64,000 nucleotides of DNA from Candidatus Nitrosopumilus limneticus. Its GTDB lineage: Archaea > Thermoproteota > Nitrososphaeria > Nitrososphaerales > Nitrosopumilaceae. The stretch is from contig JAHCGZ010000001.1 in assembly GCA_022117465.1 (NCBI GenBank), positions 248,001 through 312,000 of the forward strand, written 5' to 3'. Below, one piece after another: positions 1 to 64,000 of the stretch. The notes under the pieces were generated by a model. The model was not told the DNA's origin. It saw only the letters and a program-made list of their open reading frames with translations, and ran no database searches. Position numbers and translations under genes: made by a program. The stretch's first letter is position 1. Each line of letters starts with the position of its first letter.

Positions 1-723
1 TAAAACACCAATTCCAGTTGGAGCCAACATTTTATGTCCGGAAAAAGCAAAGAAGTCACATCCCAAAGTGTCAAGATCAACTTTCATATGAGGTACTGCT
101 TGCGCACCATCAATTAATGTAGGTACACCTGCAGCCTTACATTTTGCAATAATTTTTTCAGCATCAGTAATGGTTCCAAGAACATTAGACACCAAACTAA
201 AAGCTACAAGTTTAACCTTACCAGTTTTAAGATATTTATCAAGATCATCTAAAATTAATTGCCCATCATCATTCATTCCAATGTATTCTAATTTTGCACG
301 TTTTTCTTGTGTTAGTAATTGCCAAGGTACAATATTACTATGATGTTCATATTCAGTGGTGACTATAATGTCACCTTCATTAATTTGAGATCTTCCCCAT
401 GCATATGCAACTAAATTAATTGCTTCAGTTGTCCCTCTAACAAAAATTATTTCTTGTCTATTTTTTACATTTATGAAATTTGCAATTTTATCTCTGGCAG
501 ATTCATATGCTTCAGTTGATTCTTCAGCAAGAGCATAAACTGCGCGATGGATATTTGCATTATGATTTCTATAATAATCTGTAATAGCATCAATTACTTG
601 ATTTGGTTTTTGAGTTGTTGATGCATTATCCAAATAAACTAAAGGCTTGTTATCCCTAACAGTTCTTTTTAATATAGGAAAATCTTTTCTAATATTTTCA
701 AGGGAGAATTCTGCACTTTGCAA
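1..723 (-). CDS. sufS: Cysteine desulfurase SufS, C-terminus cut by window edge
   Basis: PLP-dependent cysteine desulfurase that takes sulfur from cysteine for Fe-S cluster assembly. The visible 241 residues open with the family N-terminus (IRKDFPIL, VYLDNASTTQKP), continue with the EHHSNIVPW region and the cofactor aspartate in LIDGAQAVPH, and reach the Schiff-base lysine in SGHKML before the window ends. The C-terminal third, including the active-site cysteine, lies outside. The start is a TTG three bases after the stop of the Rieske gene; no in-frame ATG lies nearby. It is the last visible gene of the suf operon, and the close spacing implies co-transcription with sufB and sufD. Confidence 0.93.
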   Translation of the reverse strand, partial: MQSAEFSLENIRKDFPILKRTVRDNKPLVYLDNASTTQKPNQVIDAITDYYRNHNANIHRAVYALAEESTEAYESARDKIANFINVKNRQEIIFVRGTTEAINLVAYAWGRSQINEGDIIVTTEYEHHSNIVPWQLLTQEKRAKLEYIGMNDDGQLILDDLDKYLKTGKVKLVAFSLVSNVLGTITDAEKIIAKCKAAGVPTLIDGAQAVPHMKVDLDTLGCDFFAFSGHKMLAPTGIGVL

Positions 724-726
724 TAT

Positions 727-1044
727 TTAGATCTCCACAAAGATTTCGCTATTATTAATTTTAACTGGATATACTTTAAGAGCAGTTTCTGCAGGCAGAT
801 TATTTGGTTTACCAGTAACTAAATTAAAAACAGAAAGATGTAATGGGCATCTAACACCTTGATCATTAAGGAACCCAGTAGAAAGGTCTGCATCAGCATG
901 TGTACAAATTAAGTCAGTTGCATGAATCGTACCACCAATATTTGCTATCAATAATTTTCTACCATCTTGAACAAAACCAAAAAGTTCACCTTTCTTTACT
1001 TGATCTAAATTACATGCTTTAATCCATTCAGACAAAAAAATCAC
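727..1044 (-). CDS. Rieske-type [2Fe-2S] ferredoxin in the suf operon
   Basis: Small soluble Rieske protein of 105 residues. The two cluster motifs are visible: C-T-H at about residues 47-49 and C-P-L-H about 18 residues later, giving two Cys and two His ligands. The length is that of single-domain Rieske ferredoxins; there is no oxygenase catalytic domain and no membrane anchor. It overlaps the end of sufD by four bases and is followed at once by sufS, so it belongs to the suf transcript. It may supply electrons for cluster assembly or be a client of it; that role is inferred from position only. Confidence 0.88.
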   Translation of the reverse strand: MIFLSEWIKACNLDQVKKGELFGFVQDGRKLLIANIGGTIHATDLICTHADADLSTGFLNDQGVRCPLHLSVFNLVTGKPNNLPAETALKVYPVKINNSEIFVEI

Positions 1045-2441
1045 CTATACTTGTAGTGTTGTTCAATTTCAGAATTTTCATCATAACGAGTTTCTTCAAT
1101 TTCGACAAACTTTGCTAGCTCCTCATCTGTATTTATACCGAGTTCGCGATTATCCCATTTTGATTCGATAAGATATGCAATCCATGCTCTAACTTGAAAA
1201 GACATCTTTCTTGAAAGTGGTTCTAAGAAACCTTCAACAATTGTTCTTTCAGCCTCTTCTTGAGTTAAACATCTAGTTTTAAGATAGAAGATTTGTTCCT
1301 CATCAATTTGTGCAACAGATGCAGAGTGAGTTGCTTTAACATCATTAGTAAATATCTCTAATCCAGGAATTGCCTCAGATTTAGCATCTTTATCTAAGAG
1401 AATTGAACGACCAGATAAGAAAGAATTTGATTTAGATGCATTTTCTTTAATTCTAATCATTCCTTTGAAAATGGATTTTGATTTATTTCTAAGAATAGAT
1501 TTTTCAACTACACGCCCTTCAGTAGATGGGCTTTCATGAGTTACATTAGTTTGAATATCAAATGATTGTTCATTATTTCCAAAAATAACTTCAGAGTCAT
1601 TTGAAGATGCACCTTTACCATTAAGGAAATATTCAATTTTGTAACGAGATAACATCGATCCAAATAATCCAGAATACCAATTTACTTTTGCATCTTGTGC
1701 TAAATCAGTACGTTTGGTTGAAAAAGTAACAGCACTTTGATCTAACATTTGTAATGTAGTTACATCCAATTGAGCATTAGGTCCAACACTTGTATTCATT
1801 AATTCAAGATATGCTTGTTGAGTTTGAATATTTGGGGAATATAATTCTTGGACAATTGTTGCTTTACTACTTTCATCTGCAAAAATAATATTTCTAGAAA
1901 TTGTGGAATGTCCATCTTCTGAAAGACAAGTCAAAAAATGAATTGATCTGTCTATAATGAGATTACGTGGAATGTGTATGAATATTCCAGAATTAAAAGC
2001 AGCATTATTCAAAGCAGTAAATCTATCATCTTCAGAATTTGATGCTTCTAAGGCTTTTTTTACTAATTCAAAATTATTTTGAATTGCATCAGATATGGAG
2101 GAGATTACTAGTCCTTTAGATTTTAACTCATCAGGTAAATTAATTCTATGAATATTTGTTCCAATTTGAATTATACAAATTTCATTTTCTAGTTCACCCA
2201 ATCTTTTTTGAAGAAAAGCAGGTACAGTATCAGCAGTATTTGTTGAAAAAGATACTTTCTCAGGATCCATTTTTTTGACATCAGTATACTTGGTGTATAA
2301 CGGGGAAGTTTCAATTGGGAGACGAACATAAACAGATAAAGAATTTTTTCTATAATTCATTAACCATTCAGGTTCATTTCTGGATGAAGAAATTTCTTCT
2401 ATATGAGAAGTATTTAGTTTTGAAAGAAGTTGTTGAGACAT
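1041..2441 (-). CDS. sufD: Fe-S cluster assembly protein SufD
   Basis: Scaffold component of the SUF machinery, 466 residues, a paralogue of SufB. It has the SufBD core (EVIFGNNEQSFDIQTNVTHE, then SKSIFKGMIRIKENA and the LSGRSILLDKDAKSEAIPGLEI block) ending in the conserved HSASVAQIDEEQIFYL helix region, in which SufD-type proteins keep the His that acts with SufB Cys. It lies 26 bases after sufB and overlaps the Rieske gene by four. SufBD works with the ATPase SufC, and no sufC is present in this window. The ATG start is followed by a Ser/Gln-rich N-terminus ahead of the family's E-P-x-W-M motif. Confidence 0.93.
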   Translation of the reverse strand: MSQQLLSKLNTSHIEEISSSRNEPEWLMNYRKNSLSVYVRLPIETSPLYTKYTDVKKMDPEKVSFSTNTADTVPAFLQKRLGELENEICIIQIGTNIHRINLPDELKSKGLVISSISDAIQNNFELVKKALEASNSEDDRFTALNNAAFNSGIFIHIPRNLIIDRSIHFLTCLSEDGHSTISRNIIFADESSKATIVQELYSPNIQTQQAYLELMNTSVGPNAQLDVTTLQMLDQSAVTFSTKRTDLAQDAKVNWYSGLFGSMLSRYKIEYFLNGKGASSNDSEVIFGNNEQSFDIQTNVTHESPSTEGRVVEKSILRNKSKSIFKGMIRIKENASKSNSFLSGRSILLDKDAKSEAIPGLEIFTNDVKATHSASVAQIDEEQIFYLKTRCLTQEEAERTIVEGFLEPLSRKMSFQVRAWIAYLIESKWDNRELGINTDEELAKFVEIEETRYDENSEIEQHYKYR

Positions 2442-2467
2442 GATTAATAAGAGAAAATATTGAGATA

Positions 2468-3868
2468 TTATCCCACAGAGTCATCCATTTCTAATTTAAT
2501 GAGTCTGTTTAATTCAACAGCATATTCCATAGGTAATTCTTTGGTAAAAGGTTCCATGAAGCCATTAACAATTAATGATAATGCGTCTTCCTCACTAAAT
2601 CCTCTAGTCATGAGATAGAAAATCTGATCATCACCAATTTTTCCAACTGTAGCTTCGTGAGTGATTGTTGCATCCTCTTGATCAATTACCATGTATGGAT
2701 AAGTATCTGTTTTTGAAGTATCATCTAATAGTAAAGCATCGCATCTAACTGTAGATTTTACGTTTGTAGCACCTTTTGCCACATTTAACATTCCTCTATA
2801 AGTTGAACGTCCATCAGCTCGACTTACAGATTTTGATGTAACTTTAGAAGTTGTATTTGGTGCAAGATGTACCATTTTGGCACCAGTATCTTGATGTTGA
2901 CCTTTACCTGCAAAAGCAATAGACAATGTTTCACCATATGCTCTTTCACCCATTAGATACACAGCAGGATATTTCATTGTTAATTTACTTCCAATGTTAC
3001 CATCAATCCATTCAACAGTTGCACCTTCATATGCATAAGCACGTTTTGTAACAAGATTGTAGACATCAGAACTCCAATTTTGAATAGTAGTATATCTCAA
3101 TTTTGCATTTTTGTGTGCAACAAGTTCTACAACAGCAGAGTGAAGAGATTCTGATGAATATACTGGAGCAGTACAACCTTCAATGTAATGTACTTCTGCG
3201 CCTTCATCAACAATAATTAAAGTTCTTTCAAATTGTCCAATGTTTTCAGCATTAATTCTAAAGTATGCTTGTAAAGGCATGTCAATATGAACACCTGGTG
3301 GAACATAAATGAAAGAACCACCACTCCATACTGCACTGTTCAATGCTGCAAATTTGTTATCCTCTGGAGGAATAATTTTACCAAAATATTTCTTGAAAAT
3401 TTCAGGATGATCAATTAAAGCTTGATCAGTATCTAAGAATAAGACTCCCTGTTTTGCTAAATCCTCTCTTAAACTATGATAAACAACTTCAGATTCATAC
3501 TGTGCCCCAACACCTGCCAAAAATTTCTTTTCAGCTTCTGGAATTCCAAGTTTATCAAAAGTTTTTTTGACATTTTCTGGAACATCATCCCAATTTTTTT
3601 CAACTTTGTCAGATGCTTTAGCATAATAGTAAATATTTTGGAAATCAATTACACTTAGATCACCACCCCAAGTTGGCATTGGCTTTTCCATAAAAATTTC
3701 ATAAGAACGAAGTCTAAAATCAAGCATCCATTGTGGTTCTTTTTTCATCTTGCTAATTTCTATTACAGTTTCTTTTGATAGTCCTTTCTTACTAAGATGA
3801 ACATACATTTCTGTAGAATCTTTAAAGTCATATTTGGAATAATCCATGTCAATATTTTCTGTTGCCAT
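2468..3868 (-). CDS. sufB: Fe-S cluster assembly protein SufB
   Basis: Core scaffold of the SUF Fe-S assembly complex, about 466 residues as expected. Family blocks are clear: [18 protein letters not shown], the [20 protein letters not shown] segment, the EGCTAP cysteine motif and the C-terminal [21 protein letters not shown] chose the ATG at 3868 because a TATA box at 3889-3896 would place transcription start almost exactly on it, a leaderless arrangement. An in-frame ATG at 3877 would add three residues. It is the first gene of the operon sufB-sufD-Rieske-sufS. Confidence 0.94.
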
Positions 3869-3884
3869 CGCTATCATAACCCCG

Positions 3885-3896
3885 TTATATTATAAA
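3885..3896 (-). promoter_or_regulatory. TATA box of the suf operon
   Basis: Reading the minus strand, TTTATAATATAA runs from 3896 down to 3885. The centre of its first eight bases is about 25 bases ahead of the ATG at 3868, matching the usual archaeal TATA-to-start distance and predicting a leaderless sufB transcript. Confidence 0.6.
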
Positions 3897-4214
3897 TACA
3901 TGAGGAAAAATAGGTAGAGCTAAATAGCTAGAGCTAAATTTCAATGATAATCATTTAAGAAAAGTTTCCTTCTATTGTCTAGGCATGATTGAATACAATC
4001 AAACGATGATCCCAAAGTTTAGAATCATAGAAAAAAATTATGTACATTATTTGAAATATTCTCATTTAGCATAAAATAGAATGTCAAGGATTTACAAATT
4101 AATTGTAGAATTATGCAAAGTATAATCAACATATAAAAAAATCCAAAAGAAAGAAAATTCTAATAGAAATAAGAAAATGTAATTCTTAATTACTGTCTAG
4201 TTTTTTGTAGTAGT
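3897..4214. other. Intergenic region between sufB and purE
   Basis: About 320 very AT-rich bases between divergent sufB and purE. Beyond the suf TATA box I see weak TATA-like runs at 4129-4140 and 4185-4192 that could serve purE. There is one unsupported 29-codon ORF at 3985-4074. No RNA gene, repeat or terminator hairpin was recognised. Confidence 0.5.
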
Positions 4215-4790
4215 ATGAAATATTCAGAAAAGCCTTTAGTTGGAATAATTATGGGGTCTAGTTCAGATAGCAGAATTATGCAAGAAGCTGCACAAATTCT
4301 AGATGAATATAAAATTAAACATGAAGATCAAATTGTTTCAGCACATAGAACTCCTGCCAGATTAGAAGAATATGCAAAACATGCAGAAAAGTTAGGATTA
4401 AAAATAATTATTGCAGGTGCAGGAGGTGCAGCACACTTACCTGGAATGATTGCATCACATACAACAATTCCAGTTATAGGAGTGCCAATTCTGGTGTATA
4501 ACGATAAACATTCAAAAAAAATAGATGCATCTAAATTTTCAGCATTTGGAGGATTGGATTCATTATTATCAATTACTGAAATGCCATCAGGTTCACCAGT
4601 TGTATCAGTAGGAGTAAATAAAGCAGGCAATGCAGGCATTTATGCAATAAAAATTCTTGCAAATGAATTTACAGATTTAAAAAAGAAATTAAAACAACAC
4701 AAACTTGATCAATATAATTCAGTTATGAAAGAATCAGACAAATTAAAAACAGAAGGTCTGACAAAATTTGCTAAAAATAAATTCAAATAA
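4215..4790 (+). CDS. purE: N5-carboxyaminoimidazole ribonucleotide mutase PurE
   Basis: Purine biosynthesis enzyme acting on carboxyaminoimidazole ribonucleotide. The conserved motifs are all present near the N-terminus: GIIMGSSSDSRIM, QIVSAHRTPARL and AGAGGAAHLPGMIASHTTIPVIGVP. At 191 residues it is a little longer than the usual ~165, the extra being a Lys-rich C-terminal helix. No purK neighbour is visible. It is transcribed alone, tail to tail with hemD with only one base between them. Whether it follows the PurK-dependent or the direct AIR carboxylase route cannot be read with certainty. Confidence 0.95.
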   Translation: MKYSEKPLVGIIMGSSSDSRIMQEAAQILDEYKIKHEDQIVSAHRTPARLEEYAKHAEKLGLKIIIAGAGGAAHLPGMIASHTTIPVIGVPILVYNDKHSKKIDASKFSAFGGLDSLLSITEMPSGSPVVSVGVNKAGNAGIYAIKILANEFTDLKKKLKQHKLDQYNSVMKESDKLKTEGLTKFAKNKFK

Positions 4791-4791
4791 A

Positions 4792-5589
4792 TCAGGTTGA
4801 AAGAGAAATTTTCATCTCATTAAATGCACCAGCGACTGTATGAACTTCTGCAACAGAATTTTTGATTTTAAATTTTTTTAATTCATCTGACGTAAATGGT
4901 CCAATAGAAACAACAGATAATTTTGCAAGACTATTAAGTAAAACATCTTCAGAATAATCCTTAGACATTATTTCAAAAAAGCCTCTAACAGAAGAAGCAC
5001 TAGTAAAAACTACACCATTAACTTTATTTTGAGAAAATAATTCTCTAAATATATTCCACTGAGTGGTATCTCTAAAAGCACAAACATCATACAAATGAAT
5101 TTCTAAAACATCGATTCCAATTTTTGAAAGTAATTGTTTTAAAAAAGGAGTAGATGCACCACTACGTGGAACAATGACTTTTTTGCCAACAGCGTTAAGT
5201 TTTGTAAATTCTTCACCAACACCAACAGATGAATAAGTTGTTGGTTGACAATTTACTTTAATTCCTTGAGCCTCAAGAGTGAGTGAAGTTTTAGGACCTA
5301 CAGACATTACAATAGTATTTGCAACTGCTAATTGCAATTTTTCAAGTTTTCCCAATTTTTTTGCAGTATCAAATAATAATTTTACAGCTTTTGAACTCAT
5401 AAAAACAGAATAATCAGGATTGTATTTAGTAATAGATTCTAAAAATTCATCAACAATTTTTTCCCCTTTACTTACTAATTCAATTGTAGGTAATGTAATT
5501 GGAATTGCACCATCATTTTGAACAAGTGAAATAAATTCAGAAGCATCATCTTCGGATCGGGTTATTGCAATAGTTTTACCACTAAGCAT
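4792..5589 (-). CDS. hemD: Uroporphyrinogen-III synthase HemD
   Basis: Cyclises hydroxymethylbilane to uroporphyrinogen III. About 265 residues; it starts with the family pattern GKTIAITRSEDDASEF and carries VFTSASSVRGFFEIM and SIGPFTSDELKK in the second half. HemD is poorly conserved, so much of the call rests on its place after hemC and cobA. I prefer the ATG at 5589, which overlaps the cobA stop and has a GGGTGG Shine-Dalgarno-like run just ahead, over the GTG at 5598. It is the last gene of the hemL-hemC-cobA-hemD operon. Confidence 0.9.
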   Translation of the reverse strand: MLSGKTIAITRSEDDASEFISLVQNDGAIPITLPTIELVSKGEKIVDEFLESITKYNPDYSVFMSSKAVKLLFDTAKKLGKLEKLQLAVANTIVMSVGPKTSLTLEAQGIKVNCQPTTYSSVGVGEEFTKLNAVGKKVIVPRSGASTPFLKQLLSKIGIDVLEIHLYDVCAFRDTTQWNIFRELFSQNKVNGVVFTSASSVRGFFEIMSKDYSEDVLLNSLAKLSVVSIGPFTSDELKKFKIKNSVAEVHTVAGAFNEMKISLST

Positions 5590-6329
5590 TATTTCCACCC
5601 AATAACATCAGATAAATCAACTACCTTACCAATAATGATATTTGTAGGTGGAATAATTTTATTTTCTTTAACTTTTTTTGCAATATTTGTAACATCGCCT
5701 TTAATCATTCTTTGTTGAGGAGTTGTCCCATTTTGAATAACGGCAACGGGAGTTTTTTTATCCAGTCCACCTGCTATCAATTGTTTACAAATAACATCAA
5801 TTCTGGATAACCCCATCATAATTACAATTGTATCTACAGATTTTGCAAGATTTTTCCATTTAACAATTTCTTTTTTCTTTTCAGGATCTTCATGTCCTGT
5901 AACAAAAACAACTGATGATGCATATTTTCTATGAGTTAAAGGAATTCCAGCATATGTTGCAGAACCAATTCCAGACGTAATTCCAGGTACAATTTCATAT
6001 TTGATTTTATGATCTTTTAGAAATTCAGCTTCTTCACCACCTCGTCCAAAAATTATAGGATCTCCACCTTTCAATCTAACCACATTTTTTTTAGATTTTG
6101 CATATTCAACCATTAAATCATTAGTACCATTTTGATGGCTTGTATCATCACCAACCTCACGTCCAACATAGACTTTTTTTGCAGTTTTAGGAATCATAGA
6201 AATAATTTTTTTGCTGACTAATCTATCATACAAAACAACATCAGCTTTTTTGATTAATTCAACAGCCCTCAAAGTAATTAATTTACTATCTCCAGGACCT
6301 GCGCCAACAAGATACACTTTTCCCATCAT
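5589..6329 (-). CDS. cobA: Uroporphyrinogen-III C-methyltransferase (SUMT)
   Basis: SAM-dependent enzyme that methylates uroporphyrinogen III twice to precorrin-2, the branch towards sirohaem and cobalamin. 246 residues; motifs are VYLVGAGPGDSKLITLRA at the N-terminus, VVRLKGGDPIIFGRGGEEAEFL and YEIVPGITSGIGSATYAGIPLTHR. It overlaps hemC by four bases (ATGA) and hemD by one base at TAATG, so translation is probably coupled. There is no fused CysG or HemD domain. This group of archaea makes cobalamin, which fits the placement. Confidence 0.95.
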   Translation of the reverse strand: MMGKVYLVGAGPGDSKLITLRAVELIKKADVVLYDRLVSKKIISMIPKTAKKVYVGREVGDDTSHQNGTNDLMVEYAKSKKNVVRLKGGDPIIFGRGGEEAEFLKDHKIKYEIVPGITSGIGSATYAGIPLTHRKYASSVVFVTGHEDPEKKKEIVKWKNLAKSVDTIVIMMGLSRIDVICKQLIAGGLDKKTPVAVIQNGTTPQQRMIKGDVTNIAKKVKENKIIPPTNIIIGKVVDLSDVIGWK

Positions 6330-7261
6330 GTCTTATTCCATTCATCCACTTTCTGTCTCCAATTTAATGCAAGATCATTAATTCCCTTACTACGCAATTC
6401 TTCTCCTACCTGCTTACCCAATAATTTAGGATTATTTTTATCTCCAGAACGACTAACTTGTAGAGATTTTTTACCATCAACAGAAAAAGCATGTACAGTT
6501 AATGTCATTGTATTATCATTAGATTGAGCATATGCACCTAAAGGAAATCTACATCCAGAATCTATAAAATCAGATAATGCACGCTCAGCCTCAATTTCTA
6601 ATCTAGAATCAGTATCTTCAATTTTTTTAAGCATTTCAATTGTCTGATGATCATCAGCCCTTGCAACAATTGCAATTGCACCTTGTCCGGGGGATGGTGA
6701 AAAATCTGTAGTAGATAAAATAGTGAAATTAACATTAACGCCTAATCTTGAAATTCCTGCTTGTGCAAGTACAATTGCATCATAATTTTCTCCAAATATT
6801 TTAGTGATTCGAGTTTCAATATTTCCCCTAATCGGTTTAACTGTAACATCAGATCTTTGTCTAGAAATTTGAACAGCTCTACGTAATGAACTTGTACCAA
6901 TGACAGAACCAGATTTTATTTTATCTAAAGATGAACCATCAGATGAAATAAATACATCATTTACTTTTTCGCGTTTTGGAATCGATGCAATTACTAAATT
7001 ATCAGCTAATTTAGAAGGAACGTCCTTTAAACTATGAACTGCAAAGTCAATTTCTTTATCTGCAACTGCCTTATCAATTTCTTTTTCAAAAATACCCTTT
7101 TGTTCAATAGTGAATAAAGGTCTAGGATCAGTATCACCTTTAGTAATAATTGGTTTAATTTGATATTCTGAATCAATATTAAATTTTTTTAATTCTGCAA
7201 TGACCCAATTTGTTTGTGCGATAGATAATTTACTACCTCGTGCACCAACTACATACTTCAA
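6326..7261 (-). CDS. hemC: Porphobilinogen deaminase HemC
   Basis: Polymerises four porphobilinogens to hydroxymethylbilane using a dipyrromethane cofactor. 311 residues, standard length. Visible motifs: GARGSKLSIAQTNWV, FAVHSLKDVP, GTSLRRAVQISRQR, the active-site segment PSPGQGAIAI, and the cofactor-bearing cysteine in DSGCRFPLGAYA. It overlaps hemL and cobA by four bases each, so the four genes form one tightly coupled transcription unit. Confidence 0.96.
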   Translation of the reverse strand: MKYVVGARGSKLSIAQTNWVIAELKKFNIDSEYQIKPIITKGDTDPRPLFTIEQKGIFEKEIDKAVADKEIDFAVHSLKDVPSKLADNLVIASIPKREKVNDVFISSDGSSLDKIKSGSVIGTSSLRRAVQISRQRSDVTVKPIRGNIETRITKIFGENYDAIVLAQAGISRLGVNVNFTILSTTDFSPSPGQGAIAIVARADDHQTIEMLKKIEDTDSRLEIEAERALSDFIDSGCRFPLGAYAQSNDNTMTLTVHAFSVDGKKSLQVSRSGDKNNPKLLGKQVGEELRSKGINDLALNWRQKVDEWNKT

Positions 7262-8535
7262 TTTTTCACCGACTTTAATGCAGTATGATATGCATCCAAT
7301 GTTTTGTTTAAATCATTTTCAGTATGTGCATCTGACAAGAAAACAACCTCAAATTGAGATGGAGGAATAAAAATACCTTCTTTCAATAAAGTTCTAAATA
7401 ATTTTTGGAATTTTTTACCATCTGCTTTTTTAGATGTTTTATAATCAACTACAGGCTTACTTGTAAAGAAAATTTGAAACATGGATGATGTAAAATTGAT
7501 TTGATGAGGAATTTTCATATCTGTGGCCATATCATCTAATGCAGTAGAAAATAATAAGTTAAATCTTTCAAGTTTGGAATAGAGTTTATTTTTGATTTTA
7601 TTGATTATCTTAATGGAACTAATTGCAGCACTGACAGATATAGGATTTCCAGCAAAAGTACTTGCTTGGTAAACATTTCCTCCTGGAGAAAGTAAGTCCA
7701 TTATTTCTTTTTTACCTCCAACTGCAGATATCGTAAATCCATTACTCAATGCTTTAGCTAAAGTTGTAATGTCAGGTTTGATACCAAAATATTGTTGTGC
7801 CCCACCAGGAGATACTCTAAAACCAGTAACAACCTCATCTAAAATTAATGGGATATGATTTTCCTTTGTAATTTTTCTCAAATCGGAAAGAAAATTTTTT
7901 TCAGGTAAAATTAATCCCATATTGGCTAAAATAGGTTCAACAATTACACCAGCAATATCTTTATTTTTGGAAATTGTTTTTTGTAGATCCTCAATATTGT
8001 TATACTCAACAACTAGAGTATTATTTGAAACTTCATCTAATCCTCCATCAGAAACAGAAATGCCATTATGTGCAGAACCAGAACCGGCCTTAACTAAAAC
8101 AGAATCATGTGCACCATGATAACATCCTTCAAATTTAATAATTTTTTTCTTTTTTGTGTAACCACGTGCTAATCTAATTGCAGTCATCGTAGCTTCCCCT
8201 CCAGTATTCATCAAACGTACTTTATCCATTGAAGGGTAATTTCCAAGAATTAATTTAGATAATTCAATTTCAGATGCAGTTGGAGTACAATACAAAGTTC
8301 CTTTTGAAAGTTGTTTAGATACAGAATCAAGAATTTCCTTTCTTCGATGTCCTAAAAGTAATGCACCGTATGCATTACAAAAATCAATGTAACGAGTATT
8401 ATCTTCATCCCAGATATATGCACCATTGGCTTTTTTTGTAAAAAATGGATAAGGATCAAAATATCTAACTGGACTATTTACGCCTGAGGGAATCACTTTT
8501 TTTGAATCATTAAATAATTTTCTAGATTTTGACAT
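7258..8535 (-). CDS. hemL: Glutamate-1-semialdehyde 2,1-aminomutase HemL
   Basis: PLP enzyme that converts glutamate-1-semialdehyde to 5-aminolevulinate, the entry to tetrapyrroles in the C5 pathway. 425 residues. Typical segments are IPSGVNSPVRYFDPYPFF, RLMNTGGEATMTAIRLARG, the cofactor aspartate in LILDEVVTGFR and the Schiff-base lysine in TLAKALSNGF. It heads the hemL-hemC-cobA-hemD operon and starts 24 bases after the aquaporin gene on the same strand. hemA and hemB are not in the window. Confidence 0.96.
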   Translation of the reverse strand: MSKSRKLFNDSKKVIPSGVNSPVRYFDPYPFFTKKANGAYIWDEDNTRYIDFCNAYGALLLGHRRKEILDSVSKQLSKGTLYCTPTASEIELSKLILGNYPSMDKVRLMNTGGEATMTAIRLARGYTKKKKIIKFEGCYHGAHDSVLVKAGSGSAHNGISVSDGGLDEVSNNTLVVEYNNIEDLQKTISKNKDIAGVIVEPILANMGLILPEKNFLSDLRKITKENHIPLILDEVVTGFRVSPGGAQQYFGIKPDITTLAKALSNGFTISAVGGKKEIMDLLSPGGNVYQASTFAGNPISVSAAISSIKIINKIKNKLYSKLERFNLLFSTALDDMATDMKIPHQINFTSSMFQIFFTSKPVVDYKTSKKADGKKFQKLFRTLLKEGIFIPPSQFEVVFLSDAHTENDLNKTLDAYHTALKSVKN

Positions 8536-8559
8536 ACTCAGACTACAATAGAGCCATTA

Positions 8560-9243
8560 TTATTTGCTAATTTGAGCCCTTTGGGCATGAAATTTACCAC
8601 GAAATAGAAATGCCATAATTAAAGTTCCAACAAATGGTGCGGTCCAATACAGCCACAAATCTCCAAAAGTTCCAGATAATAATGCAGGAGCAAGGGCTCT
8701 AGCAGGATTCATAGATGCACCAGAAATAAAAGCTAAAAATAAAATATCTAATGCAACAATTCCACCAATTGCAAATCCACTAAATCCTCGTAAACCTTTT
8801 GTATATACAACATAAAAAATAACACCCATCAACATCATAGAAGCTAAAATCTCCACAGGAAATATTAAAAAGATTGAAAAATCATAGTTAGGTGCATTAG
8901 CTCCAAGATTGGGTTTTTCACCAATAAATAATAAGACAAAAAGCGAACCCAGTAATGCTCCAATTATTTCTGCAATTAAATAATATATAATTTGAATTTT
9001 TGTGATATGTCCTGTAACATAGTATGCAATAGTTACTGCAGGATTAAAATGAGCTAAAGATATTTTTCCAAAAGAATAAACTCCAATTAATAATGCAATA
9101 AAAGGTGCAACAGCTGCAAAAGGAATTCCCAAATTGCCATTAAAAAATTCAAAATCATAAACAATAGAACCTGTTGCAAAAACTACAAGAATAAAAGTTC
9201 CAATTAATTCTACAGTAAAAATTTGTAAATTTGAATATGCCAT
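8560..9243 (-). CDS. MIP-family aquaporin, probably arsenic-linked
   Basis: Six-helix channel of 227 residues with both hallmark loops: HFNPAVT in the first half and GASMNPARALAP in the second, the latter keeping the pore arginine after NPA. The gene overlaps the start region of an arsenate-reductase-like gene by one base, and an ArsR gene is divergent from both. In arsenic operons of the aqpS type, such channels let arsenite leave down its gradient after arsenate reduction; that role is inferred from context. It could equally move glycerol, ammonia or water. It may read through into hemL. Confidence 0.85.
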   Translation of the reverse strand: MAYSNLQIFTVELIGTFILVVFATGSIVYDFEFFNGNLGIPFAAVAPFIALLIGVYSFGKISLAHFNPAVTIAYYVTGHITKIQIIYYLIAEIIGALLGSLFVLLFIGEKPNLGANAPNYDFSIFLIFPVEILASMMLMGVIFYVVYTKGLRGFSGFAIGGIVALDILFLAFISGASMNPARALAPALLSGTFGDLWLYWTAPFVGTLIMAFLFRGKFHAQRAQISK

Positions 9244-9656
9244 TAGTTGTCACTTTCAAGAGAATAGAGTAAATTCAAAACATTAGTTTTAATTTGATCA
9301 CGAATTTTTCTTACATCATCAATAGATTTTCCTTTAGGATCTTCAATATTCCAATCATCTACATCTTTAACAAATAATGATGGACAAGAATTTTTATCCA
9401 TACATCCCATGTTAATAGTTTTATTGGAATCTTCAATCATATCTGAAGATAATAGTTGAGGTTGTTGTTTTTGCAAATTAATTCCAATTTCAGCCATAAC
9501 TGTAACAACAACAGGATTAAGATTAGATGAGGGCGACGTTCCAGCACTTATTACATTGAATTGATTTTTAGCATATTTTTTAAAAAATGCTTCTGCCATC
9601 TGACTACGTCCAGCGTTTTCTACGCACACAAATAAAATATTTTTGCATTCATCCAC
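9243..9656 (-). CDS. arsC: Arsenate reductase, LMW-phosphatase type
   Basis: Low-molecular-weight tyrosine-phosphatase-fold protein, 137 residues. The P-loop CVENAGRS (Cys11 to Arg17, CX5R) sits at the N-terminus, and MGCMDKNSC in the second half supplies the two further cysteines used by thioredoxin-coupled ArsC enzymes. The acid motif WNIEDPKGKS is present, with the general-acid Asp. Together with the aquaporin and divergent ArsR this supports arsenate reduction rather than protein dephosphorylation. The ATG lies about 24 bases after a palindromic TATA box, so the transcript is probably leaderless. Confidence 0.88.
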   Translation of the reverse strand: MDECKNILFVCVENAGRSQMAEAFFKKYAKNQFNVISAGTSPSSNLNPVVVTVMAEIGINLQKQQPQLLSSDMIEDSNKTINMGCMDKNSCPSLFVKDVDDWNIEDPKGKSIDDVRKIRDQIKTNVLNLLYSLESDN

Positions 9657-9675
9657 AACATAACATAAATAACAG

Positions 9676-9685
9676 TTTATATAAA
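9676..9685. promoter_or_regulatory. Palindromic TATA element between arsC and arsR
   Basis: TTTATATAAA is a perfect palindrome. Its centre is about 24 bases from the arsC ATG at 9656 on the minus strand, a good TATA-to-start distance. For arsR at 9697 it is too close, so arsR more likely uses the CATAAATAA run at 9664-9672. The two promoters therefore overlap in about 40 bases, where ArsR could repress both. Confidence 0.5.
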
Positions 9686-9696
9686 TTTTAATTGAT

Positions 9697-9996
9697 ATGA
9701 ATGGAATTAGTCTTTTGAAATGTATATGTGATGAAACAAGATTCGAGATTTTGGAACTATTACAAAAAAATAATGAATTATGTGTAAATGATTTTGTAAA
9801 TGAATTAAAAAAAGATCAACCCCTAGTATCGCACCATCTTAAAACATTGAAGAAATGTGGAATTGTAAAGTCTAGAGATGAAGGTAAAAAAGCAATGTAT
9901 ACAATAGCAAATGAGGAATTATCTCAATTAATTACAAAAGTTACAAAAACATCAAAAGAAATTCCAAATCTATGTTTAGATGAAAAATGCTGTTAA
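9697..9996 (+). CDS. arsR: ArsR-family transcriptional regulator
   Basis: Winged-helix repressor of 99 residues: CDETRFEILELLQ helix, QPLVSHHLKTLKKCGIV recognition helix and the wing around RDEGKKAMYTI. The classic arsenite site ELCVCDL is here ELCVNDF, with only one cysteine, while the C-terminus ends in CLDEKCC (Cys93, 98, 99) and Cys9 and Cys11 lie at the N-terminus. Metal sensing may therefore use a different set of thiols. It is divergent from arsC-aquaporin and probably controls it and itself. Confidence 0.88.
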   Translation: MNGISLLKCICDETRFEILELLQKNNELCVNDFVNELKKDQPLVSHHLKTLKKCGIVKSRDEGKKAMYTIANEELSQLITKVTKTSKEIPNLCLDEKCC

Positions 9997-10174
9997 AATT
10001 TTTCAGAATGTAAAACAGTCAACATGATACAACATATGTTTAAAATAAAATTAATACAATAATGTCAATAGTTTTTTGTCCATCGTTTATACCATGAGTC
10101 AAAGCAACTCAATCTAAAAAAGTAATTTATAATTAATCTCTATGAAATAATTAAAAAATATATAATTAATTTTT
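9997..10174. other. Intergenic spacer between arsR and the ABC permease gene
   Basis: 178 AT-rich bases between convergent genes. I see no RNA gene, no credible ORF and no clear terminator hairpin. Confidence 0.4.
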
Positions 10175-10960
10175 TTAAAATGGTTTGTTTACTTCTCTAG
10201 TAAAAACATAACTTGCAATAGCTACCATTGCAATTACAAATGCAAAGATAATTCCAATACTAATCAATACAGGAACTCCACCTTCAGAAACACCAGTCAT
10301 TAATTCTCTAACTAATAAAACAGTATATGTAACAGGATTTAACTTGGCAACTGCTGCAAGCCAATCAGGCAATAATTCTAATGGAAATAATGCAGGACTC
10401 AACATGAATAATGGTATTCCAAGGAAATTTATCATTCCCCAAAAAGTTTCCTGAGATTTTGAAGTTGCAGCAAGAGTTACTGAAATTCCTGAAAAACCTA
10501 ATGAAAACAATATCACAATACCCATGATGGGAATTATCATCAAAGGATTTGGAAAAGTTACACCAATTGCCAAAGCAATTCCAATAATCAAACTTGCTTG
10601 TAAGGCAGCAATTAATGAAATTGCAGACATCTTTCCCAAAGCAATTGCAGAACGTGAAATTGGTGAAGTTAGTGCCTTATTCATAAAACCGTATCGTCTA
10701 TCCCAAAGTGTATTGACTCCACCAAAAATACTTGTAAAAATTGCAGTTAAAATTATGACACCCGGTGCCATAAATTCAATATATTCACCTTCAAAACCTA
10801 CAGACTGAATCAATGGTTGTGTTTCTGAAAAAATATTTCCAACTACTATTATCCAAATTGCAGGTTGAATTAATCTAATTAAAACACCACTTCTAGATTT
10901 TTTGTATCTCTTTAATTCACGCCAAAAAATTGTGTATGTGTCATAAATTACACTATTCAT
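10175..10960 (-). CDS. ABC-2 type transporter permease
   Basis: Integral membrane subunit of an ABC-2 exporter, 261 residues. The first helix follows LIRLIQPAIWIIVVGNIF, and the conserved cytoplasmic segment DRRYGFMNKALTSPISRSAIALGK, typical of DrrB/NodJ-like permeases, is clear. Five further hydrophobic helices follow. It overlaps the ATPase gene by four bases. Substrate cannot be told; daunorubicin-resistance-like pairs export lipids, drugs or polysaccharide precursors. Confidence 0.9.
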   Translation of the reverse strand: MNSVIYDTYTIFWRELKRYKKSRSGVLIRLIQPAIWIIVVGNIFSETQPLIQSVGFEGEYIEFMAPGVIILTAIFTSIFGGVNTLWDRRYGFMNKALTSPISRSAIALGKMSAISLIAALQASLIIGIALAIGVTFPNPLMIIPIMGIVILFSLGFSGISVTLAATSKSQETFWGMINFLGIPLFMLSPALFPLELLPDWLAAVAKLNPVTYTVLLVRELMTGVSEGGVPVLISIGIIFAFVIAMVAIASYVFTREVNKPF

Positions 10961-11958
10961 GCTCGCATCCTCTTCATTTTTGCATGTTCAATTTTTCGAT
11001 TAAATTTTGACTTGTCATCTCTAATTTCATGACCAGTGTAAGAAATGAAAACATCATCTAAGGTAGGTTGAGTTAGAGATATGGAAGTAATTTTAATCCC
11101 AAGATTTGATGAAATTTGAAAAATTTTTGGAATAACTTCGGTTCCATTAGAAGTAAAAAGAATTAATTTAGAATCATCCTCGTTTATTTTTTTAATGAAT
11201 TCGATTTTTTTTAATTCCACTAAAAAGGAATTATGATTATCATTATTTTCTACAACTAAAGAAATTATTTCATTTCCTAAAGCGTTTTTCATATTTTGTG
11301 GAGTGTCAATTACTTGAATTTTACCACCATCAATAATTCCAATTCTATCACATAAGCTATCTGCCTCTTCCATATAGTGAGTAGTAACAAAAATAGTCAT
11401 TTCAAATTCAATATGGATTTTTTTAATATACTGCCAAATTTTTCTTCTAGTTTGAATATCTAATCCAACAGTAGGTTCATCTAAAAACAAAACTTTTGGG
11501 TGATGTAAAAGTCCTCCAGCAATATCTAATCGCTTTCGCATACCCCCAGAATATGTAACAACAGCTTGATGTTGTTTATCAGTAAGTTCAATTAAATCCA
11601 TGATTTCATCAATTCGCTTGTTAATCTCTTTTTTTGGAATATGATTTAATTTTGCTTGTAATATTAGATTTTCACGTCCAGTAAGATATTCATCGACTGC
11701 GGTTTCTTGTTGAACAAATCCAATATTTTCTCTAACATGTTTGGCATCTTTTGTTACGTCAAAACCTGCAATGATAGCTTGTCCAGATGTGGGTTTGAGT
11801 AAAGTAGTAAAGATCATCATAGTGGTACTTTTTCCAGCACCATTCGGTCCCAAAAATCCAAAGATCTCTCCCTGTTCTACGGAAAAAGAGACATCGTTTA
11901 CTGCAACCAAGTCTCCAAAGGACTTGGTGAGGGATTTTGTTTCTATGGAATACAACAA
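10957..11958 (-). CDS. ABC transporter ATP-binding protein (DrrA-like)
   Basis: Nucleotide-binding subunit for the ABC-2 permease downstream, 333 residues. Walker A is GPNGAGKST, the signature is YSGGMRKRLDIAGGLL, Walker B is VLFLDEPTVGLD and the switch His lies in IFVTTHYMEEADSL. The C-terminal ~90 residues form the extra domain common in DrrA-type ATPases, and the last 20 are strongly basic. The start ATG overlaps nothing upstream; a divergent small zinc-ribbon gene begins 90 bases away. Confidence 0.93.
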   Translation of the reverse strand: MLYSIETKSLTKSFGDLVAVNDVSFSVEQGEIFGFLGPNGAGKSTTMMIFTTLLKPTSGQAIIAGFDVTKDAKHVRENIGFVQQETAVDEYLTGRENLILQAKLNHIPKKEINKRIDEIMDLIELTDKQHQAVVTYSGGMRKRLDIAGGLLHHPKVLFLDEPTVGLDIQTRRKIWQYIKKIHIEFEMTIFVTTHYMEEADSLCDRIGIIDGGKIQVIDTPQNMKNALGNEIISLVVENNDNHNSFLVELKKIEFIKKINEDDSKLILFTSNGTEVIPKIFQISSNLGIKITSISLTQPTLDDVFISYTGHEIRDDKSKFNRKIEHAKMKRMRA

Positions 11959-12048
11959 CTTAATTTCGTTTGGGAATTATAAATTGGTAAGTAATAGATC
12001 AGTAACTGTTCATATAAAATTTAAAAAGAGTACTTGAAAACGAAATAC

Positions 12049-12141
12049 ATGAAAGGATTATGTCAAAAATGTCACTCATCAAATGTGGAGATTACTCTAA
12101 AGGATGGAAGTCCAATTTGTGAAAAATGTGCAAAAAAATAG
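12049..12141 (+). CDS. 30-residue zinc-ribbon microprotein
   Basis: Short ORF of 30 codons whose product has two CXXC pairs, C5-Q-K-C8 and C24-E-K-C27, spaced like a treble-clef or zinc-ribbon knuckle. A TATA box (TATAAAAT, 12013-12020) lies about 32 bases ahead of the ATG, giving an almost leaderless transcript. It sits between the ABC exporter and the PRC-barrel gene. Function is unknown; small zinc-ribbon proteins of this kind are frequent in archaea. Support comes from the complete motif plus the promoter spacing. Confidence 0.65.
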   Translation: MKGLCQKCHSSNVEITLKDGSPICEKCAKK

Positions 12142-12168
12142 AAATAAATAAAAAAGAAATTTAAAGAA

Positions 12169-12621
12169 TCATTCAATATTTTTGAATTCTTCTTTAGTCA
12201 TTCCTAAGATGACTTTTTCGCCTATTCCCCAAATTTTAGATTTGGATAAAATTTTTGAATGTAGTAAACCATCACTTACTTCAATTGATTCCAATTCATT
12301 GGTGTCAGGATTTTTGTGTAATCTTTTGACTTTTCCAATTTTATGGCTATCAATATCCACTACTGGAATTCCAGTTCTTACAGGAGGTCTACTAAGCAAC
12401 AATCTCTCATCAGAGAATTTGTCTATGTATTCGTGGGATAGAAAATAATCTTTGTTAAATCCCTGATGGATAGTTACACCAGATACGGCAAGTGTGTCTT
12501 GATCAATATGTATGTGTTTGACTTTACCATATTCAATTCCCTCTCTATCAACTACTTTTTTTCCAGTAAAGGTATCAGCTGTGACTAGATTTTCAGGCAT
12601 TCCTTCTAATTTTACTGACAT
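12169..12621 (-). CDS. PRC-barrel domain protein
   Basis: 150 residues with two PRC-barrel-like halves. The first covers roughly residues 17-70 (GKKVVDREGIEYGKVKHIHI), the second roughly 85-145 (GIPVVDIDSHKIGKVKRLHK). No membrane helix or signal is seen. Archaeal PRC-barrel proteins often act in RNA processing or in cell-division complexes (CdpB family), but nothing here fixes the role. The gene is transcribed alone and is convergent with the zinc-ribbon gene at its 3' side. Confidence 0.8.
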   Translation of the reverse strand: MSVKLEGMPENLVTADTFTGKKVVDREGIEYGKVKHIHIDQDTLAVSGVTIHQGFNKDYFLSHEYIDKFSDERLLLSRPPVRTGIPVVDIDSHKIGKVKRLHKNPDTNELESIEVSDGLLHSKILSKSKIWGIGEKVILGMTKEEFKNIE

Positions 12622-12708
12622 GAATTAAAATTCTAAAATTTGCTTATCATATGGAATATTAGAAATTTCTATCAATGAGGTTAAATTACTTGACATAATA
12701 CAATAGGC

Positions 12709-13038
12709 ATGGACATACAAGAAGAGCGATTCAGACCAATTCTAATAACAAAAGGAAGAAAGACAGGTAAACCACATTCAGTATGGTTAAGAGCTGTAAA
12801 ATATAATGAAAAAATCTATTTTTCAAGACATCAGCCTGACGGAGATTGGTTTCAAAATGCAATTGCAAATTCTGAAGTAAAAATTCAATATAACAACATG
12901 GAATTTACTGGAAATGCATTACTAGTTACTGATGAAAAATTAAATGAAAAAATTTCTCAATTAAAATATCCAGGAGAAGAACGGGCAAATGAAAAAAGAG
13001 TTACAATTGAAGTCACATTAAATGACAATACAAAGTAA
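12709..13038 (+). CDS. Small split-barrel protein, DUF385/DUF2255-like
   Basis: 109 residues beginning with the pattern ITKGRKTGKPHSVWLRAV, which resembles the TTGRKTG motif of the deazaflavin/FMN-binding split-barrel group, followed by IYFSRHQPDGDWFQNAIAN. Proteins of that group bind F420 or flavin, and these archaea make F420, but the short length and weak similarity leave the cofactor open. It stands alone and is convergent with the next gene. Confidence 0.6.
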   Translation: MDIQEERFRPILITKGRKTGKPHSVWLRAVKYNEKIYFSRHQPDGDWFQNAIANSEVKIQYNNMEFTGNALLVTDEKLNEKISQLKYPGEERANEKRVTIEVTLNDNTK

Positions 13039-13041
13039 AAA

Positions 13042-13686
13042 TTAAACTAAATGAACTACAGTGGACACACCACGTTTATCAATTTCTACATCATTTTCAA
13101 ATTCACAAAGAGTTACAGTAAATGAAATTACATCACGAGGTTGGGCATTTTCTGCATGAAGTTTAAGATGAAGTTCTAACTCATCGAATTCTTCAGTTGG
13201 GAGATTAGTTTCTTCCAAGTATGCACCGCAAGTAGATTCTATTCTAAATCTATCATCTTTAAAATGATAACCAAGTTTCATTTTTCTATTTTTTCTAGGA
13301 TGCCCTTTAACAATTACATCAATAACTCCAGGTTTTGTTTCAGTGTATCCAGATTTTTGATTTACAAAAACTCCAATTTCAAGAGGTTTTCCAGCAGTAG
13401 ATTCTGCCATCTTTTGAATCCCATCATTCATTATAACATCTACAGCTTTGATAGATTGTGCAACTTTAGCTAGCCATTCATTGGTTCTAGTTATTGTTGC
13501 ATGAATTCCTGCACGTCTTCGCTTATCTTCATCTTCAGGTAATTTGTAATAATCAACCCATGCTTCATAATCGTGTGAAATATCTTTAATAAAATCAATA
13601 CATGTACGCTTGTATTCATTAGGATCATCTGTTCTTTCTGATTCATCGTCAGTTCGTATTCCATCATAACCTTCAGGCATCGCCAT
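13042..13686 (-). CDS. Conserved protein of unknown function, 214 residues
   Basis: I do not recognise the family. The N-terminus is acidic and charged (EGYDGIRTDDESER), the middle has the helical segment ETNEWLAKVAQSIKAV-like with VDVIMNDGIQKMAES, and the C-terminal half is beta-rich with VDVIVKGHPRKNRKMKLGYHF. No signal peptide, membrane helix or cysteine cluster is present. Codon use looks like its neighbours. A TACTC/GAGTA inverted repeat lies just upstream of the start at 13685-13700. It is likely cytoplasmic. Confidence 0.65.
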   Translation of the reverse strand: MAMPEGYDGIRTDDESERTDDPNEYKRTCIDFIKDISHDYEAWVDYYKLPEDEDKRRRAGIHATITRTNEWLAKVAQSIKAVDVIMNDGIQKMAESTAGKPLEIGVFVNQKSGYTETKPGVIDVIVKGHPRKNRKMKLGYHFKDDRFRIESTCGAYLEETNLPTEEFDELELHLKLHAENAQPRDVISFTVTLCEFENDVEIDKRGVSTVVHLV

Positions 13687-13806
13687 ACTCTGAATTGAGT
13701 ATAGTTCTAAAAAAACTAATCTTGTTAATGAACAATCAACTTAATCATACTAAAAATAATACTAATTTCATTAATGATTATAATAGGAATTTTTTGATTC
13801 TAATTA

Positions 13807-14283
13807 ATGATATTTACAGAATTAATAATTGATCTTCAAAATGAATTAAAAAAAGAACTAGCACAAATCAGGTTCATAATTAAAAAAAATCCAGCTCTAG
13901 GATACAGCAGAATAGTGGAAATTGGTAAGGAAGTCGGTAAAATGTACAATATAAAATTAATTGTAAATTTTCCAAAAGAAGGAAGAATAGAAGAATATGA
14001 TATGTATGGGAAAAGAGATTTAAGTTTAATTGTAGATTATGAAAGAAAAAGATTTCCAATTGACAGAGAAATTATTAAACAAAAAGCAATTGAAATGTTA
14101 GGAGATGTAAAAACAGAGGATGCATACATGTATGAAAATAAGGAAGGAGTTAGAGTTTTTACAGATAATTGGAAAATAGACATTTTACCACACTCTGTTC
14201 ACATATGGACTGAGTTTGATGAAAAAGTTACAGCATTTTGTGATTGGTTAATGGAAAATGTATATCAAATAAAAAAGAAATAA
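13807..14283 (+). CDS. Hypothetical protein, 158 residues
   Basis: Unrecognised. It has an N-terminal amphipathic helix (LIIDLQNELKKELAQIRFII), a central alpha/beta region with DMYGKRDLSLIVDYERKRFPIDREII, and a C-terminal stretch rich in aromatic residues (HSVHIWTEFDEKVTAFCDWL). There is no signal or membrane segment. It ends five bases from the convergent TPR gene. It is a real gene by length, codon use and lack of a competing frame; the role is unknown. Confidence 0.6.
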   Translation: MIFTELIIDLQNELKKELAQIRFIIKKNPALGYSRIVEIGKEVGKMYNIKLIVNFPKEGRIEEYDMYGKRDLSLIVDYERKRFPIDREIIKQKAIEMLGDVKTEDAYMYENKEGVRVFTDNWKIDILPHSVHIWTEFDEKVTAFCDWLMENVYQIKKK

Positions 14284-14288
14284 TTATT

Positions 14289-14648
14289 TTAAATATTTTC
14301 TAATTGGTCAAGTAAAGATTTAGCCTCAGAATTTTTCGGTTCTAATTTTATAATTCGCTTACAACAATCCATGGCTTCATCTTTTTGTTGTAATTTCAAA
14401 TGAACATTAGTTTTTAGAGTAAGCATTTCAATGTCATCAGAATTCAATTGAAAAGATTTTTCAAAATAAGCTAATGCCTTTGTTGGTTCATCTACGATAA
14501 AGTAAATACTTCCCATAATGAACATAAAATCAGAATCATCAGAATAATCAGATTCCAAATTTTTTCCAAATGTAATTGCTTCAGTGTATTCCCCATCACG
14601 TACTAATTTTTTTAAGTGACGTTTTGGTTGTTTGAATAAACCTACCAT
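14289..14648 (-). CDS. Small TPR-repeat protein
   Basis: 119 residues made almost wholly of tetratricopeptide repeats. Repeat signatures can be seen at FIMGSIYFIVDEPTKALAYFEKSF and LTLKTNVHLKLQQKDEAMDCCKRIIKLEP, with a less regular one before them. Such proteins hold partners together; none can be named here. Lysine-rich N-terminus (QPKRHLKKLV), no signal peptide. It lies immediately downstream, on the same strand, of the secreted repeat protein, with a 61-base gap. Confidence 0.8.
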   Translation of the reverse strand: MVGLFKQPKRHLKKLVRDGEYTEAITFGKNLESDYSDDSDFMFIMGSIYFIVDEPTKALAYFEKSFQLNSDDIEMLTLKTNVHLKLQQKDEAMDCCKRIIKLEPKNSEAKSLLDQLENI

Positions 14649-14709
14649 TTCTTATCAAAATACTAAGGAAAAATCAATAATTTGAATGTAGGAAATTAAA
14701 AATTAGATA

Positions 14710-16224
14710 CTAATTATACCAGGCATCAGGTTCAGCACCAGAGGAAGTATTACTCTTAGTGGGTTGTGGAACTTTCATTATTCCTTCTTTGATCAAAAAT
14801 TGAATTCCTTGAACAAAAGAATCATCATCAATTGTACCATCAGCCCACCATCCTGCGTTGTTTTTAATCCAAGATGGTATTTCATTTCCAGAATTTTTTC
14901 CTTGTGTGGTTGGAGGAATCTTGATAATTTTTTCTTTTACTAGAAATTGTATTCCTTGAACAAAAGAGTCGTCATCAATTGTACCATCAGCCCACCATCC
15001 TGCGTTGTTTTTAATCCAAGATGGGATTTTTTCAATAGGCATACTTCCATCTAAAGCATAAATTGGAACTTCTATTTGCAGATAATCAGAAGGTCCAGAT
15101 GGAACAATTCCAGTTTTAGCTAATCCATAAACCCAAATAACATAATTTGCAGTTCCAGGTACCTCCTTTACAACAAAATCTATTTGAGCTTGACCAGAAG
15201 GAGAGTAAAGAAATTGTCTGCCTTCTTCTTGTGCAATGGATCGTTTTCTAATTCCTTTATCATCCACAACAAAAATATCATATTGAACTAGGTTTAAAAA
15301 TTCAGTTTCATCATTATATTTTAAGAAATTTATAAGCCATTGCATCTCACACCCTTGAACTACATCATTTGGTCCGTACAAAGCATGAATTTGGTACATA
15401 AAGTTTTTACTAGATCTTTTAACACTAACCTCTTTTTCAATATCAGTATCACATCCAGAATTAATTTGATCATTTTCAGTAGATTCAATTCCAATGAATG
15501 GAGATTGCTGTACATTTTGTTTATACTGTAATAATTCAAAAACATATTCTGGAGGTGGAATACCTTCAGAAACATGAGTGTAAGTTTTAGCTTTTACTGG
15601 AAATGGAAAATTATCTGCAATCCATACTTTACTTACAGCTCCACCTGTTTTCCAAGACATTGCAACAGTTTCCCAAGTTCCTGCAGGAACTGTAATAGTT
15701 GTAATTTCTAACGGAACAATCTGTTGGCCACCAATGTTTCCAATTTTACCCCATGATGCTGCATCAAATCCTTTAGGACCCTTACCACCAGAACTTCCGT
15801 CAGATGTTGCAAAAGCAGATAACCAAGCAATAGATGACTTAAATGCACCACGGTAAACGCCAAGTTCAGGAGTACCACCAGTAGGTTCTGGAGCAATTTT
15901 ACCTAATTCCATTTCACCTACAATTACTTTATTTCCGTCATAAACTACAACTTCAGCTAACCATTTAGTTTCACTACCAACTATTTTATCACCTTTAATC
16001 CAGAAATCAAATTCAAAAGTAGCACATTCTTTGTAATCTACAAAACATGTTTTATAAGAAAAGAAATCACCCTGTTTAAGTCCCTCACCCGCATACCATG
16101 TAGTGCCACGTGGGAATGCATCAGAACTTACACCACCAGCTTCAATCTGCCCATATGCAGATGAAGTCATAGTTATTCCTAAAAAAAATCCAAGAACAAT
16201 AAGAAGAGATAAGGTTGTATTCAA
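14710..16224 (-). CDS. Secreted protein with C-terminal WIKNNAGWW repeats
   Basis: 504 residues with a clear signal peptide (LLIVLGFFLGITMTSSAYG, likely cut after AYG). The bulk is beta-rich with no family I can name. The C-terminus has two copies of a 39-residue module starting IPSWIKNNAGWWADGTIDDD (residues 400-438 and 449-487). I know such modules from the C-termini of many secreted thaumarchaeal proteins, where they may bind the S-layer or cell surface; that function is inference. There is no C-terminal membrane anchor. The mature protein is probably extracellular. Confidence 0.8.
   Translation of the reverse strand: MNTTLSLLIVLGFFLGITMTSSAYGQIEAGGVSSDAFPRGTTWYAGEGLKQGDFFSYKTCFVDYKECATFEFDFWIKGDKIVGSETKWLAEVVVYDGNKVIVGEMELGKIAPEPTGGTPELGVYRGAFKSSIAWLSAFATSDGSSGGKGPKGFDAASWGKIGNIGGQQIVPLEITTITVPAGTWETVAMSWKTGGAVSKVWIADNFPFPVKAKTYTHVSEGIPPPEYVFELLQYKQNVQQSPFIGIESTENDQINSGCDTDIEKEVSVKRSSKNFMYQIHALYGPNDVVQGCEMQWLINFLKYNDETEFLNLVQYDIFVVDDKGIRKRSIAQEEGRQFLYSPSGQAQIDFVVKEVPGTANYVIWVYGLAKTGIVPSGPSDYLQIEVPIYALDGSMPIEKIPSWIKNNAGWWADGTIDDDSFVQGIQFLVKEKIIKIPPTTQGKNSGNEIPSWIKNNAGWWADGTIDDDSFVQGIQFLIKEGIMKVPQPTKSNTSSGAEPDAWYN
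14764..15027 (-). repeat. Two near-identical 117-bp coding repeats
   Basis: Copies at 14764-14880 and 14911-15027, 147 bases apart in register, encode the WIKNNAGWW modules. About 45 bases around the AGWWADGTIDD codons match base for base, including third positions, so the duplication is recent or kept uniform by gene conversion. Confidence 0.8.
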
Positions 16225-16346
16225 GTCTAAAAAAATTTGTCAAAACGGATAGTTAAACGTTATTCAAATAATCATAAAATACCGAAGATAGGCATTTAAA
16301 TTCAATACAAATAGCCAAATATAGAGGAATAATAAAAAAAATAGAA

Positions 16347-16514
16347 ATGTGTGAATGTTCTAAAATTCACTTGTTTGAAGTAGAATTCAAGCTGGACGGA
16401 ATGACAGTAGTTCCTACTCATAAAAATTGTGGATTTTCATTAGATGGAAAGCAAGCAGACAAGTTCCAAAAAGAACTAGTAAAGTCTTGGGGCTTCGAGC
16501 AAGAAGAAGATTAG
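16347..16514 (+). CDS. 55-residue protein with CXC and HKNCG motifs
   Basis: Complete ORF of 55 codons. The product starts MCECSKIHLFEVEF, has HKNCGFSLDG in the middle and ends acidic. Three cysteines and a nearby histidine could bind a metal. A TATA-like TTTAAATT near 16295-16302 would give a leader of about 20 bases. It lies head-on to the metallothionein-like gene at 16547. Function unknown; I support it as a gene because of the compact, uninterrupted frame and the promoter. Confidence 0.55.
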   Translation: MCECSKIHLFEVEFKLDGMTVVPTHKNCGFSLDGKQADKFQKELVKSWGFEQEED

Positions 16515-16546
16515 ATTTAAAAAAAATAAAAAAAACAATGTTTGAT

Positions 16547-16690
16547 TTAGAGGTTTTTTACCATTTCTTTACAAACGTTAGTTTTACATTTGCAATCTGC
16601 GCTGCATATACAATGACCTTGCATATCACAGTCACATGCGTAAGTTGGATCGCCGCTGTCAGCTTCGCATCCACATGCTTGATCGACCAT
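16547..16690 (-). CDS. Metallothionein-like 47-residue Cys-rich protein
   Basis: Complete ORF of 47 codons. The product has nine cysteines at 6, 8, 19, 21, 27, 29, 33, 35 and 40, four of the pairs forming CXC motifs (CGC, CDC, CIC, CKC), plus one histidine at 26. Nine thiols in 47 residues with CXC spacing is the usual mark of a metal-thiolate cluster protein. The palindromic TATA box TTTTAAAA at 16712-16719 is centred about 25 bases ahead of the ATG, so the transcript is probably leaderless. Base composition is visibly richer in G+C than around it. A role in binding Cu, Zn or Cd is inferred. Confidence 0.7.
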   Translation of the reverse strand: MVDQACGCEADSGDPTYACDCDMQGHCICSADCKCKTNVCKEMVKNL

Positions 16691-16711
16691 AATTAACGAA
16701 GATAATACTCA

Positions 16712-16719
16712 TTTTAAAA
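16712..16719 (-). promoter_or_regulatory. TATA box of the metallothionein-like gene
   Basis: TTTTAAAA, centred 25 bases upstream of the ATG at 16690, which fits an archaeal promoter with transcription starting at the start codon. Confidence 0.5.
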
Positions 16720-16739
16720 GGTTAGTACATAGTTTAGTC

Positions 16740-17624
16740 TTAAGTACTTAAAATCATTTCAAGTATGTCATTACAACTAGATTGAATGATTTTGGCTTGT
16801 TGTGTGAGAAGATTTGAATCAGATTCAATATCAAAGGCAATTTTTAGTATATGTATTAAATCCCCTCTTTGATTTAATTCATCTTTAATTTGAATAAAAT
16901 TTTCTTTATTGATATAACCCAGATAAAAATAACAATCAGAAAGCATAGAATTATTTAAAAAATAATCATACTTTTTTTGAATTAATTCAGAATGATTATT
17001 TTTCTCAATTATATCAGAGAATCCTATTGAAGATTTGAGCATGCGTTCTAGTAATGTAGGAGTTGCTCTCTCAATTCCAATAGTTTGAAGAACATTAGAA
17101 ATATGATTGTTAATAGAATTTTTTTCAAATTTACGAAGAGAATCCAACATATGAGAAGGACTAGAATGATTCTTGTTTAATGATGAAATCGCATCAGCCA
17201 GATAATATGAAGCACATTTTTGCCAACATGGTGCAAAAATATCACCACTTTGAATTGCATTCAAAGTTTTTTGACAGCAAAAAATAGATTCAATTAAAGA
17301 ATTTTTTGCAAAGTCATAAAACAATAAATCACGTTTTTCAGAAATTGTGGAAAGAAAAATTTTTAGATTCCATGACTCATCTTGTATAATTTTCAATTTA
17401 TCATATTGAAGAAGTTTTTTAGTATTTGTTTCAGATAAGGATGCATGATGAATAGTAATCAAGTTATTTTCAAATGAAATTATTTGATCATTAGAAGAAT
17501 TTTCATCAAAAATCATAAGATCATAATCACAAGAATCAAAAAAATAACTCAGTGATCTGCATCCACCCAATCCAATTGGAAAATTAGATAATTCCTCATT
17601 TTCAATAAATTTTTTTAAATCCAC
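16740..17624 (-). CDS. Unknown protein, possible nucleotidyltransferase fold
   Basis: 294 residues. Near the N-terminus GLGGCRSLSYFFDSCDYDLMIFD has the spacing of a Pol-beta-type nucleotidyltransferase motif (GG, about ten residues, then D-x-D). The remainder is mostly helical, with a Cys-rich patch (IFCCQKTLNA, FAPCWQKCASYYLADAI) that resembles a HEPN-like or substrate-binding helical domain. I cannot confirm activity. The start ATG faces tRNA-Glu 111 bases away. Other possibility: a lineage-specific regulator with no catalysis. Confidence 0.5.
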   Translation of the reverse strand: MDLKKFIENEELSNFPIGLGGCRSLSYFFDSCDYDLMIFDENSSNDQIISFENNLITIHHASLSETNTKKLLQYDKLKIIQDESWNLKIFLSTISEKRDLLFYDFAKNSLIESIFCCQKTLNAIQSGDIFAPCWQKCASYYLADAISSLNKNHSSPSHMLDSLRKFEKNSINNHISNVLQTIGIERATPTLLERMLKSSIGFSDIIEKNNHSELIQKKYDYFLNNSMLSDCYFYLGYINKENFIQIKDELNQRGDLIHILKIAFDIESDSNLLTQQAKIIQSSCNDILEMILST

Positions 17625-17734
17625 AATATTTGGTAAAGTAGTTTTTCTATAAAGGAATTAAGTCAGAAAATTTTACAACTTTATTCAAACTCAAAACATT
17701 TCCTTTAAATTAAGATAGAATAGTTTTTCATCAA

Positions 17735-17809
17735 GCTCCTATAGTGTAGCCCGGTTAATCATTTTGGCTTCTCAAGCCAGAGACTCGGGTTCGAATCCCG
17801 ATGGGAGCA
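17735..17809 (+). tRNA. tRNA-Glu (anticodon CTC)
   Basis: 75 bases with a 7-bp acceptor stem (GCTCCTA with TGGGAGC), an anticodon arm with loop TTCTCAA giving CTC, and a T arm CGGGTTCGAATCCCG. There is no intron and CCA is not encoded; CTT follows the discriminator A. A TATA-like CTTTAAAT about 27 bases upstream can drive it. Confidence 0.95.
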
Positions 17810-17864
17810 CTTAAATTATTTTGCAAATTATTGCCTTAAATATTAAAATTTCAGTTCATATTCT

Positions 17865-18521
17865 ATGGGTTTAAAGAACCTAAAATTAAAAGAGGAATAT
17901 CGTTCAGACGTAGATGATATTGTTGCTGAATTCTTTTTTCCATGTTTGAGTAATTGTATTGAATATGATAGATGTGTGAATTTTTTATCAGTTCAATCAC
18001 TAGCAACAATATCAATGGCATTCGATAATTTCAATTCAGGTAAAGCAAAACTAAGGATGATTACAGGCCAAAGATACAAAACAGAGGATCTAAATATATT
18101 TACAAAATTATTTTCTAAAAAATTTACAAAATCATTTGATGATAAATTCATTAAAAATAGTAAAATCCAAAATTTACAAAACATTGTGAATAATGGACAA
18201 ATTGAATTAAAAATTGCAATTCCAAGATCAGAGAGAATTGCAGATGCATTCTCAGAAAGAATTGGAATTTTCACTGATGAAGAGGGTGAGCACGTGGCGT
18301 TTACGGGAACATCAAAAGAATCATTTTCAACTCAAACAAGAGATTTTGAATCAGTAGATGTTTTTACATCATGGAATGATAAAACAAGAGTTGAAAGAAA
18401 AATAAAAGATTTTGAAAATTTATGGCAAAATAAAACAAAATATGTTGAAGTATTAGATTTTATGTATGCAGAAAAAAACAATCTTTTAAAATATTCATCA
18501 AAATGGGTTACAGAAATTTAG
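17865..18521 (+). CDS. Standalone PLD-like domain protein
   Basis: 218 residues. The C-terminal half contains ERIGIFTDEEGEHVAFTGTSKESFSTQTRDFESVDVFTSW-type sequence (residues about 131-168), which matches the phospholipase-D-like domain found at the N-terminus of large SNF2-family helicases, including some in antiviral systems. Here no helicase follows: the next gene is on the other strand and overlaps by four bases. The usual HxK catalytic residues are replaced (SERIGIF where HEKIGIF is common), so the domain is probably not a nuclease. It lies 55 bases after tRNA-Glu. Role unknown. Confidence 0.6.
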   Translation: MGLKNLKLKEEYRSDVDDIVAEFFFPCLSNCIEYDRCVNFLSVQSLATISMAFDNFNSGKAKLRMITGQRYKTEDLNIFTKLFSKKFTKSFDDKFIKNSKIQNLQNIVNNGQIELKIAIPRSERIADAFSERIGIFTDEEGEHVAFTGTSKESFSTQTRDFESVDVFTSWNDKTRVERKIKDFENLWQNKTKYVEVLDFMYAEKNNLLKYSSKWVTEI

Positions 18522-19081
18522 AAGTCAAAGGAATCTTCTAATCTTGCTTTATTTTCAAGAAAATTTATTTTATTTATTTTATAATAAATTACCTCACCAC
18601 GTCTTTCAATTACAGCAATAATTGGCTCTTTTCCCATCTGAGTAATTTCATCAATTTTATTTTGCAGTATGCCAATTTTCTCTTGTTGACCTTCATTAAG
18701 ACCAAAAATTAGAAATTTGGCACCTTTTTCACCATAATCTCCCCTTTCATAAACTCTAAAATCAGAACCAAATCCAAATCCATCTTTTACAACATATCCT
18801 CGAGTTTTTAAATCACGAAATATCAAAAATTTTGTAAAAATTTCAGAATTTGTTTTTTGACAAATACTCATGAATGAATCAAAATCAATTTGCTTTTTAT
18901 TTTTCTTTAGAAGTAACTTATTTGTATATAGTAAATACAAGGTCTCAAAAGATTGGAGAAACAATTTCCCATTCTCAATTTCGCCAAATCCCTTTTGTTC
19001 AAGTTCATGGATCATATTATTATTAGAAATGCAGGCTTGATCAAAAATTAGATCACCGATAACTTCAGGTGTTTCATCCAT
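18518..19081 (-). CDS. endA: tRNA-splicing endonuclease EndA-family subunit
   Basis: 187 residues from the ATG at 19081. The nuclease fold is recognised by FLIFRDLKTRGYVVKDGFGFGSDFRVYERG and IIAVIERRGEVIYYKINKI. The catalytic Tyr (RVY) is kept and a Lys (MGKEP) could be the third residue, but the expected His of the HSxYL motif is replaced in EKGAKFLIF. It may be the structural partner of a heterotetrameric enzyme. A TATA box at 19107-19114 fits this start; starting at 19180 would add 33 hydrophobic residues unlike the family and overlap the divergent uL16 gene. A tRNA-Ser intron in this window is a possible substrate. Confidence 0.8.
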   Translation of the reverse strand: MDETPEVIGDLIFDQACISNNNMIHELEQKGFGEIENGKLFLQSFETLYLLYTNKLLLKKNKKQIDFDSFMSICQKTNSEIFTKFLIFRDLKTRGYVVKDGFGFGSDFRVYERGDYGEKGAKFLIFGLNEGQQEKIGILQNKIDEITQMGKEPIIAVIERRGEVIYYKINKINFLENKARLEDSFDF

Positions 19082-19106
19082 AATGATGAGAAAAATGAAA
19101 GTTTTC

Positions 19107-19114
19107 CATATAAG
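19107..19114 (-). promoter_or_regulatory. TATA box of endA
   Basis: CTTATATG on the minus strand, centred about 29 bases ahead of the ATG at 19081. It decides the start of the endA-family gene against the longer frame beginning at 19180. Confidence 0.5.
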
Positions 19115-19178
19115 CATTGGAAATATGAAGAAATAGTTGCTAACCGTTAAAATATGGGCATTCTGAGTTGACATTATC

Positions 19179-19688
19179 ATGCATGGTGCAAACTATAGAG
19201 CTGGAACCGGTCAAGTATTCACAAGAAAGGAATACATAAAAGGCAAACCACAAATCAAAATTGCAAAATTTCAAGGCGGTAAAAGAAACACTTACCAATA
19301 TTGTGTTCAATTATTGATAAATGAACGACTTCAAATTAGACATATGGCTATTGAATCAACTAGATTAGCAGCAAACAAAACACTTGAAAAAACAACTGGT
19401 GAAACAGGCTATTATTCAAGACTTAGAATTTATCCGCATAATCTCTTAAGAGAAAATAAACAAATTGCTACTGCAGGTGCTGATAGAGTTTCAGAGGGAA
19501 TGAGAAGATCATGGGGCAAAGCAGTTAGTTTAGGTGCAAGAGTAGTACAAGGACAATGTATTATGGAAGTATACGTTAATGGTGAAGTACATCTAAATGC
19601 TGCAAAAAAAGCACTTCATGGATCATGTGTAAAATTACCAGGAACACCAACTATCAAAGTAATTGAATGGAATAAACCATCACCATAA
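19179..19688 (+). CDS. rpl10e: Large-subunit ribosomal protein uL16 (L10e)
   Basis: 169 residues of the archaeal/eukaryotic L10e form of uL16, which lies near the peptidyl transferase centre and tRNA elbow. Recognised by MHGANYRAGTGQVFTRKEY at the start, RIYPHNLLRENKQIATAGADR, and GMRRSWGKAVSLGARVVQGQ. The ATG is about 27 bases after a TTAAAATA box at 19147-19154, so the message is probably leaderless. It overlaps the convergent 87-residue gene by nine bases. Confidence 0.96.
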   Translation: MHGANYRAGTGQVFTRKEYIKGKPQIKIAKFQGGKRNTYQYCVQLLINERLQIRHMAIESTRLAANKTLEKTTGETGYYSRLRIYPHNLLRENKQIATAGADRVSEGMRRSWGKAVSLGARVVQGQCIMEVYVNGEVHLNAAKKALHGSCVKLPGTPTIKVIEWNKPSP

Positions 19689-19943
19689 AAGTTCCAAATC
19701 AGATTTTTTAGTTTTAATAAATTTTAAAAAATCTACAAATTCTTGTTTTGTAGGTTCTCGTTTGAGAATTCTTTGGCTTTGATAGAAAAAAGTATTGTAC
19801 AATCTACCTACAACAATTCCCAATGCAAAAGAATTAGAATCATCAATAGTTGAAAGGGATTTAATCAATTTTTTAATGTCATCTTTATTTGAAATACTAT
19901 CTTGAATTTTTTGTTCAATTTTCTTTAAAAGAATCTCATCCAT
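19680..19943 (-). CDS. Small helical protein of unknown function
   Basis: 87 residues, predicted nearly all helical, with KKIEQKIQDSISNKDDIKKL, a central LGIVVGRLYNTFFYQSQRIL and a charged C-terminus. I do not recognise it. The last nine bases overlap the end of the uL16 gene. It is separated from tRNA-Gly by 64 bases and has its own upstream region, so it is probably monocistronic. Confidence 0.6.
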   Translation of the reverse strand: MDEILLKKIEQKIQDSISNKDDIKKLIKSLSTIDDSNSFALGIVVGRLYNTFFYQSQRILKREPTKQEFVDFLKFIKTKKSDLELLW

Positions 19944-20007
19944 GAATTACCATTGCAATGAAAGCTTAAAAACGCTTAAATCTGCAAATTCAACCATTCG
20001 TAATGTT

Positions 20008-20081
20008 GCAGTTATAGTACAGTCTGGTTAGTACTCGTGCTTGCCAAGTACGTGACCCGGGTTCAAATCCCGGTAACTGCA
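20008..20081 (+). tRNA. tRNA-Gly (anticodon GCC)
   Basis: 74 bases; acceptor GCAGTTA with TAACTGC, anticodon loop TTGCCAA giving GCC, T arm CCGGGTTCAAATCCCGG. The three bases after the discriminator A (20082-20084) are CCA, so the 3' tail appears to be encoded. A TATA-like CTTAAATC lies about 28 bases upstream. No intron. Confidence 0.95.
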
Positions 20082-20085
20082 CCAC

Positions 20086-20514
20086 TCAGTGATTTTTAGG
20101 AATTAATCCAGTTTTTATGATTTCAAGTGCATCATATGCCTTTTCAGGTCTAGGTAATTGGATTGCAATTACATTATCTTGTCCATATCTAGACTCTGGA
20201 GAATTAACTACAAGCATAGATGTATTTGCTAAAACTTCAAAGAATTTTAAATTAGTCTTTGCGTTAACAAGAAACTTTTCAGAAATATTACCAATTGAAA
20301 AAGTTAAAACAATTTCAACAAATACATTTCCCAAACCATCTTGAAGAATATTTAGATCAGTGTTAACGGAAAATGGTTGACCCTCAATTTTAGCTCGAAT
20401 TAAACCATATTTTTCTTCTTCAATTATTATACATGGGGTTTCCTTACCTTCAAAATCAAAAGTTGTAATTCTATTATGAACGCTATTCAACATTTTTTGT
20501 AATTCCTCAGACAT
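20086..20514 (-). CDS. Unknown protein coupled to the CPA2 antiporter
   Basis: 142 residues from the ATG at 20514, which sits inside the antiporter's last codons (ATGTCTGA), so its translation is coupled. Upstream in-frame codons to 20550 would lie wholly within the antiporter gene. The sequence is alpha/beta, with KYGLIRAKIEGQPFSVNTD and NAKTNLKFFEVLANTSMLVV, and has no membrane helix. I do not recognise the family. The coupling suggests a cytoplasmic regulator or chaperone of the antiporter, which is inference only. Confidence 0.6.
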   Translation of the reverse strand: MSEELQKMLNSVHNRITTFDFEGKETPCIIIEEEKYGLIRAKIEGQPFSVNTDLNILQDGLGNVFVEIVLTFSIGNISEKFLVNAKTNLKFFEVLANTSMLVVNSPESRYGQDNVIAIQLPRPEKAYDALEIIKTGLIPKNH

Positions 20515-21850
20515 CTTCTTTTTCCTCCAATGCAGATACAAATTTGTCACTGGCTTTAATTAAAAATGTGGAAATAAAAGTAGTAATTATTGAGATTACA
20601 CCAATTAATGGGAACAAAAATGCACTTACAGCACCAATATCAACTCCAAGTTTTATAATTACAATAGAGAATTCACCACGAGGAGCTGCCAAAGTAAATG
20701 CCGAACGCATGGCTTTTGCACGTTTTTGTTTGAAAATAAAATTACCCAACATATTACCACCAAATTTCATACCAATAGCAACTGCAATCAGAGCAATTGC
20801 AATAAAAATATAATTTTCAAGTTGTGAGACATCCATCAATGCTCCTACTGAAATGAAAAAGATTGCCACAAACATATCTTTGATAGGACTAGAAAGTAAT
20901 TTTGCAACTTCAGATGATTTTGACTCTGCAACTAATACACCAGCTAAAAAGGCGCCAATTGCTACGGATAATCCCACAATATTTGCCAGTAAGGCATAGC
21001 CAAAGCACACCCCGAGAACGCTCAAAAGTAAAATTTCACGATTTTCTGCAGCTGCAACTCTATCAATTAAACGTGGAATAATACGAGCTCCAATTGTAAA
21101 GGTGCCAACAATTAAACCAGTTGCAATCAATAAAACTACAACAATAGATTCGACAGATACAGTTCCAACTAAAGCAACAGATTGTAAGGTAGATAGTAAA
21201 ATTACAGCAATAACATCCTCTACAATCAAAATACCTAAAATAAGAATAGAAGATTCTTTTTTAATTTTGCCCATCTCTTCTAAAAGTTTGACAATAATTG
21301 CAGTACTAGATATCGATAAAGCCGCAGAAATAAACAGCGCATCCATAAATTTTAAACCAAGTGCACTAGAAGTAAAAAATAAAACACCCAGTGTAGAAAA
21401 TAATCCAATTGTACCAATACCTATAGCTATTTTTCCAACAGATTGGATCTTAGCATATGGAAATTCAATTCCAATAACAAATAAGAGTAAAATTATACCA
21501 ATTTCAGAAAAAAGATTCAATGCTGAAACATCATATAAAATTCCAACACCAGCAAGTAAATCAGATGAAGGATTATTTCCAGGTAAAATCCAAGTCCACA
21601 CAGGAGACAATGGACCAAGTAACATTCCAGCAAAAAGATAACCAATTATCAAAGGTTGTCGAATTTTAAAAAAGGCAAGGGTTACAATAGAACCAATTAT
21701 CATGATTAAAGCTAAATCAGTTATAAAATTTGTATGACCAAGTTCGGGGGTAACTTTTTCAATTAAAGTATTAGCTGAATTATTTATAGAATTTTGAATC
21801 AAGGTGGAATCAAGTTGAAATAAAATATTTTGCATAGTAAGCCTATACAA
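20507..21850 (-). CDS. Na+/H+ or K+/H+ antiporter, CPA2 family
   Basis: 447 residues with about twelve hydrophobic helices. Typical CPA2 segments are RQPLIIGYLFAGMLLGP near the N-terminus, ISSTAIIVKLLEEMG in the core, VEDVIAVILLS with its acidic pair, and AAPRGEFSIVIIKLG. It lacks a C-terminal TrkA-N domain of the KefB/C kind; the small soluble gene downstream may take that place. The ATG at 21850 follows 100 bases of spacer before the guide RNA gene on the other strand. Confidence 0.9.
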   Translation of the reverse strand: MYRLTMQNILFQLDSTLIQNSINNSANTLIEKVTPELGHTNFITDLALIMIIGSIVTLAFFKIRQPLIIGYLFAGMLLGPLSPVWTWILPGNNPSSDLLAGVGILYDVSALNLFSEIGIILLLFVIGIEFPYAKIQSVGKIAIGIGTIGLFSTLGVLFFTSSALGLKFMDALFISAALSISSTAIIVKLLEEMGKIKKESSILILGILIVEDVIAVILLSTLQSVALVGTVSVESIVVVLLIATGLIVGTFTIGARIIPRLIDRVAAAENREILLLSVLGVCFGYALLANIVGLSVAIGAFLAGVLVAESKSSEVAKLLSSPIKDMFVAIFFISVGALMDVSQLENYIFIAIALIAVAIGMKFGGNMLGNFIFKQKRAKAMRSAFTLAAPRGEFSIVIIKLGVDIGAVSAFLFPLIGVISIITTFISTFLIKASDKFVSALEEKEDV

Positions 21851-21922
21851 ATTTCATTAAAAAATCATTATGTAATTAAAAAAAATTGAAAAATAATTAT
21901 CAAAAGATAACAATTTGAAACT

Positions 21923-21930
21923 TCTTTATG
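21923..21930 (+). promoter_or_regulatory. TATA box of the C/D box sRNA
   Basis: TCTTTATG, centred about 25 bases ahead of the predicted first base of the sRNA at 21951. Confidence 0.4.
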
Positions 21931-21950
21931 CCTGATTATCATATACTAAT

Positions 21951-22014
21951 TGCAGAGTGATGAGTAGGTCAGCTGATTCTTATGAAGAAATATGACCTGG
22001 GGTAACTGACTGCA
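21951..22014 (+). ncRNA. C/D box guide sRNA
   Basis: About 64 bases carrying every element of an archaeal 2'-O-methylation guide: C box GTGATGA (21957-21963), D' box CTGA (21973-21976), C' box TGAAGA (21983-21988) and D box CTGA (22006-22009), closed by a perfect terminal stem TGCAG/CTGCA. The D' guide is nine bases (GTAGGTCAG) and the D guide lies in the 17 bases before the D box, ending GACCTGGGGTAA. By the box-plus-five rule the modified base pairs with G22001. No target was assigned. The box order, terminal stem and promoter spacing together make a chance match unlikely. Confidence 0.8.
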
Positions 22015-22071
22015 TTTATGGTTACATTGTGATACCCTAATTATTAATAGTACCGTACCGTACAGTAATAT

Positions 22072-22179
22072 ATGATACAATGCGAATATTGTCCAAGAGG
22101 ATTCATTGAAACAACAAATGGTCTTGTTGAGAAGACATTTCATGAACTACTTCATGAACCAGAAGTTGTAAACAAGTGA
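22072..22179 (+). CDS. 35-residue C2H2-like zinc-finger microprotein
   Basis: Complete ORF of 35 codons. The product has C4-E-Y-C7 and H24-E-L-L-H28, that is C-X2-C-X16-H-X3-H, close to a C2H2 zinc finger. ATTATTAA (22041-22048) lies about 27 bases ahead of the ATG, giving a leaderless message, and a triple GTAC repeat fills the gap between the two. It sits between the C/D sRNA and the coiled-coil gene. Unknown role; DNA or RNA binding is inference. Confidence 0.55.
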   Translation: MIQCEYCPRGFIETTNGLVEKTFHELLHEPEVVNK

Positions 22180-22240
22180 CTCTTTACATTTTTTATTTTA
22201 CACCAACTTTTTTTATCATTAGTTTCTTAATCTTAATAGT

Positions 22241-23620
22241 ATGAGATCTGAAACAACAAAAAAAAAAATAATCAAGACTGTTAAAAGACAACCTAATTCA
22301 GCTAGCATACTAAATAAAGTTGCATCAGTCTCAGACTCCAATAGGGCATTACAAAAAGAAATTAAAGTCATGTCAAAAATTTTTGGTGAAAATCAAAAAG
22401 TCTTGGTATCAATGAAAGGAATGATAGATACACTAACCTCAACTTTAGAATATATTCAAAAACAATCAAAACAAATCAACATAATAGAAGACGATACACA
22501 AAAATTATACGCAGGATTGAATCAAGTTAGAGCACAATCAAATTTAATTAATAAAATTAATAATCAAACAGATAAACTTGAAATTGAATTAAATAAAATT
22601 TCAGAAGTTCAAAAGAAATCAAAAACACAAGAGATATCCCAAAAAGTTGAAGATAATATTAATTCAATTACAAACAATTCACAAATGATCATAAAAATTG
22701 CACAAAGAATTGATGAAGTAAGAGATAATTTAAGAGAAGTTTCTGGAAAAACTAATTCATTTTTAGAAATTACATCTGAAATGAATAAATTAAAAGAAAA
22801 TATTGAAGAAATTTCTGGAAAAACTGAAAATCTCAAAACTGGAACTCAAGTAGTTGAAAGTCTTAAACAAGAATTTGAAAAAATTATGGAAGGAGTGGCA
22901 AATATATCAAATCTAAGTGCAGAATTAAAAGCAATTAAGATTTCAATCGATAATGTTTCGTTAAAAGCCTCAAAAATTGACTCATTGGGAGGGGTAATTG
23001 AAGGACTAAAGCAACAATTTAACACAGTATCAGCAAGTGTAAATTCCACTGAAATCATAAGTTTAGATTCAATTAAAGAATTAGGAAGTAAAATAGATAA
23101 AATTGAAACTGAAATAGGTTCATTATCAAAAAGAGCAGAAAGACAGGATGCATCAACATCAGAATTTCACAAAAAATCTGAAAAACTATTTCAAGAAATT
23201 CAGTCAGTTAGAAATGTTACAAACAAGGCATCCCATGATTCTTCAAAAGAAATTATGGCTTTACTAAAACTATCAGAATATCAATCAAATATCAGAATGA
23301 ATACAGAATCAAAATATGGAGAGTCTAAGGATCTAGAAAAAATGGCAAGGTTAACATCAGAAATTGTAAATCTATTTGAAAGAATTTCAATTGAATCAGG
23401 TGAAAAGATACCTTTACCAAACGAAGTTAGACAATGGGCAATAAGTAAAATTTTAGATTGTGCTGATAAATGGGAAATTAGATTTAGTGATGTTTATTCA
23501 ATTCTAACAAATACAATTGGAAGAGACATGTTAAAAGAATCAATTAGAATTCAACAAGTAAGGGATATTTATGGAATTAGAGCGCTAGATGAAATTAGAC
23601 AGGATCTGAATATTTCTTAA
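22241..23620 (+). CDS. Long coiled-coil protein
   Basis: 459 residues. Residues about 40-370 are one long heptad-patterned coiled coil, rich in Lys, Glu, Ser and Asn with repeats of the form ISGKTENLK/VSGKTNSFLE. A small globular C-terminus follows (LPNEVRQWAISKILDCADKWEIRFSDVYSIL). The N-terminus is basic. No membrane segment or enzyme motif is seen. It may be a structural or chromosome-organising protein; I cannot assign a family. It is convergent with the glycosyltransferase gene, overlapping by four bases. Confidence 0.7.
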   Translation: MRSETTKKKIIKTVKRQPNSASILNKVASVSDSNRALQKEIKVMSKIFGENQKVLVSMKGMIDTLTSTLEYIQKQSKQINIIEDDTQKLYAGLNQVRAQSNLINKINNQTDKLEIELNKISEVQKKSKTQEISQKVEDNINSITNNSQMIIKIAQRIDEVRDNLREVSGKTNSFLEITSEMNKLKENIEEISGKTENLKTGTQVVESLKQEFEKIMEGVANISNLSAELKAIKISIDNVSLKASKIDSLGGVIEGLKQQFNTVSASVNSTEIISLDSIKELGSKIDKIETEIGSLSKRAERQDASTSEFHKKSEKLFQEIQSVRNVTNKASHDSSKEIMALLKLSEYQSNIRMNTESKYGESKDLEKMARLTSEIVNLFERISIESGEKIPLPNEVRQWAISKILDCADKWEIRFSDVYSILTNTIGRDMLKESIRIQQVRDIYGIRALDEIRQDLNIS

Positions 23621-25683
23621 ACGCCGATTGCATCAGATTCTTTGAGATGTGTTCTTTTTCGTTTTAGTGCAGTGAAGATTGCAATAATTACAGCAATCCA
23701 AATGACACCACTAAATAAATTTGCAATACTCATATACATGTATGGAGTTGCATCCATAATGTTAAGTCTCAATTGAAAGGCCTTATCATATATGTCAATC
23801 ATTCCAGTATGATATGCAGAATTATCTTGAGGAATGGCAGATAGAGTGTTAACACTTTTCAACATGGAATTTACATCATTTTGTATTCTAATGAAATTAG
23901 TTGATTCAGTTGGAAATAACCATACAGGGTTTTTAGAAATCATTTGACTATGGTTATCAGTAGTTTCAGGTAATTTTTCCAACAGTGGTTCCAAATCTAA
24001 TTGAATTGCAATTAAATGGGCACGAATTGTGTTTGGATCAGATGAGCCCATAATACCATCAAAATGACCTCTTATTCTATCCAAAGGATAGATATCAGAA
24101 TTATATCCATTAATTGCCATATATCCTCCAAAAATAATAAATCCCAAAATTACAACCATGGATAACTTGTAAACATTATTTGCCATTTTCTCTTTCTCAG
24201 TTCTTTTGAGTTGTTCGCGTGATTTATTTCTTTTAAACTGAGTATGTGAGATACTCATGTAAGCAATATAAAAAAATCCAATTGTCTGAATTGCAATAAT
24301 TGGTACAAATATTGGATTGTTTGTAAAGATTGCAATTAAAATTGTCAATATACCATAAACGCCAAAAAATATTTCTAAAAGAGTTGTTTGTGTAAAGGGT
24401 AAACTGTATGCTTTATCTCTCCAATCATCATCTTTTTTGATTATACCATATTTTGGAGTTCTAAGAAATTCACTTTTACTACCTAAAACTGCATCAAACA
24501 CAGCTACTGTATTGTTTACAGACATCCCAGCATTGTAAACTAATAGTGCAGGAAGTAGCTTAACTTTAGACTTCCATGACTTACCATAGATATTTCTTAT
24601 AATCATAACATATGCACCAGGTCCCATTACAAGATATGTTACAAATGTAATGAAAGGTAATACGCTAATAACATAAAGATTAACGTTTGCAGCAAAAAGA
24701 ATTGGTAACGCTAAGAATTGTATTAGTAATAATGGATAAACTATATGAAGTGTAAGTCGAAGGAAAGCCTGAATTTTTGCTTCAATGGAAACTTTACGTT
24801 TTACAGCAATATCAAAAATTAGTTTTGTGGCACATTGAATAGAACCTTTTGCCCAACGGAATTGTTGTCTTTTGGCAGCATTCATTTGTACAGGAAGTTC
24901 AGCATCAACTACAATATCAGGTAAGAAGATACATTTCCATCCCTTCATTTGTGCTCTGTAACTTAGATCAAGGTCTTCAACTAGAGTTCCAGTATGCCAA
25001 CCACCTGCATCTTCAATACAATCACGTTTCCAAATTCCAGCAGTGCCATTGAAATTCATAAAAATATGAGAATCACTTTTTGCCTTTTGTTCTATAAGGA
25101 AATGAAAATCAAGACTCAATGCTTGTACTTTTGTGATAATAGAGTAACTTTCATTAACATGACCCCAACGACATTGAATGAAACCAATATTTGGTTTTGA
25201 GAAATGTGGTATGACTTTTTTAAGAAACGAAGTAGGTGGGATAAAATCTGCATCAAAGATTGCTACAAATTCAGAAGATGTAATTTCCATAGCATATTTT
25301 AGAGCCCCTGCTTTGTACCCCTTTCTAGTTCCACGACGAATATGTTCAATTTGAAATCCTTGAGTTTTGTAATAGTTTACAGTTTTTTCTAATAAATCAA
25401 CTGTATCATCATCAGAGTCATCTAAAACCATAATATTCATTTGGTTTTTAGGATAATCCATATTGCATACTGCATCTACAAGCCTTTTTGCAACATATTT
25501 TTCATTGTATATTGGAAGTTGAATTGTAACTGAAGGCGTTCCTAAATCAACAGTTTTAACAATATTATTTCTTTGGTTAGCAAGAAAAACAAGATAATAA
25601 AAATTACAAGTATATGCAATAATCACGATTGATGCAATTATAAATAAATTAAAAACAAAATGAATTAAAGGGTTCTCAGCCAT
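23617..25683 (-). CDS. Membrane glycosyltransferase family 2 (cellulose-synthase-like)
   Basis: Processive glycosyltransferase of 688 residues. After an N-terminal helix the GT-A domain shows VTIQLPIYNEKYVAKRL, VLDDSDDDT, the DxD in AIFDADFIPP, EDLDLSYR and the QQFRWAKGS motif (Q-x-x-R-W) of CESA/HAS-type enzymes. Several transmembrane helices follow. An extra C-terminal region with two more helices flanks an extracellular loop of about 130 residues. It probably makes a cell-surface polysaccharide or glycan; the sugar cannot be told. Monocistronic. Confidence 0.9.
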   Translation of the reverse strand: MAENPLIHFVFNLFIIASIVIIAYTCNFYYLVFLANQRNNIVKTVDLGTPSVTIQLPIYNEKYVAKRLVDAVCNMDYPKNQMNIMVLDDSDDDTVDLLEKTVNYYKTQGFQIEHIRRGTRKGYKAGALKYAMEITSSEFVAIFDADFIPPTSFLKKVIPHFSKPNIGFIQCRWGHVNESYSIITKVQALSLDFHFLIEQKAKSDSHIFMNFNGTAGIWKRDCIEDAGGWHTGTLVEDLDLSYRAQMKGWKCIFLPDIVVDAELPVQMNAAKRQQFRWAKGSIQCATKLIFDIAVKRKVSIEAKIQAFLRLTLHIVYPLLLIQFLALPILFAANVNLYVISVLPFITFVTYLVMGPGAYVMIIRNIYGKSWKSKVKLLPALLVYNAGMSVNNTVAVFDAVLGSKSEFLRTPKYGIIKKDDDWRDKAYSLPFTQTTLLEIFFGVYGILTILIAIFTNNPIFVPIIAIQTIGFFYIAYMSISHTQFKRNKSREQLKRTEKEKMANNVYKLSMVVILGFIIFGGYMAINGYNSDIYPLDRIRGHFDGIMGSSDPNTIRAHLIAIQLDLEPLLEKLPETTDNHSQMISKNPVWLFPTESTNFIRIQNDVNSMLKSVNTLSAIPQDNSAYHTGMIDIYDKAFQLRLNIMDATPYMYMSIANLFSGVIWIAVIIAIFTALKRKRTHLKESDAIGV

Positions 25684-25734
25684 CTTTAGCTGGTTAAAAT
25701 TAGTAGTCGATATTTATACTTGCAATAATTATAA

Positions 25735-26682
25735 TTATTTTTGTTCGTAAATTTTGATTGCTTGTGGAGGACAAACATTCTCACATGCAAGACAGAAAAT
25801 ACAATCAGGTTCTTTTGACATTAATGGTTTTTTAGCAGAACCAGGATTTCCAGGTGAATCAAACCATTCATAGACACCAACAGGACAGGCCTCAAGACAC
25901 CCACCATCTGCAATACAAATATCATAATCTACTGAAACAAATTCTCCCCAAATACCCATTATTCCATTACTGGTACCTTTACGACCCCAAGTTTTGATGG
26001 TGTGTTGTGCAGCTTCAAATACAGCAGATGGTTTCATTTTTGATTTAAAGTCAACATCAATTGGTCCAGGTTTTGCACCATCTGGAATTTCAATTGATTT
26101 ATCGTCTTCTTCATCTTCATCATCTTTTGCTTCAATTGGTTTTGGTTTTGCACCAAGAACAATTTTAGCTAAAGGAGTTAATTCTTCAAGTCTTTGAATA
26201 GCAGCAAGTTCAGTAATTTTTTCAGATTTTGCAAGATGTGAAATCATCTTATCAGCTAAAATTGTGTTACGCAAAATAGTATCAATTACCATTTTTGCAA
26301 AATGGTCTGCCTTCTTTCTATAATCTTTAACCCAATTAGGATCTCCAAATTTTTCAATTGGAAATACTTGATAAATAATATCAACAACTTCACCAGTAAC
26401 AATTTCTACTGTTACTGACAAATCAACTTCTTCATACCCCTTTTCATCAGGATCAGGCATGTTTTGTTCTTTCCAACGATATGTGGCGTAAATTCTATCA
26501 GCATACATGTCCATTTCAAATGCTTTTTTCAAGCCATCATGAACAGATTTTAGTTCAACAGGATCTTCAAGTTTTATTGGTAATCTATACAATCCAAGTT
26601 TAAAACCATGTAAAGGATAAACACCACGTTTTGCGGTTGGAGCTTCCATAGACCAAACACGATCTTTTAAAAGTAATGACAT
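25735..26682 (-). CDS. Ferredoxin-domain protein, 2x[4Fe-4S]
   Basis: 315 residues. The last ~80 form a bacterial-type ferredoxin with CIADGGCLEACPVGVYEW and CIFCLACENVCP. Its pattern resembles the zinc-containing ferredoxin of Sulfolobus in the VDYDICIADGGCLEACP stretch, but the His-rich zinc extension is not evident. Residues 1-190 form an unknown domain, joined by an acidic linker (KDDEDEEDD). It may be an electron carrier for the 2-oxoacid oxidoreductase encoded further right, which is inference. A TTTTTAACTTAA run about 28 bases upstream could be its TATA box. Confidence 0.82.
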   Translation of the reverse strand: MSLLLKDRVWSMEAPTAKRGVYPLHGFKLGLYRLPIKLEDPVELKSVHDGLKKAFEMDMYADRIYATYRWKEQNMPDPDEKGYEEVDLSVTVEIVTGEVVDIIYQVFPIEKFGDPNWVKDYRKKADHFAKMVIDTILRNTILADKMISHLAKSEKITELAAIQRLEELTPLAKIVLGAKPKPIEAKDDEDEEDDKSIEIPDGAKPGPIDVDFKSKMKPSAVFEAAQHTIKTWGRKGTSNGIMGIWGEFVSVDYDICIADGGCLEACPVGVYEWFDSPGNPGSAKKPLMSKEPDCIFCLACENVCPPQAIKIYEQK

Positions 26683-26813
26683 CCGTATTTTTGTTAATAG
26701 AATTAAGTTAAAAACCTTATCAGCCTTAACTTTTAGAATTTCGTCAATAAATATCTCTTAGATTTCCAGTCCCCGTAAATTTACCCTCAAGGATCAGAAT
26801 TGTATTACCACTA

Positions 26814-26831
26814 AGTGTCAATTAAGACACT
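26814..26831. repeat. Inverted repeat upstream of the NAD kinase gene
   Basis: AGTGTC-AATTAA-GACACT, a perfect 6-bp inverted repeat with a 6-base spacer, in the 202-base gap between the divergent ferredoxin and NAD kinase genes. It could be an operator or the hairpin of a short RNA. No other element was seen in this gap apart from the promoters. Confidence 0.35.
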
Positions 26832-26852
26832 AGGATGTGCGTAAAAATATCA

Positions 26853-26860
26853 TTTTTATG
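26853..26860 (+). promoter_or_regulatory. TATA box of the NAD kinase gene
   Basis: TTTTTATG, centred 28 bases ahead of the TTG at 26885, supporting a leaderless transcript with a TTG start. Confidence 0.45.
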
Positions 26861-26884
26861 TAAATACAATTCAAAACAACTTAC

Positions 26885-27700
26885 TTGAAACTAGAAAATA
26901 TTGCCGTTGTAAGCAAAATAGGAAATAAAGATTCAGAAAGTGCTGCAAAGAATGTGGCAAACAAATTACTAGCAAAAAAATCAACAGTATATACAATTTC
27001 ACCAGTTATGGTTGAAGGTGCAAAACAAATCGAGACACTTGAAGAAATTAAAAATATAAAATTAGATTTAATAATTACATTAGGAGGTGACGGGACTACA
27101 CTTCGAGTTTTTCGAAATATAGAAAATGAAACCCCAATTCTAACAATTAATGTTGGAGGTAACAGAGGAATTTTGGCAGAAATTACAATTGAAGAAATAG
27201 ATGAAGCAATAGAGGAAATTTTAAAAGATAATTTCTTTTTAGATAAAAGAACTAGAGTGACTGCGTCATGTGGAGGAAAAGAATCTCCACCAGCATTAAA
27301 TGAAATTTATATTAGTAGAGCAAACTTGACTAAAACTGCAGAAATTGAAATTAAATTTCAAAATGATACAGTAAAGCAAAAAATGGATGGAGTAATAATT
27401 GCAACACCAAGTGGATCAACTGGACATTCATTTTCATTAGGAGGTCCAATATTACACGAAAGTTTAGATGTCCTAATTATTACACCAGTTGCACCAGTTT
27501 ACAGATTAGCATCATTAGTTGTTCCAGATGAAAAAATTCAAATCATTTGTTCTCAAGATTGTAACATAGCAATAGATGCTCAAGTTATAAGATCTGCAGG
27601 GTATGAAGAACCCATAATTATTAAAAAATACAAAAGCCCAGCAGTTTTCATTAGATTAAAAAAAAGAGGTCTAAGACAAATGAGCAAACTTGGATTTTAG
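26885..27700 (+). CDS. nadK: NAD kinase
   Basis: Phosphorylates NAD to NADP. 271 residues. The catalytic GGDGTTLRVFRN motif, the second loop NVGGNRGILAEI, and the substrate block IATPSGSTGHSFSLGGPI are all present, and SLVVPDEKIQI matches the C-terminal region. The start is TTG at 26885 followed by KLENIAVVSK. Its last 11 bases overlap the nob1-like gene, so the two are co-transcribed. Confidence 0.95.
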   Translation: MKLENIAVVSKIGNKDSESAAKNVANKLLAKKSTVYTISPVMVEGAKQIETLEEIKNIKLDLIITLGGDGTTLRVFRNIENETPILTINVGGNRGILAEITIEEIDEAIEEILKDNFFLDKRTRVTASCGGKESPPALNEIYISRANLTKTAEIEIKFQNDTVKQKMDGVIIATPSGSTGHSFSLGGPILHESLDVLIITPVAPVYRLASLVVPDEKIQIICSQDCNIAIDAQVIRSAGYEEPIIIKKYKSPAVFIRLKKRGLRQMSKLGF

Positions 27701-28166
27701 AATTTTAGATGCCAGTGCATTTTATGCAGGAGTTCCATTTAGATCATCAGAAGATTGCTACACAACATCTCTAGTATACGATGAAATACAACATATTAAG
27801 AAAAATCAGGATGTATTAGGAACACTTCTTGAGACTAATCGATTAAAAATAAGAGAACCAGACAAACAGTCAACTGAGGCTGCAATTAAAGCAGCAAAAG
27901 AAACAGGAGATTTCCCACAACTATCAAGACAAGATATTTCAATTATTGCATTAGGAATTGAAACAAACGGGCAAATTATTACAGATGATTTTGCAATATC
28001 AAACGTTGGTAAAAATTTAGGATTAAACATTTTACCAATTATGACAAAAGGAATAAAGGATGTAGGAAAATGGATTCATTATTGTCCAGGGTGTAAAGCA
28101 AGTAATCAAAACGGAAATAAATGTTCAGTCTGCGGTACTGTATTAAAAAGAAAATTACTCAAATAA
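27690..28166 (+). CDS. nob1: rRNA maturation endonuclease Nob1
   Basis: PIN-domain nuclease with a C-terminal zinc ribbon, 158 residues. The PIN acidic residues are in ILDASAFYAGVPF, TSLVYDEIQHI and IITDDFAISNV; the ribbon is CPGCKAS...KCSVCG. This arrangement is that of archaeal Nob1, which trims the 3' end of 16S rRNA. The TTG start lies inside the NAD kinase gene, and no ATG is available before the PIN core, so the TTG is the only reasonable start. It is convergent with the XPF gene across a 187-base gap. Confidence 0.9.
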   Translation: MDFRILDASAFYAGVPFRSSEDCYTTSLVYDEIQHIKKNQDVLGTLLETNRLKIREPDKQSTEAAIKAAKETGDFPQLSRQDISIIALGIETNGQIITDDFAISNVGKNLGLNILPIMTKGIKDVGKWIHYCPGCKASNQNGNKCSVCGTVLKRKLLK

Positions 28167-28353
28167 GAATCACAAAAAATTATTGTTGTAATACATAAAA
28201 AATAACATTAAGATTAGAAATAATTTTTTATTACCAGATATAATTGGTGTATATTTTATAGATGATTGTGAATACTTATCAAATGATGCAATACATATTT
28301 GACCGTCATAATATGTTAGTATAAAAATTCATGAAATAAAATGTCAGTAGTAG
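28167..28353. other. Intergenic spacer between nob1 and the XPF gene
   Basis: 187 very AT-rich bases between convergent genes. I see only a weak, incomplete C/D-box-like pattern near 28260-28300, with no CTGA box, and no terminator hairpin. Confidence 0.4.
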
Positions 28354-29034
28354 TTACGTGAGTGTCTTTTGATTACTTTCTTTTTGAAGTTTATTTTTAG
28401 TAATTAACATATTTTTAATTTTTTTTGCGCGGGCTTCACCTAACCCTTCAACTTTAGATAATTCAGAAGTTGTTGCACTAAAAACTTTCAATGGAGTTCC
28501 AAATTTTTCAAGCATTCGAACTGCAAGTTTCTCACCAATTCCAGGCAAACTACACAATGTAGATAATTGTTGAGTTTCTAAATTAGATGATTTTTTAATT
28601 TTTTTCAAATAAGGTCCTGTTGAACCATCTTTTTTAGAACACATAGATACCAATAATTTAGCAGTATGAGATGCACTAGGAGTAGGAATTATTGGAATTT
28701 TAAACTCCAACGCAATTCTAGAAAGAGCCCCATAGAAAACTAGAGGATTATCAGTAATTTCTTCAATCTCATCAACATTACCTTCAACTACAACTATAGG
28801 ATGTTCAAAATGTTCTTTTAGTCTATTACATTGATCATAAAGTCGTCCATCAAAAACTGAAGCCATCAGATCCTTGATGCTTTTTCTCTCAACAATAGTT
28901 TCGGGTGCAACAATGTAATCACCAATTGAAAGTGTTTTCATTTCAATTTCCATACCTATAGCTTTTAGTAATTCAGGAATTCCACTTTTTCGTTCTCGTT
29001 CATCTACAATTATTCGAAGATTTTCTAATTTCAC
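28354..29034 (-). CDS. xpf: XPF/ERCC4-type structure-specific nuclease
   Basis: 226 residues: nuclease domain with IIVDERERKSGIPELLKAI, IVERKSIKDLMASVFDGRLYDQ (the ERKxxxD metal site) and VVVEGNVDEIEE, followed by tandem helix-hairpin-helix motifs (LCSLPGIGEKLAVRMLEKFG, LSKVEGLGEARAKKIKN). There is no helicase domain, so it is the short crenarchaeal/thaumarchaeal form that cuts branched DNA and works as a dimer, often with PCNA. No obvious PIP box is seen at the C-terminus. It acts in DNA repair and replication fork processing. Confidence 0.92.
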   Translation of the reverse strand: MKLENLRIIVDERERKSGIPELLKAIGMEIEMKTLSIGDYIVAPETIVERKSIKDLMASVFDGRLYDQCNRLKEHFEHPIVVVEGNVDEIEEITDNPLVFYGALSRIALEFKIPIIPTPSASHTAKLLVSMCSKKDGSTGPYLKKIKKSSNLETQQLSTLCSLPGIGEKLAVRMLEKFGTPLKVFSATTSELSKVEGLGEARAKKIKNMLITKNKLQKESNQKTLT

Positions 29035-29087
29035 AAATAACAGTTGTAATGAATTGTTAATATCTTATATGAAATATACTAAAGAGA

Positions 29088-29483
29088 TTATTTTCTAGGA
29101 TTATCTTCAGTTGTTGTTTGAGGTTTAGAAGTAGAACCACTTTTCATCATTTCAGTGATTTTTGCTTCTTGCTCTTTGAGACTTTCTTTTACACGTACTT
29201 CTTGTTTTTCAAGAACAGTGGATCTAGTTTTTGCTAATTCAATTTTTTCTTCTAATTCATCAATTAGAGTTTTTTTGTCTGATTTAATTAAAACAGTTCC
29301 AGCTTGTTTAAAGACAGCATCATTATCAGCAATTTTATTTAATTCCTCAAGTGCCTTTTGAGTTTCTGCCTTTTCCATTTCAAGATGTTGTCTTTGAGTC
29401 ATAATAGATTGCAAGTTATGTTGAGATTGTTGTAATTTCATAATTTGTTCTTGAAGCCATGGAGGCATTTGTGGAGAAGACAT
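29088..29483 (-). CDS. pfdB: Prefoldin subunit beta
   Basis: 131 residues with the beta-prefoldin layout: N-terminal coiled coil (LQEQIMKLQQSQHNLQSIM), a central hairpin with VFKQAGTVLIKSDKKTLIDEL, and a C-terminal coiled coil. It forms a jellyfish-like hexamer with the alpha subunit, which is encoded at 57502, and passes unfolded proteins to the thermosome. It is the last gene of the SBDS-exosome-eL43-Pcc1 transcript, 22 bases after pcc1. The Thr- and Pro-containing tail after residue 115 is a small extension. Confidence 0.93.
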   Translation of the reverse strand: MSSPQMPPWLQEQIMKLQQSQHNLQSIMTQRQHLEMEKAETQKALEELNKIADNDAVFKQAGTVLIKSDKKTLIDELEEKIELAKTRSTVLEKQEVRVKESLKEQEAKITEMMKSGSTSKPQTTTEDNPRK

Positions 29484-29505
29484 GAATATTTTAAAAAAAA
29501 TCTAA

Positions 29506-29751
29506 TTATATCTTTACCGATTCAATTGAATCGTAACTAGCTTGAATAAGTCTAAGAGTTGAATTCAAATTTGCTCGAAGATGCGCAATTTGATCAGTTT
29601 CAGCAGAGATCACTAATTTTTTGTCTAATTTTATTTTAGTCTTGACAGGATTTTCAGGATAAAAGTCATTATCAGCATTTACAGAATCATATATTGCAGC
29701 AGTTTTATCTTTAGCATCTACAGTGATTTTAGCACTATAGTTTAACGTCAT
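29506..29751 (-). CDS. pcc1: KEOPS complex subunit Pcc1
   Basis: 81 residues from the ATG at 29751, beginning MTLNYSAKITVDAKDK. Pcc1 is the dimerisation subunit of KEOPS, which makes the t6A base next to tRNA anticodons. The pattern DNDFYPENPVKTKIKLDKKL and HLRANLNSTLRLIQASYDS fits the family. A longer frame to 29832 would overlap eL43 by 98 bases and add sequence unlike Pcc1. The chosen start overlaps the eL43 end by 17 bases. In archaea Pcc1 commonly lies in the exosome operon, as here. Confidence 0.87.
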   Translation of the reverse strand: MTLNYSAKITVDAKDKTAAIYDSVNADNDFYPENPVKTKIKLDKKLVISAETDQIAHLRANLNSTLRLIQASYDSIESVKI

Positions 29752-29947
29752 ATGCTGTTCCAGATACTTTGTAGTTGCATTTTTTACAAGACCAAATTCC
29801 AACAGCATCTCTACCAAATGTTTGTGAACCACATTCAGGACAATTTCTTTTTTGTTTTAATGTAAAGTGAATTTTTGTATATTGTTTTCTTAATTTAATG
29901 CCGTAACGAGCACCTAATCCTTTTAGAGATTTATTTGCTTTTGTCAT
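29735..29947 (-). CDS. rpl37ae: Ribosomal protein eL43 (L37Ae)
   Basis: 70 residues with GARYGIKLRKQYTKIH and a zinc ribbon of two pairs, CPECGSQTF and CKKCNYKVSG, as in eL43. It sits on the large ribosomal subunit. It follows rrp42 with one base between and overlaps pcc1 by 17 bases. Confidence 0.95.
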   Translation of the reverse strand: MTKANKSLKGLGARYGIKLRKQYTKIHFTLKQKRNCPECGSQTFGRDAVGIWSCKKCNYKVSGTAYDVKL

Positions 29948-29948
29948 A

Positions 29949-30767
29949 TTACCGATTCTCCTGTTGGGCTAATTTTAATTGTTCTCTAATTTTTGCGCCT
30001 ACTTTGACAGATAATTCACTGCATTGAATAATTTCTTCTTGTGTGAATCCGTCACTGCCGCCTTTTTGTAATGCACAGATGTTGCCATTAGAATCAGTAG
30101 TAATTGTAACTCTTGCATCCATGCTTTCCGATTCATCCCCATTAGGATCAACTACAATATAATTTCCAATTTTTCCCATAGTTACAGATACAGGAATTGT
30201 ATTTACAGGTAATTGTTTTTCTCCGCCTTCAACAATTGAGGGGCTATCATCAACCATTTTCCATGTTGGAGTTTTTGATGTAAGTAATGCAGCAGTTGCA
30301 GCGTAAGAACATGCATCAAACAAATTACCATCTTGATCAACAACTACAACATCAGCAAACACACCAATTACAGATTTATCTTTTTGAATAACTAATTGGG
30401 ATACATCAATCATATGACTTTCTCTAATTCCCCTATCAGTAACTCTCGCTAATTCAATTACAGGAGGTTGTGGAGGACCAGTTTCAACAGTTGGATGTGA
30501 AAGTGGTAAAAGTTCAGCTGTACAAATGAAAAGTCCTTTGTCACCAGAATCTGGGAAAGGTCTATCAGGTTGAATTTTAACACCACAAATTACTTCAGTG
30601 TCACCAAGGTAAACTCTAGCAGAACCATTTGCTTTAGGAATTGCATTTGTTTCAATTTTTAATTTTCTAGGTTCATCTAGTGTTCTGCCATCAATTCTTT
30701 TTCCTTGTTTTAATAATTCTAGAATTTGTGCCTTTTTTAATTCGTCAATAACAGAAACACTGGTCAT
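29949..30767 (-). CDS. rrp42: Exosome complex RNase PH-like subunit Rrp42
   Basis: Inactive RNase PH ring subunit that pairs with Rrp41 to form the hexamer of the archaeal exosome, 272 residues. Recognised by GKRIDGRTLDEPRKLKIE, GSARVYLGDTEVICGVKI and the VDQDGNLFDACSYAATAALL block. Like other Rrp42 proteins it has no phosphate-binding arginine pair of its own. It lies between rrp41 (two-base gap) and eL43. Confidence 0.95.
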   Translation of the reverse strand: MTSVSVIDELKKAQILELLKQGKRIDGRTLDEPRKLKIETNAIPKANGSARVYLGDTEVICGVKIQPDRPFPDSGDKGLFICTAELLPLSHPTVETGPPQPPVIELARVTDRGIRESHMIDVSQLVIQKDKSVIGVFADVVVVDQDGNLFDACSYAATAALLTSKTPTWKMVDDSPSIVEGGEKQLPVNTIPVSVTMGKIGNYIVVDPNGDESESMDARVTITTDSNGNICALQKGGSDGFTQEEIIQCSELSVKVGAKIREQLKLAQQENR

Positions 30768-30769
30768 TT

Positions 30770-31504
30770 TTAATCTCCTCTATTTCCAAAATATTTGTCA
30801 TGAAGTGCCTTCTTCTGGAGTTCATAAACAAGTTCACATCCTTTAACTCCAACATCTACACATTTTTTGAATTCTTCTGGAGTTAAGACACCATCTAATT
30901 GTAATAAGGTAATTTTCTTAAGACTTGGCATATATCCAATCGGCATATCTGCTTGACCTGCTTGATCTTCTTCGTTGTTAACATCGAGAATTACAGTATC
31001 AGCAACTTTGCCTGCTGCAATTGCTGCAACCATATCTCGCATTGGAATACCAGCATCAGCTAATGCTACAGATGCTGCAGTAAGTGCTGCACATCTAGTT
31101 CCACCATCAGCTTGTAAAACTTCAATGAATACATCTACTGCAGTTCTTGGGAATTTTTCCAACATAACAGCAGGTTCAAGTGCTTCTTTGATTACTTTAG
31201 AAATTTCAATTTCTCTTCTAGAAGGAGCAGGATTCTTTCTTTCGCCAACAGAAAATGGTTCCATATGGTATCTTACTCTAAGAATTCCAGTATCAGTATT
31301 TGACATGTGTTTTGGATGAACATCCCTTGGGCCAAACACACCAACTAAAATTTTATTATCGCCAAATTCAATGTAAGCAGAGCCATCAGCATTTTTTAAT
31401 CCACCAGCTCTAATCATAATCCTTCTTGGTTCGTCTACTTTACGTCCATCACAGCGAATGCCATTTTTGTCCAATAAAACCATGTTTGCATCTCGTCCAC
31501 CCAT
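30770..31504 (-). CDS. rrp41: Exosome catalytic subunit Rrp41
   Basis: Phosphorolytic 3'-5' exoribonuclease subunit, 244 residues. Motifs are GIRCDGRKVDEPRRIMIR, GSAYIEFGDNKILVGVFGPR, the substrate arginines in ERKNPAPSRREIEISKVIKE and the catalytic region around LDVNNEEDQAGQADMPI. The start ATG overlaps the rrp4 stop in TAATG. Phosphate-dependent decay and tailing of RNA is its known role. Confidence 0.96.
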   Translation of the reverse strand: MGGRDANMVLLDKNGIRCDGRKVDEPRRIMIRAGGLKNADGSAYIEFGDNKILVGVFGPRDVHPKHMSNTDTGILRVRYHMEPFSVGERKNPAPSRREIEISKVIKEALEPAVMLEKFPRTAVDVFIEVLQADGGTRCAALTAASVALADAGIPMRDMVAAIAAGKVADTVILDVNNEEDQAGQADMPIGYMPSLKKITLLQLDGVLTPEEFKKCVDVGVKGCELVYELQKKALHDKYFGNRGD

Positions 31505-32184
31505 TATGATTCATCCTTTTCATCTAACATGTCTTTAACCAAATCAGTCAAATTAGCAATATGTGCTTTTTCATTAACCATTTCAATTGCTTTTTTGGCT
31601 TTAGATAATCCTTTAGGTGTTTCACATGAAACTACAACCCAACCATTTTGACCAATTGTTACAGCAGCATTTGTAGCCATTTCAATCATCTGAATCATAC
31701 TACCTTTTTTGCCAATTAAACGTGGAACCTTGTTTGGTGAAATTTTTATTAAAATACCATCATCAATTTTACCTAAATCTCTATCAGAAATTGTTATGAG
31801 AGGATCACGAGTTCTATCAAAGTTTGCGATTCTAGCTGCTACAAGATCTCCTGTTTTGAGTTTACTTGAAAGTTCATCAGCATGAGTAGAGAAATCTCGT
31901 CCGAAAACATCCATTGCAGGCAAAAATCCAATATAGCAAGAATTGATATCCAATTCCCAAGATAATGAAGTATGAGAAACAACTTTGCCAATTACAAGAT
32001 CATTAATTTTAGGAAGATATTTTCCAGTTAAAGGAATGACTTTAACAGAGTCCTCATAAATTTCAGAAATACCTACAGCTGTAGAAATTATATCATTTCC
32101 TTCGAGTATAACATTTTGTTCAGGTCTAAACGGTCCACTTGTTACAATATCGCCTGGAATAACATATTTACGCCTATCTGCCAT
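31504..32184 (-). CDS. rrp4: Exosome RNA-binding cap subunit Rrp4
   Basis: 226 residues with the three Rrp4 regions: N-terminal barrel (RKYVIPGDIVTSGPFRP), an S1 domain (INDLVIGKVVSHTSLSWELDI) and a KH domain (ISPNKVPRLIGKKGSMIQMI with the GXXG loop GKKG). It caps the hexameric ring and feeds RNA into it. It directly abuts SBDS (shared base) and rrp41. Confidence 0.95.
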   Translation of the reverse strand: MADRRKYVIPGDIVTSGPFRPEQNVILEGNDIISTAVGISEIYEDSVKVIPLTGKYLPKINDLVIGKVVSHTSLSWELDINSCYIGFLPAMDVFGRDFSTHADELSSKLKTGDLVAARIANFDRTRDPLITISDRDLGKIDDGILIKISPNKVPRLIGKKGSMIQMIEMATNAAVTIGQNGWVVVSCETPKGLSKAKKAIEMVNEKAHIANLTDLVKDMLDEKDES

Positions 32185-32870
32185 TATTTCAATACCTCAA
32201 CAGTTGCAGAACCTTTCGTAATAGAACCTAATCTGTCAATCACGTTGGGCCTTGCTGCTGCGGGTATTTCAAGTATTGCTTTTAATGAACCATTATTTTG
32301 CCATTCTTCTTTTTTTAGAGAACCTATAGATTTCAAAACGGAAAAAGATTGAGAAATATATTGTGCAGGGATAGTAATTTCTAATTGAAGATTTTCAGAT
32401 TTCAATGGAATTATTGAACGAAGTTTTTCAACAATTTCATTTACTTGTTCTTCAACACTTTTCTGAGGATCAATTGATACACGACCATCTTTGAGTGCCA
32501 ATTCAATTCGTAATGGAGGATGAGGTAAGTGAGTTCTAGGATCAACATAAGTTTTAGCAATATATTCGACAATTTGTTTTTTCTTTTGATCAATCATTTT
32601 TCTTCTTTGATCAGTAGTTAGGTTAAGTTCGCCTTTTTCAAACATTATTTGAGCAATTTCAGTTTTATCCTCAGTCTTAAAGGCTGCAAGTAATTTTTCT
32701 GTAGATGGTTTTGTACCTTTTCCAGAATCAGTATAAATTTCATCAGATATCAAAACAACAGAAATATCCTTCTTTTTACCCAATTTGTAATCTAAAGCAG
32801 GATCAGGTTTTACTAAAATTTCGAATTTTTCTCCCCCAAATGAATATCGAACTACAGTCGTATCAGCCAT
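32184..32870 (-). CDS. sdo1: Ribosome maturation protein SBDS homologue
   Basis: 228 residues. The FYSH domain (FEILVKPDPALDYKLGKK, LISDEIYTDSGKGTKPS, LTTDQRRKMIDQKKKQIVEYIAKTYVDP) is followed by the helical and ferredoxin-like domains. SBDS frees aIF6 from the 60S-like subunit in the final step of ribosome assembly. It is the first gene of the exosome superoperon; 60 bases separate it from the divergent rpoD. Confidence 0.95.
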   Translation of the reverse strand: MADTTVVRYSFGGEKFEILVKPDPALDYKLGKKKDISVVLISDEIYTDSGKGTKPSTEKLLAAFKTEDKTEIAQIMFEKGELNLTTDQRRKMIDQKKKQIVEYIAKTYVDPRTHLPHPPLRIELALKDGRVSIDPQKSVEEQVNEIVEKLRSIIPLKSENLQLEITIPAQYISQSFSVLKSIGSLKKEEWQNNGSLKAILEIPAAARPNVIDRLGSITKGSATVEVLK

Positions 32871-32930
32871 TTCTAAAATAGATACTATAATTTACTATTT
32901 ATCTATGCGTAAAACTAGCTAGATTTTTAT

Positions 32931-33557
32931 GTGCTTTCTAGCAAATTTCAAGAAGATTTGTCATCGTTAGAAGTAATTAGTAAAGATTCTAAAAAAATAT
33001 CTATCAAGCTAAAAGGTATTCCAATACAATATTCAAATGCGTTAAGACGTGTATGCTTAAACGGAGTTCCAGTTTTTGCAATTGATACAGTGGATATTAT
33101 TGAAAATACATCAGTGTTACAAGATGAAGCATTAGCACATAGATTAGGATTAATTCCATTAAAAACAGATTTGAAAAAATTTAATGAATCAGATAAAATT
33201 CTGTTAGTTTTAGACGCTGGTGAATCAGATACAACTAGGAATGTGTTATCTAATGAATTATCATCTGAAGATGATACAGTAAAACCAGTTTCAGACAAAA
33301 TTCCAATTGTTCAATTAGCTCCAGGTCAAAAAATTAAAGTTGAATGCTATGCAAGACTAGGACGGGGAACAGAACATGCAAAGTGGAATGCCTCAAACAT
33401 ATCTACACTCGTAGATACAGACAAAGATGATGAGAAAATACTTACAGTAGAGTCAACAGGTGCACTAAATCCCGAACAAATAGTTCTTGAAGGTGTAAAC
33501 GAAGTAAGTAGAAGAATTGTTGAATTCAAAGATATGATCAACAATTTGAAAGAATAA
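32931..33557 (+). CDS. rpoD: RNA polymerase subunit D (Rpo3)
   Basis: 208 residues, homologue of bacterial alpha N-terminus and Rpb3, the assembly platform for RNA polymerase. Signatures: ISIKLKGIPIQYSNALRRVCLNGVPVFAID and LAHRLGLIPL. The Fe-S or Zn insert present in some archaea is absent here; the segment after LIPLKTD is short and has no cysteine cluster. The start is GTG at 32931. It heads the rpoD-eL18-uL13-uS9 operon. Confidence 0.95.
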   Translation: MLSSKFQEDLSSLEVISKDSKKISIKLKGIPIQYSNALRRVCLNGVPVFAIDTVDIIENTSVLQDEALAHRLGLIPLKTDLKKFNESDKILLVLDAGESDTTRNVLSNELSSEDDTVKPVSDKIPIVQLAPGQKIKVECYARLGRGTEHAKWNASNISTLVDTDKDDEKILTVESTGALNPEQIVLEGVNEVSRRIVEFKDMINNLKE

Positions 33558-33602
33558 TACAAGCATAGACATTATATTTGGGTTTTAAGTCGCATTATTC
33601 AC

Positions 33603-33950
33603 ATGACTAGTCAAGTTGTTATACGCATGGCAAGTGATCTCAAAAAAGCATCAACTAAAAATGACGCTCCAATTTGGGGAAAATTAGCAGAATATGCACT
33701 AAAAACATCAATTGCAAGAAGAGACATCAATTTGAATAGAATAAGTCAGCTAACTAAAGAAAACGATACGGTGGTATTTCCTGGTAAAGTTCTAGCAACA
33801 GGCAACATATCACATAAAATTACATTATGTGCATTTTCAATTTCAAGTGCTGCAGCAACTAAAGTATTACAAAATGGAGGCAAGTTAATTTCACATTCAG
33901 ATTTAATCAAACAAAATCCTACAGGAAAGGGAGTTGTACTACTTGGCTAA
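33603..33950 (+). CDS. rpl18e: Ribosomal protein eL18
   Basis: 115 residues, the archaeal form. NDAPIWGKLAEYALKTSIARRDINLNRISQ and VVFPGKVLATGNI are typical. It lies 45 bases after rpoD and its end overlaps the uL13 start region in the usual archaeal gene order. Confidence 0.94.
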   Translation: MTSQVVIRMASDLKKASTKNDAPIWGKLAEYALKTSIARRDINLNRISQLTKENDTVVFPGKVLATGNISHKITLCAFSISSAAATKVLQNGGKLISHSDLIKQNPTGKGVVLLG

Positions 33951-34452
33951 CGGAAGAATTAACAAACCTGCTGGAAGAAATTCAAATACTTCTAAACAAC
34001 AAATAGTTGTCAGAACAGATAGACCCGTTGTAGTAGATGCAACAAATCACATTGCAGGTAGATTATCATCAAATGTTGCTAAATTACTATTACAAGGACA
34101 ACGAGTTACAGTTATCAATTGTGAAAAAATTATGATGAGTGGAACAAGAGCAAATCAAATTAGAGAATATAGAATCTTTTTAGATATTAACAGTGTAATA
34201 AACTACAAACATGGACCTATACACTACAGAAGACCAGATACACTTATTGCAAAAATGATTCGCCAGATGTTACCATTTGATAAAAAGCCATCAGGTAAAT
34301 TAGCATATCAGAGACTAAGAACATACATCGGCGTACCAAACGATACAAAACCATTAGAAAAAATTCAATTTGAAAAAGCACTAATCACAAAAGAAGCATC
34401 TAATTATACAACATTTGCAGAATTATGTAGAGTAATAGGATGGACTGAATAA
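33934..34452 (+). CDS. rpl13: Ribosomal protein uL13
   Basis: 172 residues: VVDATNHIAGRLSSNVAKLLLQGQRVTVINCEKIM, HYRRPDTLIAKMIRQMLPFDK. Start is uncertain: TTG at 33934 or TTG at 33943, both inside the end of eL18 and with no ATG near. The N-terminal ~25 residues are longer than usual and rich in Asn, Lys and Gln. uS9 starts one base after its stop. Confidence 0.94.
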   Translation: MYYLANGRINKPAGRNSNTSKQQIVVRTDRPVVVDATNHIAGRLSSNVAKLLLQGQRVTVINCEKIMMSGTRANQIREYRIFLDINSVINYKHGPIHYRRPDTLIAKMIRQMLPFDKKPSGKLAYQRLRTYIGVPNDTKPLEKIQFEKALITKEASNYTTFAELCRVIGWTE

Positions 34453-34453
34453 A

Positions 34454-34900
34454 ATGATTCCAAAAACTGAGATTTATTTTGCAACTAGAAAAACTGCAAG
34501 TGCTCACGTTTACATTACAAAAGGCGTAGGCAAAGTTAGAATTAACAATGTTCCAGTTGAAATGATTCCACAAGAAATCGCTCGTGAAGTTATTTTAGCA
34601 CCACTTGAAATTGCAGGCGATTTAAGAGAGAAAATTGATATTTCTGTAAGAGTAAGAGGCGGAGGATATATGGGACAAGCCAGTGCAATTGCAACTGCAA
34701 TTACAAGAGCACTCATAGGCTGGACAAAATCTAAAAAAGATCCAAAAGATCATCCTTTCCCAAAGTCCACCAGAGAAGATCTCAGAAAACGAATTGATGA
34801 TTTTGATAAATATCTAGTAAGCGGGGATGCCAGACAAAAAGAACCAAAGAAATTTGGCGGACCTGGTGCAAGAACAAGAAAACAGAAATCTTACCGTTAG
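34454..34900 (+). CDS. rps9: Ribosomal protein uS9
   Basis: 148 residues, with ATRKTASAHVYITKGVGKVRIN and the C-terminal RKQKSYR tail that reaches the P-site tRNA. VRGGGYMGQASAIATAITRAL is the conserved core. It ends the ribosomal part of the operon; a nucleotidyltransferase gene follows after three bases instead of the rpoN/rpoK seen in some other archaea. Confidence 0.96.
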   Translation: MIPKTEIYFATRKTASAHVYITKGVGKVRINNVPVEMIPQEIAREVILAPLEIAGDLREKIDISVRVRGGGYMGQASAIATAITRALIGWTKSKKDPKDHPFPKSTREDLRKRIDDFDKYLVSGDARQKEPKKFGGPGARTRKQKSYR

Positions 34901-34903
34901 ATT

Positions 34904-35620
34904 GTGAAAGCTATAATTTTAGCAGGCGGCAAAGGTACACGCGGAAAACCATATACAGAATATTTTCCAAAAGCAATGATATCAATTAATGGAAAACCAA
35001 TGATTGATTATGTTATAAAATATTTGAAATCATTCAATTTCATAAAAGAAATAATCATAATTTCAGATTACAATGGCTTAGGCGGTCAAATTAAAAATTA
35101 CTATGGAGAGCAAAAAAACATAAAATTTGTTCAAGATTCACAAAATGGTACTGGAGGGGATTTGCTTCACATTGAAAAAGAACTCAAAGATGAATCAGAA
35201 TTTTTATTATGGTTTGTAGATAATCTATGTGCAATAGATATAAAAAAGATGAGAGAAACATTCAAAGAAAAAAATAGTTTTGCATGTATTGCTACTAGAA
35301 CAAAAAGAAAAGAAGAAACAGGTTTTGCAATTGTTGAGAATGGAATAATCAAAGAATTTAAGGAAAAACCGGTAATTAAATTACAATTATCAGAATGTTT
35401 GGGAGTCTACATGTTAGGAAAAGAAATCATTCAAAAAATAAAAATGAAGAAGACAAAACAAATTAATCTATCATTTGACATATTACAACAATTATCTAAA
35501 GAAGGCAAGGTAAGTGCCTATGATATTGGAGAAAGAGAGTGGATTGACGCAGAATCTCCAATAATTTTAGAGAGAAACGAGAAATTAGTGACGAAAATCA
35601 TAAAACAGATGGGACTGTAG
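34904..35620 (+). CDS. Sugar-phosphate nucleotidyltransferase
   Basis: 238 residues of the RmlA/GlmU N-terminal fold: AIILAGGKGTRGKPYTEYFPKAM is the nucleotide-binding loop, NGKPMIDYVI and the metal aspartate in LWFVDNLCAIDI follow. There is no left-handed beta-helix, so it is a pure nucleotidyltransferase; the sugar (glucose, mannose or GlcNAc phosphate) is unknown. GTG start three bases after uS9. The 3' end overlaps leuD by 23 bases tail to tail. Confidence 0.85.
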   Translation: MKAIILAGGKGTRGKPYTEYFPKAMISINGKPMIDYVIKYLKSFNFIKEIIIISDYNGLGGQIKNYYGEQKNIKFVQDSQNGTGGDLLHIEKELKDESEFLLWFVDNLCAIDIKKMRETFKEKNSFACIATRTKRKEETGFAIVENGIIKEFKEKPVIKLQLSECLGVYMLGKEIIQKIKMKKTKQINLSFDILQQLSKEGKVSAYDIGEREWIDAESPIILERNEKLVTKIIKQMGL

Positions 35621-36182
35621 ATTTTTCTTCAAATTCAGATATTTTATCCTCGTATTGAAAAGTTTGTTCAATATCATCTAATCCATCCAAAAGAATTTTT
35701 TTCTTATGAGAATTAATTTCAAATGGAATATTTTCAGAAGTAGTTTTAATAAGTTGATTTTGTAAATCGATTTCAATTGGATTAGTTTCATGCAATAATC
35801 TTTCTACCATTTTTAATTCCAGTGAAATTGGAAGTATTCCATTTTTGAAACAATTACTAAAGAAAATATCTGCAAAAGAGGATGAAATAATTACAGAAAA
35901 TCCATAATCATCTAAAGCCCATACAGCATGTTCTCTGCTAGAACCACAACCAAAATTATCACCTGTAACTAGAATTTTTGATCCATTATATTTTGAATCA
36001 TTTAAGATAAAATCAGATTTCACATTTTCGTTTTCATCATATCTCCAATTAAAAAATAGAAATTTACCAAATCCAGATTTTTGAACTAACTTTAGAAATT
36101 GTTTTGGGATAATTTGATCAGTGTCAACATTCACCCTATCTAGTGGAGTGACAATACTTTTTACATTTTGAAATGGTTTCAT
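35598..36182 (-). CDS. leuD: 3-isopropylmalate dehydratase small subunit
   Basis: About 194 residues from the ATG at 36182, two bases after the leuC stop. VTPLDRVNVDTDQIIPKQFLK, the [20 protein letters not shown] motif and DYGFSVIISSSFADIFFSNC are the bacterial-type LeuD signatures. With LeuC it isomerises 2- to 3-isopropylmalate in leucine synthesis. An upstream in-frame start at 36209 would overlap leuC by 26 bases. Confidence 0.93.
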   Translation of the reverse strand: MKPFQNVKSIVTPLDRVNVDTDQIIPKQFLKLVQKSGFGKFLFFNWRYDENENVKSDFILNDSKYNGSKILVTGDNFGCGSSREHAVWALDDYGFSVIISSSFADIFFSNCFKNGILPISLELKMVERLLHETNPIEIDLQNQLIKTTSENIPFEINSHKKKILLDGLDDIEQTFQYEDKISEFEEKSTVPSVL

Positions 36183-36183
36183 A

Positions 36184-37599
36184 CTAATTGAAATCCAATT
36201 TTCTAACATCTACAAAATGACCATAAATTGCTGCTGCTGCAGCCATCACAGGACTAACTAGATGAGTCCTACCACCAGTACCTTGTCTTCCTTCAAAATT
36301 TCTATTTGATGTACTGGCACATCTCTCTCCAGGTAATAAAATATCAGGATTCATGCCTAAACACATGCTACATCCAGCCTCTCTCCATTCAAAATTAGCA
36401 TCAATAAAAATTTTATCTAATCCCATTTCCTCAGCTTGTCTTTTTACCATTTGAGAACCAGGAACCACCATTGCATTAATATTTGATGCAACTTTTTTTC
36501 CTTTAACAATTTTTGAAGCCTCAATAAGATCTTCTAATCTTGCATTAGTACAAGATCCAATAAACACTCTATCAATCATTATATCCTCGATCATAGTTCC
36601 AGATTTAAGAGCCATATATTCAAGAGCTTTTTCAGCTCCCCTCTTTTGATTTGCATCACCGTTTGAAAATTCATCTGGAGATGGAATAGATTCATCTACA
36701 TCGCAAGTCATTCCAGGATTTGTTCCCCAACTTACTTGTGGTGCAATATCATTAATGTCTAAAGTAAATGTTTTATCAAAAATTGCGTCAGAGTCTGTTG
36801 TTAGGGTTTTTTTCCAGGAATCTACAAGAGATTCATAGTTTTTTGGGGTATATTCCCTATCTCGTAAATAATCAAAGGTCTTGTCATCAGGTGCAATTAA
36901 TCCTGCACGAGCTCCTCCCTCAATAGACATATTACAAATTGTCATTCGCTGATCCATAGAAAGATCAGTTATTCCTTCTCCACGATACTCAATGACAGTA
37001 CCAGTTCCACCAGCAGTTCCAATATTTTTGATTATTGATAAAATAATATCTTTAGCAGTTACTGCATGAGGATTGCTTCTTTTTCCCTCAACTCTAACTT
37101 CAAATGTTTTTGGCTTTTCTAACCATAATGTTTGAGATGCCAATACATGTTCAACTTCACTAGTTCCTATTCCCAATGCCAACGCACCAAATGCACCATG
37201 AGTTGAAGTGTGGCTATCACCACAAACAATAGTGGAACCAGGTAGAGTTATACCTAATTGAGGTCCAATTACATGAACAATTCCCTGATTTGGACTGTCA
37301 ATATCAAATAATTTAATTCCAAAATCTTTACAATTGTTCTTTAGTGTTTTAATTTGAACAGCAGAAGTTTGATCCAATATAGGTAAAGAGCGATTACTGG
37401 TGGGAACATTATGATCCATAGTAGCAATTGTCAAATCTGGACGTCGTACTTTCCTATTATTCATACGTAATCCTTCAAATGCTTGAGGAGATGTAACTTC
37501 ATGAACTAGATGTCTATCAATGTAAATTAAAGTGGGTTCATTTTGTTTTTCAACAACAACATGAGATTCCCAAATCTTTTCAAAAAGTGTTTTTCCCAT
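36184..37599 (-). CDS. leuC: 3-isopropylmalate dehydratase large subunit
   Basis: 471 residues from the ATG at 37599, one base after the stop of the preceding gene. [15 protein letters not shown] is the family's N-terminus. It has the substrate and cluster motifs [43 protein letters not shown] and [11 protein letters not shown] with the [4Fe-4S] cysteines. The length is that of bacterial-type LeuC. The set leuC-leuD here is distinct from the shorter archaeal-type pair directly upstream. Confidence 0.94.
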
Positions 37600-37600
37600 T

Positions 37601-38092
37601 TTAATCCTGATCTGGCTTATACTTGAATAAACCACCGGCTGCAATTATTTTTCCAATAATTTCAGAGAAGGGTTTCATTTTGTATGTTTGATTTTTTGTA
37701 ATATTTTTTATTTGATTTTTTGAAATATCAATATCAATTTCATCACCTTCAGAAATTCCATCATAAGCATCTTGATAAATTTCAATAGGTAGCAAAAATG
37801 CGCCATCAACAGAATTTCGGTAAAAAATTCTTGCAAAAGATAAAGCAAGAATTGCTTTTATCCCAGACTGAGACAATGCGATTGGAGCATGTTCACGAGA
37901 TGAACCACATCCAAAATTCTTTCCAGATAAAATAAAATCACCTTCTTTCACTTTAGAATGAAAATCAGGATCTAATCCCTCCATTGCATGAGTTGCTAAT
38001 TCTGCATAATCATGAACTTTAAGATATTGACCAGGAATAATTACATCAGTGTCGATATTATCACGATCATATTTTATGATATTTCCCTTCAT
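37601..38092 (-). CDS. Archaeal-type LeuD/HacB small subunit
   Basis: 163 residues of the short form: [62 protein letters not shown]. It pairs with the large subunit upstream, overlapping by four bases. Proteins of this type work as homoaconitase, as isopropylmalate isomerase or as a second aconitase-like enzyme. Because a bacterial-type leuCD follows, this pair may serve another substrate. Confidence 0.88.
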
Positions 38093-39359
38093 AGCAAATC
38101 CCTAGGGTCAGTAATTTTTCCAGTAACTGCAGAAGCTGCTGCAACCATTGGAGAGGCAAGATAGGTTTGTGATTCAACGTGACCCATTCTACCTGGGAAA
38201 TTTCTGTTTGTGGTACTAATACAGATTTCATCTTTTGCCAATACGCCCATATGTGCACCACAGCAGGCACCACAAGTAGGTGGTCCAACAGTAGCACCAG
38301 CATCTAAGAAAATTTTCAACAGACCATTTTCCATAGCGCGTTGGTAAATTGAAATTGCTGCAGGCAATATTTCAGTTCTAATCTTTACTTTTCTTCCTTT
38401 GAGTATTTTTGCTACAGCTTCCAAATCTTCGTATTTTGCACCAGTACATGATCCAATGTATGATTTATCCAATTCCACTGAAGGAGCTTCACCTACAACA
38501 CATGTATTGTCAGGTGAAAATGGTTTTGCAATCATTGGTTCTATTTCTGAACTTTCAAATTCAAAGAGTTTAGAATATTCTGTATCTGCATCTCCGTGTA
38601 CTAACCTCATATTTGTTGCACCTTTAGCAGAAAGATAGTCAACCACCTTTTGATCAGGTTCAACAATTCCATTTTTAGCTCCTGCTTCAGTTGTCATATT
38701 ACATAAAGTCAGTCTACTTTCAACAGACATGGCATCAATTCCACTTCCACCAAATTGCATTGTTTGATATGCAGCACCATCATTTCCAATTTCACCAATT
38801 ATTTTTAGAATGAAATCTTTTGCCATCACATGATTAGGTAACGTTCCATTTAGTTTGAAATAGTAGGTTTCTGGAACTTTAAACCAAATATTTCCATTTA
38901 ACAAAACATATGCAATATCAGTATGACCTAAACCAACTGCAAATGCACCTAAAGCTCCAGTTGTATTTGTATGAGAATCACCACCAACATAAACATCACC
39001 AGGCATTACCATCGCTTGTTCATGAGATATGGTATGACATATACCATATTGACCCATTCCATATTTGAAATGTTTTTCAATACCATAATTTTTTGTGAAA
39101 TTTGATAATTTTACAATATTTTCTGCAGATAGTTTATCAGCTGATGGTACGAAATGAGTCTTCAGCTACCCAACTTTTGTTGGATCCCATAATATTATCA
39201 ACTGCATTCCTTGTTTTTTAATTTATCAAAAACCTTGATTACACCAGGTCCAGATACATCATGCATCATTACTTTATCGACATCAGCAAAAACCACATCA
39301 TCAGGTGCTACTGAGGACTTACCTGAGGCACGTGCAAGGATCTTCTCAACTATATTCAT
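38089..39359 (-). pseudogene. Archaeal-type LeuC/aconitase-like large subunit, frameshifted
   Basis: The family's large subunit with its frame broken near the N-terminus. The true start appears to be ATG at 39359 ([17 protein letters not shown]), giving about 50 residues to KLKNK at 39210. From there the next 50 residues ([43 protein letters not shown]) are found only in other frames. A missing G at about 39209, a missing T at about 39172 (GTTGGG where GTTTGGG is expected), and an extra T at about 39157 (GACTCAT for GACCAT) explain it. Downstream of 39057 the frame is intact for 322 residues, including PGDVYVGGDSHTNTTGALGA and the cluster motif GPPTCGACCGAHMG. Confidence 0.8.
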
Positions 39360-39432
39360 GATTCAAAAAGCTCGCTCTTGGGATTAAAAGCTTTTCAGAA
39401 CAATAAAAAAGAAACAGAATTCATAGAATATT

Positions 39433-40220
39433 GTGCAATTAACAGTATTACCACTTCAGGCAGAAAGAATGGAAAATAAATTTGATATTTTTGAAGCTTT
39501 AACAAATACTTTAGAAAAAAATGAAACGAAATTACAAGAAGGTGATGTAATAGTAATTTCTACAAAATATGTATCAAATTCACAAGGAAGAATTGTAGAT
39601 TTGGAGAAAATAAAAACATCAGAATATGGCATAAAAATTGCAGAGGAATATAGATTAAAACCAGAAATTGCAGAAATTATCATTAGAGAATCAGATAAAA
39701 TTTTTGGAGGTATAGGAGGATTCGTTATTACGTCAGCAGATAATATATGGCACCAAATGCAGGAATTGATAAATCAAATGTAAAAGAAGGTAAAGCAATT
39801 CTATACCCAACTAATCCTTATCTAATTGCAGAACAAATTCGAAGAAAAGTTTTCTTAAAATTATTAATTCATGTAGGAGTTATTTTAGTAGATAGTAGGT
39901 TAATGCCAGCAAGAATTGGAACATCAGGAGTTGCAGTATCTTGTGCAGGAATAGAGCCAGTATTAGACATGAGATCCAAAAAAGATCTTGATGGAAATCC
40001 ATTAAAAGTTACATTTCAAGCGGTGGTAGATAATCTTGCAACAATTGCAAATCACAAAATGGGAGAAGCTGATGAATCAAGACCATTTGCAATAGTGAGA
40101 GATTCAGGAGCAAAACTCACGGATAGAAAAATAAATTCTTCAGAGATGGCAATAGCACCAGAACAATGTGTTTACGTTAGAGGTCTTACAAATCCACCAA
40201 AAAATCAATATACAAAATAA
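39433..40220 (+). pseudogene. cofE: Coenzyme F420-0:gamma-glutamyl ligase CofE, frameshifted
   Basis: Adds glutamates to F420-0. The family sequence is split between two frames: 39433-39783 holds the N-terminal part (VLPLQAERMENKFDIFEAL, DVIVISTKYVSNSQG, FGGIGGFVITSADNI) and 39747-40220 the rest (MAPNAGIDKSNV, ILYPTNPYLIAEQIRR, ILVDSRLMPARIGTSGVAVSC). Reading ATA-ATG-GCA-CCA instead of ATA-TGG-CAC restores one continuous CofE of about 260 residues; one A is missing at about 39748. GTG start. It lies next to the frameshifted LeuC-like gene, so both lesions may have the same cause. Confidence 0.82.
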
Positions 40221-40254
40221 GTTTTTTTAAATAGAGGAATTTAAGATAAAAGAC

Positions 40255-40806
40255 ATGGAATACTTGACAACATATCCAAAAACTATCTCATTTATTGATG
40301 GATTAAAGCATATAATTCATGTAGATAATAGAGAGGGAGTAGAACAACTTCATATTGTTGTTAAAAAAAGTTTTGAAGATTTGATGAAAATATTTACAGC
40401 AGAGGGATTTACCAAAGTAAAATTAGAACACAAACAACCTGATCAAATTGGTAGTGGAATAAATTTGAAATTAAAAAAACCTTGGGAGATGCATATCAGA
40501 ATGGTAGATTTAGAAGATGGAAAAATTGGAATTCATGCAGAAGTGGAAGTATCAAGAGATTATCTTCAACATTTGTTTTCACAAAGAACTCCTGTAGTGT
40601 ATGAAGTTGTGGAAATTTTAAAAAAATATCAAGTAGATTGCAATATTTGGCACGATAAAATTAAAAAAAATATTACAGGAGTAATAGATAACTATAAAGT
40701 AAAACTTGCAACTCCAGGAATTCCAGTATTTGCATGGAAACCAATGTTATTTGTAATTGGAACTGTAATGATATTGTATGGTTGGAAGTTTTTTAATACT
40801 ATTTGA
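40255..40806 (+). CDS. Unknown protein with C-terminal membrane helix
   Basis: 183 residues. The body is alpha/beta with KTISFIDGLKHIIHVDNREGVEQ and KLKKPWEMHIRMVDLEDGKIGIHAEV, and the last 25 residues (WKPMLFVIGTVMILYGWKFF) form a membrane helix, so it is anchored by its tail with the body in the cytoplasm. I do not recognise the family. It lies 34 bases after cofE on the same strand and could be co-transcribed. Confidence 0.65.
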   Translation: MEYLTTYPKTISFIDGLKHIIHVDNREGVEQLHIVVKKSFEDLMKIFTAEGFTKVKLEHKQPDQIGSGINLKLKKPWEMHIRMVDLEDGKIGIHAEVEVSRDYLQHLFSQRTPVVYEVVEILKKYQVDCNIWHDKIKKNITGVIDNYKVKLATPGIPVFAWKPMLFVIGTVMILYGWKFFNTI

Positions 40807-40828
40807 GAATAAATTAAAGAAAAATTAT

Positions 40829-41152
40829 CTAAACACCAAGAGTTTCGGCTTTAGTTAATTCAAGAAATACTTTATCGCCAACTGAAAGATTCATCTCTTT
40901 GTATTCATGCATTTCAACTTTTAATTGAGTAATTCCGGATTGCATACCCATACCAGCACCAGACATCATCTTGTTAAGATCTTTCATCATATCATTCATG
41001 TTTGAAAATCCCATAACCTTTGGAGAGCCAAAAGCAGCAGGTGGATTTTGATTTCCATCTTTAAGATCTTTGAGTGAAGATAGTGAAAGTATAACATATG
41101 GCGCTCCATCTGGGGCTGAATCAATGCTTTTTACAACAAATTCTTTCTTCAT
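40829..41152 (-). CDS. Small conserved protein, unknown
   Basis: 107 residues. KEFVVKSIDSAPDGAPYVILSLSSLKD looks like the first strands of a small barrel, a Met/Gly-rich middle (MMKDLNKMMSGAGMGMQ) forms a flexible insert, and the C-terminus (NLSVGDKVFLELTKAE) returns to strands. The shape suggests an OB- or S1-like barrel with a loop. No family recognised. Transcribed alone between two opposite-strand genes. Confidence 0.55.
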   Translation of the reverse strand: MKKEFVVKSIDSAPDGAPYVILSLSSLKDLKDGNQNPPAAFGSPKVMGFSNMNDMMKDLNKMMSGAGMGMQSGITQLKVEMHEYKEMNLSVGDKVFLELTKAETLGV

Positions 41153-41241
41153 GTTTAACCCACTAGAGTTGTCTATATAATTTTAATATTTTGAGCTGAT
41201 TTAATAAAAATTGAAGATTTAATTACAAATTTACGTAGATC

Positions 41242-41790
41242 GTGTTATTGTCAGAATCACTAAAAACAAAATTAGAGTATTATGGCATATCACCGTGGGA
41301 GATAGAAGTACTCTATGGATTTCTAAGTTCTAGATTTACAGTGCTACAAGAAGAGATAGAAAATAATGATGAGAATTTTGTAAGTTTTCTAGATATTGAT
41401 ATTCCCTTAGAATTTAATGAATCATTTTTCAAATGGTTTGATTTTAAACGCTGGGAAAAAGTAAAAGATGTTTTAAAAGAATACAAACGAAGACGGGGTA
41501 GTCGTAATGCATTAAAGATTAAAATTAATTTTGCAGGAAATCCAAGAATTGTATTTACAGTTGATGTAGTTGATAGACAGTGGTTTAATAATGCAATAGA
41601 AAAAATAGACTTTGTAATAGAATTATTACCACACCATCTTGATCCTCAAAAACTTCCACAAGGAATTAAAGAAGTTAATTACAAATTCGATATTGAATCA
41701 GTTAGATGGAGATTAGATATAGCAAAAACAAAAGATAAGGAATTTACATTTAGAGGAGATACCTGGGAAGAAATTAAAAAAGAAATTTAA
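41242..41790 (+). CDS. Conserved archaeal-looking protein, unknown
   Basis: 182 residues beginning at a GTG. The sequence is acidic and aromatic, with SPWEIEVLYGFLSSRFTVLQ and IVFTVDVVDRQWFNNAIEKID; the C-terminus is helical. No signal, membrane segment or catalytic motif was recognised. It stands alone and ends 11 bases from the convergent korB gene. Confidence 0.55.
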   Translation: MLLSESLKTKLEYYGISPWEIEVLYGFLSSRFTVLQEEIENNDENFVSFLDIDIPLEFNESFFKWFDFKRWEKVKDVLKEYKRRRGSRNALKIKINFAGNPRIVFTVDVVDRQWFNNAIEKIDFVIELLPHHLDPQKLPQGIKEVNYKFDIESVRWRLDIAKTKDKEFTFRGDTWEEIKKEI

Positions 41791-41801
41791 CAGAATCTTA
41801 A

Positions 41802-42764
41802 TTATACATTTAGAGAATCAAGAATTTTAGAAATATCAGTATTTGGTAATCCATTTTCAGATATGATTTGTTTTGCAGGTGGATTTTCAAGATAATTTGG
41901 AATTTTGTCAATCAATCTTGTACTGAAAGGAGAAACTAATTCATTTTGATAGAAAACACCTGTTGGGATTTTATCTCCCCATTCAAGTGATTTTATCAAA
42001 GCTTGAGAAAGTTTTTCATTAACTTCAACTTCATCAGCATAATTTACAGTCGGATCAAAATTTGTATCTTCAAGTTTGTAAATTCTAGAATGTCTTTCCA
42101 TAGATTCTTGTGCTAAATCGACACCAGCATACCAATCTCTGGTGTTAATATCATTGTAAGTAGGACATGGCTGCAATACATCAAGAAATGAAAGACCTTT
42201 GTGTTTAACTGCTTTCACAATTAAATCTTTGAGATGTCTAACATCATAAGAATATCCACGTGCAATAAATGTAAAACCACTAACTACTGCTAACCCAATT
42301 GGATTTACATTAGAATTTGTATTGGGTGATGGAAGTGATTTTGTTTTCTCACCTAGTTTGAGGGTTGGAGATGCTTGTCCCTTTGTTAATCCATAAACAC
42401 CATTATCAAAAATAATGTAAGTCATATCGATATTTCTTCTACCAGCTCCTACAAAATGACCTGCACCAATTCCCAATCCATCTCCGTCTCCACCAACTGC
42501 AACAACAGTCATATCAGGATTTGCTAGTTTGGCACCTTGGGCAAAAGTTAGAACTCGACCATGCAATGTATGAACACCATATGTGTTAATGAAATGAGAT
42601 GTTTTTCCAGAACATCCAATTCCCGAAAAAATAGTAGCTTTATCACGTTCAATTCCCATTTCAGCTAATGCCATTTGCAAAGCATTTACAATACCAAAAT
42701 CACCACATCCTGGACACCAATCATTGTGTACATCAGTTTTGTAATCAGTAAGTTTAAGCGCCAT
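41802..42764 (-). CDS. korB: 2-oxoacid:ferredoxin oxidoreductase, beta subunit
   Basis: 320 residues. The TPP-binding part is clear: [44 protein letters not shown], and [22 protein letters not shown] with the Mg-binding N[13 protein letters not shown]. It forms the enzyme with the fused gamma-alpha subunit directly upstream, with an 11-base overlap. The complex oxidises or makes a 2-oxoacid (2-oxoglutarate or pyruvate) with ferredoxin as the electron partner. The specific substrate cannot be told from sequence alone. Confidence 0.93.
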
Positions 42765-44661
42765 GACTTAGAATCTCCCTCTTTGAAGATTTATTTTCGA
42801 CAATTTTCTTTAAAGAATCATAAATTTCAGTACTTGTCATTCCTCTTCCAGTATATTTTAAAATATAATAATCAATATCTCGAGTAATGTTTTGCTTAAA
42901 GATCTTACCTAATTGTCCAGAATGATTTGCTTCAATGTCAATCAATACTTTAGCATCCTTGACTAGTGATTTAACATATTCTGTAGGAAATGGATGTAGT
43001 AATTTTATTTGTATAAATCCAATGTCAATACCTTCTTTTTTTAACATAGTTTGTGCATCAAGAATAGGACCCTTTGTAGAACCCCAAGAAATTATTGTAT
43101 AATCATGAATTCCAAATGATATAGCTTGATCAGATACTGGAATAGTTTTTAATGCTAAATCTAATCTAGACATTCTCTTATCCATCATCTTTATGCGAAT
43201 TTGTGGATCTTCTGTAATGTGTCCATATTCATCAGATTCATCACCAGTATTCCAAAACACACCATTATCCATTCCGAGTTTAGAACGTGGCGAAATTCCA
43301 TCATCAGTAAATGCAAATCGTTTGTATTCACCTTCAACCTTATCTAATAATTTACCACGATTAATTGAAATTTTCTTTGGATTAAATTTTTTACAAGTTA
43401 CAACAGAACTTGACAAAAATTTATCCATCATGTGAATTACAGGAATTTGATATTCATCAGCATAATTGAAACAATTACCAGTATCGTAGAAACTCTCTTC
43501 AATATCACCTGAAGCATAAACTATTTTTGGAAAATCACCACATCCTGCAAATACGGTAAAAAGTAAATCATCTTGACCATGACGAGTAGGTAATCCAGTC
43601 GAAGGTCCACTTCTTTGGTACAGAGTAATTACAACTGCTACTTCATTAATTCCAGCCCAGCCAAGTGCCTCAGTCATTAAGGCAAATCCAGGCCCAGAAG
43701 TGGAAGTAGATGAACGAGTTCCAGTAAGAGCAGCACCAATCATCATACCTATTGCAGAAATTTCATCCTCAGTTTGAATAACAATAATAGAACCAGGTCT
43801 ATCATTTTCAATTTCCAAAATTTCATTCGATTCTAAATAAACACTTTCATCAGATGCTGGAGTAATTGGATAATATGATTGGAATCTACAACCAGAAACC
43901 ATTTTGCCAAGAGATGTTCCAAAATGGCCTTGAACAAGAATTGTGTTAGGTTGCTTTGGTACACCAGTTAAAACATGATCAAAATTTTCAAAAGTACTTG
44001 ATGCATAATTGTAAGAAAAACTTGCAGCTTGCTTGTTAATCTCTGCAACTTGTGGTTTTTTAGAAAAGGTATCATCAATTGAATCAACTAACGAATTAGA
44101 TGGCATTTTTATCAATCCTAATGATAATGAGACACCAAGTATATTGTACATTCTAACTAAACCACGCAATCTAGGATTATCAACTTCTTCAGAAAGAGTT
44201 TGAAGTAAACTCTTGAAAGAAACTGGATAAAGTTTTACTCCTTTTTCCTTTGCTACCTCTAGTACTCCTGCAATTGTAAATGGTTTATTTTTTGATTCAA
44301 GTAATTTATGTAATCTCTCCTTGAAAGGTTCATCCAAAGTTCCAACTCTACCAGTATCTGTATTTTCTAATTCAGAATCATAAATAATTCCACCATTAGA
44401 AGAAATTTCATCAAAATGACGAAAGATTGTTTCAGCATCAAATGAAACCATTAAATTTACATCATTAACATTGGAATGAATATTTTGATCAGAAACTCGA
44501 ACTGTAAAGTAGCTATGTTCTCCTTTGATATTTGAATAAAATTCTCTTTTACCAAATATTTGATATCCCATTTGAGCACAAACTTTGGAAAAAATATTAG
44601 CAGCAGATTCCACTCCACTTCCTTGCGGTCCACCAATTAACCAAGTAAAATCAGTATTCAC
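42754..44661 (-). CDS. korA: 2-oxoacid:ferredoxin oxidoreductase, fused gamma-alpha subunit
   Basis: 635 residues. Residues 1 to about 190 are the gamma domain ([34 protein letters not shown]), and the alpha domain follows from about 230 ([57 protein letters not shown]). This fusion is normal for archaeal OFOR. It is followed by korB. Central carbon metabolism: oxidation of 2-oxoacids in the TCA direction or reductive carboxylation when ferredoxin is reduced. Confidence 0.93.
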
Positions 44662-44714
44662 AACAACTCACAACATTGTTTCAAATAATAACCACATGAT
44701 AAACAACTATTCAA

Positions 44715-44858
44715 TTATCCACCTGTTGCTGCTTCAAATAATGCACATTCGCATTTATCACGTTCACCACAGTAAGGGCACACACATACACATTTTTCAA
44801 TAGAATTACCACAATCTATACAAATAGCAAATTCTTCCTCCTCGATTTTAGAAGACAT
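44715..44858 (-). CDS. 47-residue Cys-rich zinc protein
   Basis: Complete ORF of 47 codons with eight cysteines: C13-I-D-C16, C23-V-C-V-C-P-Y-C30 and C36-E-C38. The first CXXC and the CPYC pair could form a zinc ribbon, and the CVCVC and CEC runs add thiols as in a metallothionein. The N-terminus is acidic. An ATTTATAC box at 44879-44886, read on the minus strand, is centred about 25 bases ahead of the ATG. Function unknown. Confidence 0.65.
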   Translation of the reverse strand: MSSKIEEEEFAICIDCGNSIEKCVCVCPYCGERDKCECALFEAATGG

Positions 44859-44878
44859 GATATTGATACAAAGAAATC

Positions 44879-44886
44879 GTATAAAT
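44879..44886. promoter_or_regulatory. Shared TATA box between two divergent genes
   Basis: GTATAAAT on the plus strand is centred 28 bases before the ATG at 44911; read on the minus strand as ATTTATAC it is about 25 bases before the ATG at 44858. One box can therefore serve both leaderless genes. Confidence 0.4.
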
Positions 44887-44910
44887 GGTTTGAGATAAAT
44901 CTGAAGACTA

Positions 44911-45879
44911 ATGAAGGAAAAAATATTTCTTACAAGAACATTGCATGATTTTGCATTAAAAGAGTTAAAAAAGAAATTTCAAATTGAAATACATAAAGGA
45001 AAAATACCAATACCTCAAAATACATTAAAATTAAAAATAAGAGATGTAAATGGATTAATTTGTTTTCCATACGATAAAATAGACAAAGAGATAATTCAAT
45101 CAGCAAAAAATCTGAAAGTAATCAGTACATTTAGTGTTGGATACGATCATATCGATATAAAATTTGCAAAAAAAAAGAAAATTAGAGTAGGATATACTCC
45201 AGAAGTATTAACAAATGCAACAGCTGACATGGCATTTGCATTATTGATTGATGGGTTAAGAAGAATTTCAGAAGGAGACAGACTAATTAGAAAAGGAAAA
45301 TGGAATCAAATCTACGGAGCATATGATTATGTAGGGTTAGATCTTCAAGGTAAAACTTTAGGTATAATTGGTCTTGGTAGAATTGGTAAAACACTTGCAA
45401 AAAGAGCAAAAGCATTCGATATGAAAATAATATACTATAACAGAAAACAAATTTCTAAAACAGAAGAAAAGAAATTGGGAGTAAAATATATTGCATTTAA
45501 AAAATTAATTTCTCAGGCTGATATAATATCAATTCATGTTCCACACACAATAGAAACTGATCAAATGTTTAATATGAAAATTTTTAAAAAAATGAAAAAG
45601 ACATCGTTTTTGATAAATACATCACGAGGTAAAGTTGTAAATGAAAAAGAACTTGCATTAGCATTAAAACAAAAAATAATTTCAGGGGCAGGATTAGATG
45701 TATTTGAAAAAGAACCAATAAATAAAAATCATCAATTTCTTAAATTAGAAAATGTAGTATTAGCACCACATGTTGGTAGTTCTACAAAGGAAACTAGAAG
45801 CAAAATGGCAGAAATTACTACCAAAAATTTAATTTTAGGAATGAGTGGTAAAAAACCAATTTATTCAATAGGGTACTAA
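44911..45879 (+). CDS. D-isomer-specific 2-hydroxyacid dehydrogenase
   Basis: 322 residues. The NAD-binding loop is GKTLGIIGLGRIGKTLAKRAK, and the catalytic Arg (INTSRGKVVNE), Glu (VFEKEP) and His (APHVGSSTKET) are all present. The best fit is the glyoxylate/hydroxypyruvate reductase group, though phosphoglycerate dehydrogenase without regulatory domains and formate-type enzymes are related. It is transcribed alone and shares a promoter region with the small Cys-rich gene. Confidence 0.88.
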   Translation: MKEKIFLTRTLHDFALKELKKKFQIEIHKGKIPIPQNTLKLKIRDVNGLICFPYDKIDKEIIQSAKNLKVISTFSVGYDHIDIKFAKKKKIRVGYTPEVLTNATADMAFALLIDGLRRISEGDRLIRKGKWNQIYGAYDYVGLDLQGKTLGIIGLGRIGKTLAKRAKAFDMKIIYYNRKQISKTEEKKLGVKYIAFKKLISQADIISIHVPHTIETDQMFNMKIFKKMKKTSFLINTSRGKVVNEKELALALKQKIISGAGLDVFEKEPINKNHQFLKLENVVLAPHVGSSTKETRSKMAEITTKNLILGMSGKKPIYSIGY

Positions 45880-45948
45880 CTATCACGCGTAAGTAAAGAT
45901 ACTAGATATTGTTGAGTTTTTATATCATAATTGTAAAACTGAATCAAG

Positions 45949-46038
45949 TTGAAAAAATTCAAACATACTAACGAAGAATTAGAATTAGCAAAAATTCAAA
46001 CTGAAAAAAACAAAAAGAAAAAAGAATCAGAAAATTGA
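45949..46038 (+). CDS. Possible 29-residue basic peptide gene
   Basis: Short frame of 29 codons from a TTG, product KKFKHTNEELELAKIQ then a Lys-rich end. A TTTTTATA box at 45917-45924 is centred about 28 bases before the TTG, and a strong hairpin terminator follows 11 bases after the stop. The promoter and terminator show that something is transcribed here; whether the peptide is made, or the transcript is a small RNA, is open. Confidence 0.4.
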   Translation: MKKFKHTNEELELAKIQTEKNKKKKESEN

Positions 46039-46048
46039 TACTTTTTTG

Positions 46049-46069
46049 CTTGTCTTTTTCAGACAAGAT
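46049..46069 (+). terminator. Hairpin terminator followed by T-run
   Basis: CTTGTCT-TTTTC-AGACAAG, a perfect 7-bp stem with a five-base loop, followed directly by a run of at least eight Ts on the plus strand. It would end a plus-strand transcript such as that from 45949. Confidence 0.6.
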
Positions 46070-46074
46070 TTTTT

Positions 46075-46449
46075 TTAAAATTCAATTTTAGAGGAATATT
46101 TTCTATGTAATAAATCATAGAGGGTTTTTCTTTCAGAAAATAAATTATTTGATTGATCATACATCTTTGTAAAAAATGCAGTAACAGTACGCTCATTATT
46201 TTTATCAAAAAATTGTATACTAAAATTAAGTTTATCAGGCTTTTGTTCTTGAATAAATTCTGCAGATGTAATAATTTCAGAATTGATGTGAATATGTGCT
46301 GGACCGTCATTGTCTCCAATTGTAATCCATTTTTCTTTTTGACGTATAGTAAGCGAATTACTACGAATTTCGCAAGTTGCAGCAGTATTTTTAGTAATTA
46401 TTAACACATCATCAATTTTGATTATATCAGATAATAAGTCAAAAAGCAA
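46075..46449 (-). CDS. Hypothetical protein, possibly haem-utilisation-like fold
   Basis: 124 residues from a TTG. The segment GDNDGPAHIHINSEIITSAEF, then LNFSIQFFDKNNERTVTAFFTK, has the strand pattern of ChuX/HutX-type haem proteins, but the match is weak and I do not rely on it. No signal or membrane helix. It is convergent with the small transcript ending at 46069 and is followed upstream, on the same strand, by another small protein gene 24 bases away. Confidence 0.5.
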   Translation of the reverse strand: MLFDLLSDIIKIDDVLIITKNTAATCEIRSNSLTIRQKEKWITIGDNDGPAHIHINSEIITSAEFIQEQKPDKLNFSIQFFDKNNERTVTAFFTKMYDQSNNLFSERKTLYDLLHRKYSSKIEF

Positions 46450-46473
46450 TAATTACTGTAAAAAAGTAAATTA

Positions 46474-46749
46474 TTAGAATTTTTTCATATCAATTTGAAC
46501 AAAATCATCAACATTACCATGAACACAGTCAGTACCAATTGATTTTACAGGAGAAAAACAAATTTTTCCATTGTGTATTTTTCCTTCATTTTGTAAAATT
46601 CCAAGTTTACCACTAACAATAGATTTGTGTTTTTGACAAGTTAACCCAAACATGTATTCATCTTTTTCATCAACAATAGATACTATAAATTCAGGAGGAT
46701 TGACACATTGATTTCCTTCCTCTGTAACTGAACATTTATCTGGCATCAT
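46474..46749 (-). CDS. Small Cys-containing protein, unknown
   Basis: About 91 residues from the ATG at 46749 (an ATG three bases on is also possible; the TTG at 46761 is less likely). MPDKCSVTEEGNQCVNPPEF and LTCQKHKSIVSGKLG carry three cysteines and a histidine that could bind zinc or form a simple finger. The C-terminal part has two more cysteines. No family recognised. It probably shares a transcript with the gene that follows it at 46075-46449. Confidence 0.55.
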   Translation of the reverse strand: MMPDKCSVTEEGNQCVNPPEFIVSIVDEKDEYMFGLTCQKHKSIVSGKLGILQNEGKIHNGKICFSPVKSIGTDCVHGNVDDFVQIDMKKF

Positions 46750-46830
46750 GATGAAACTCAAAATTATATTAGATATTAATCTTAATCATCGGAAATTTAA
46801 TTTAATATTAAGTAAAACGGACTAAAACTA

Positions 46831-48141
46831 ATGAAAGATAATTTTGATTTAATTATAATTGGCGGAGGTATTTTAGGCACTTCGATTTCATATTTTTTAT
46901 CATTTCTAAATAAATCAAAAAATATTGCAGTCATTGAACAAGAAAATAGTGTTGCACAACACACTAGTGGTAGAAATACTGGAAAAGTTCATGCGCCATA
47001 TCTGTACAATCCTGAAAAGAAAAAACTATTTGCAAATTCAGCATTTCATGGTTATGAAATGTGGAAAGAATATTCTAAATTACATAATTTACCATTCAAA
47101 GAAGATGGAGTTATAGAAGTAGCACTAGATGAAAAAGGAATCAAAGTTCTAGAAAAATATCTAAAATGGGGAATAGAAAATGGATTAGAAGAAACTGATA
47201 TTAAGTTAATAGATAAAAAGGAATTAAAAAAAAGTGAACCGGAAATAAAATGTGAAGCAGCACTTTATGTGCATAGAGATGGTTCAACAGATTATTCTAC
47301 ATTAACAAATTCAATTATGAATGATAGTAAAAAAAATGGAATTAATTTCCTTTTTAATAAAAAAATAACTCAAATAAAAAAAAATAATGATAAGTGGGAA
47401 ATAACAATTAATGGAGATAATAAAATATTTACAAATTTTTTGATTAATGCCGCAGGAGGTCAAGCAATCAATATTGCACATAACATGGGAGTTGGAAAAA
47501 ACCTTACAGATGTACATTTTAGAGGGGAATACTGGAAAACTCCAAAAAAATATCACAATTTAACTAAAACAAGCGTATACTCAGTTCCTGAATTTCCAGA
47601 TTATCCATTTTTAGATCCGCACTGGATAGTTAGAGTAGATGGAAGTTGTGAAATTGGACCAAATGCAGTTCCAGTATTCAGTCCATATGGATATGAGATT
47701 ACAGAAAATATCAAAAAATTCATTCCAAAAATTCTTGAAATGTTAGGTTCAGGTGCAAGAAAAACAATATTTGATAAACAATTTCAAGAACTTGCTTTTA
47801 GTGAAATTCAATCATCAATATCAAAAACAGTAATGATCAAAAGAGTTAAACAATTTATTCCAAAAATTAATCCAAAAGAAATTACAGTAAAGGGAACTTC
47901 TGGAATAAGATCATCAGTAATTGATGAATACGGAAAATTTGTTCCAGATGTAATATTATTACAAGGAAATTCATCATTTCATATTTTAAATTATAACTCA
48001 CCAGGAGCTACAGGTGCACTACCATTTTCAGTACATGTGATTAATCAATTACAAAAAATGGGTATGTTTGAGAATGAAGATACAAATGCACAATGTGGAC
48101 CTTGGAAGTTTAATGAAATTATTGAAAAATTAGAAAAATAA
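46831..48141 (+). CDS. lhgO: FAD-dependent oxidoreductase, L-2-hydroxyglutarate oxidase-like
   Basis: 436 residues of the DAO fold: LIIIGGGILGTSISYFLSFL is the Rossmann loop, QHTSGRNTGKVHAPYLYNPE and LYVHRDGSTDYSTLTNSIM follow the LhgO pattern, and SPGATGALPFSVHVIN closes the FAD site. LhgO-type enzymes oxidise L-2-hydroxyglutarate to 2-oxoglutarate; glycerol-3-phosphate dehydrogenase-like relatives are an alternative. It would clear a toxic product formed by dehydrogenases. It is followed by tRNA-Ser on the other strand. Confidence 0.85.
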   Translation: MKDNFDLIIIGGGILGTSISYFLSFLNKSKNIAVIEQENSVAQHTSGRNTGKVHAPYLYNPEKKKLFANSAFHGYEMWKEYSKLHNLPFKEDGVIEVALDEKGIKVLEKYLKWGIENGLEETDIKLIDKKELKKSEPEIKCEAALYVHRDGSTDYSTLTNSIMNDSKKNGINFLFNKKITQIKKNNDKWEITINGDNKIFTNFLINAAGGQAINIAHNMGVGKNLTDVHFRGEYWKTPKKYHNLTKTSVYSVPEFPDYPFLDPHWIVRVDGSCEIGPNAVPVFSPYGYEITENIKKFIPKILEMLGSGARKTIFDKQFQELAFSEIQSSISKTVMIKRVKQFIPKINPKEITVKGTSGIRSSVIDEYGKFVPDVILLQGNSSFHILNYNSPGATGALPFSVHVINQLQKMGMFENEDTNAQCGPWKFNEIIEKLEK

Positions 48142-48146
48142 AATGG

Positions 48147-48245
48147 CGCCGAGAGGGAGATTTGAACTCCCGTTCCCTTTCGAGAACGCGCTTTATGGTT
48201 AAACAATTTCCAGGCGCGCGCCCTACCAGGCTAGGCGACCTCGGC
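48147..48245 (-). tRNA. tRNA-Ser (anticodon GGA) with a 15-base intron
   Basis: 99 bases; acceptor GCCGAGG with TCTCGGC, D arm, anticodon stem CGCGC/GCGCG, a long variable arm (GTTCTC-GAAA-GGGAAC) and T arm GGGAG-TTCAAAT-CTCCC. The anticodon GGA is followed by A37, then a 15-base intron at 48193-48207, placed at the canonical 37/38 position. Removing it gives an ordinary seven-base loop and an 84-base tRNA. CCA is encoded at 48144-48146 after discriminator G. The minus-strand TATA box ATTTTATGA lies about 28 bases upstream. Confidence 0.93.
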
Positions 48246-48312
48246 AGAAGTCTTGCGACGATTCTATTTCATAAAATGTAATTATAAATTATGTTATTAT
48301 CAACACTTGAAA

Positions 48313-48819
48313 TTACTTCCAAAGTGTTACGGTAGTTGATTTCTCTACAGTATTTCCGTCTTTGTCTATTCCTTTAGAAGATATTTTGTAAACACCTTCT
48401 AATGCAGTGTTACCATCATTTTTAATTTGATCCCAGGATAAAGTAACTTCATCTCCAGAATACAAAGTAGAAATTACTTGCATAGATATTGGAGAATATA
48501 TCAATATTCCAGATAAACCAGTTATTTTTAAACCATATGATGAATCAGAAAAAATTATTTCGTTGGTTCCTGAATTTATAATTCTAATTTGTATTGATTC
48601 ATTTTGTTTAAAATTAAATTTTTCAGTAACAATAGAAAGAGATGAACCTTCAACAAAAACTAATTGAGTTGTAGTTTTAAAATCAATAACATAAATGCCA
48701 AATGCAAATCCTGCTATTATGCCAACACAAATAAAAATAATAAGACTTTTTGCTAACAATTCCTTAAAAATAAATTTAGTATGTTTTATTCCTTTGGAGA
48801 AGTAGGTTTGGTTCTCCAT
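48313..48819 (-). CDS. Membrane-anchored protein, unknown
   Basis: 168 residues. A basic N-terminus is followed by one membrane helix (SLIIFICVGIIAGFAFGIYVI), then a beta-rich domain of about 120 residues (NESIQIRIINSGTNEIIFSDS, VTLSWDQIKNDGNTAL) that looks like an immunoglobulin-like fold and would lie outside the cell. Its ATG at 48819 overlaps the 3' end of cbf5 by 34 bases. It may be the last gene of the cbf5 transcript. Confidence 0.7.
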   Translation of the reverse strand: MENQTYFSKGIKHTKFIFKELLAKSLIIFICVGIIAGFAFGIYVIDFKTTTQLVFVEGSSLSIVTEKFNFKQNESIQIRIINSGTNEIIFSDSSYGLKITGLSGILIYSPISMQVISTLYSGDEVTLSWDQIKNDGNTALEGVYKISSKGIDKDGNTVEKSTTVTLWK

Positions 48820-49787
48820 TTTTTTGGATAAGTGTTTGGAGTCATAATTATTCTCTTTGTAACAAATGCATATCCCTTTGTAGCATCACAAATTTCTTTC
48901 TCGTTCATTGTAGATTCAGCTAATGCAACAGCTTCACCCTTTTGTGTATAAATTGCCACAATATCTCCTACTTTCAGATTTGGAGATATTTGTAAAACAC
49001 CAGGAATTGCAAGTTGAGCCCCATGACACATTGCATCTACTGCTGAATCACGAATTACTACGGATTTTAATTCACTTAATGCAAGTTCTACAGGTTTTAT
49101 CATTTGCATTAGTTTACTATCATCTTTTTTTTCTTCCCAAATAGCAAATGCATCAGCTAGTTCATGTAAAGTTACTAATCCGTCTTTTTCATGAAATTGG
49201 TCTACTCTACTTCTTCGAAGTTCAACCATTGTTGCACCAGGACCTAAAACTTCACCAATGTCATAATATAATTTTCTAATGTATGTCCCAGCTTCACATA
49301 AGATTCTAGTTAAAAGTAATCTTTCTTTTTGTTCAATGATTTCTAATTCATAAATGGTTCTAGTTCTTGTTTGTCTAACTACAGCAGAACGTTGAGGAGG
49401 CTTTTGAAAAATTTCACCAGTAAACATTTCAATTATTTCAGCCAATTTTTCTTTAGATGGTAACGAGTGGATTCTACCTAATGCATGATATTCTTTAGGA
49501 CCATAAAGTAAAACACCCAAAGCCTTAGTTGCTTCACCCAATCCCAATGGTAAAACACCAGAGACTTGTGGATCCAGGGTTCCACTATGACCAATCTTTT
49601 CAAGTTTCAAAATGCGTTTTGTCCAGGCCACAGCTTCATGACTAGTAGGACCTGGTGGTTTATCCAAAAGAATAATTCCATTATCTAATAATTGTTCAAT
49701 TGTCCGTTTATCATAGTAAGTACCATAAGCATCATCAGTAATATCCTGATCAATTTCAATTAGATTTTCTAGTTGCTTAAGTGTCAT
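48786..49787 (-). CDS. cbf5: tRNA/rRNA pseudouridine synthase Cbf5
   Basis: 333 residues, the archaeal dyskerin homologue that acts with H/ACA guide RNAs. The TruB domain has GIILLDKPPGPTSHEAVAWTKR, HSGTLDPQVSGVLPLGLGEATK (the catalytic Asp in GTLDP) and ICEAGTYIRKLYYDIG; the PUA domain follows (AMCHGAQLAIPGVLQ). It overlaps cmk by four bases. It has the usual archaeal gene neighbours. Confidence 0.96.
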   Translation of the reverse strand: MTLKQLENLIEIDQDITDDAYGTYYDKRTIEQLLDNGIILLDKPPGPTSHEAVAWTKRILKLEKIGHSGTLDPQVSGVLPLGLGEATKALGVLLYGPKEYHALGRIHSLPSKEKLAEIIEMFTGEIFQKPPQRSAVVRQTRTRTIYELEIIEQKERLLLTRILCEAGTYIRKLYYDIGEVLGPGATMVELRRSRVDQFHEKDGLVTLHELADAFAIWEEKKDDSKLMQMIKPVELALSELKSVVIRDSAVDAMCHGAQLAIPGVLQISPNLKVGDIVAIYTQKGEAVALAESTMNEKEICDATKGYAFVTKRIIMTPNTYPKKWRTKPTSPKE

Positions 49788-50344
49788 AGTAATTTTCTCA
49801 CCGTTTCGGTTGTAACATCAATTACTTGATTGGCAGTTAAAGTATCAGTATTAATAATTACATCAAACACAGATTTATCTTCACCAAAACTAAAACCATA
49901 AAGTTTTTTGTATAATGCTCTATTTTTATCAAAACGAGATTTTGTTATTATATATGCATTTTCTGAGCTCATGTTATCTCTGGATTGCATTCTTCTTGTA
50001 CTACTTTCATGAGAACCTTCTAGCCAAATTTTCACACCATTATTAATTAACCACGGTAAGGTATAACTTGTAATGACCATGCCACCTTTATTAAATAAAG
50101 CAATTAATTTTTTATCCAAATTTTCATCAAATTCAGAATTTTGTTCACGCTGATTTAAAAATATCATTCCTTCTTGAGTGTCCCACCAATCATCACCATC
50201 AGAATCAAAACCTTGTTCTTTAGCCATTTCTTTTAAAATGTCCCCACCGCTAAGATATTCTAAATTAAATTCTTTAGCTAGTCCTTTAGCAACAGTTGTT
50301 TTTCCGACTGCAGGAGGGCCAGATATAACAATAGATTTTGTCAA
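49784..50344 (-). CDS. cmk: Archaeal cytidylate kinase
   Basis: 186 residues. The P-loop ISGPPAVGKTTVAKGLAKEFNLEYLSGGDIL and the LID region SHESSTRRMQSRDNMSSENA match the archaeal CMP kinase. It phosphorylates CMP and dCMP to the diphosphates. It sits between the DUF106 membrane gene and cbf5 with four-base overlaps on each side. Confidence 0.94.
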   Translation of the reverse strand: MTKSIVISGPPAVGKTTVAKGLAKEFNLEYLSGGDILKEMAKEQGFDSDGDDWWDTQEGMIFLNQREQNSEFDENLDKKLIALFNKGGMVITSYTLPWLINNGVKIWLEGSHESSTRRMQSRDNMSSENAYIITKSRFDKNRALYKKLYGFSFGEDKSVFDVIINTDTLTANQVIDVTTETVRKLL

Positions 50345-50973
50345 CCTAGATCCATTGTGGTTTTAGTAAGTCTCATTATAATTCCACTAAATGCAATAGA
50401 AGCAAGAAAGTACCAAGCCCAGAGCATTAGATGGTTTTCTTTGCCATAACAAATGTGTGCAGTATCCAAAGCTTGTTGTGCATTACAAGTTAGTTGGAAC
50501 ATGTCTCCAGGAATCACATTTAGTGGTATTGGGGAAATGGCTACTGTGTACGTAAATAGTTGTGGCAATACAAGATAGAAAATTAGAATTAAAGGTACAA
50601 AAGTAATCAACATTGGTCTCATGTTCATCTGCATCATCTCCATAGACATTTTGTTCATGTACGAAGATTTTTTGTTTAGTTCTGCAGATTTTGCTTGATC
50701 TTTAGAACGCATTGCAGCCATTCTTTCTTTTTGCCAAGCTCTGGTTTCTTTCATGATTCTCTTTAGTTTAGTTTGATCAACCATTTTTCTTCTAACTGCA
50801 GAATTGAAAATATTTAGCATAATACCAAATCCAGCTACCGCAAACATTGACAGAATCAAACCTTTAATGATAGGATCATCACTACCAAGTGCCGTCTGTC
50901 CGCCACCACCTAGAAAATCAGGAAGTTGTAAAAGTGTCGAGTCAATAAAGAGTAGAATAAAGTTAAAATCCAT
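50341..50973 (-). CDS. DUF106 membrane protein (EMC3/TMCO1/YidC superfamily)
   Basis: 210 residues with one N-terminal helix (PIIKGLILSMFAVAGFGIML), a coiled region rich in Lys, Arg and Met (QTKLKRIMKETRAWQKERMAA), and two or three C-terminal helices. DUF106 proteins are archaeal relatives of YidC and EMC3 that insert membrane proteins. The position next to secY supports that. It abuts adkA with three bases between them. Confidence 0.9.
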   Translation of the reverse strand: MDFNFILLFIDSTLLQLPDFLGGGGQTALGSDDPIIKGLILSMFAVAGFGIMLNIFNSAVRRKMVDQTKLKRIMKETRAWQKERMAAMRSKDQAKSAELNKKSSYMNKMSMEMMQMNMRPMLITFVPLILIFYLVLPQLFTYTVAISPIPLNVIPGDMFQLTCNAQQALDTAHICYGKENHLMLWAWYFLASIAFSGIIMRLTKTTMDLG

Positions 50974-50976
50974 ATT

Positions 50977-51555
50977 TTACAATCCTATTGCCTTGATTAT
51001 TTTATCTGCTGCTTCAGTAATATTTCCCTCAGTATTAAGAACAAGTCTTACTGGAGAACCCGTAATTACAGAGCATGCAGAGATCATACCAGATTGAACA
51101 TCTAGCTCCTTCTTAATGTTAGCTAGTGTTATTTTATCTCTATTTCGAGTTTCATCTTTCATTCTTCTATTGTAAATTTCTTCAGGTTTTGCTGAAACAG
51201 AAACAAAATTGTCAGGTTTAATAATTTTCAAAACATGTAGTGGAAGTCCAGGGTAATAACCTTCAGGAGTATTAATGAAAGCGTGAGTATCAATAATTAC
51301 AATTTCCTCATTATGTTCACTAATTTTTTCTGCAGCAATTTTTTGAAGACGTTGTTGTTCAGTTACAGATAATTTTCTCAACTCATCCCTATCTTTTAAT
51401 CCATTTTCTTTAGCAACTTCAAACATTAAAGTTCCATAATTAATTACAATTACATTTTTTTGATGATTCTTTAAAATATCAACCATAATCTCTAACAATG
51501 AAGTTTTCCCAACACCGGGGATTCCAACCATTATGATTTTTTTATTTTCTACCAA
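50977..51555 (-). CDS. adkA: Archaeal adenylate kinase AdkA
   Basis: 192 residues from the TTG at 51555 (VENKKIIMVGIPGVGKTSLLEIM). That start overlaps the secY stop and gives the standard archaeal N-terminus; the ATG at 51582 would add nine residues inside secY. The protein uses the archaeal trimeric form with the motifs LRKLSVTEQQRLQ and VIIDTHAFINTPEGYYPGLP. It converts AMP and ATP to two ADP. Confidence 0.92.
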   Translation of the reverse strand: MVENKKIIMVGIPGVGKTSLLEIMVDILKNHQKNVIVINYGTLMFEVAKENGLKDRDELRKLSVTEQQRLQKIAAEKISEHNEEIVIIDTHAFINTPEGYYPGLPLHVLKIIKPDNFVSVSAKPEEIYNRRMKDETRNRDKITLANIKKELDVQSGMISACSVITGSPVRLVLNTEGNITEAADKIIKAIGL

Positions 51556-52975
51556 GTAAAGCACCCAACCGTGGCATAACAACTTCTACTTGTTCTCTAA
51601 CTAATTGTGTGTAATAATTAATGAGAATATCTACCATAAGTAAAATTCCAATTCCAGATCCAAATACTCCTAGTACATCGGATACTCCTGCTAAGAGTCC
51701 TAAAATGATAGAGCCAATAATTGTAACAGATGGGATGTATTTGTTTAGTAACGCTTCAACTGGTCTGTTGGATCTTCTAAATCCAGGAATTTGTACATCA
51801 GCATCTAGTAAGTTTTGAGCTGCACTCTTTGGAGATAAACCACCAAGTGATACCCATAACCTACCAAAGAGAACTACAATTCCAACCATAAACAAAACAT
51901 ATCCAATAGCACGCATTGGATCGAGTGCTGCAACATCTAAACCACGAGGCGGTGTAATGTAGTAAATAATTCCACCAACAGGAGTAGAGGGGTTAGTAGG
52001 ATCAAATTGAGCTATAAAATTCACAAAGAAATTATTATTTCTAGGGTTAAAGTTTGACCAAATCATTTGAAATACAAACACAGCGTTTGCAGTTAATGCA
52101 GATGCTAAAATTACTGGAATGTTAGAAACATACATCAATTTGATTGGATAAACTGCTGAAAATCCTCTATATTTTGTAGAAACAATTGGAATTTCAACTT
52201 TCATTCCTTGTACAAATACAAGTATCAGTAATATTCCAGCAGTAAGAAACAATCCAAAAATACTAGGCAATTGATTTGAACGGAATAGTACATTTCCTAT
52301 ATCACCACCGCCAGTTAATGATTCCACAAGATATGGAATAACACCAACCATTCCACCATCACCAGCAGGTAACGGACTAAACATACTCCAAAGAATTTGT
52401 TGAGCAACACCTGCCATAATGAATAAACTAATTCCACTACCTAGACCCCAACCCTTTTGGATTAATTCATCTAAGAACATAATTAGGATAGACGCGGCCA
52501 TCAATTGTCCTATTATCACATACAAAACATAAGGTTCAGATACAGCACCACCATAAACTGCTGCAGCATATACAATTGATTCAGCTACAATTACAACATA
52601 AGTAACTAATTTGGTAGCGGTTTGAAAGATACCTCTTTCTTCAGGTTTTTTAAAATCAAATTTTAAAATATCAGAACCTCTTAGCAATTGCATTAAGAGT
52701 CCAGCTGTAACAATAGGACCAATTCCTAATTCAACCAAAGTACCTTGTTGGGATGCAAAAATAACTCTAGCAAATGCTAGAAAATCAAATTCAGGAGCTG
52801 TTGCACCAAATAACGGAGTTTGTCCCATTACCATGTAAATAAGTAATGCAACACCACACCAAAGTAATCTAGTAGGTAATGGGATTTTTTTTTTAGGTTT
52901 TGGAACTTGTGGAAGATAAGGTTCTGCTTTGAAAACTATTTTTCTAATAATAGAAGTTAGAGAACCTTGAGCCAT
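51542..52975 (-). CDS. secY: Preprotein translocase subunit SecY
   Basis: 477 residues and ten membrane helices, the protein-conducting pore. Recognised by the N-terminal amphipathic segment, the plug region GATAPEFDFLAFARVIFASQQGT, ELGIGPIVTAGLLMQLL, and the ribosome-contact loop FGRLWVSLGGLSPKSAAQNLLD. It is between uL15 and adkA, the usual archaeal order. The membrane helices are long and hydrophobic throughout. Confidence 0.96.
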   Translation of the reverse strand: MAQGSLTSIIRKIVFKAEPYLPQVPKPKKKIPLPTRLLWCGVALLIYMVMGQTPLFGATAPEFDFLAFARVIFASQQGTLVELGIGPIVTAGLLMQLLRGSDILKFDFKKPEERGIFQTATKLVTYVVIVAESIVYAAAVYGGAVSEPYVLYVIIGQLMAASILIMFLDELIQKGWGLGSGISLFIMAGVAQQILWSMFSPLPAGDGGMVGVIPYLVESLTGGGDIGNVLFRSNQLPSIFGLFLTAGILLILVFVQGMKVEIPIVSTKYRGFSAVYPIKLMYVSNIPVILASALTANAVFVFQMIWSNFNPRNNNFFVNFIAQFDPTNPSTPVGGIIYYITPPRGLDVAALDPMRAIGYVLFMVGIVVLFGRLWVSLGGLSPKSAAQNLLDADVQIPGFRRSNRPVEALLNKYIPSVTIIGSIILGLLAGVSDVLGVFGSGIGILLMVDILINYYTQLVREQVEVVMPRLGALLGRK

Positions 52976-52985
52976 TTCTAGTTAC

Positions 52986-53432
52986 CTAGGCCCCAATAGT
53001 TTTTTCTTCTTTTGTAGAATGGAAAATTTCTCCACCTACTGCTTTTAATTTTTCTTCTGCTGATGCAGTAAAATTCTCTACTTTTACAGAATAAGCATTA
53101 GTAATTTTTCCTCCACCAAGAAGTTTATCGTATCCTGCACTTTCAAGGTCTACTAAATTCTTCCCACCTACTGCTTTTCCAAATTTAGCAAATAGATCAT
53201 CTAGATCTCTTATACTAGCCCATTTTTTTGTAATATTTGGATGTGGTACTGCAGGAGGTTCATGACCATAATGATCTGGATCCTCTTTTATCATAGTACT
53301 TCTAAGATGTTTCTTCAAACCAGTAACTCCTAACCCACCCTTATGACCACTTGCACGGTGTTGACCTACTTGTCCCCAACCCATATGTCTGCCACCTCGC
53401 AATCTACGAGTTTTTCTTAATCTGGTTGCCAT
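52986..53432 (-). CDS. rpl15: Ribosomal protein uL15
   Basis: 148 residues with the archaeal N-terminus TRLRKTRRLRGGRHMGWGQVGQHRASGHKGGLG and the C-terminal RNA-binding part GGGKITNAYSVKVENFTAS. It lies between uL30 and secY. Confidence 0.96.
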   Translation of the reverse strand: MATRLRKTRRLRGGRHMGWGQVGQHRASGHKGGLGVTGLKKHLRSTMIKEDPDHYGHEPPAVPHPNITKKWASIRDLDDLFAKFGKAVGGKNLVDLESAGYDKLLGGGKITNAYSVKVENFTASAEEKLKAVGGEIFHSTKEEKTIGA

Positions 53433-53433
53433 G

Positions 53434-53901
53434 TTAAATCATTCTCCTTACGACAGTATCAAGTTCTCTGTTAGCACCAAGAATACCTTTTTGTCCATAT
53501 AATTTCTTAGTACTTCTTTTGAATCCTAGTACAGGAGGTGATAAAGCAAACCAAGGTTTTAGTGGAGATAATTTTGATAAAGTAGCCTTTCCATCAGCCA
53601 AAGCAGTTCCTAATTCTGCAGCATTTGCAAATCCAAGTTCTTTAATATCCTTATCAGTAATTTTTTGATAACCATCCTTTCTGGCTTTCTTTTCAATAAG
53701 TTCTTGTGCTAAAGATGCATCAATTTCAACCCAAGAAACATAGTGTTGTACTTTTCTTAACATTCCCAAAGTATTGTCTTTTGCAGGTAAAATTGTTGCA
53801 CGATATTTTTTATCTAATTTTAATAAAGTCATTGTATGAGTTGCCCAGTAGGGACAACCTGCTTGACCTTTAATTCTAACAACAAGATATGCATTTGCCA
53901 T
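53434..53901 (-). CDS. rpl30: Ribosomal protein uL30
   Basis: 155 residues from the ATG at 53901, which has GGATGAT, a Shine-Dalgarno-like run, just ahead; the ATG at 53910 adds three residues. YLVVRIKGQAGCPYWATHTMTLLKLDKKYRATI is the N-terminal block, and the archaeal C-terminal extension is present. It lies between uS5 and uL15. Confidence 0.94.
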   Translation of the reverse strand: MANAYLVVRIKGQAGCPYWATHTMTLLKLDKKYRATILPAKDNTLGMLRKVQHYVSWVEIDASLAQELIEKKARKDGYQKITDKDIKELGFANAAELGTALADGKATLSKLSPLKPWFALSPPVLGFKRSTKKLYGQKGILGANRELDTVVRRMI

Positions 53902-53906
53902 TTCTA

Positions 53907-54620
53907 TCATCCTTGACTAAATGTCTGTCTAAGACAATTCAGTACTGCTTTTGATGTGGAATTCATTGTAGGAGTAGAACCTTTTGCGGTAGTCCATGCA
54001 TCCTTTAATCCTGCTAATTCCAATAATCGTTTAACTTTTCCACCTGCAACAAGACCTAATCCACGAGGTCCAGGAATAATTTCAATAGTGACACTTCCAC
54101 CCTTTCCTTTTACTTTGAATGGAACAGAATGTTTTTGATCACATCTACATTCCCAACTACCACATCCCATTTTGATAGGACTAACATTTAGTAGAGCTTG
54201 ACTAGTAGCTTTTTCAATTGCAATTCTCATTTGTTTAGATTTACCTTGACCAATTCCCAAATAACCATTTTCATTTCCAGTTGCAACAATTGCTTTGAAT
54301 CGCGTTGATTGACCGTTTGTAGTCATTCTTTGAATTATACCAACATCCACAACTTCACTTTTTAAATCAGGTAATAATTTTTTAATAATTCCAGACTCTT
54401 GAATTCTTAATCCAGATTCTAAAATTTCTTCAATTGAAGTAATTTCTCCAGATGCAACTTTTTGTCCCAAAATAGTTTTTGGTACCCAAACTTCTTCTTC
54501 AGGTTCTCTACGAGCTCTTTTAGGACGTTCAGATGTTGCTCCAGCCGGACCTCTTCCATAAACTGGTGGACCCCTACTTCTTCCGCCTTGTCCGGGTTTA
54601 GATTGTGTTGATTGACTCAT
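53907..54620 (-). CDS. rps5: Ribosomal protein uS5
   Basis: 237 residues: a Gly/Arg-rich N-terminus (GQGGRSRGPPVYGRGPAG), then VVDVGIIQRMTTNGQSTRFKAIVATGNENGYLGIG and KGKGGSVTIEIIPGPRGLGLVAGG. uS5 lies at the mRNA entry and affects decoding fidelity. It is the central gene of the block. Confidence 0.96.
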   Translation of the reverse strand: MSQSTQSKPGQGGRSRGPPVYGRGPAGATSERPKRARREPEEEVWVPKTILGQKVASGEITSIEEILESGLRIQESGIIKKLLPDLKSEVVDVGIIQRMTTNGQSTRFKAIVATGNENGYLGIGQGKSKQMRIAIEKATSQALLNVSPIKMGCGSWECRCDQKHSVPFKVKGKGGSVTIEIIPGPRGLGLVAGGKVKRLLELAGLKDAWTTAKGSTPTMNSTSKAVLNCLRQTFSQG

Positions 54621-54622
54621 TT

Positions 54623-55105
54623 CTATTTGACCTCACTATCGATAGTTGATTTAATTTTAGAAATTTCATTTTTAACTTTAAGATGTTCACCATTGATTCT
54701 TTCTTCAGCAGGAAATGATTCAGAATCAGCTGGAACTGTAAGACCGGCATCAATTGCTCCTTTCAAAGCTGCTGCCATTCTTTGAGTATATCGTCTAGTA
54801 CCAGTATACAAAATTGCATTTTTTGCACCTTTACCTAATGCCTTCTTACCTGCCAAATAACCTGTAAGATATGCAGCAGATATACTCTTTCGAGAACCTT
54901 TCCATCCTTTTTCAAGTAAGTATCTAGAATGGGCCGATGCAATAACAGTGTCACCAGTCATTCCAGGTTTAAGAACTTGAACTTGTGTATTCTCATTTGA
55001 AATATTTACAGTAATGAAATCATGCTTACCAAGTAACATGGTACCACGTTTACGATAATTTGTCTTTTCTTCTCTAAGTCTTCTCAATATTTTTGAATAA
55101 GCCAT
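54623..55105 (-). CDS. rpl18: Ribosomal protein uL18
   Basis: 160 residues: RRLREEKTNYRKRGTMLLGKHDFITVNIS, KSISAAYLTGYLAGKKALGKGAKNAILYTG. It binds 5S rRNA in the central protuberance. It is the first gene of the uL18-uS5-uL30-uL15-secY-adkA-DUF106-cmk-cbf5 cluster, and 36 bases after argF. Confidence 0.96.
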   Translation of the reverse strand: MAYSKILRRLREEKTNYRKRGTMLLGKHDFITVNISNENTQVQVLKPGMTGDTVIASAHSRYLLEKGWKGSRKSISAAYLTGYLAGKKALGKGAKNAILYTGTRRYTQRMAAALKGAIDAGLTVPADSESFPAEERINGEHLKVKNEISKIKSTIDSEVK

Positions 55106-55141
55106 CTACAGGATCTGACTTTGAAACTGCTATTATATACG

Positions 55142-56056
55142 TTAAGCGTGAAGTAATGCTAAAAGTAATGCTTTCTGAGAATGGAGTCTATTTTCTGCCT
55201 CATCCCAAACTACAGATTGTGGTCCGTCAATTACAGATGAAGTAACTTCTTGTTCGCGTTTTGCAGGAAGACAATGTAAAAAGATAGCATTTTTCTTTGC
55301 AAGACTCATTATTTTATCATTAACTTGATATTTTGGAAGGAAATTCTTGATTTTATTACTGTCTTTGTTATGAATTGAAGTATATGTATCAGTTACAACA
55401 ACATCAGCATTTTTAGCAGCTTTTAGAGGATCAGTAGTTAATTCGATATCAGTTACATTTTGAGAAATTTTAACAGTGGATTTGTCAGGTTCAAATCCTT
55501 TTGGAGTTGCAATAGTCATTGTGACACCAGATAAAGCAGCACCAAAAATCATGGAATTACAAACATTATTTCCATCTCCAATCCATGCAATTTTTAATCC
55601 TTTGAGAGTTTTTTTCTTTTCTTTAATTGTCATAAAATCTGCTAAAATTTGACAAGGATGAAATGAATCAGATAATCCATTAATTACAGGAACGCTTGCA
55701 TGTTTAGATAATTTATCAAGTATGGAATGATCATAAACACGAGCCATTATACAATCAGTATATTGTGAAAGAGTTTTTGCAGTATCTTCAATAGATTCAC
55801 CACGAGATAATTGTGTATTATTTGAAGATAAATTAATTGCATGGCCTCCTAATTGATACATTGCGGTTTCAAAACTTACACGAGTTCTAGTTGAAGGTTT
55901 TTCAAAAATCATGGTTAGTGTTTTATTTTTTAATAACGGCTTGTTTGAACCCATTTTCGATTGTTTTTTTAATTTAATTGAATAATCGATTAATCCCAAA
56001 AATTCTTTTGAAGTTAATTCCGATAAAGTAAGTATATGTTTTGTTTTAATTTTCAT
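55142..56056 (-). CDS. argF: Ornithine carbamoyltransferase ArgF
   Basis: 304 residues; converts ornithine and carbamoyl phosphate to citrulline in arginine synthesis. The carbamoyl phosphate site is FEKPSTRTRVSFETAMYQLGGHAI, then LSRGESIEDTAKTLSQY, and the ornithine site HCLPAKREQEVTSSVIDGP distinguishes it from aspartate carbamoyltransferase. It overlaps ftsY by four bases and probably shares its transcript. Confidence 0.95.
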   Translation of the reverse strand: MKIKTKHILTLSELTSKEFLGLIDYSIKLKKQSKMGSNKPLLKNKTLTMIFEKPSTRTRVSFETAMYQLGGHAINLSSNNTQLSRGESIEDTAKTLSQYTDCIMARVYDHSILDKLSKHASVPVINGLSDSFHPCQILADFMTIKEKKKTLKGLKIAWIGDGNNVCNSMIFGAALSGVTMTIATPKGFEPDKSTVKISQNVTDIELTTDPLKAAKNADVVVTDTYTSIHNKDSNKIKNFLPKYQVNDKIMSLAKKNAIFLHCLPAKREQEVTSSVIDGPQSVVWDEAENRLHSQKALLLALLHA

Positions 56057-57498
56057 TTTTTTAACCTTCCAAATAATCCCCGTTTCTTTTTAGATTTTTC
56101 TTCTTTATCTTGTTTATGTATCTCCTCTTTATCAGATAACGTTACTTTTGATTCTCCAGGTTTGGGTTTACCATCGTTAATCCATTGACGAATTTTTTTA
56201 GCTAATTTGATAGCCTCGGTATCAGATTCGGGTGCAGGTATATCAAATAAATCAGAATATTTTGCAATTTCTTTATCCTGAATTCCATAGAATGGATCAT
56301 CAGAAATTATTTCAGGTTCTGTTGTTAGTTCAGGTTCTGTTGTTGGTTCAGGTTCTGTTGTTGGTTCAGGTTCTGTTGTTGGTTCAGGTTCTGTTGTTGG
56401 TTCAGGTTCTGTTGTTGGTTCAGGTTCTGTTGTTAGTTCAGGTTCTGTTGTTAGTTCAGGTTCTGTTGTTAGTTCAGGTTCTGTTGTTAGTTCAGGTTCT
56501 GTTGTTGGTTCAGGTTCTGTTGTTGGTTCAGGTTCTGTTGTTAAAGATTCTTCCAATACAGATACATCATTTTTTTCTATTGTAACATCATTTAATGAAC
56601 CAAATACATTTTCCAAAAATGTATTCTTATCAAAAGATTTTAAATCAGAATATTCTTGTCCAGTACCCAAGTAAAGAATTGGAGTAGATGTCACTTTTAC
56701 AATAGATAATGCAGCCCCGCCTTTTGCATCAGCATCACTTTTAGTCAAAATAGAACCATGAAACTTAACGTATTTATGAAATTCACGGGCTTGATTTACA
56801 GTATCATTACCAGCTAAGGAGTCACCAACAAAAATAGTCATGTCAGGATTTACAACTTTAATGATTTTCTGAATTTGTTCCATTAAATTTTTACTTGTTT
56901 GCATTCTACCTGCAGTATCAATCAATACACAATCTGATTTGTGAGACTTTGCATATAGTACTGCATCTCTAGCAACAGCTGCAGGATCAGATTCATAATT
57001 TTGTGCAACAAGTTTTAGATTAAGACGATTAGCATGTTCTCGTAATTGTTCTATAGCACCAGCCCTAAAAGTATCAGCAGCGGCAATTACAACTGAATAT
57101 TTTTTTTCTTGAAGTAAAGATGCAAATTTTGCTAAAGATGTAGTTTTTCCAGTACCATTAATTCCTACAAACACAATCAGAAAAGGTTCATTATGTTTCT
57201 TTTTTTCATTAATTTTTTCAAAAATATCAATATCTCCAACATTATCAAATAAACTAGAAATACTAGAAATTAAATTATCCTTAACAAATTTTTCAATTTC
57301 ATTTTTATTAACTTTGGCACCAATTAATTTTTCTTTTAAATTAGATTTGATAGAATCTATAACTTCACCAGCTACATCAGATTCTAAAAGAGAAATTTCA
57401 AGTTCAAAGAGTATATCTTCAATATCTTTTTCATTAAGTTCTTTTTCTCCAAGACTTTGTGCTACATTGGAAAACGCCTTACGAAGACTATCAAACAT
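56053..57498 (-). CDS. ftsY: SRP receptor FtsY with C-terminal acidic repeats
   Basis: 481 residues. The NG domain fills residues 1 to about 310: N domain (DIEDILFELEISLLESDVAGEVI), G1 GINGTGKTTSLAKFA, G2/G3 DTFRAGAIEQLREHA and VLIDTAGRMQTSKNLME, and GSILTKSDADAKGGAAL. FtsY usually carries its acidic region before the NG domain; here it is behind it: thirteen TTEPE(P/L/I) units (residues 320-397), then an acidic linker, then a basic end (KSKKKRGLFGRLKK) that could touch membrane lipid. It targets ribosomes to SecY. pfdA lies three bases upstream; argF follows. Confidence 0.93.
   Translation of the reverse strand: MFDSLRKAFSNVAQSLGEKELNEKDIEDILFELEISLLESDVAGEVIDSIKSNLKEKLIGAKVNKNEIEKFVKDNLISSISSLFDNVGDIDIFEKINEKKKHNEPFLIVFVGINGTGKTTSLAKFASLLQEKKYSVVIAAADTFRAGAIEQLREHANRLNLKLVAQNYESDPAAVARDAVLYAKSHKSDCVLIDTAGRMQTSKNLMEQIQKIIKVVNPDMTIFVGDSLAGNDTVNQAREFHKYVKFHGSILTKSDADAKGGAALSIVKVTSTPILYLGTGQEYSDLKSFDKNTFLENVFGSLNDVTIEKNDVSVLEESLTTEPEPTTEPEPTTEPELTTEPELTTEPELTTEPELTTEPEPTTEPEPTTEPEPTTEPEPTTEPEPTTEPELTTEPEIISDDPFYGIQDKEIAKYSDLFDIPAPESDTEAIKLAKKIRQWINDGKPKPGESKVTLSDKEEIHKQDKEEKSKKKRGLFGRLKK
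56308..56541 (-). repeat. Thirteen tandem 18-bp coding repeats in ftsY
   Basis: 234 bases, exactly 13 units of 18 bp, encoding TTEPEP, TTEPEL and one TTEPEI. Most units are identical, with one variable position (TGG or TAG on the plus strand) that sorts the copies into runs of Pro and Leu forms. Slippage or unequal crossover could change the copy number without breaking the frame. Confidence 0.9.
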
Positions 57499-57501
57499 TA
57501 T

Positions 57502-57927
57502 CTATCCCAATTCTGGTGATTGTTGAAATTGCATTAATTGATTCATCTGTTCCCTTCCTTGTTCTAATCTATTTGCAGCATCATGTTTTTTCGCAGCAGT
57601 GTCTTGTAAAGCAATTTCAATTTCCTTGATTCTAGCTTCAAAATAGTTAATTGCTGCAGGAAAATCTTTTTCTACTGCAACGCCTGCACCGATATTTACA
57701 ACAATTTTGTTATTTGATGAGATTTTTGTTGGAATATATGCTCCCATCCCAAGAGGAACCAGAGCATCAGAATCAGATTGATTGCCAAGGGATTTAATGG
57801 ATTCAATTGCAGCAATTGCTTCTCTGAAAATACTTAGAAAAGTTCCTTCCCTTTGAGATAAATCAGAAAAATATGTTTCAAGCATTTGCATTTGTTGCAT
57901 TAGTTGTTCAACCTGTTGTTCACTCAT
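57502..57927 (-). CDS. pfdA: Prefoldin subunit alpha
   Basis: 141 residues: N-terminal coil (QVEQLMQQMQMLETYFSDLSQ), the double hairpin core (DALVPLGMGAYIPTKISSNNKIVVNIGAGVAVEKD) and C-terminal coil. It pairs with the beta subunit at 29088. A TATA box TTTATAAG (57951-57958) is about 27 bases before the ATG, so the transcript pfdA-ftsY-argF is probably leaderless at its start. Confidence 0.94.
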   Translation of the reverse strand: MSEQQVEQLMQQMQMLETYFSDLSQREGTFLSIFREAIAAIESIKSLGNQSDSDALVPLGMGAYIPTKISSNNKIVVNIGAGVAVEKDFPAAINYFEARIKEIEIALQDTAAKKHDAANRLEQGREQMNQLMQFQQSPELG

Positions 57928-58016
57928 TTACAATGAATTATGTTTAGACGCTTATAAATTAATTCACGACATTATTTTATAAAATTAAAAATAAATAAAA
58001 AAATAAAGATTTAACT

Positions 58017-58637
58017 TTATTTTGTTTTAGAGAATCTATCTTCTACTTCATCCCAATTTACTACATTCCACCATGCTGCAATATAGTCTGGTCTTTTGTT
58101 TTGATAGTTTAGATAGTATGCATGTTCCCAAACATCACAACCCAATAATGGTACTAATCCTTCAGTTCTTGGACTAGTTTGGTTTGGCATTGATTTGTAT
58201 TCAACTTTTGATGTTGAAGGATTGTATACTAACCATCCCCAACCACTACCTTGAATTACAGTAGTAGTAGATGTAAATTTCTCCTTAAAGTCAGCAAAGC
58301 TTCCAAATGAATGATTGATTGCATCAGCAATTGATCCATTAGGTTCTCCACCGCCATTTTGTTTCATGCTATTCCAAAATAACCTGTGGTTATCATAACC
58401 ACCACCATTGAAATTAACTGCCCCTCTTTGTGCTTCTGGTACTGAATTAATATCAGATAAGATATTCAGAATATCTTTTTCTTGAATATTATTCGGACAT
58501 GCTTCAAGAGCAGCATTCAATTTGTCAGTATATGCTTGATGATGTTTTGTATGATGAATCTCCATTGTTTTTGCATCAATGTGAGGTTCTAATGCATCAT
58601 ATGCATACGGCATTTTAGGAAGTGTGTATTTTCCCAT
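58017..58637 (-). CDS. sodA: Superoxide dismutase [Fe/Mn]
   Basis: About 206 residues from the ATG at 58637 (MGKYTLPKMPYAYDAL), the family N-terminus; a TTG at 58661 would add eight residues. Metal ligands lie in EIHHTKHHQAY, FNGGGYDNHRLFW, and CDVWEHAYYLNYQN. WGWLVYNPSTSKVEY is also standard. It converts superoxide to peroxide and oxygen. It faces the subtilase gene across about 60 bases. Confidence 0.95.
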   Translation of the reverse strand: MGKYTLPKMPYAYDALEPHIDAKTMEIHHTKHHQAYTDKLNAALEACPNNIQEKDILNILSDINSVPEAQRGAVNFNGGGYDNHRLFWNSMKQNGGGEPNGSIADAINHSFGSFADFKEKFTSTTTVIQGSGWGWLVYNPSTSKVEYKSMPNQTSPRTEGLVPLLGCDVWEHAYYLNYQNKRPDYIAAWWNVVNWDEVEDRFSKTK

Positions 58638-58694
58638 TAAATAATTTAGATTTTTATTCAATTTATTGCTTTAGTAAGCAATTCATTTTTACTT

Positions 58695-60743
58695 GTGAAA
58701 AGAACTAAAAAATTCATGAAATTGTTAGTAATTTTTTCAATATTGCTAATTTTTACATCAAGTTTGATTGTATTACAATTAATCGAATCTGAAAATAAAA
58801 TTACAACATACATTGAAAATAGCCTTCCATATATTGGAACAGAAATTCCAAGGATGGAAGGAATGGATGGAACTGGAATTAAAATAGCTGTAATCGATAC
58901 TGGAGTAGATTTTAATCATCCAGATTTATTTGGTTGGGGTCCAGATGGAAAAGTAATTGGTGGATATAATTTCATACAACCAACTCAACTACCTATGGAT
59001 ACCAATGGACATGGAACCAAAGTTGCAGGAATAATTGCAGCAGATGGAAACGTATTAGGGGTTGCACCCAAAGCAAAAATTCTAGCATACAAAGTATCAG
59101 AGGATGGTGAAGGTGTTTCATCAGAATTAATTTCAGGAGCAATCCAAAAAGCAATTGAAGATAAAGCTGATATCATTAATATCAGCTTAGGAGTAAATAG
59201 AACAAATTCAAAAATAGATAATGCAGTTAATCATGCTTTAGATAATGGAATTTTTGTTGTAACAGCTGCAGGAAACGATGGACCAGGGTTAGAAACAATT
59301 GGAAGTCCGGGAAAAAATTTCAAATCAATCACAGTTGGTGCAACTTATAATAATTTGACTTCAAGTTTAATTGCTACATTAGAAATTGATGAAAAACAAT
59401 ATACAGTAATTCCAATGGTAGGTTCATCAAAAACAGATAAACCAATTACAGGAAAAATAATAGCCGGAGATTTTGGTAAAAATAGTGACTTAGAAAATCT
59501 CGATGTTAAAGATTCAATTCTAATTGTTGAAAGAGGAAGTGATGTTGAAGGAGAATTATTATTTTTTTCAATTAAAGAAATGAATGCTGCAAAAGCAGGT
59601 GCAAAAGCACTAATTGTTTACAATAATGTACCAGGTATTTTTTTGGGAGAATTAATTCATGAATTTTCAGAACCAGGATATTTACCACAAATTCCCGTAG
59701 TTTCGATAGATAGAGAGGAAGGACTAGAAATTATTGAATCAATTGAAAAAAGAAATTCAGCAATAATTAATTTATTTTTTAATCCAGATTTTGTAGCACA
59801 TTTTAGTTCAAGAGGACCAGTTTCGCCATTTTATATAAAACCAGATATTGTGGCACCAGGAGCATACATCAACACCACACAAATTAATTCTAGCTACAAT
59901 TTGACAAGCGGAACAAGTTTTGCTGCACCACATGTTAGTGGAGCAGCAGCATTACTGATGCAAAAAAATCCAGAATTACAAAATCATGAGATAAAATCAT
60001 TACTAGTAACCACGGTTCAACCAGTTTCTAATGCCTATGGACAAAAATTTTCTATACATGATTCAGGATCAGGAAGATTAGATATAGCCAGTGCATATAA
60101 TGCAAAATTAATTATCAATCCAATAAATTTTGTCATTAATTTATCACCAGATCAACTCTTAATAGAAAAACAATTAGAAATAAAATTAATTGAAGGAACA
60201 CTAAAAAATATGGATGTCATATTTGAAGGACCAGAATTTATAGAATTTTCACATGACATTAAAAATGGAAATCTGCAAATTTTATTTAAAGTAATTGAAG
60301 AAAAATATGGAGAACATGAAGGGAAAATATTAATCAATCATGAAAAAATAAGATATACAATTCCAGTTATTATACACTATACAGAAGGTTCAGTTTCAGT
60401 ATTTCAAGAAAATAAAAAACTATTTTTTGAAATAAATCATCCAGAAAAATGGAGTTTTGCAAAAATTATAATCATAAATAGTTTAAATGGAAATACAGAT
60501 ACAATCACAGCCACACCAGATAAAATACCAACATTAGAAATTTATGAAAATGGTGAGTATTGGATTGATGTCAAAATCAAAGTTGAAAATAATACATCAA
60601 ATGTATTCAATACAATTAAAATTACTTCACTTTCAGACAAAATAGAGAAAATTGAATTAATTGATATTCCAGAAAAACAAATTATATTGATTATTTCAAT
60701 ATTAATTATTGCTATAATTATTGGATTGTTAATTAGAAGATAA
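58695..60743 (+). CDS. Membrane-anchored subtilisin-like serine protease (S8)
   Basis: 682 residues with an N-terminal signal or anchor (MKLLVIFSILLIFTSSLIVL) and a C-terminal helix (IILIISILIIAIIIGLLIRR). The catalytic triad is in place: Asp in IAVIDTGVDFNHPDL, His in NGHGTKVAGIIA, Ser in GTSFAAPHVSGAAALLM. A PA-like insertion (about residues 230-350) sits inside the catalytic domain, between His and Ser. It is likely anchored with the protease domain outside. GTG start at 58695. The function (surface protein turnover or peptide supply) is inference. Confidence 0.92.
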   Translation: MKRTKKFMKLLVIFSILLIFTSSLIVLQLIESENKITTYIENSLPYIGTEIPRMEGMDGTGIKIAVIDTGVDFNHPDLFGWGPDGKVIGGYNFIQPTQLPMDTNGHGTKVAGIIAADGNVLGVAPKAKILAYKVSEDGEGVSSELISGAIQKAIEDKADIINISLGVNRTNSKIDNAVNHALDNGIFVVTAAGNDGPGLETIGSPGKNFKSITVGATYNNLTSSLIATLEIDEKQYTVIPMVGSSKTDKPITGKIIAGDFGKNSDLENLDVKDSILIVERGSDVEGELLFFSIKEMNAAKAGAKALIVYNNVPGIFLGELIHEFSEPGYLPQIPVVSIDREEGLEIIESIEKRNSAIINLFFNPDFVAHFSSRGPVSPFYIKPDIVAPGAYINTTQINSSYNLTSGTSFAAPHVSGAAALLMQKNPELQNHEIKSLLVTTVQPVSNAYGQKFSIHDSGSGRLDIASAYNAKLIINPINFVINLSPDQLLIEKQLEIKLIEGTLKNMDVIFEGPEFIEFSHDIKNGNLQILFKVIEEKYGEHEGKILINHEKIRYTIPVIIHYTEGSVSVFQENKKLFFEINHPEKWSFAKIIIINSLNGNTDTITATPDKIPTLEIYENGEYWIDVKIKVENNTSNVFNTIKITSLSDKIEKIELIDIPEKQIILIISILIIAIIIGLLIRR

Positions 60744-60744
60744 T

Positions 60745-62349
60745 TTATGTAGAATATTTTGGACCTGCTGTAATAATGTCTTGTGAAACATTTTCAAATT
60801 TCTTGAAGTTCTCAACAAACATTTGAGCTAATTTTTTTGCTGAAAGTTCGTAGGAATCTTTGTCAATCCAAGTATTTTTAGGATCTAAAATTTCAGAGGG
60901 CACGCCTTCAACTTCTGTTGGAATATCAAGATTAAACAAGTCATCATGACGATACTTTACAATATCAAGTGCACCAGAAATTGCTGCAGTAACCATTGCA
61001 CGACTATATTTGATCTTTATTCTCTTACCAACTCCATATGGACCACCAGACCATCCAGTATTTACAAGATAAACGATAGTATTATGCTGATTAATTTTTT
61101 CACCAAGTAGTTTTGCATAAATTGAAGCTGGTCTAGGCATGAATGGGGCTCCAAAGCACTGAGAAAAAACAGATTTTGGCTCTTTAATTCCTCTTTCAGT
61201 TCCTGCTAATTTACTTGTATACCCTGACATGAAATGATACATCGCTCCTTCTTTTGTCAATCTAGAAATTGGAGGTAAAACTCCTAATGCGTCAGCAGTT
61301 AAAAATACGATAACACGTGGATTTCCACCAACACTTGGGATTACTGCACCTGGAATAAAATCTAAAGGATATCCAACACGAGTATTTTCAGTAAATGAGT
61401 TATCATCATAATCTGGAACATTATCATTTAAAACAACATTTTCTAAAAGGGCACCAGGTTTAATTGCATTCCAAATTTCAGGTTCTGCCTCTTGACTTAG
61501 GTTAATACATTTTGCATAACATCCACCTTCAAAATTAAATGTTCCATTATCAGACCATCCGTGTTCATCATCACCAATTAATTTTCTAGTATGATCTGCA
61601 GAAAGAGTTGTTTTACCAGTTCCAGATAATCCAAAGAATAATGCGGTATCTCCTTTTTCACCTATGTTTGCAGAACAATGCATTGGGAAAATATTACGGT
61701 CAGGTAATAAATAATTCATTACGCCAAACATGCATTTTTTCATTTCGCCAGCATATTCAGTTCCACCAATCAAAACAACTTTTCTAGTCAAGTCAATTAA
61801 AATAAAAACATCAGTTCTAGTTCCATCAATTTTAGGATCTGAGAAAAAATCATTTATACATAAAATAGTAAATTCAGGTTCATGTTTTTGCAGTTCCTCA
61901 TCAGTGGGTCGAATAAACAAATTACTCGAAAACATGCTTTGCCAAACATGATCATTGATTACTCTAATTGGTAAACGAGTTTCAGGATCAGCACCTACAA
62001 AACCATCAAAAATAAAAAGTTCTTTGTTATTAACAAAATTTTTCATCTTTTCAAAAAGTTTGTCAAATTTACTACTTGAAAATTGGTGATTAATTTTACC
62101 CCAATCAATAGTATCGTGAGTTTTATCATCATATACAATAAATCGATCATCAGGTGATCGGCCAGTATATTTTCCAGTATTGACAGAAAGTGAACCTGTA
62201 GAGTTTACAACACCCTCTTTTCTATCAACAGAAATAGCCACCATTTCATCAGTAGATAAATTTCTATGAACTTTAGACGGATTGATGCCAAAAGAGGTTA
62301 ATTGTCCTAAAAATTGTTCTGTTCTATATTTACCAAGTAATTCTGTCAA
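60745..62349 (-). CDS. pckA: Phosphoenolpyruvate carboxykinase (ATP)
   Basis: 534 residues, converting oxaloacetate and ATP to PEP, CO2 and ADP. Motifs: VNTGKYTGRSPDDRFIV, the LFFGLSGTGKTTLS P-loop, DDEHGWSDNGTFNFEGGCYAK and FIPGAVIPSVGGNPRVIVFLTADALGVLPP. It links the TCA intermediates with gluconeogenesis; ATP rather than GTP type. The TTG start at 62349 has an AGGAG Shine-Dalgarno run ten bases ahead (62359-62363), unlike the leaderless genes around it. Confidence 0.95.
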   Translation of the reverse strand: MTELLGKYRTEQFLGQLTSFGINPSKVHRNLSTDEMVAISVDRKEGVVNSTGSLSVNTGKYTGRSPDDRFIVYDDKTHDTIDWGKINHQFSSSKFDKLFEKMKNFVNNKELFIFDGFVGADPETRLPIRVINDHVWQSMFSSNLFIRPTDEELQKHEPEFTILCINDFFSDPKIDGTRTDVFILIDLTRKVVLIGGTEYAGEMKKCMFGVMNYLLPDRNIFPMHCSANIGEKGDTALFFGLSGTGKTTLSADHTRKLIGDDEHGWSDNGTFNFEGGCYAKCINLSQEAEPEIWNAIKPGALLENVVLNDNVPDYDDNSFTENTRVGYPLDFIPGAVIPSVGGNPRVIVFLTADALGVLPPISRLTKEGAMYHFMSGYTSKLAGTERGIKEPKSVFSQCFGAPFMPRPASIYAKLLGEKINQHNTIVYLVNTGWSGGPYGVGKRIKIKYSRAMVTAAISGALDIVKYRHDDLFNLDIPTEVEGVPSEILDPKNTWIDKDSYELSAKKLAQMFVENFKKFENVSQDIITAGPKYST

Positions 62350-62494
62350 TATTTTGAGCTCCTATCATGTTTTTGTGCTGATACAAGGTTCATGAGATAT
62401 TTAGATCCGCTCTGATTTTCCTTATTATCTCTTTTCCATCTAAAAATTTTTTAGCCGAGGAACGTATTTATTCCAAAATTCAAAACTTAGTTCC

Positions 62495-62899
62495 ATGCCA
62501 ATCAATAAGGAATTAATCGAAAAGAGACAGGAAGTTAAAGCAAATAATCCTGATTTTGTAAGACCAGAAAGTTGGCGTTATGTTAGACTTCAAACTAATT
62601 GGAGAAAACCAAAAGGTATTGATCACCATCAAAGAAAACAAAAAAGTAGAGGTAGACCAGCACTGGTTAAAGTTGGATATGGTGGACCAAAAGTTGCAAA
62701 AGGATTACACCCTTCAGGATTTACAGATAATTTAGTTTTCAATATTTCAGATTTAGAAAAATTAGACCCAAAGAAAGATGGTGTTAGATTAGGACATAGT
62801 GTTGGCAATAGAAAAAGAAAAGAAATTGTTGTTAAAGCAGTTGAAAATAAATTTAAAATATTTAATGCAAGAGTGAGTGTAATTGCCAATAAATCTTAA
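62495..62899 (+). CDS. rpl32e: Ribosomal protein eL32
   Basis: 134 residues: FVRPESWRYVRLQTNWRKPKGIDHHQRKQKSRGRPALVKVGYGGPK is characteristic. It begins the eL32-eL19 pair; a TATTTATT run near 62466-62473 is about 26 bases ahead of the ATG. Confidence 0.96.
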   Translation: MPINKELIEKRQEVKANNPDFVRPESWRYVRLQTNWRKPKGIDHHQRKQKSRGRPALVKVGYGGPKVAKGLHPSGFTDNLVFNISDLEKLDPKKDGVRLGHSVGNRKRKEIVVKAVENKFKIFNARVSVIANKS

Positions 62900-63338
62900 A
62901 GCTAAAAAAAGACTCGCTTCTAGAGTTACAGGTGTTGGAATTCACAGAATAAAATTTGATACTGACCACTTGGATGACATAGCAGATGCAATTACTAGAG
63001 AAAACATTCGTAGTTTAATCACTGCAAATACAATTAAAATAAAACCTTTCACAGGAACATCAAGAGGAAGAGCACAACACAAATTAGATCAAAGAAAGAA
63101 AAGAGGTACAACTCAAGGTTCCAAACAGGGTACTAAAGGTGCAAGAGTAGGTAAAAAAGAAGTTTATGTTGCAAAAGTTCGTTCATTAAGAAAATTATTG
63201 AAAATTGCTAAAGATAGAAAAGATTTGACTAATCCAGAATTTTGGACACTATACAAAAAGGTAGGCGGAAATACAGTCAGAAATAAAGCTCACTTAAGAA
63301 CTTTAATGGATGAAATTAAAACTAAAAGAAACGATTAG
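62883..63338 (+). CDS. rpl19e: Ribosomal protein eL19
   Basis: 151 residues from the TTG at 62883, beginning PINLKAKKRLASRVTGVGIHRIKFD. The long basic helix KLDQRKKRGTTQGSKQGTKGAR is typical. It overlaps eL32 by 17 bases, and its stop overlaps the convergent methyltransferase gene by four bases. Confidence 0.95.
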   Translation: MPINLKAKKRLASRVTGVGIHRIKFDTDHLDDIADAITRENIRSLITANTIKIKPFTGTSRGRAQHKLDQRKKRGTTQGSKQGTKGARVGKKEVYVAKVRSLRKLLKIAKDRKDLTNPEFWTLYKKVGGNTVRNKAHLRTLMDEIKTKRND

Positions 63339-63634
63339 AATCTAAATAATTTTTTATCAAAACTTTCAATTTTATCATTAGTAATTTTAATACCCTCATC
63401 AACAAGCATTTTCATTTTGACATGTTTACCATAAGCATATCCACCAATTTTACCAGTAGACATTACAACACGGTGACAAGGAACTAAAACAGGATAAGGA
63501 TTATTCTTCATTATTTTTCCAATTATTCTTTGACCATTCTTTAGACCAACAGCTTTTGCTAAATCACCATAAGTAGTAATCTGACCTTTTGGAACATTCA
63601 GTAATTTTTTGTAAACTTTCTGTTCAAGATTCAT
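63335..63634 (-). CDS. ogt: Short O6-alkylguanine-DNA alkyltransferase-like protein
   Basis: 99 residues, only the C-terminal DNA-binding and catalytic domain of MGMT. It has VPKGQITTYGDLAKAVGLKNGQR with the recognition helix and the reactive cysteine in LVPCHRVVMSTGKIGGYAYG. The lack of the N-terminal domain is seen in the alkyltransferase-like (ATL) and short MGMT group, but here the PCHR cysteine is kept, so repair by alkyl transfer remains possible. It overlaps dtdA by four bases. Confidence 0.9.
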   Translation of the reverse strand: MNLEQKVYKKLLNVPKGQITTYGDLAKAVGLKNGQRIIGKIMKNNPYPVLVPCHRVVMSTGKIGGYAYGKHVKMKMLVDEGIKITNDKIESFDKKLFRF

Positions 63635-64000
63635 AATTTAATTATCTCAAGAGATGTTGATTCAAGAAAATTAAGAATTTTTTGTTTATTTTTTCCCAAT
63701 CCTCTCCAATCTAAAAGAGCAAATTTTGCCATTTTGTTTTGTAAAATAATATGAGAAAATAATTCTTTATCAAGATCATCTAATGCATGTTTTGGAATGA
63801 CTGTACCAAGAGCATATTTCCCTTTCAGTAATTCAACATTAAATTTAGATGGATAATGAGTGCCACCAAAACAAATTGCCACAGGGTTTTCAGATAGGGA
63901 GTTAACAAAAACTTGATGAACCAATTTTGCAACAGAAATACATAACGATTTATCCGTCCACTGTTTTTCAGTCGTACCAATTTCAATGAAAATTGTTGGT
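63631..64000 (-). CDS. dtdA: D-aminoacyl-tRNA deacylase DtdA, N-terminus cut by window edge
   Basis: Archaeal/plant-type deacylase (DTD2) that removes D-amino acids from tRNA. The open frame continues to the window end; the visible 122 residues include VFVNSLSENPVAICFGGTHYPSKFN, GKYALGTVIPKHALDDLDKE and LDWRGLGKNKQKI, characteristic of the C-terminal half. Upstream, FIEIGTTEKQWTDKS continues in frame, so TTG at 63924 is not the true start. It overlaps the alkyltransferase by four bases on the same strand. Confidence 0.9.
   Translation of the reverse strand, partial: PTIFIEIGTTEKQWTDKSLCISVAKLVHQVFVNSLSENPVAICFGGTHYPSKFNVELLKGKYALGTVIPKHALDDLDKELFSHIILQNKMAKFALLDWRGLGKNKQKILNFLESTSLEIIKL

What the first reader, a model, noticed from the sequence alone, without database searches (positions are those of the whole stretch)
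16547..16690. Metallothionein-like protein in a probable ammonia-oxidising archaeon
A 47-codon frame encodes nine cysteines, eight of them in four CXC pairs, and it has a well-placed TATA box. I know of no characterised archaeal metallothionein of this pattern. Copper is central to this lineage's energy metabolism, so a copper-buffering protein would make sense; this is inference. The locally higher G+C also hints at separate selection or transfer.
Basis: partly seen in the sequence, partly recalled or inferred. Interest (0 to 1): 0.7.

Follow-up and report, generated by a model that had tools for sequence, protein, structure and literature searches.

The report
Family-wide metallothionein-like protein in ammonia-oxidising archaea
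A tiny protein with nine cysteines, built like an animal metallothionein half, is carried by almost every member of one abundant family of ammonia-oxidising archaea, most of which appear to lack the usual copper exporter and copper chaperone, so it is a strong untested candidate for how they hold copper safely.

Summary
In detail: 16547-16690 (-) encodes 47 aa with nine cysteines, eight of them in four CXC pairs. It is a real, old gene. Homologues occur in 229 of 250 genomes of the family (127 of 131 high-quality ones), all 22 genera, and in none of the sampled genomes outside the family. All 103 distinct sequences read have exactly nine cysteines in one of two spacings. dN/dS is about 0.09. 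A TATA box sits 28-30 nt before the ATG in 96 of 99 distinct upstream regions. The higher G+C goes with amo-like codon usage. In 37 of 63 genomes a second copy forms the probably cytosolic tail of a single-pass membrane protein. Own genome and most relatives lack detectable HMA copper domains (12 of 15) and P-type ATPases (11 of 15). A published survey likewise found no copper efflux proteins in marine AOA. Best reading: a metallothionein-like thiolate-cluster protein, most likely buffering Cu(I), with Zn possible. No sequence homology to known metallothioneins was established, and metal binding is untested. Rivals: a structural Zn3Cys9 domain or a dedicated copper chaperone.

The parts
16547..16690 (-). 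47-aa nine-cysteine metallothionein-like CDS (stop codon included), cysteine spacing CxC-x10-CxC-x5-CxC-x3-CxC-x4-C
   Evidence: homologues; cysteine spacing; dN/dS about 0.09
16706..16727 (-). 22-nt conserved promoter element TACTAACCTTTTAAAATGAGTA: BRE-like AACC, TATA box TTTTAAAA at 16719-16712, conserved flanks; its position implies a leaderless transcript starting at or near the ATG (inferred)
16740..17624 (-). syntenic upstream neighbour, 294 aa, no Pfam match, nucleotidyltransferase-like motif by eye; same direction as the cysteine protein but separated from it by the promoter element. Context, not part of the mechanism claimed.
16347..16514 (+). syntenic convergent neighbour, conserved 55-aa protein with 3 Cys, unknown function. 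Context only.
14710..16224 (-). syntenic downstream neighbour, 504-aa predicted secreted protein with PSWIKNNAGWWADG repeats. Context only.

Best explanation
A soluble cytosolic metallothionein-like protein. Its nine thiolates wrap one soft-metal cluster, by analogy with the beta domain of vertebrate metallothionein (four CXC pairs followed by one Cys, M(II)3Cys9 or about Cu(I)6Cys9). In Nitrosopumilaceae it most likely buffers and stores Cu(I) in the cytosol, where the genomes mostly lack a detectable CopA exporter or CopZ chaperone; Zn is the alternative metal. A second copy of the domain on the tail of a single-pass membrane protein would place the same metal trap at the inner face of the membrane in many species. 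Shown: gene, purifying selection, cysteine invariance, promoter position, family-wide vertical inheritance, fusion, absence of HMA and P-type ATPase matches in most genomes tested. Inferred: metal binding, cluster stoichiometry, copper, high expression, tail topology.
For: All 158 homologous loci encode nine Cys in spacing 1,10(9),1,5,1,3,1,4. 229 of 250 family genomes, 127 of 131 high-quality ones; 63 of 398 phylum genomes match, all in this family. dN/dS about 0.09. Same order of CXC pairs as the human MT-2 beta domain sequence in PDB 2mhu. HMA domain not found in 12 of 15 family genomes and P-type ATPase not found in 11 of 15, both including own, while 13 of 14 and 14 of 14 control genomes ring. 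Published: highest Cu:P quota of any marine microbe documented for N. maritimus, no copper efflux proteins in AOA, tolerance mechanism unexplained (PMC9723733). Codon choice resembles amo genes: 8 of 19 C-ending twofold codons against 622 of 3721 in window genes, Fisher p=0.008; amoA 28 of 50. C-terminal fusions to a membrane protein in 37 of 63 genomes, with lysine/arginine after the TM segment, which suggests a cytosolic tail.
Against: No metal measurement, no expression data. Non-Cys residues are unusually conserved for a metallothionein (DQACGCEADSGDP, D20, M23, Q24), which suggests a partner-binding surface. No family or PDB profile match; PF00131 matches only 3 of 18 members at best E 0.0098. 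Genomes that do have P-type ATPases also keep the gene, so it is not simply a substitute. Family Nitrososphaeraceae, equally copper dependent, lacks it. The gene order shows no linkage to copper genes.
Confidence: 0.55

Rival explanations
1. A structural zinc domain (Zn3Cys9-like, as in CXC or pre-SET domains) that serves as a protein-protein or nucleic-acid binding module rather than a metal store.
For: Strictly fixed spacing and strong conservation of non-Cys residues across 22 genera; use as a C-terminal module on a membrane protein; His26 next to Cys27 in most type A copies.
Against: Very short, poor in hydrophobic residues, a fifth cysteine; AlphaFold2 gives no confident fold (mean pLDDT 57, though no metal is modelled); no match to CXC or pre-SET families.
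Confidence: 0.22
2. A dedicated Cu(I) metallochaperone that replaces CopZ and hands copper to one specific partner, with the membrane-tethered form as its docking or relay station.
For: HMA chaperone domains absent in most family genomes; strong conservation of non-Cys surface; membrane-anchored paralogue domain.
Against: Known copper chaperones use one or two metal-binding Cys, not nine; most AOA cuproproteins are outside the membrane, so a cytosolic chaperone has no obvious client; no physical linkage to copper genes.
Confidence: 0.15
3. A thiol redox or iron-sulfur protein rather than a soft-metal binder.
For: Nine invariant cysteines in a reducing cytosol.
Against: CXC repeats without CXXC or CX2CX2C motifs are not typical of iron-sulfur or thioredoxin-like proteins; odd number of Cys.
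Confidence: 0.05
4. A chance open reading frame in an intergenic region.
For: Short ORF, no database family.
Against: Conserved protein, dN/dS about 0.09, fixed promoter and synteny, not reached in 60 simulated windows.
Confidence: 0.01

Closest known systems
Vertebrate metallothionein beta domain (human MT-2, PDB 2mhu; Pfam PF00131)
   Same: Nine Cys in the same order: four CXC pairs then a single Cys; short, cytosolic; known to hold three divalent or about six Cu(I) ions (established knowledge).
   Different: Longer loops (x10/x5/x3/x4 against x5/x3/x2/x2), one Tyr and one His, strongly conserved non-Cys residues, single domain, no significant sequence match.
Bacterial metallothionein SmtA/BmtA (Pfam PF02069)
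   Same: Small prokaryotic cytosolic Cys-rich protein with CXC pairs.
   Different: No Pfam match; SmtA has a zinc-finger fold with His ligands and a different Cys order (established knowledge).
Copper storage protein Csp (DUF326, PF03860), reported in Nitrososphaera viennensis (PMC7785015)
   Same: Proposed role: Cys-rich store of Cu(I) in an ammonia-oxidising archaeon.
   Different: Csp is a larger protein of DUF326 repeats; here no DUF326 in own genome. DUF326 hits in the order lie mostly in one other family (22 of 24), one in this family.
CopZ/Atx1-type copper chaperones (HMA, PF00403)
   Same: Possible role in cytosolic Cu(I) handling.
   Different: Different fold and motif (MXCXXC); HMA domain not found in own genome.

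Membership tests
Metallothioneins (general definition) | Low molecular mass and high Cys content with CXC motifs | tested here: met
   47 aa, 5.0 kDa, 9 Cys, 4 CXC
Metallothioneins (general definition) | Few or no aromatic residues | tested here: met
   One aromatic residue, Tyr17
Metallothioneins (general definition) | Conserved Cys distribution among relatives | tested here: met
   103 of 103 distinct sequences have nine Cys in two spacings
Metallothioneins (general definition) | High metal content in thiolate clusters | not testable with these tools
   Needs purified protein
Vertebrate metallothionein family (PF00131) | Significant sequence match to the family profile | tested here: not met
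   No match for the window protein; best E 0.0098 in 3 of 18 members, not convincing
Prokaryotic metallothionein SmtA (PF02069) | Significant sequence match to the family profile | tested here: not met
   No match
Csp copper storage proteins (PF03860) | DUF326 repeats | tested here: not met
   No Pfam match in the protein; none in own genome
CopZ/HMA copper chaperones (PF00403) | HMA domain with MXCXXC | tested here: not met
   No Pfam match; motif absent from the sequence
CXC / pre-SET zinc domains | Family profile match and Zn3Cys9 fold | tested here: inconclusive
   No Pfam match; fold not predicted with confidence

The most novel reading that the evidence does not exclude
A previously undescribed archaeal metallothionein family that is the main cytosolic Cu(I) sink of Nitrosopumilaceae, in soluble and membrane-tethered form, and lets these archaea carry a very high copper quota without CopA-type export or CopZ.
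Probability: 0.3. Interest if true: 0.8.

Novelty: new variant of a known kind. Interest (0 to 1): 0.62.

Why it matters
[quoted passage not shown] A published survey found no copper efflux proteins in them, called the basis of their copper tolerance into question, and reported the highest copper quota of any marine microbe for N. maritimus (PMC9723733). A near-universal, strongly conserved, CXC-rich protein with its own conserved promoter is a concrete candidate that can be expressed and measured. If confirmed it would add an archaeal family to the metallothioneins, including a membrane-tethered form.

Tried and rejected
Horizontal transfer: rejected, because gene order is conserved family-wide and no relatives were found in plasmids, phages or viral contigs; the viral scan used short peptide patterns only. 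Chance ORF: rejected. Pfam, NCBIfam and PDB matches: none usable. AlphaFold2 of the 47-aa protein (pLDDT 57) and of the membrane partner (pLDDT 33.7, nine rows only): too poor for a fold search, so none was run. Partner ectodomain function: no Pfam match. Operon-type functional inference from neighbours: left aside, because the whole neighbourhood is conserved and none of it is metal-related by Pfam. Regulon search with the promoter element: it occurs once in each of ten genomes tested, at this gene only, so no co-regulated genes were found. Literature on archaeal metallothioneins: none found in the held library.

Full report
Observation. The frame 16547-16690 (-) encodes MVDQACGCEADSGDPTYACDCDMQGHCICSADCKCKTNVCKEMVKNL, nine Cys, four CXC pairs. 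In 60 simulated windows no ORF of up to 100 aa came close. It is single copy in its assembly (the only other hit is a weak 15-residue match, E 0.005). The assembly has archaeal amoA.

Relatives. A search of 250 genomes of the same family found the protein in 229, in all 22 genera, and in 127 of 131 genomes that are at least 90% complete. Profile searches of 400 genomes of the class and 398 of the phylum found it only in this family (204 hits, 22 of 82 genera; 63 hits). The named-genome scan gave 213 relatives; the 80 kept are records titled Nitrosopumilus, Nitrosarchaeum, Nitrosotenuis, Cenarchaeum, Nitrosopelagicus or other thaumarchaea, so I take the family to be Nitrosopumilaceae. None was confirmed in viral contigs, and none matched in phage or plasmid records. 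Among 158 loci read, all encode exactly nine Cys, with spacing 1,10,1,5,1,3,1,4 (79 distinct peptides) or 1,9,1,5,1,3,1,4 (24). Residues D20, M23 and Q24 are also near-invariant. dN/dS in the main type is about 0.09.

Promoter. Every relative examined has the gene in its own transcription context: TTTAAA starts 28-30 nt before the ATG in 96 of 99 distinct upstream regions, as expected for an archaeal BRE/TATA promoter with a leaderless transcript (inferred). In Nitrosopumilus the flanks are conserved too (GTACTAACC-TTTTAAAA-YAAGTA). With up to three mismatches this 22-mer occurs once in each of ten genomes, at this gene. The pattern was derived from these promoters, so finding them is circular; that nothing else in the genome matches is the informative part. 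A dedicated regulator or simply a well-kept strong promoter would both fit.

Not transferred. The order 294-aa protein / nine-Cys gene / convergent 55-aa protein / secreted protein is kept across the family, including the divergent type B sequences. The raised G+C comes partly from the amino acids and partly from codon choice: 8 of 19 C-ending twofold codons against 622 of 3721 in window genes (Fisher p=0.008), while amoA has 28 of 50. In relatives the gene exceeds its neighbour in C-ending codons in 56 of 76 cases. This suggests high expression, on small counts.

A membrane-tethered form. In 37 of the 63 family genomes a second copy lies in a frame of about 455-526 aa (one of these has a stop inside). 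The frame reads: signal-like N-terminus, about 300-aa region, one transmembrane segment followed by Lys/Arg, a polar Pro-rich linker and the nine-Cys domain. By the positive-inside rule the tail should be cytosolic (inference). The gene sits beside a gene pair that I take from general knowledge to be cofD and cofC of F420 synthesis (not tested by profile). The tail exists in three states: none (own genome, G000:C1:163253-164425, ending SKGKLPKGF), divergent type B, and type A nearly identical to the free protein. In one genome (B12T1B11) the fused and free copies differ by 4 of 135 nt and share rare residues, while the next nearest free copy differs by 10, which suggests gene conversion there; other genomes do not show it.

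Copper context. HMA domains (CopZ and the N-terminus of CopA) were not found in 12 of 15 family genomes and P-type ATPases not in 11 of 15, own genome included in both; 13 of 14 and 14 of 14 control genomes, and the three Nitrososphaeraceae-type genomes tested, do have them. This agrees with a published comparison that found no copper efflux proteins in marine AOA and only copC/copD, while N. maritimus has the highest Cu:P quota documented for a marine microbe and tolerates more Cu2+ than the bacterial oxidiser (PMC9723733). In Nitrososphaera viennensis a Csp copper-storage protein was up under copper limitation (PMC7785015). DUF326 matches in the order fall mostly in family f3 (22 of 24 genomes), one in this family, none in own genome; the search threshold is coarse for 21-residue repeats. 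Three family genomes have both HMA/ATPase genes and the nine-Cys gene, so the latter is not merely a substitute.

Mechanism. Four CXC pairs plus one Cys is the order found in the human MT-2 beta domain (PDB 2mhu sequence), which binds three divalent ions or about six Cu(I) (established knowledge). The best-supported explanation is that this protein does the same in the archaeal cytosol, with Cu(I) the likeliest metal on physiological grounds. Steps not shown: metal binding, which metal, abundance. The strict conservation of non-Cys residues is unlike many metallothioneins and leaves room for a partner-binding zinc domain or a chaperone.

Membership. By composition and Cys order it works like a metallothionein; by profile search it is not a member of any named metallothionein family. 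Metallothioneins are a functional class of unrelated families, so a new family would be a new variant of a known kind. AlphaFold2 was uninformative.

Noticed in passing
window 8560-9996: ArsR-type regulator (9697-9996 +) divergent from an LMW-phosphatase/arsenate-reductase-like protein (9243-9656 -) and a MIP channel (8560-9243 -): looks like an aqpS-type arsenic resistance module.
   Followed up: partly
window 44715-44858 (-): A second short Cys-rich frame, 47 aa with 8 Cys (MSSKIEEEEFAICIDCGNSIEKCVCVCPYCGERDKCECALFEAATGG), no Pfam match; looks more like a zinc ribbon than a metallothionein.
   Followed up: partly
G000:C1:163253-164425 (L053) and L049-L062, L070-L091: Conserved single-pass membrane protein of unknown function beside apparent cofD/cofC; its C-terminal tail is, by species, without cysteines, a divergent nine-Cys domain, or a copy almost identical to the free protein.
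   Followed up: yes
L076 and L133 (isolate B12T1B11): Free and fused nine-Cys domains in one genome differ by 4 of 135 nt, closer than to any other genome: probable gene conversion between two loci.
   Followed up: partly
window 16706-16727 (-): 22-nt promoter element that occurs once per genome, at this gene, in ten Nitrosopumilus genomes; the flanks of the TATA box are as conserved as the box. Possible dedicated operator.
   Followed up: partly
window 16347-16514 (+): Conserved 55-aa protein with 3 Cys, convergent to the nine-Cys gene, 63-96% identical across most of the family, no known family.
   Followed up: no
window 17735-17809 (+): tRNA gene between the 294-aa protein and the next gene.
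   Followed up: no
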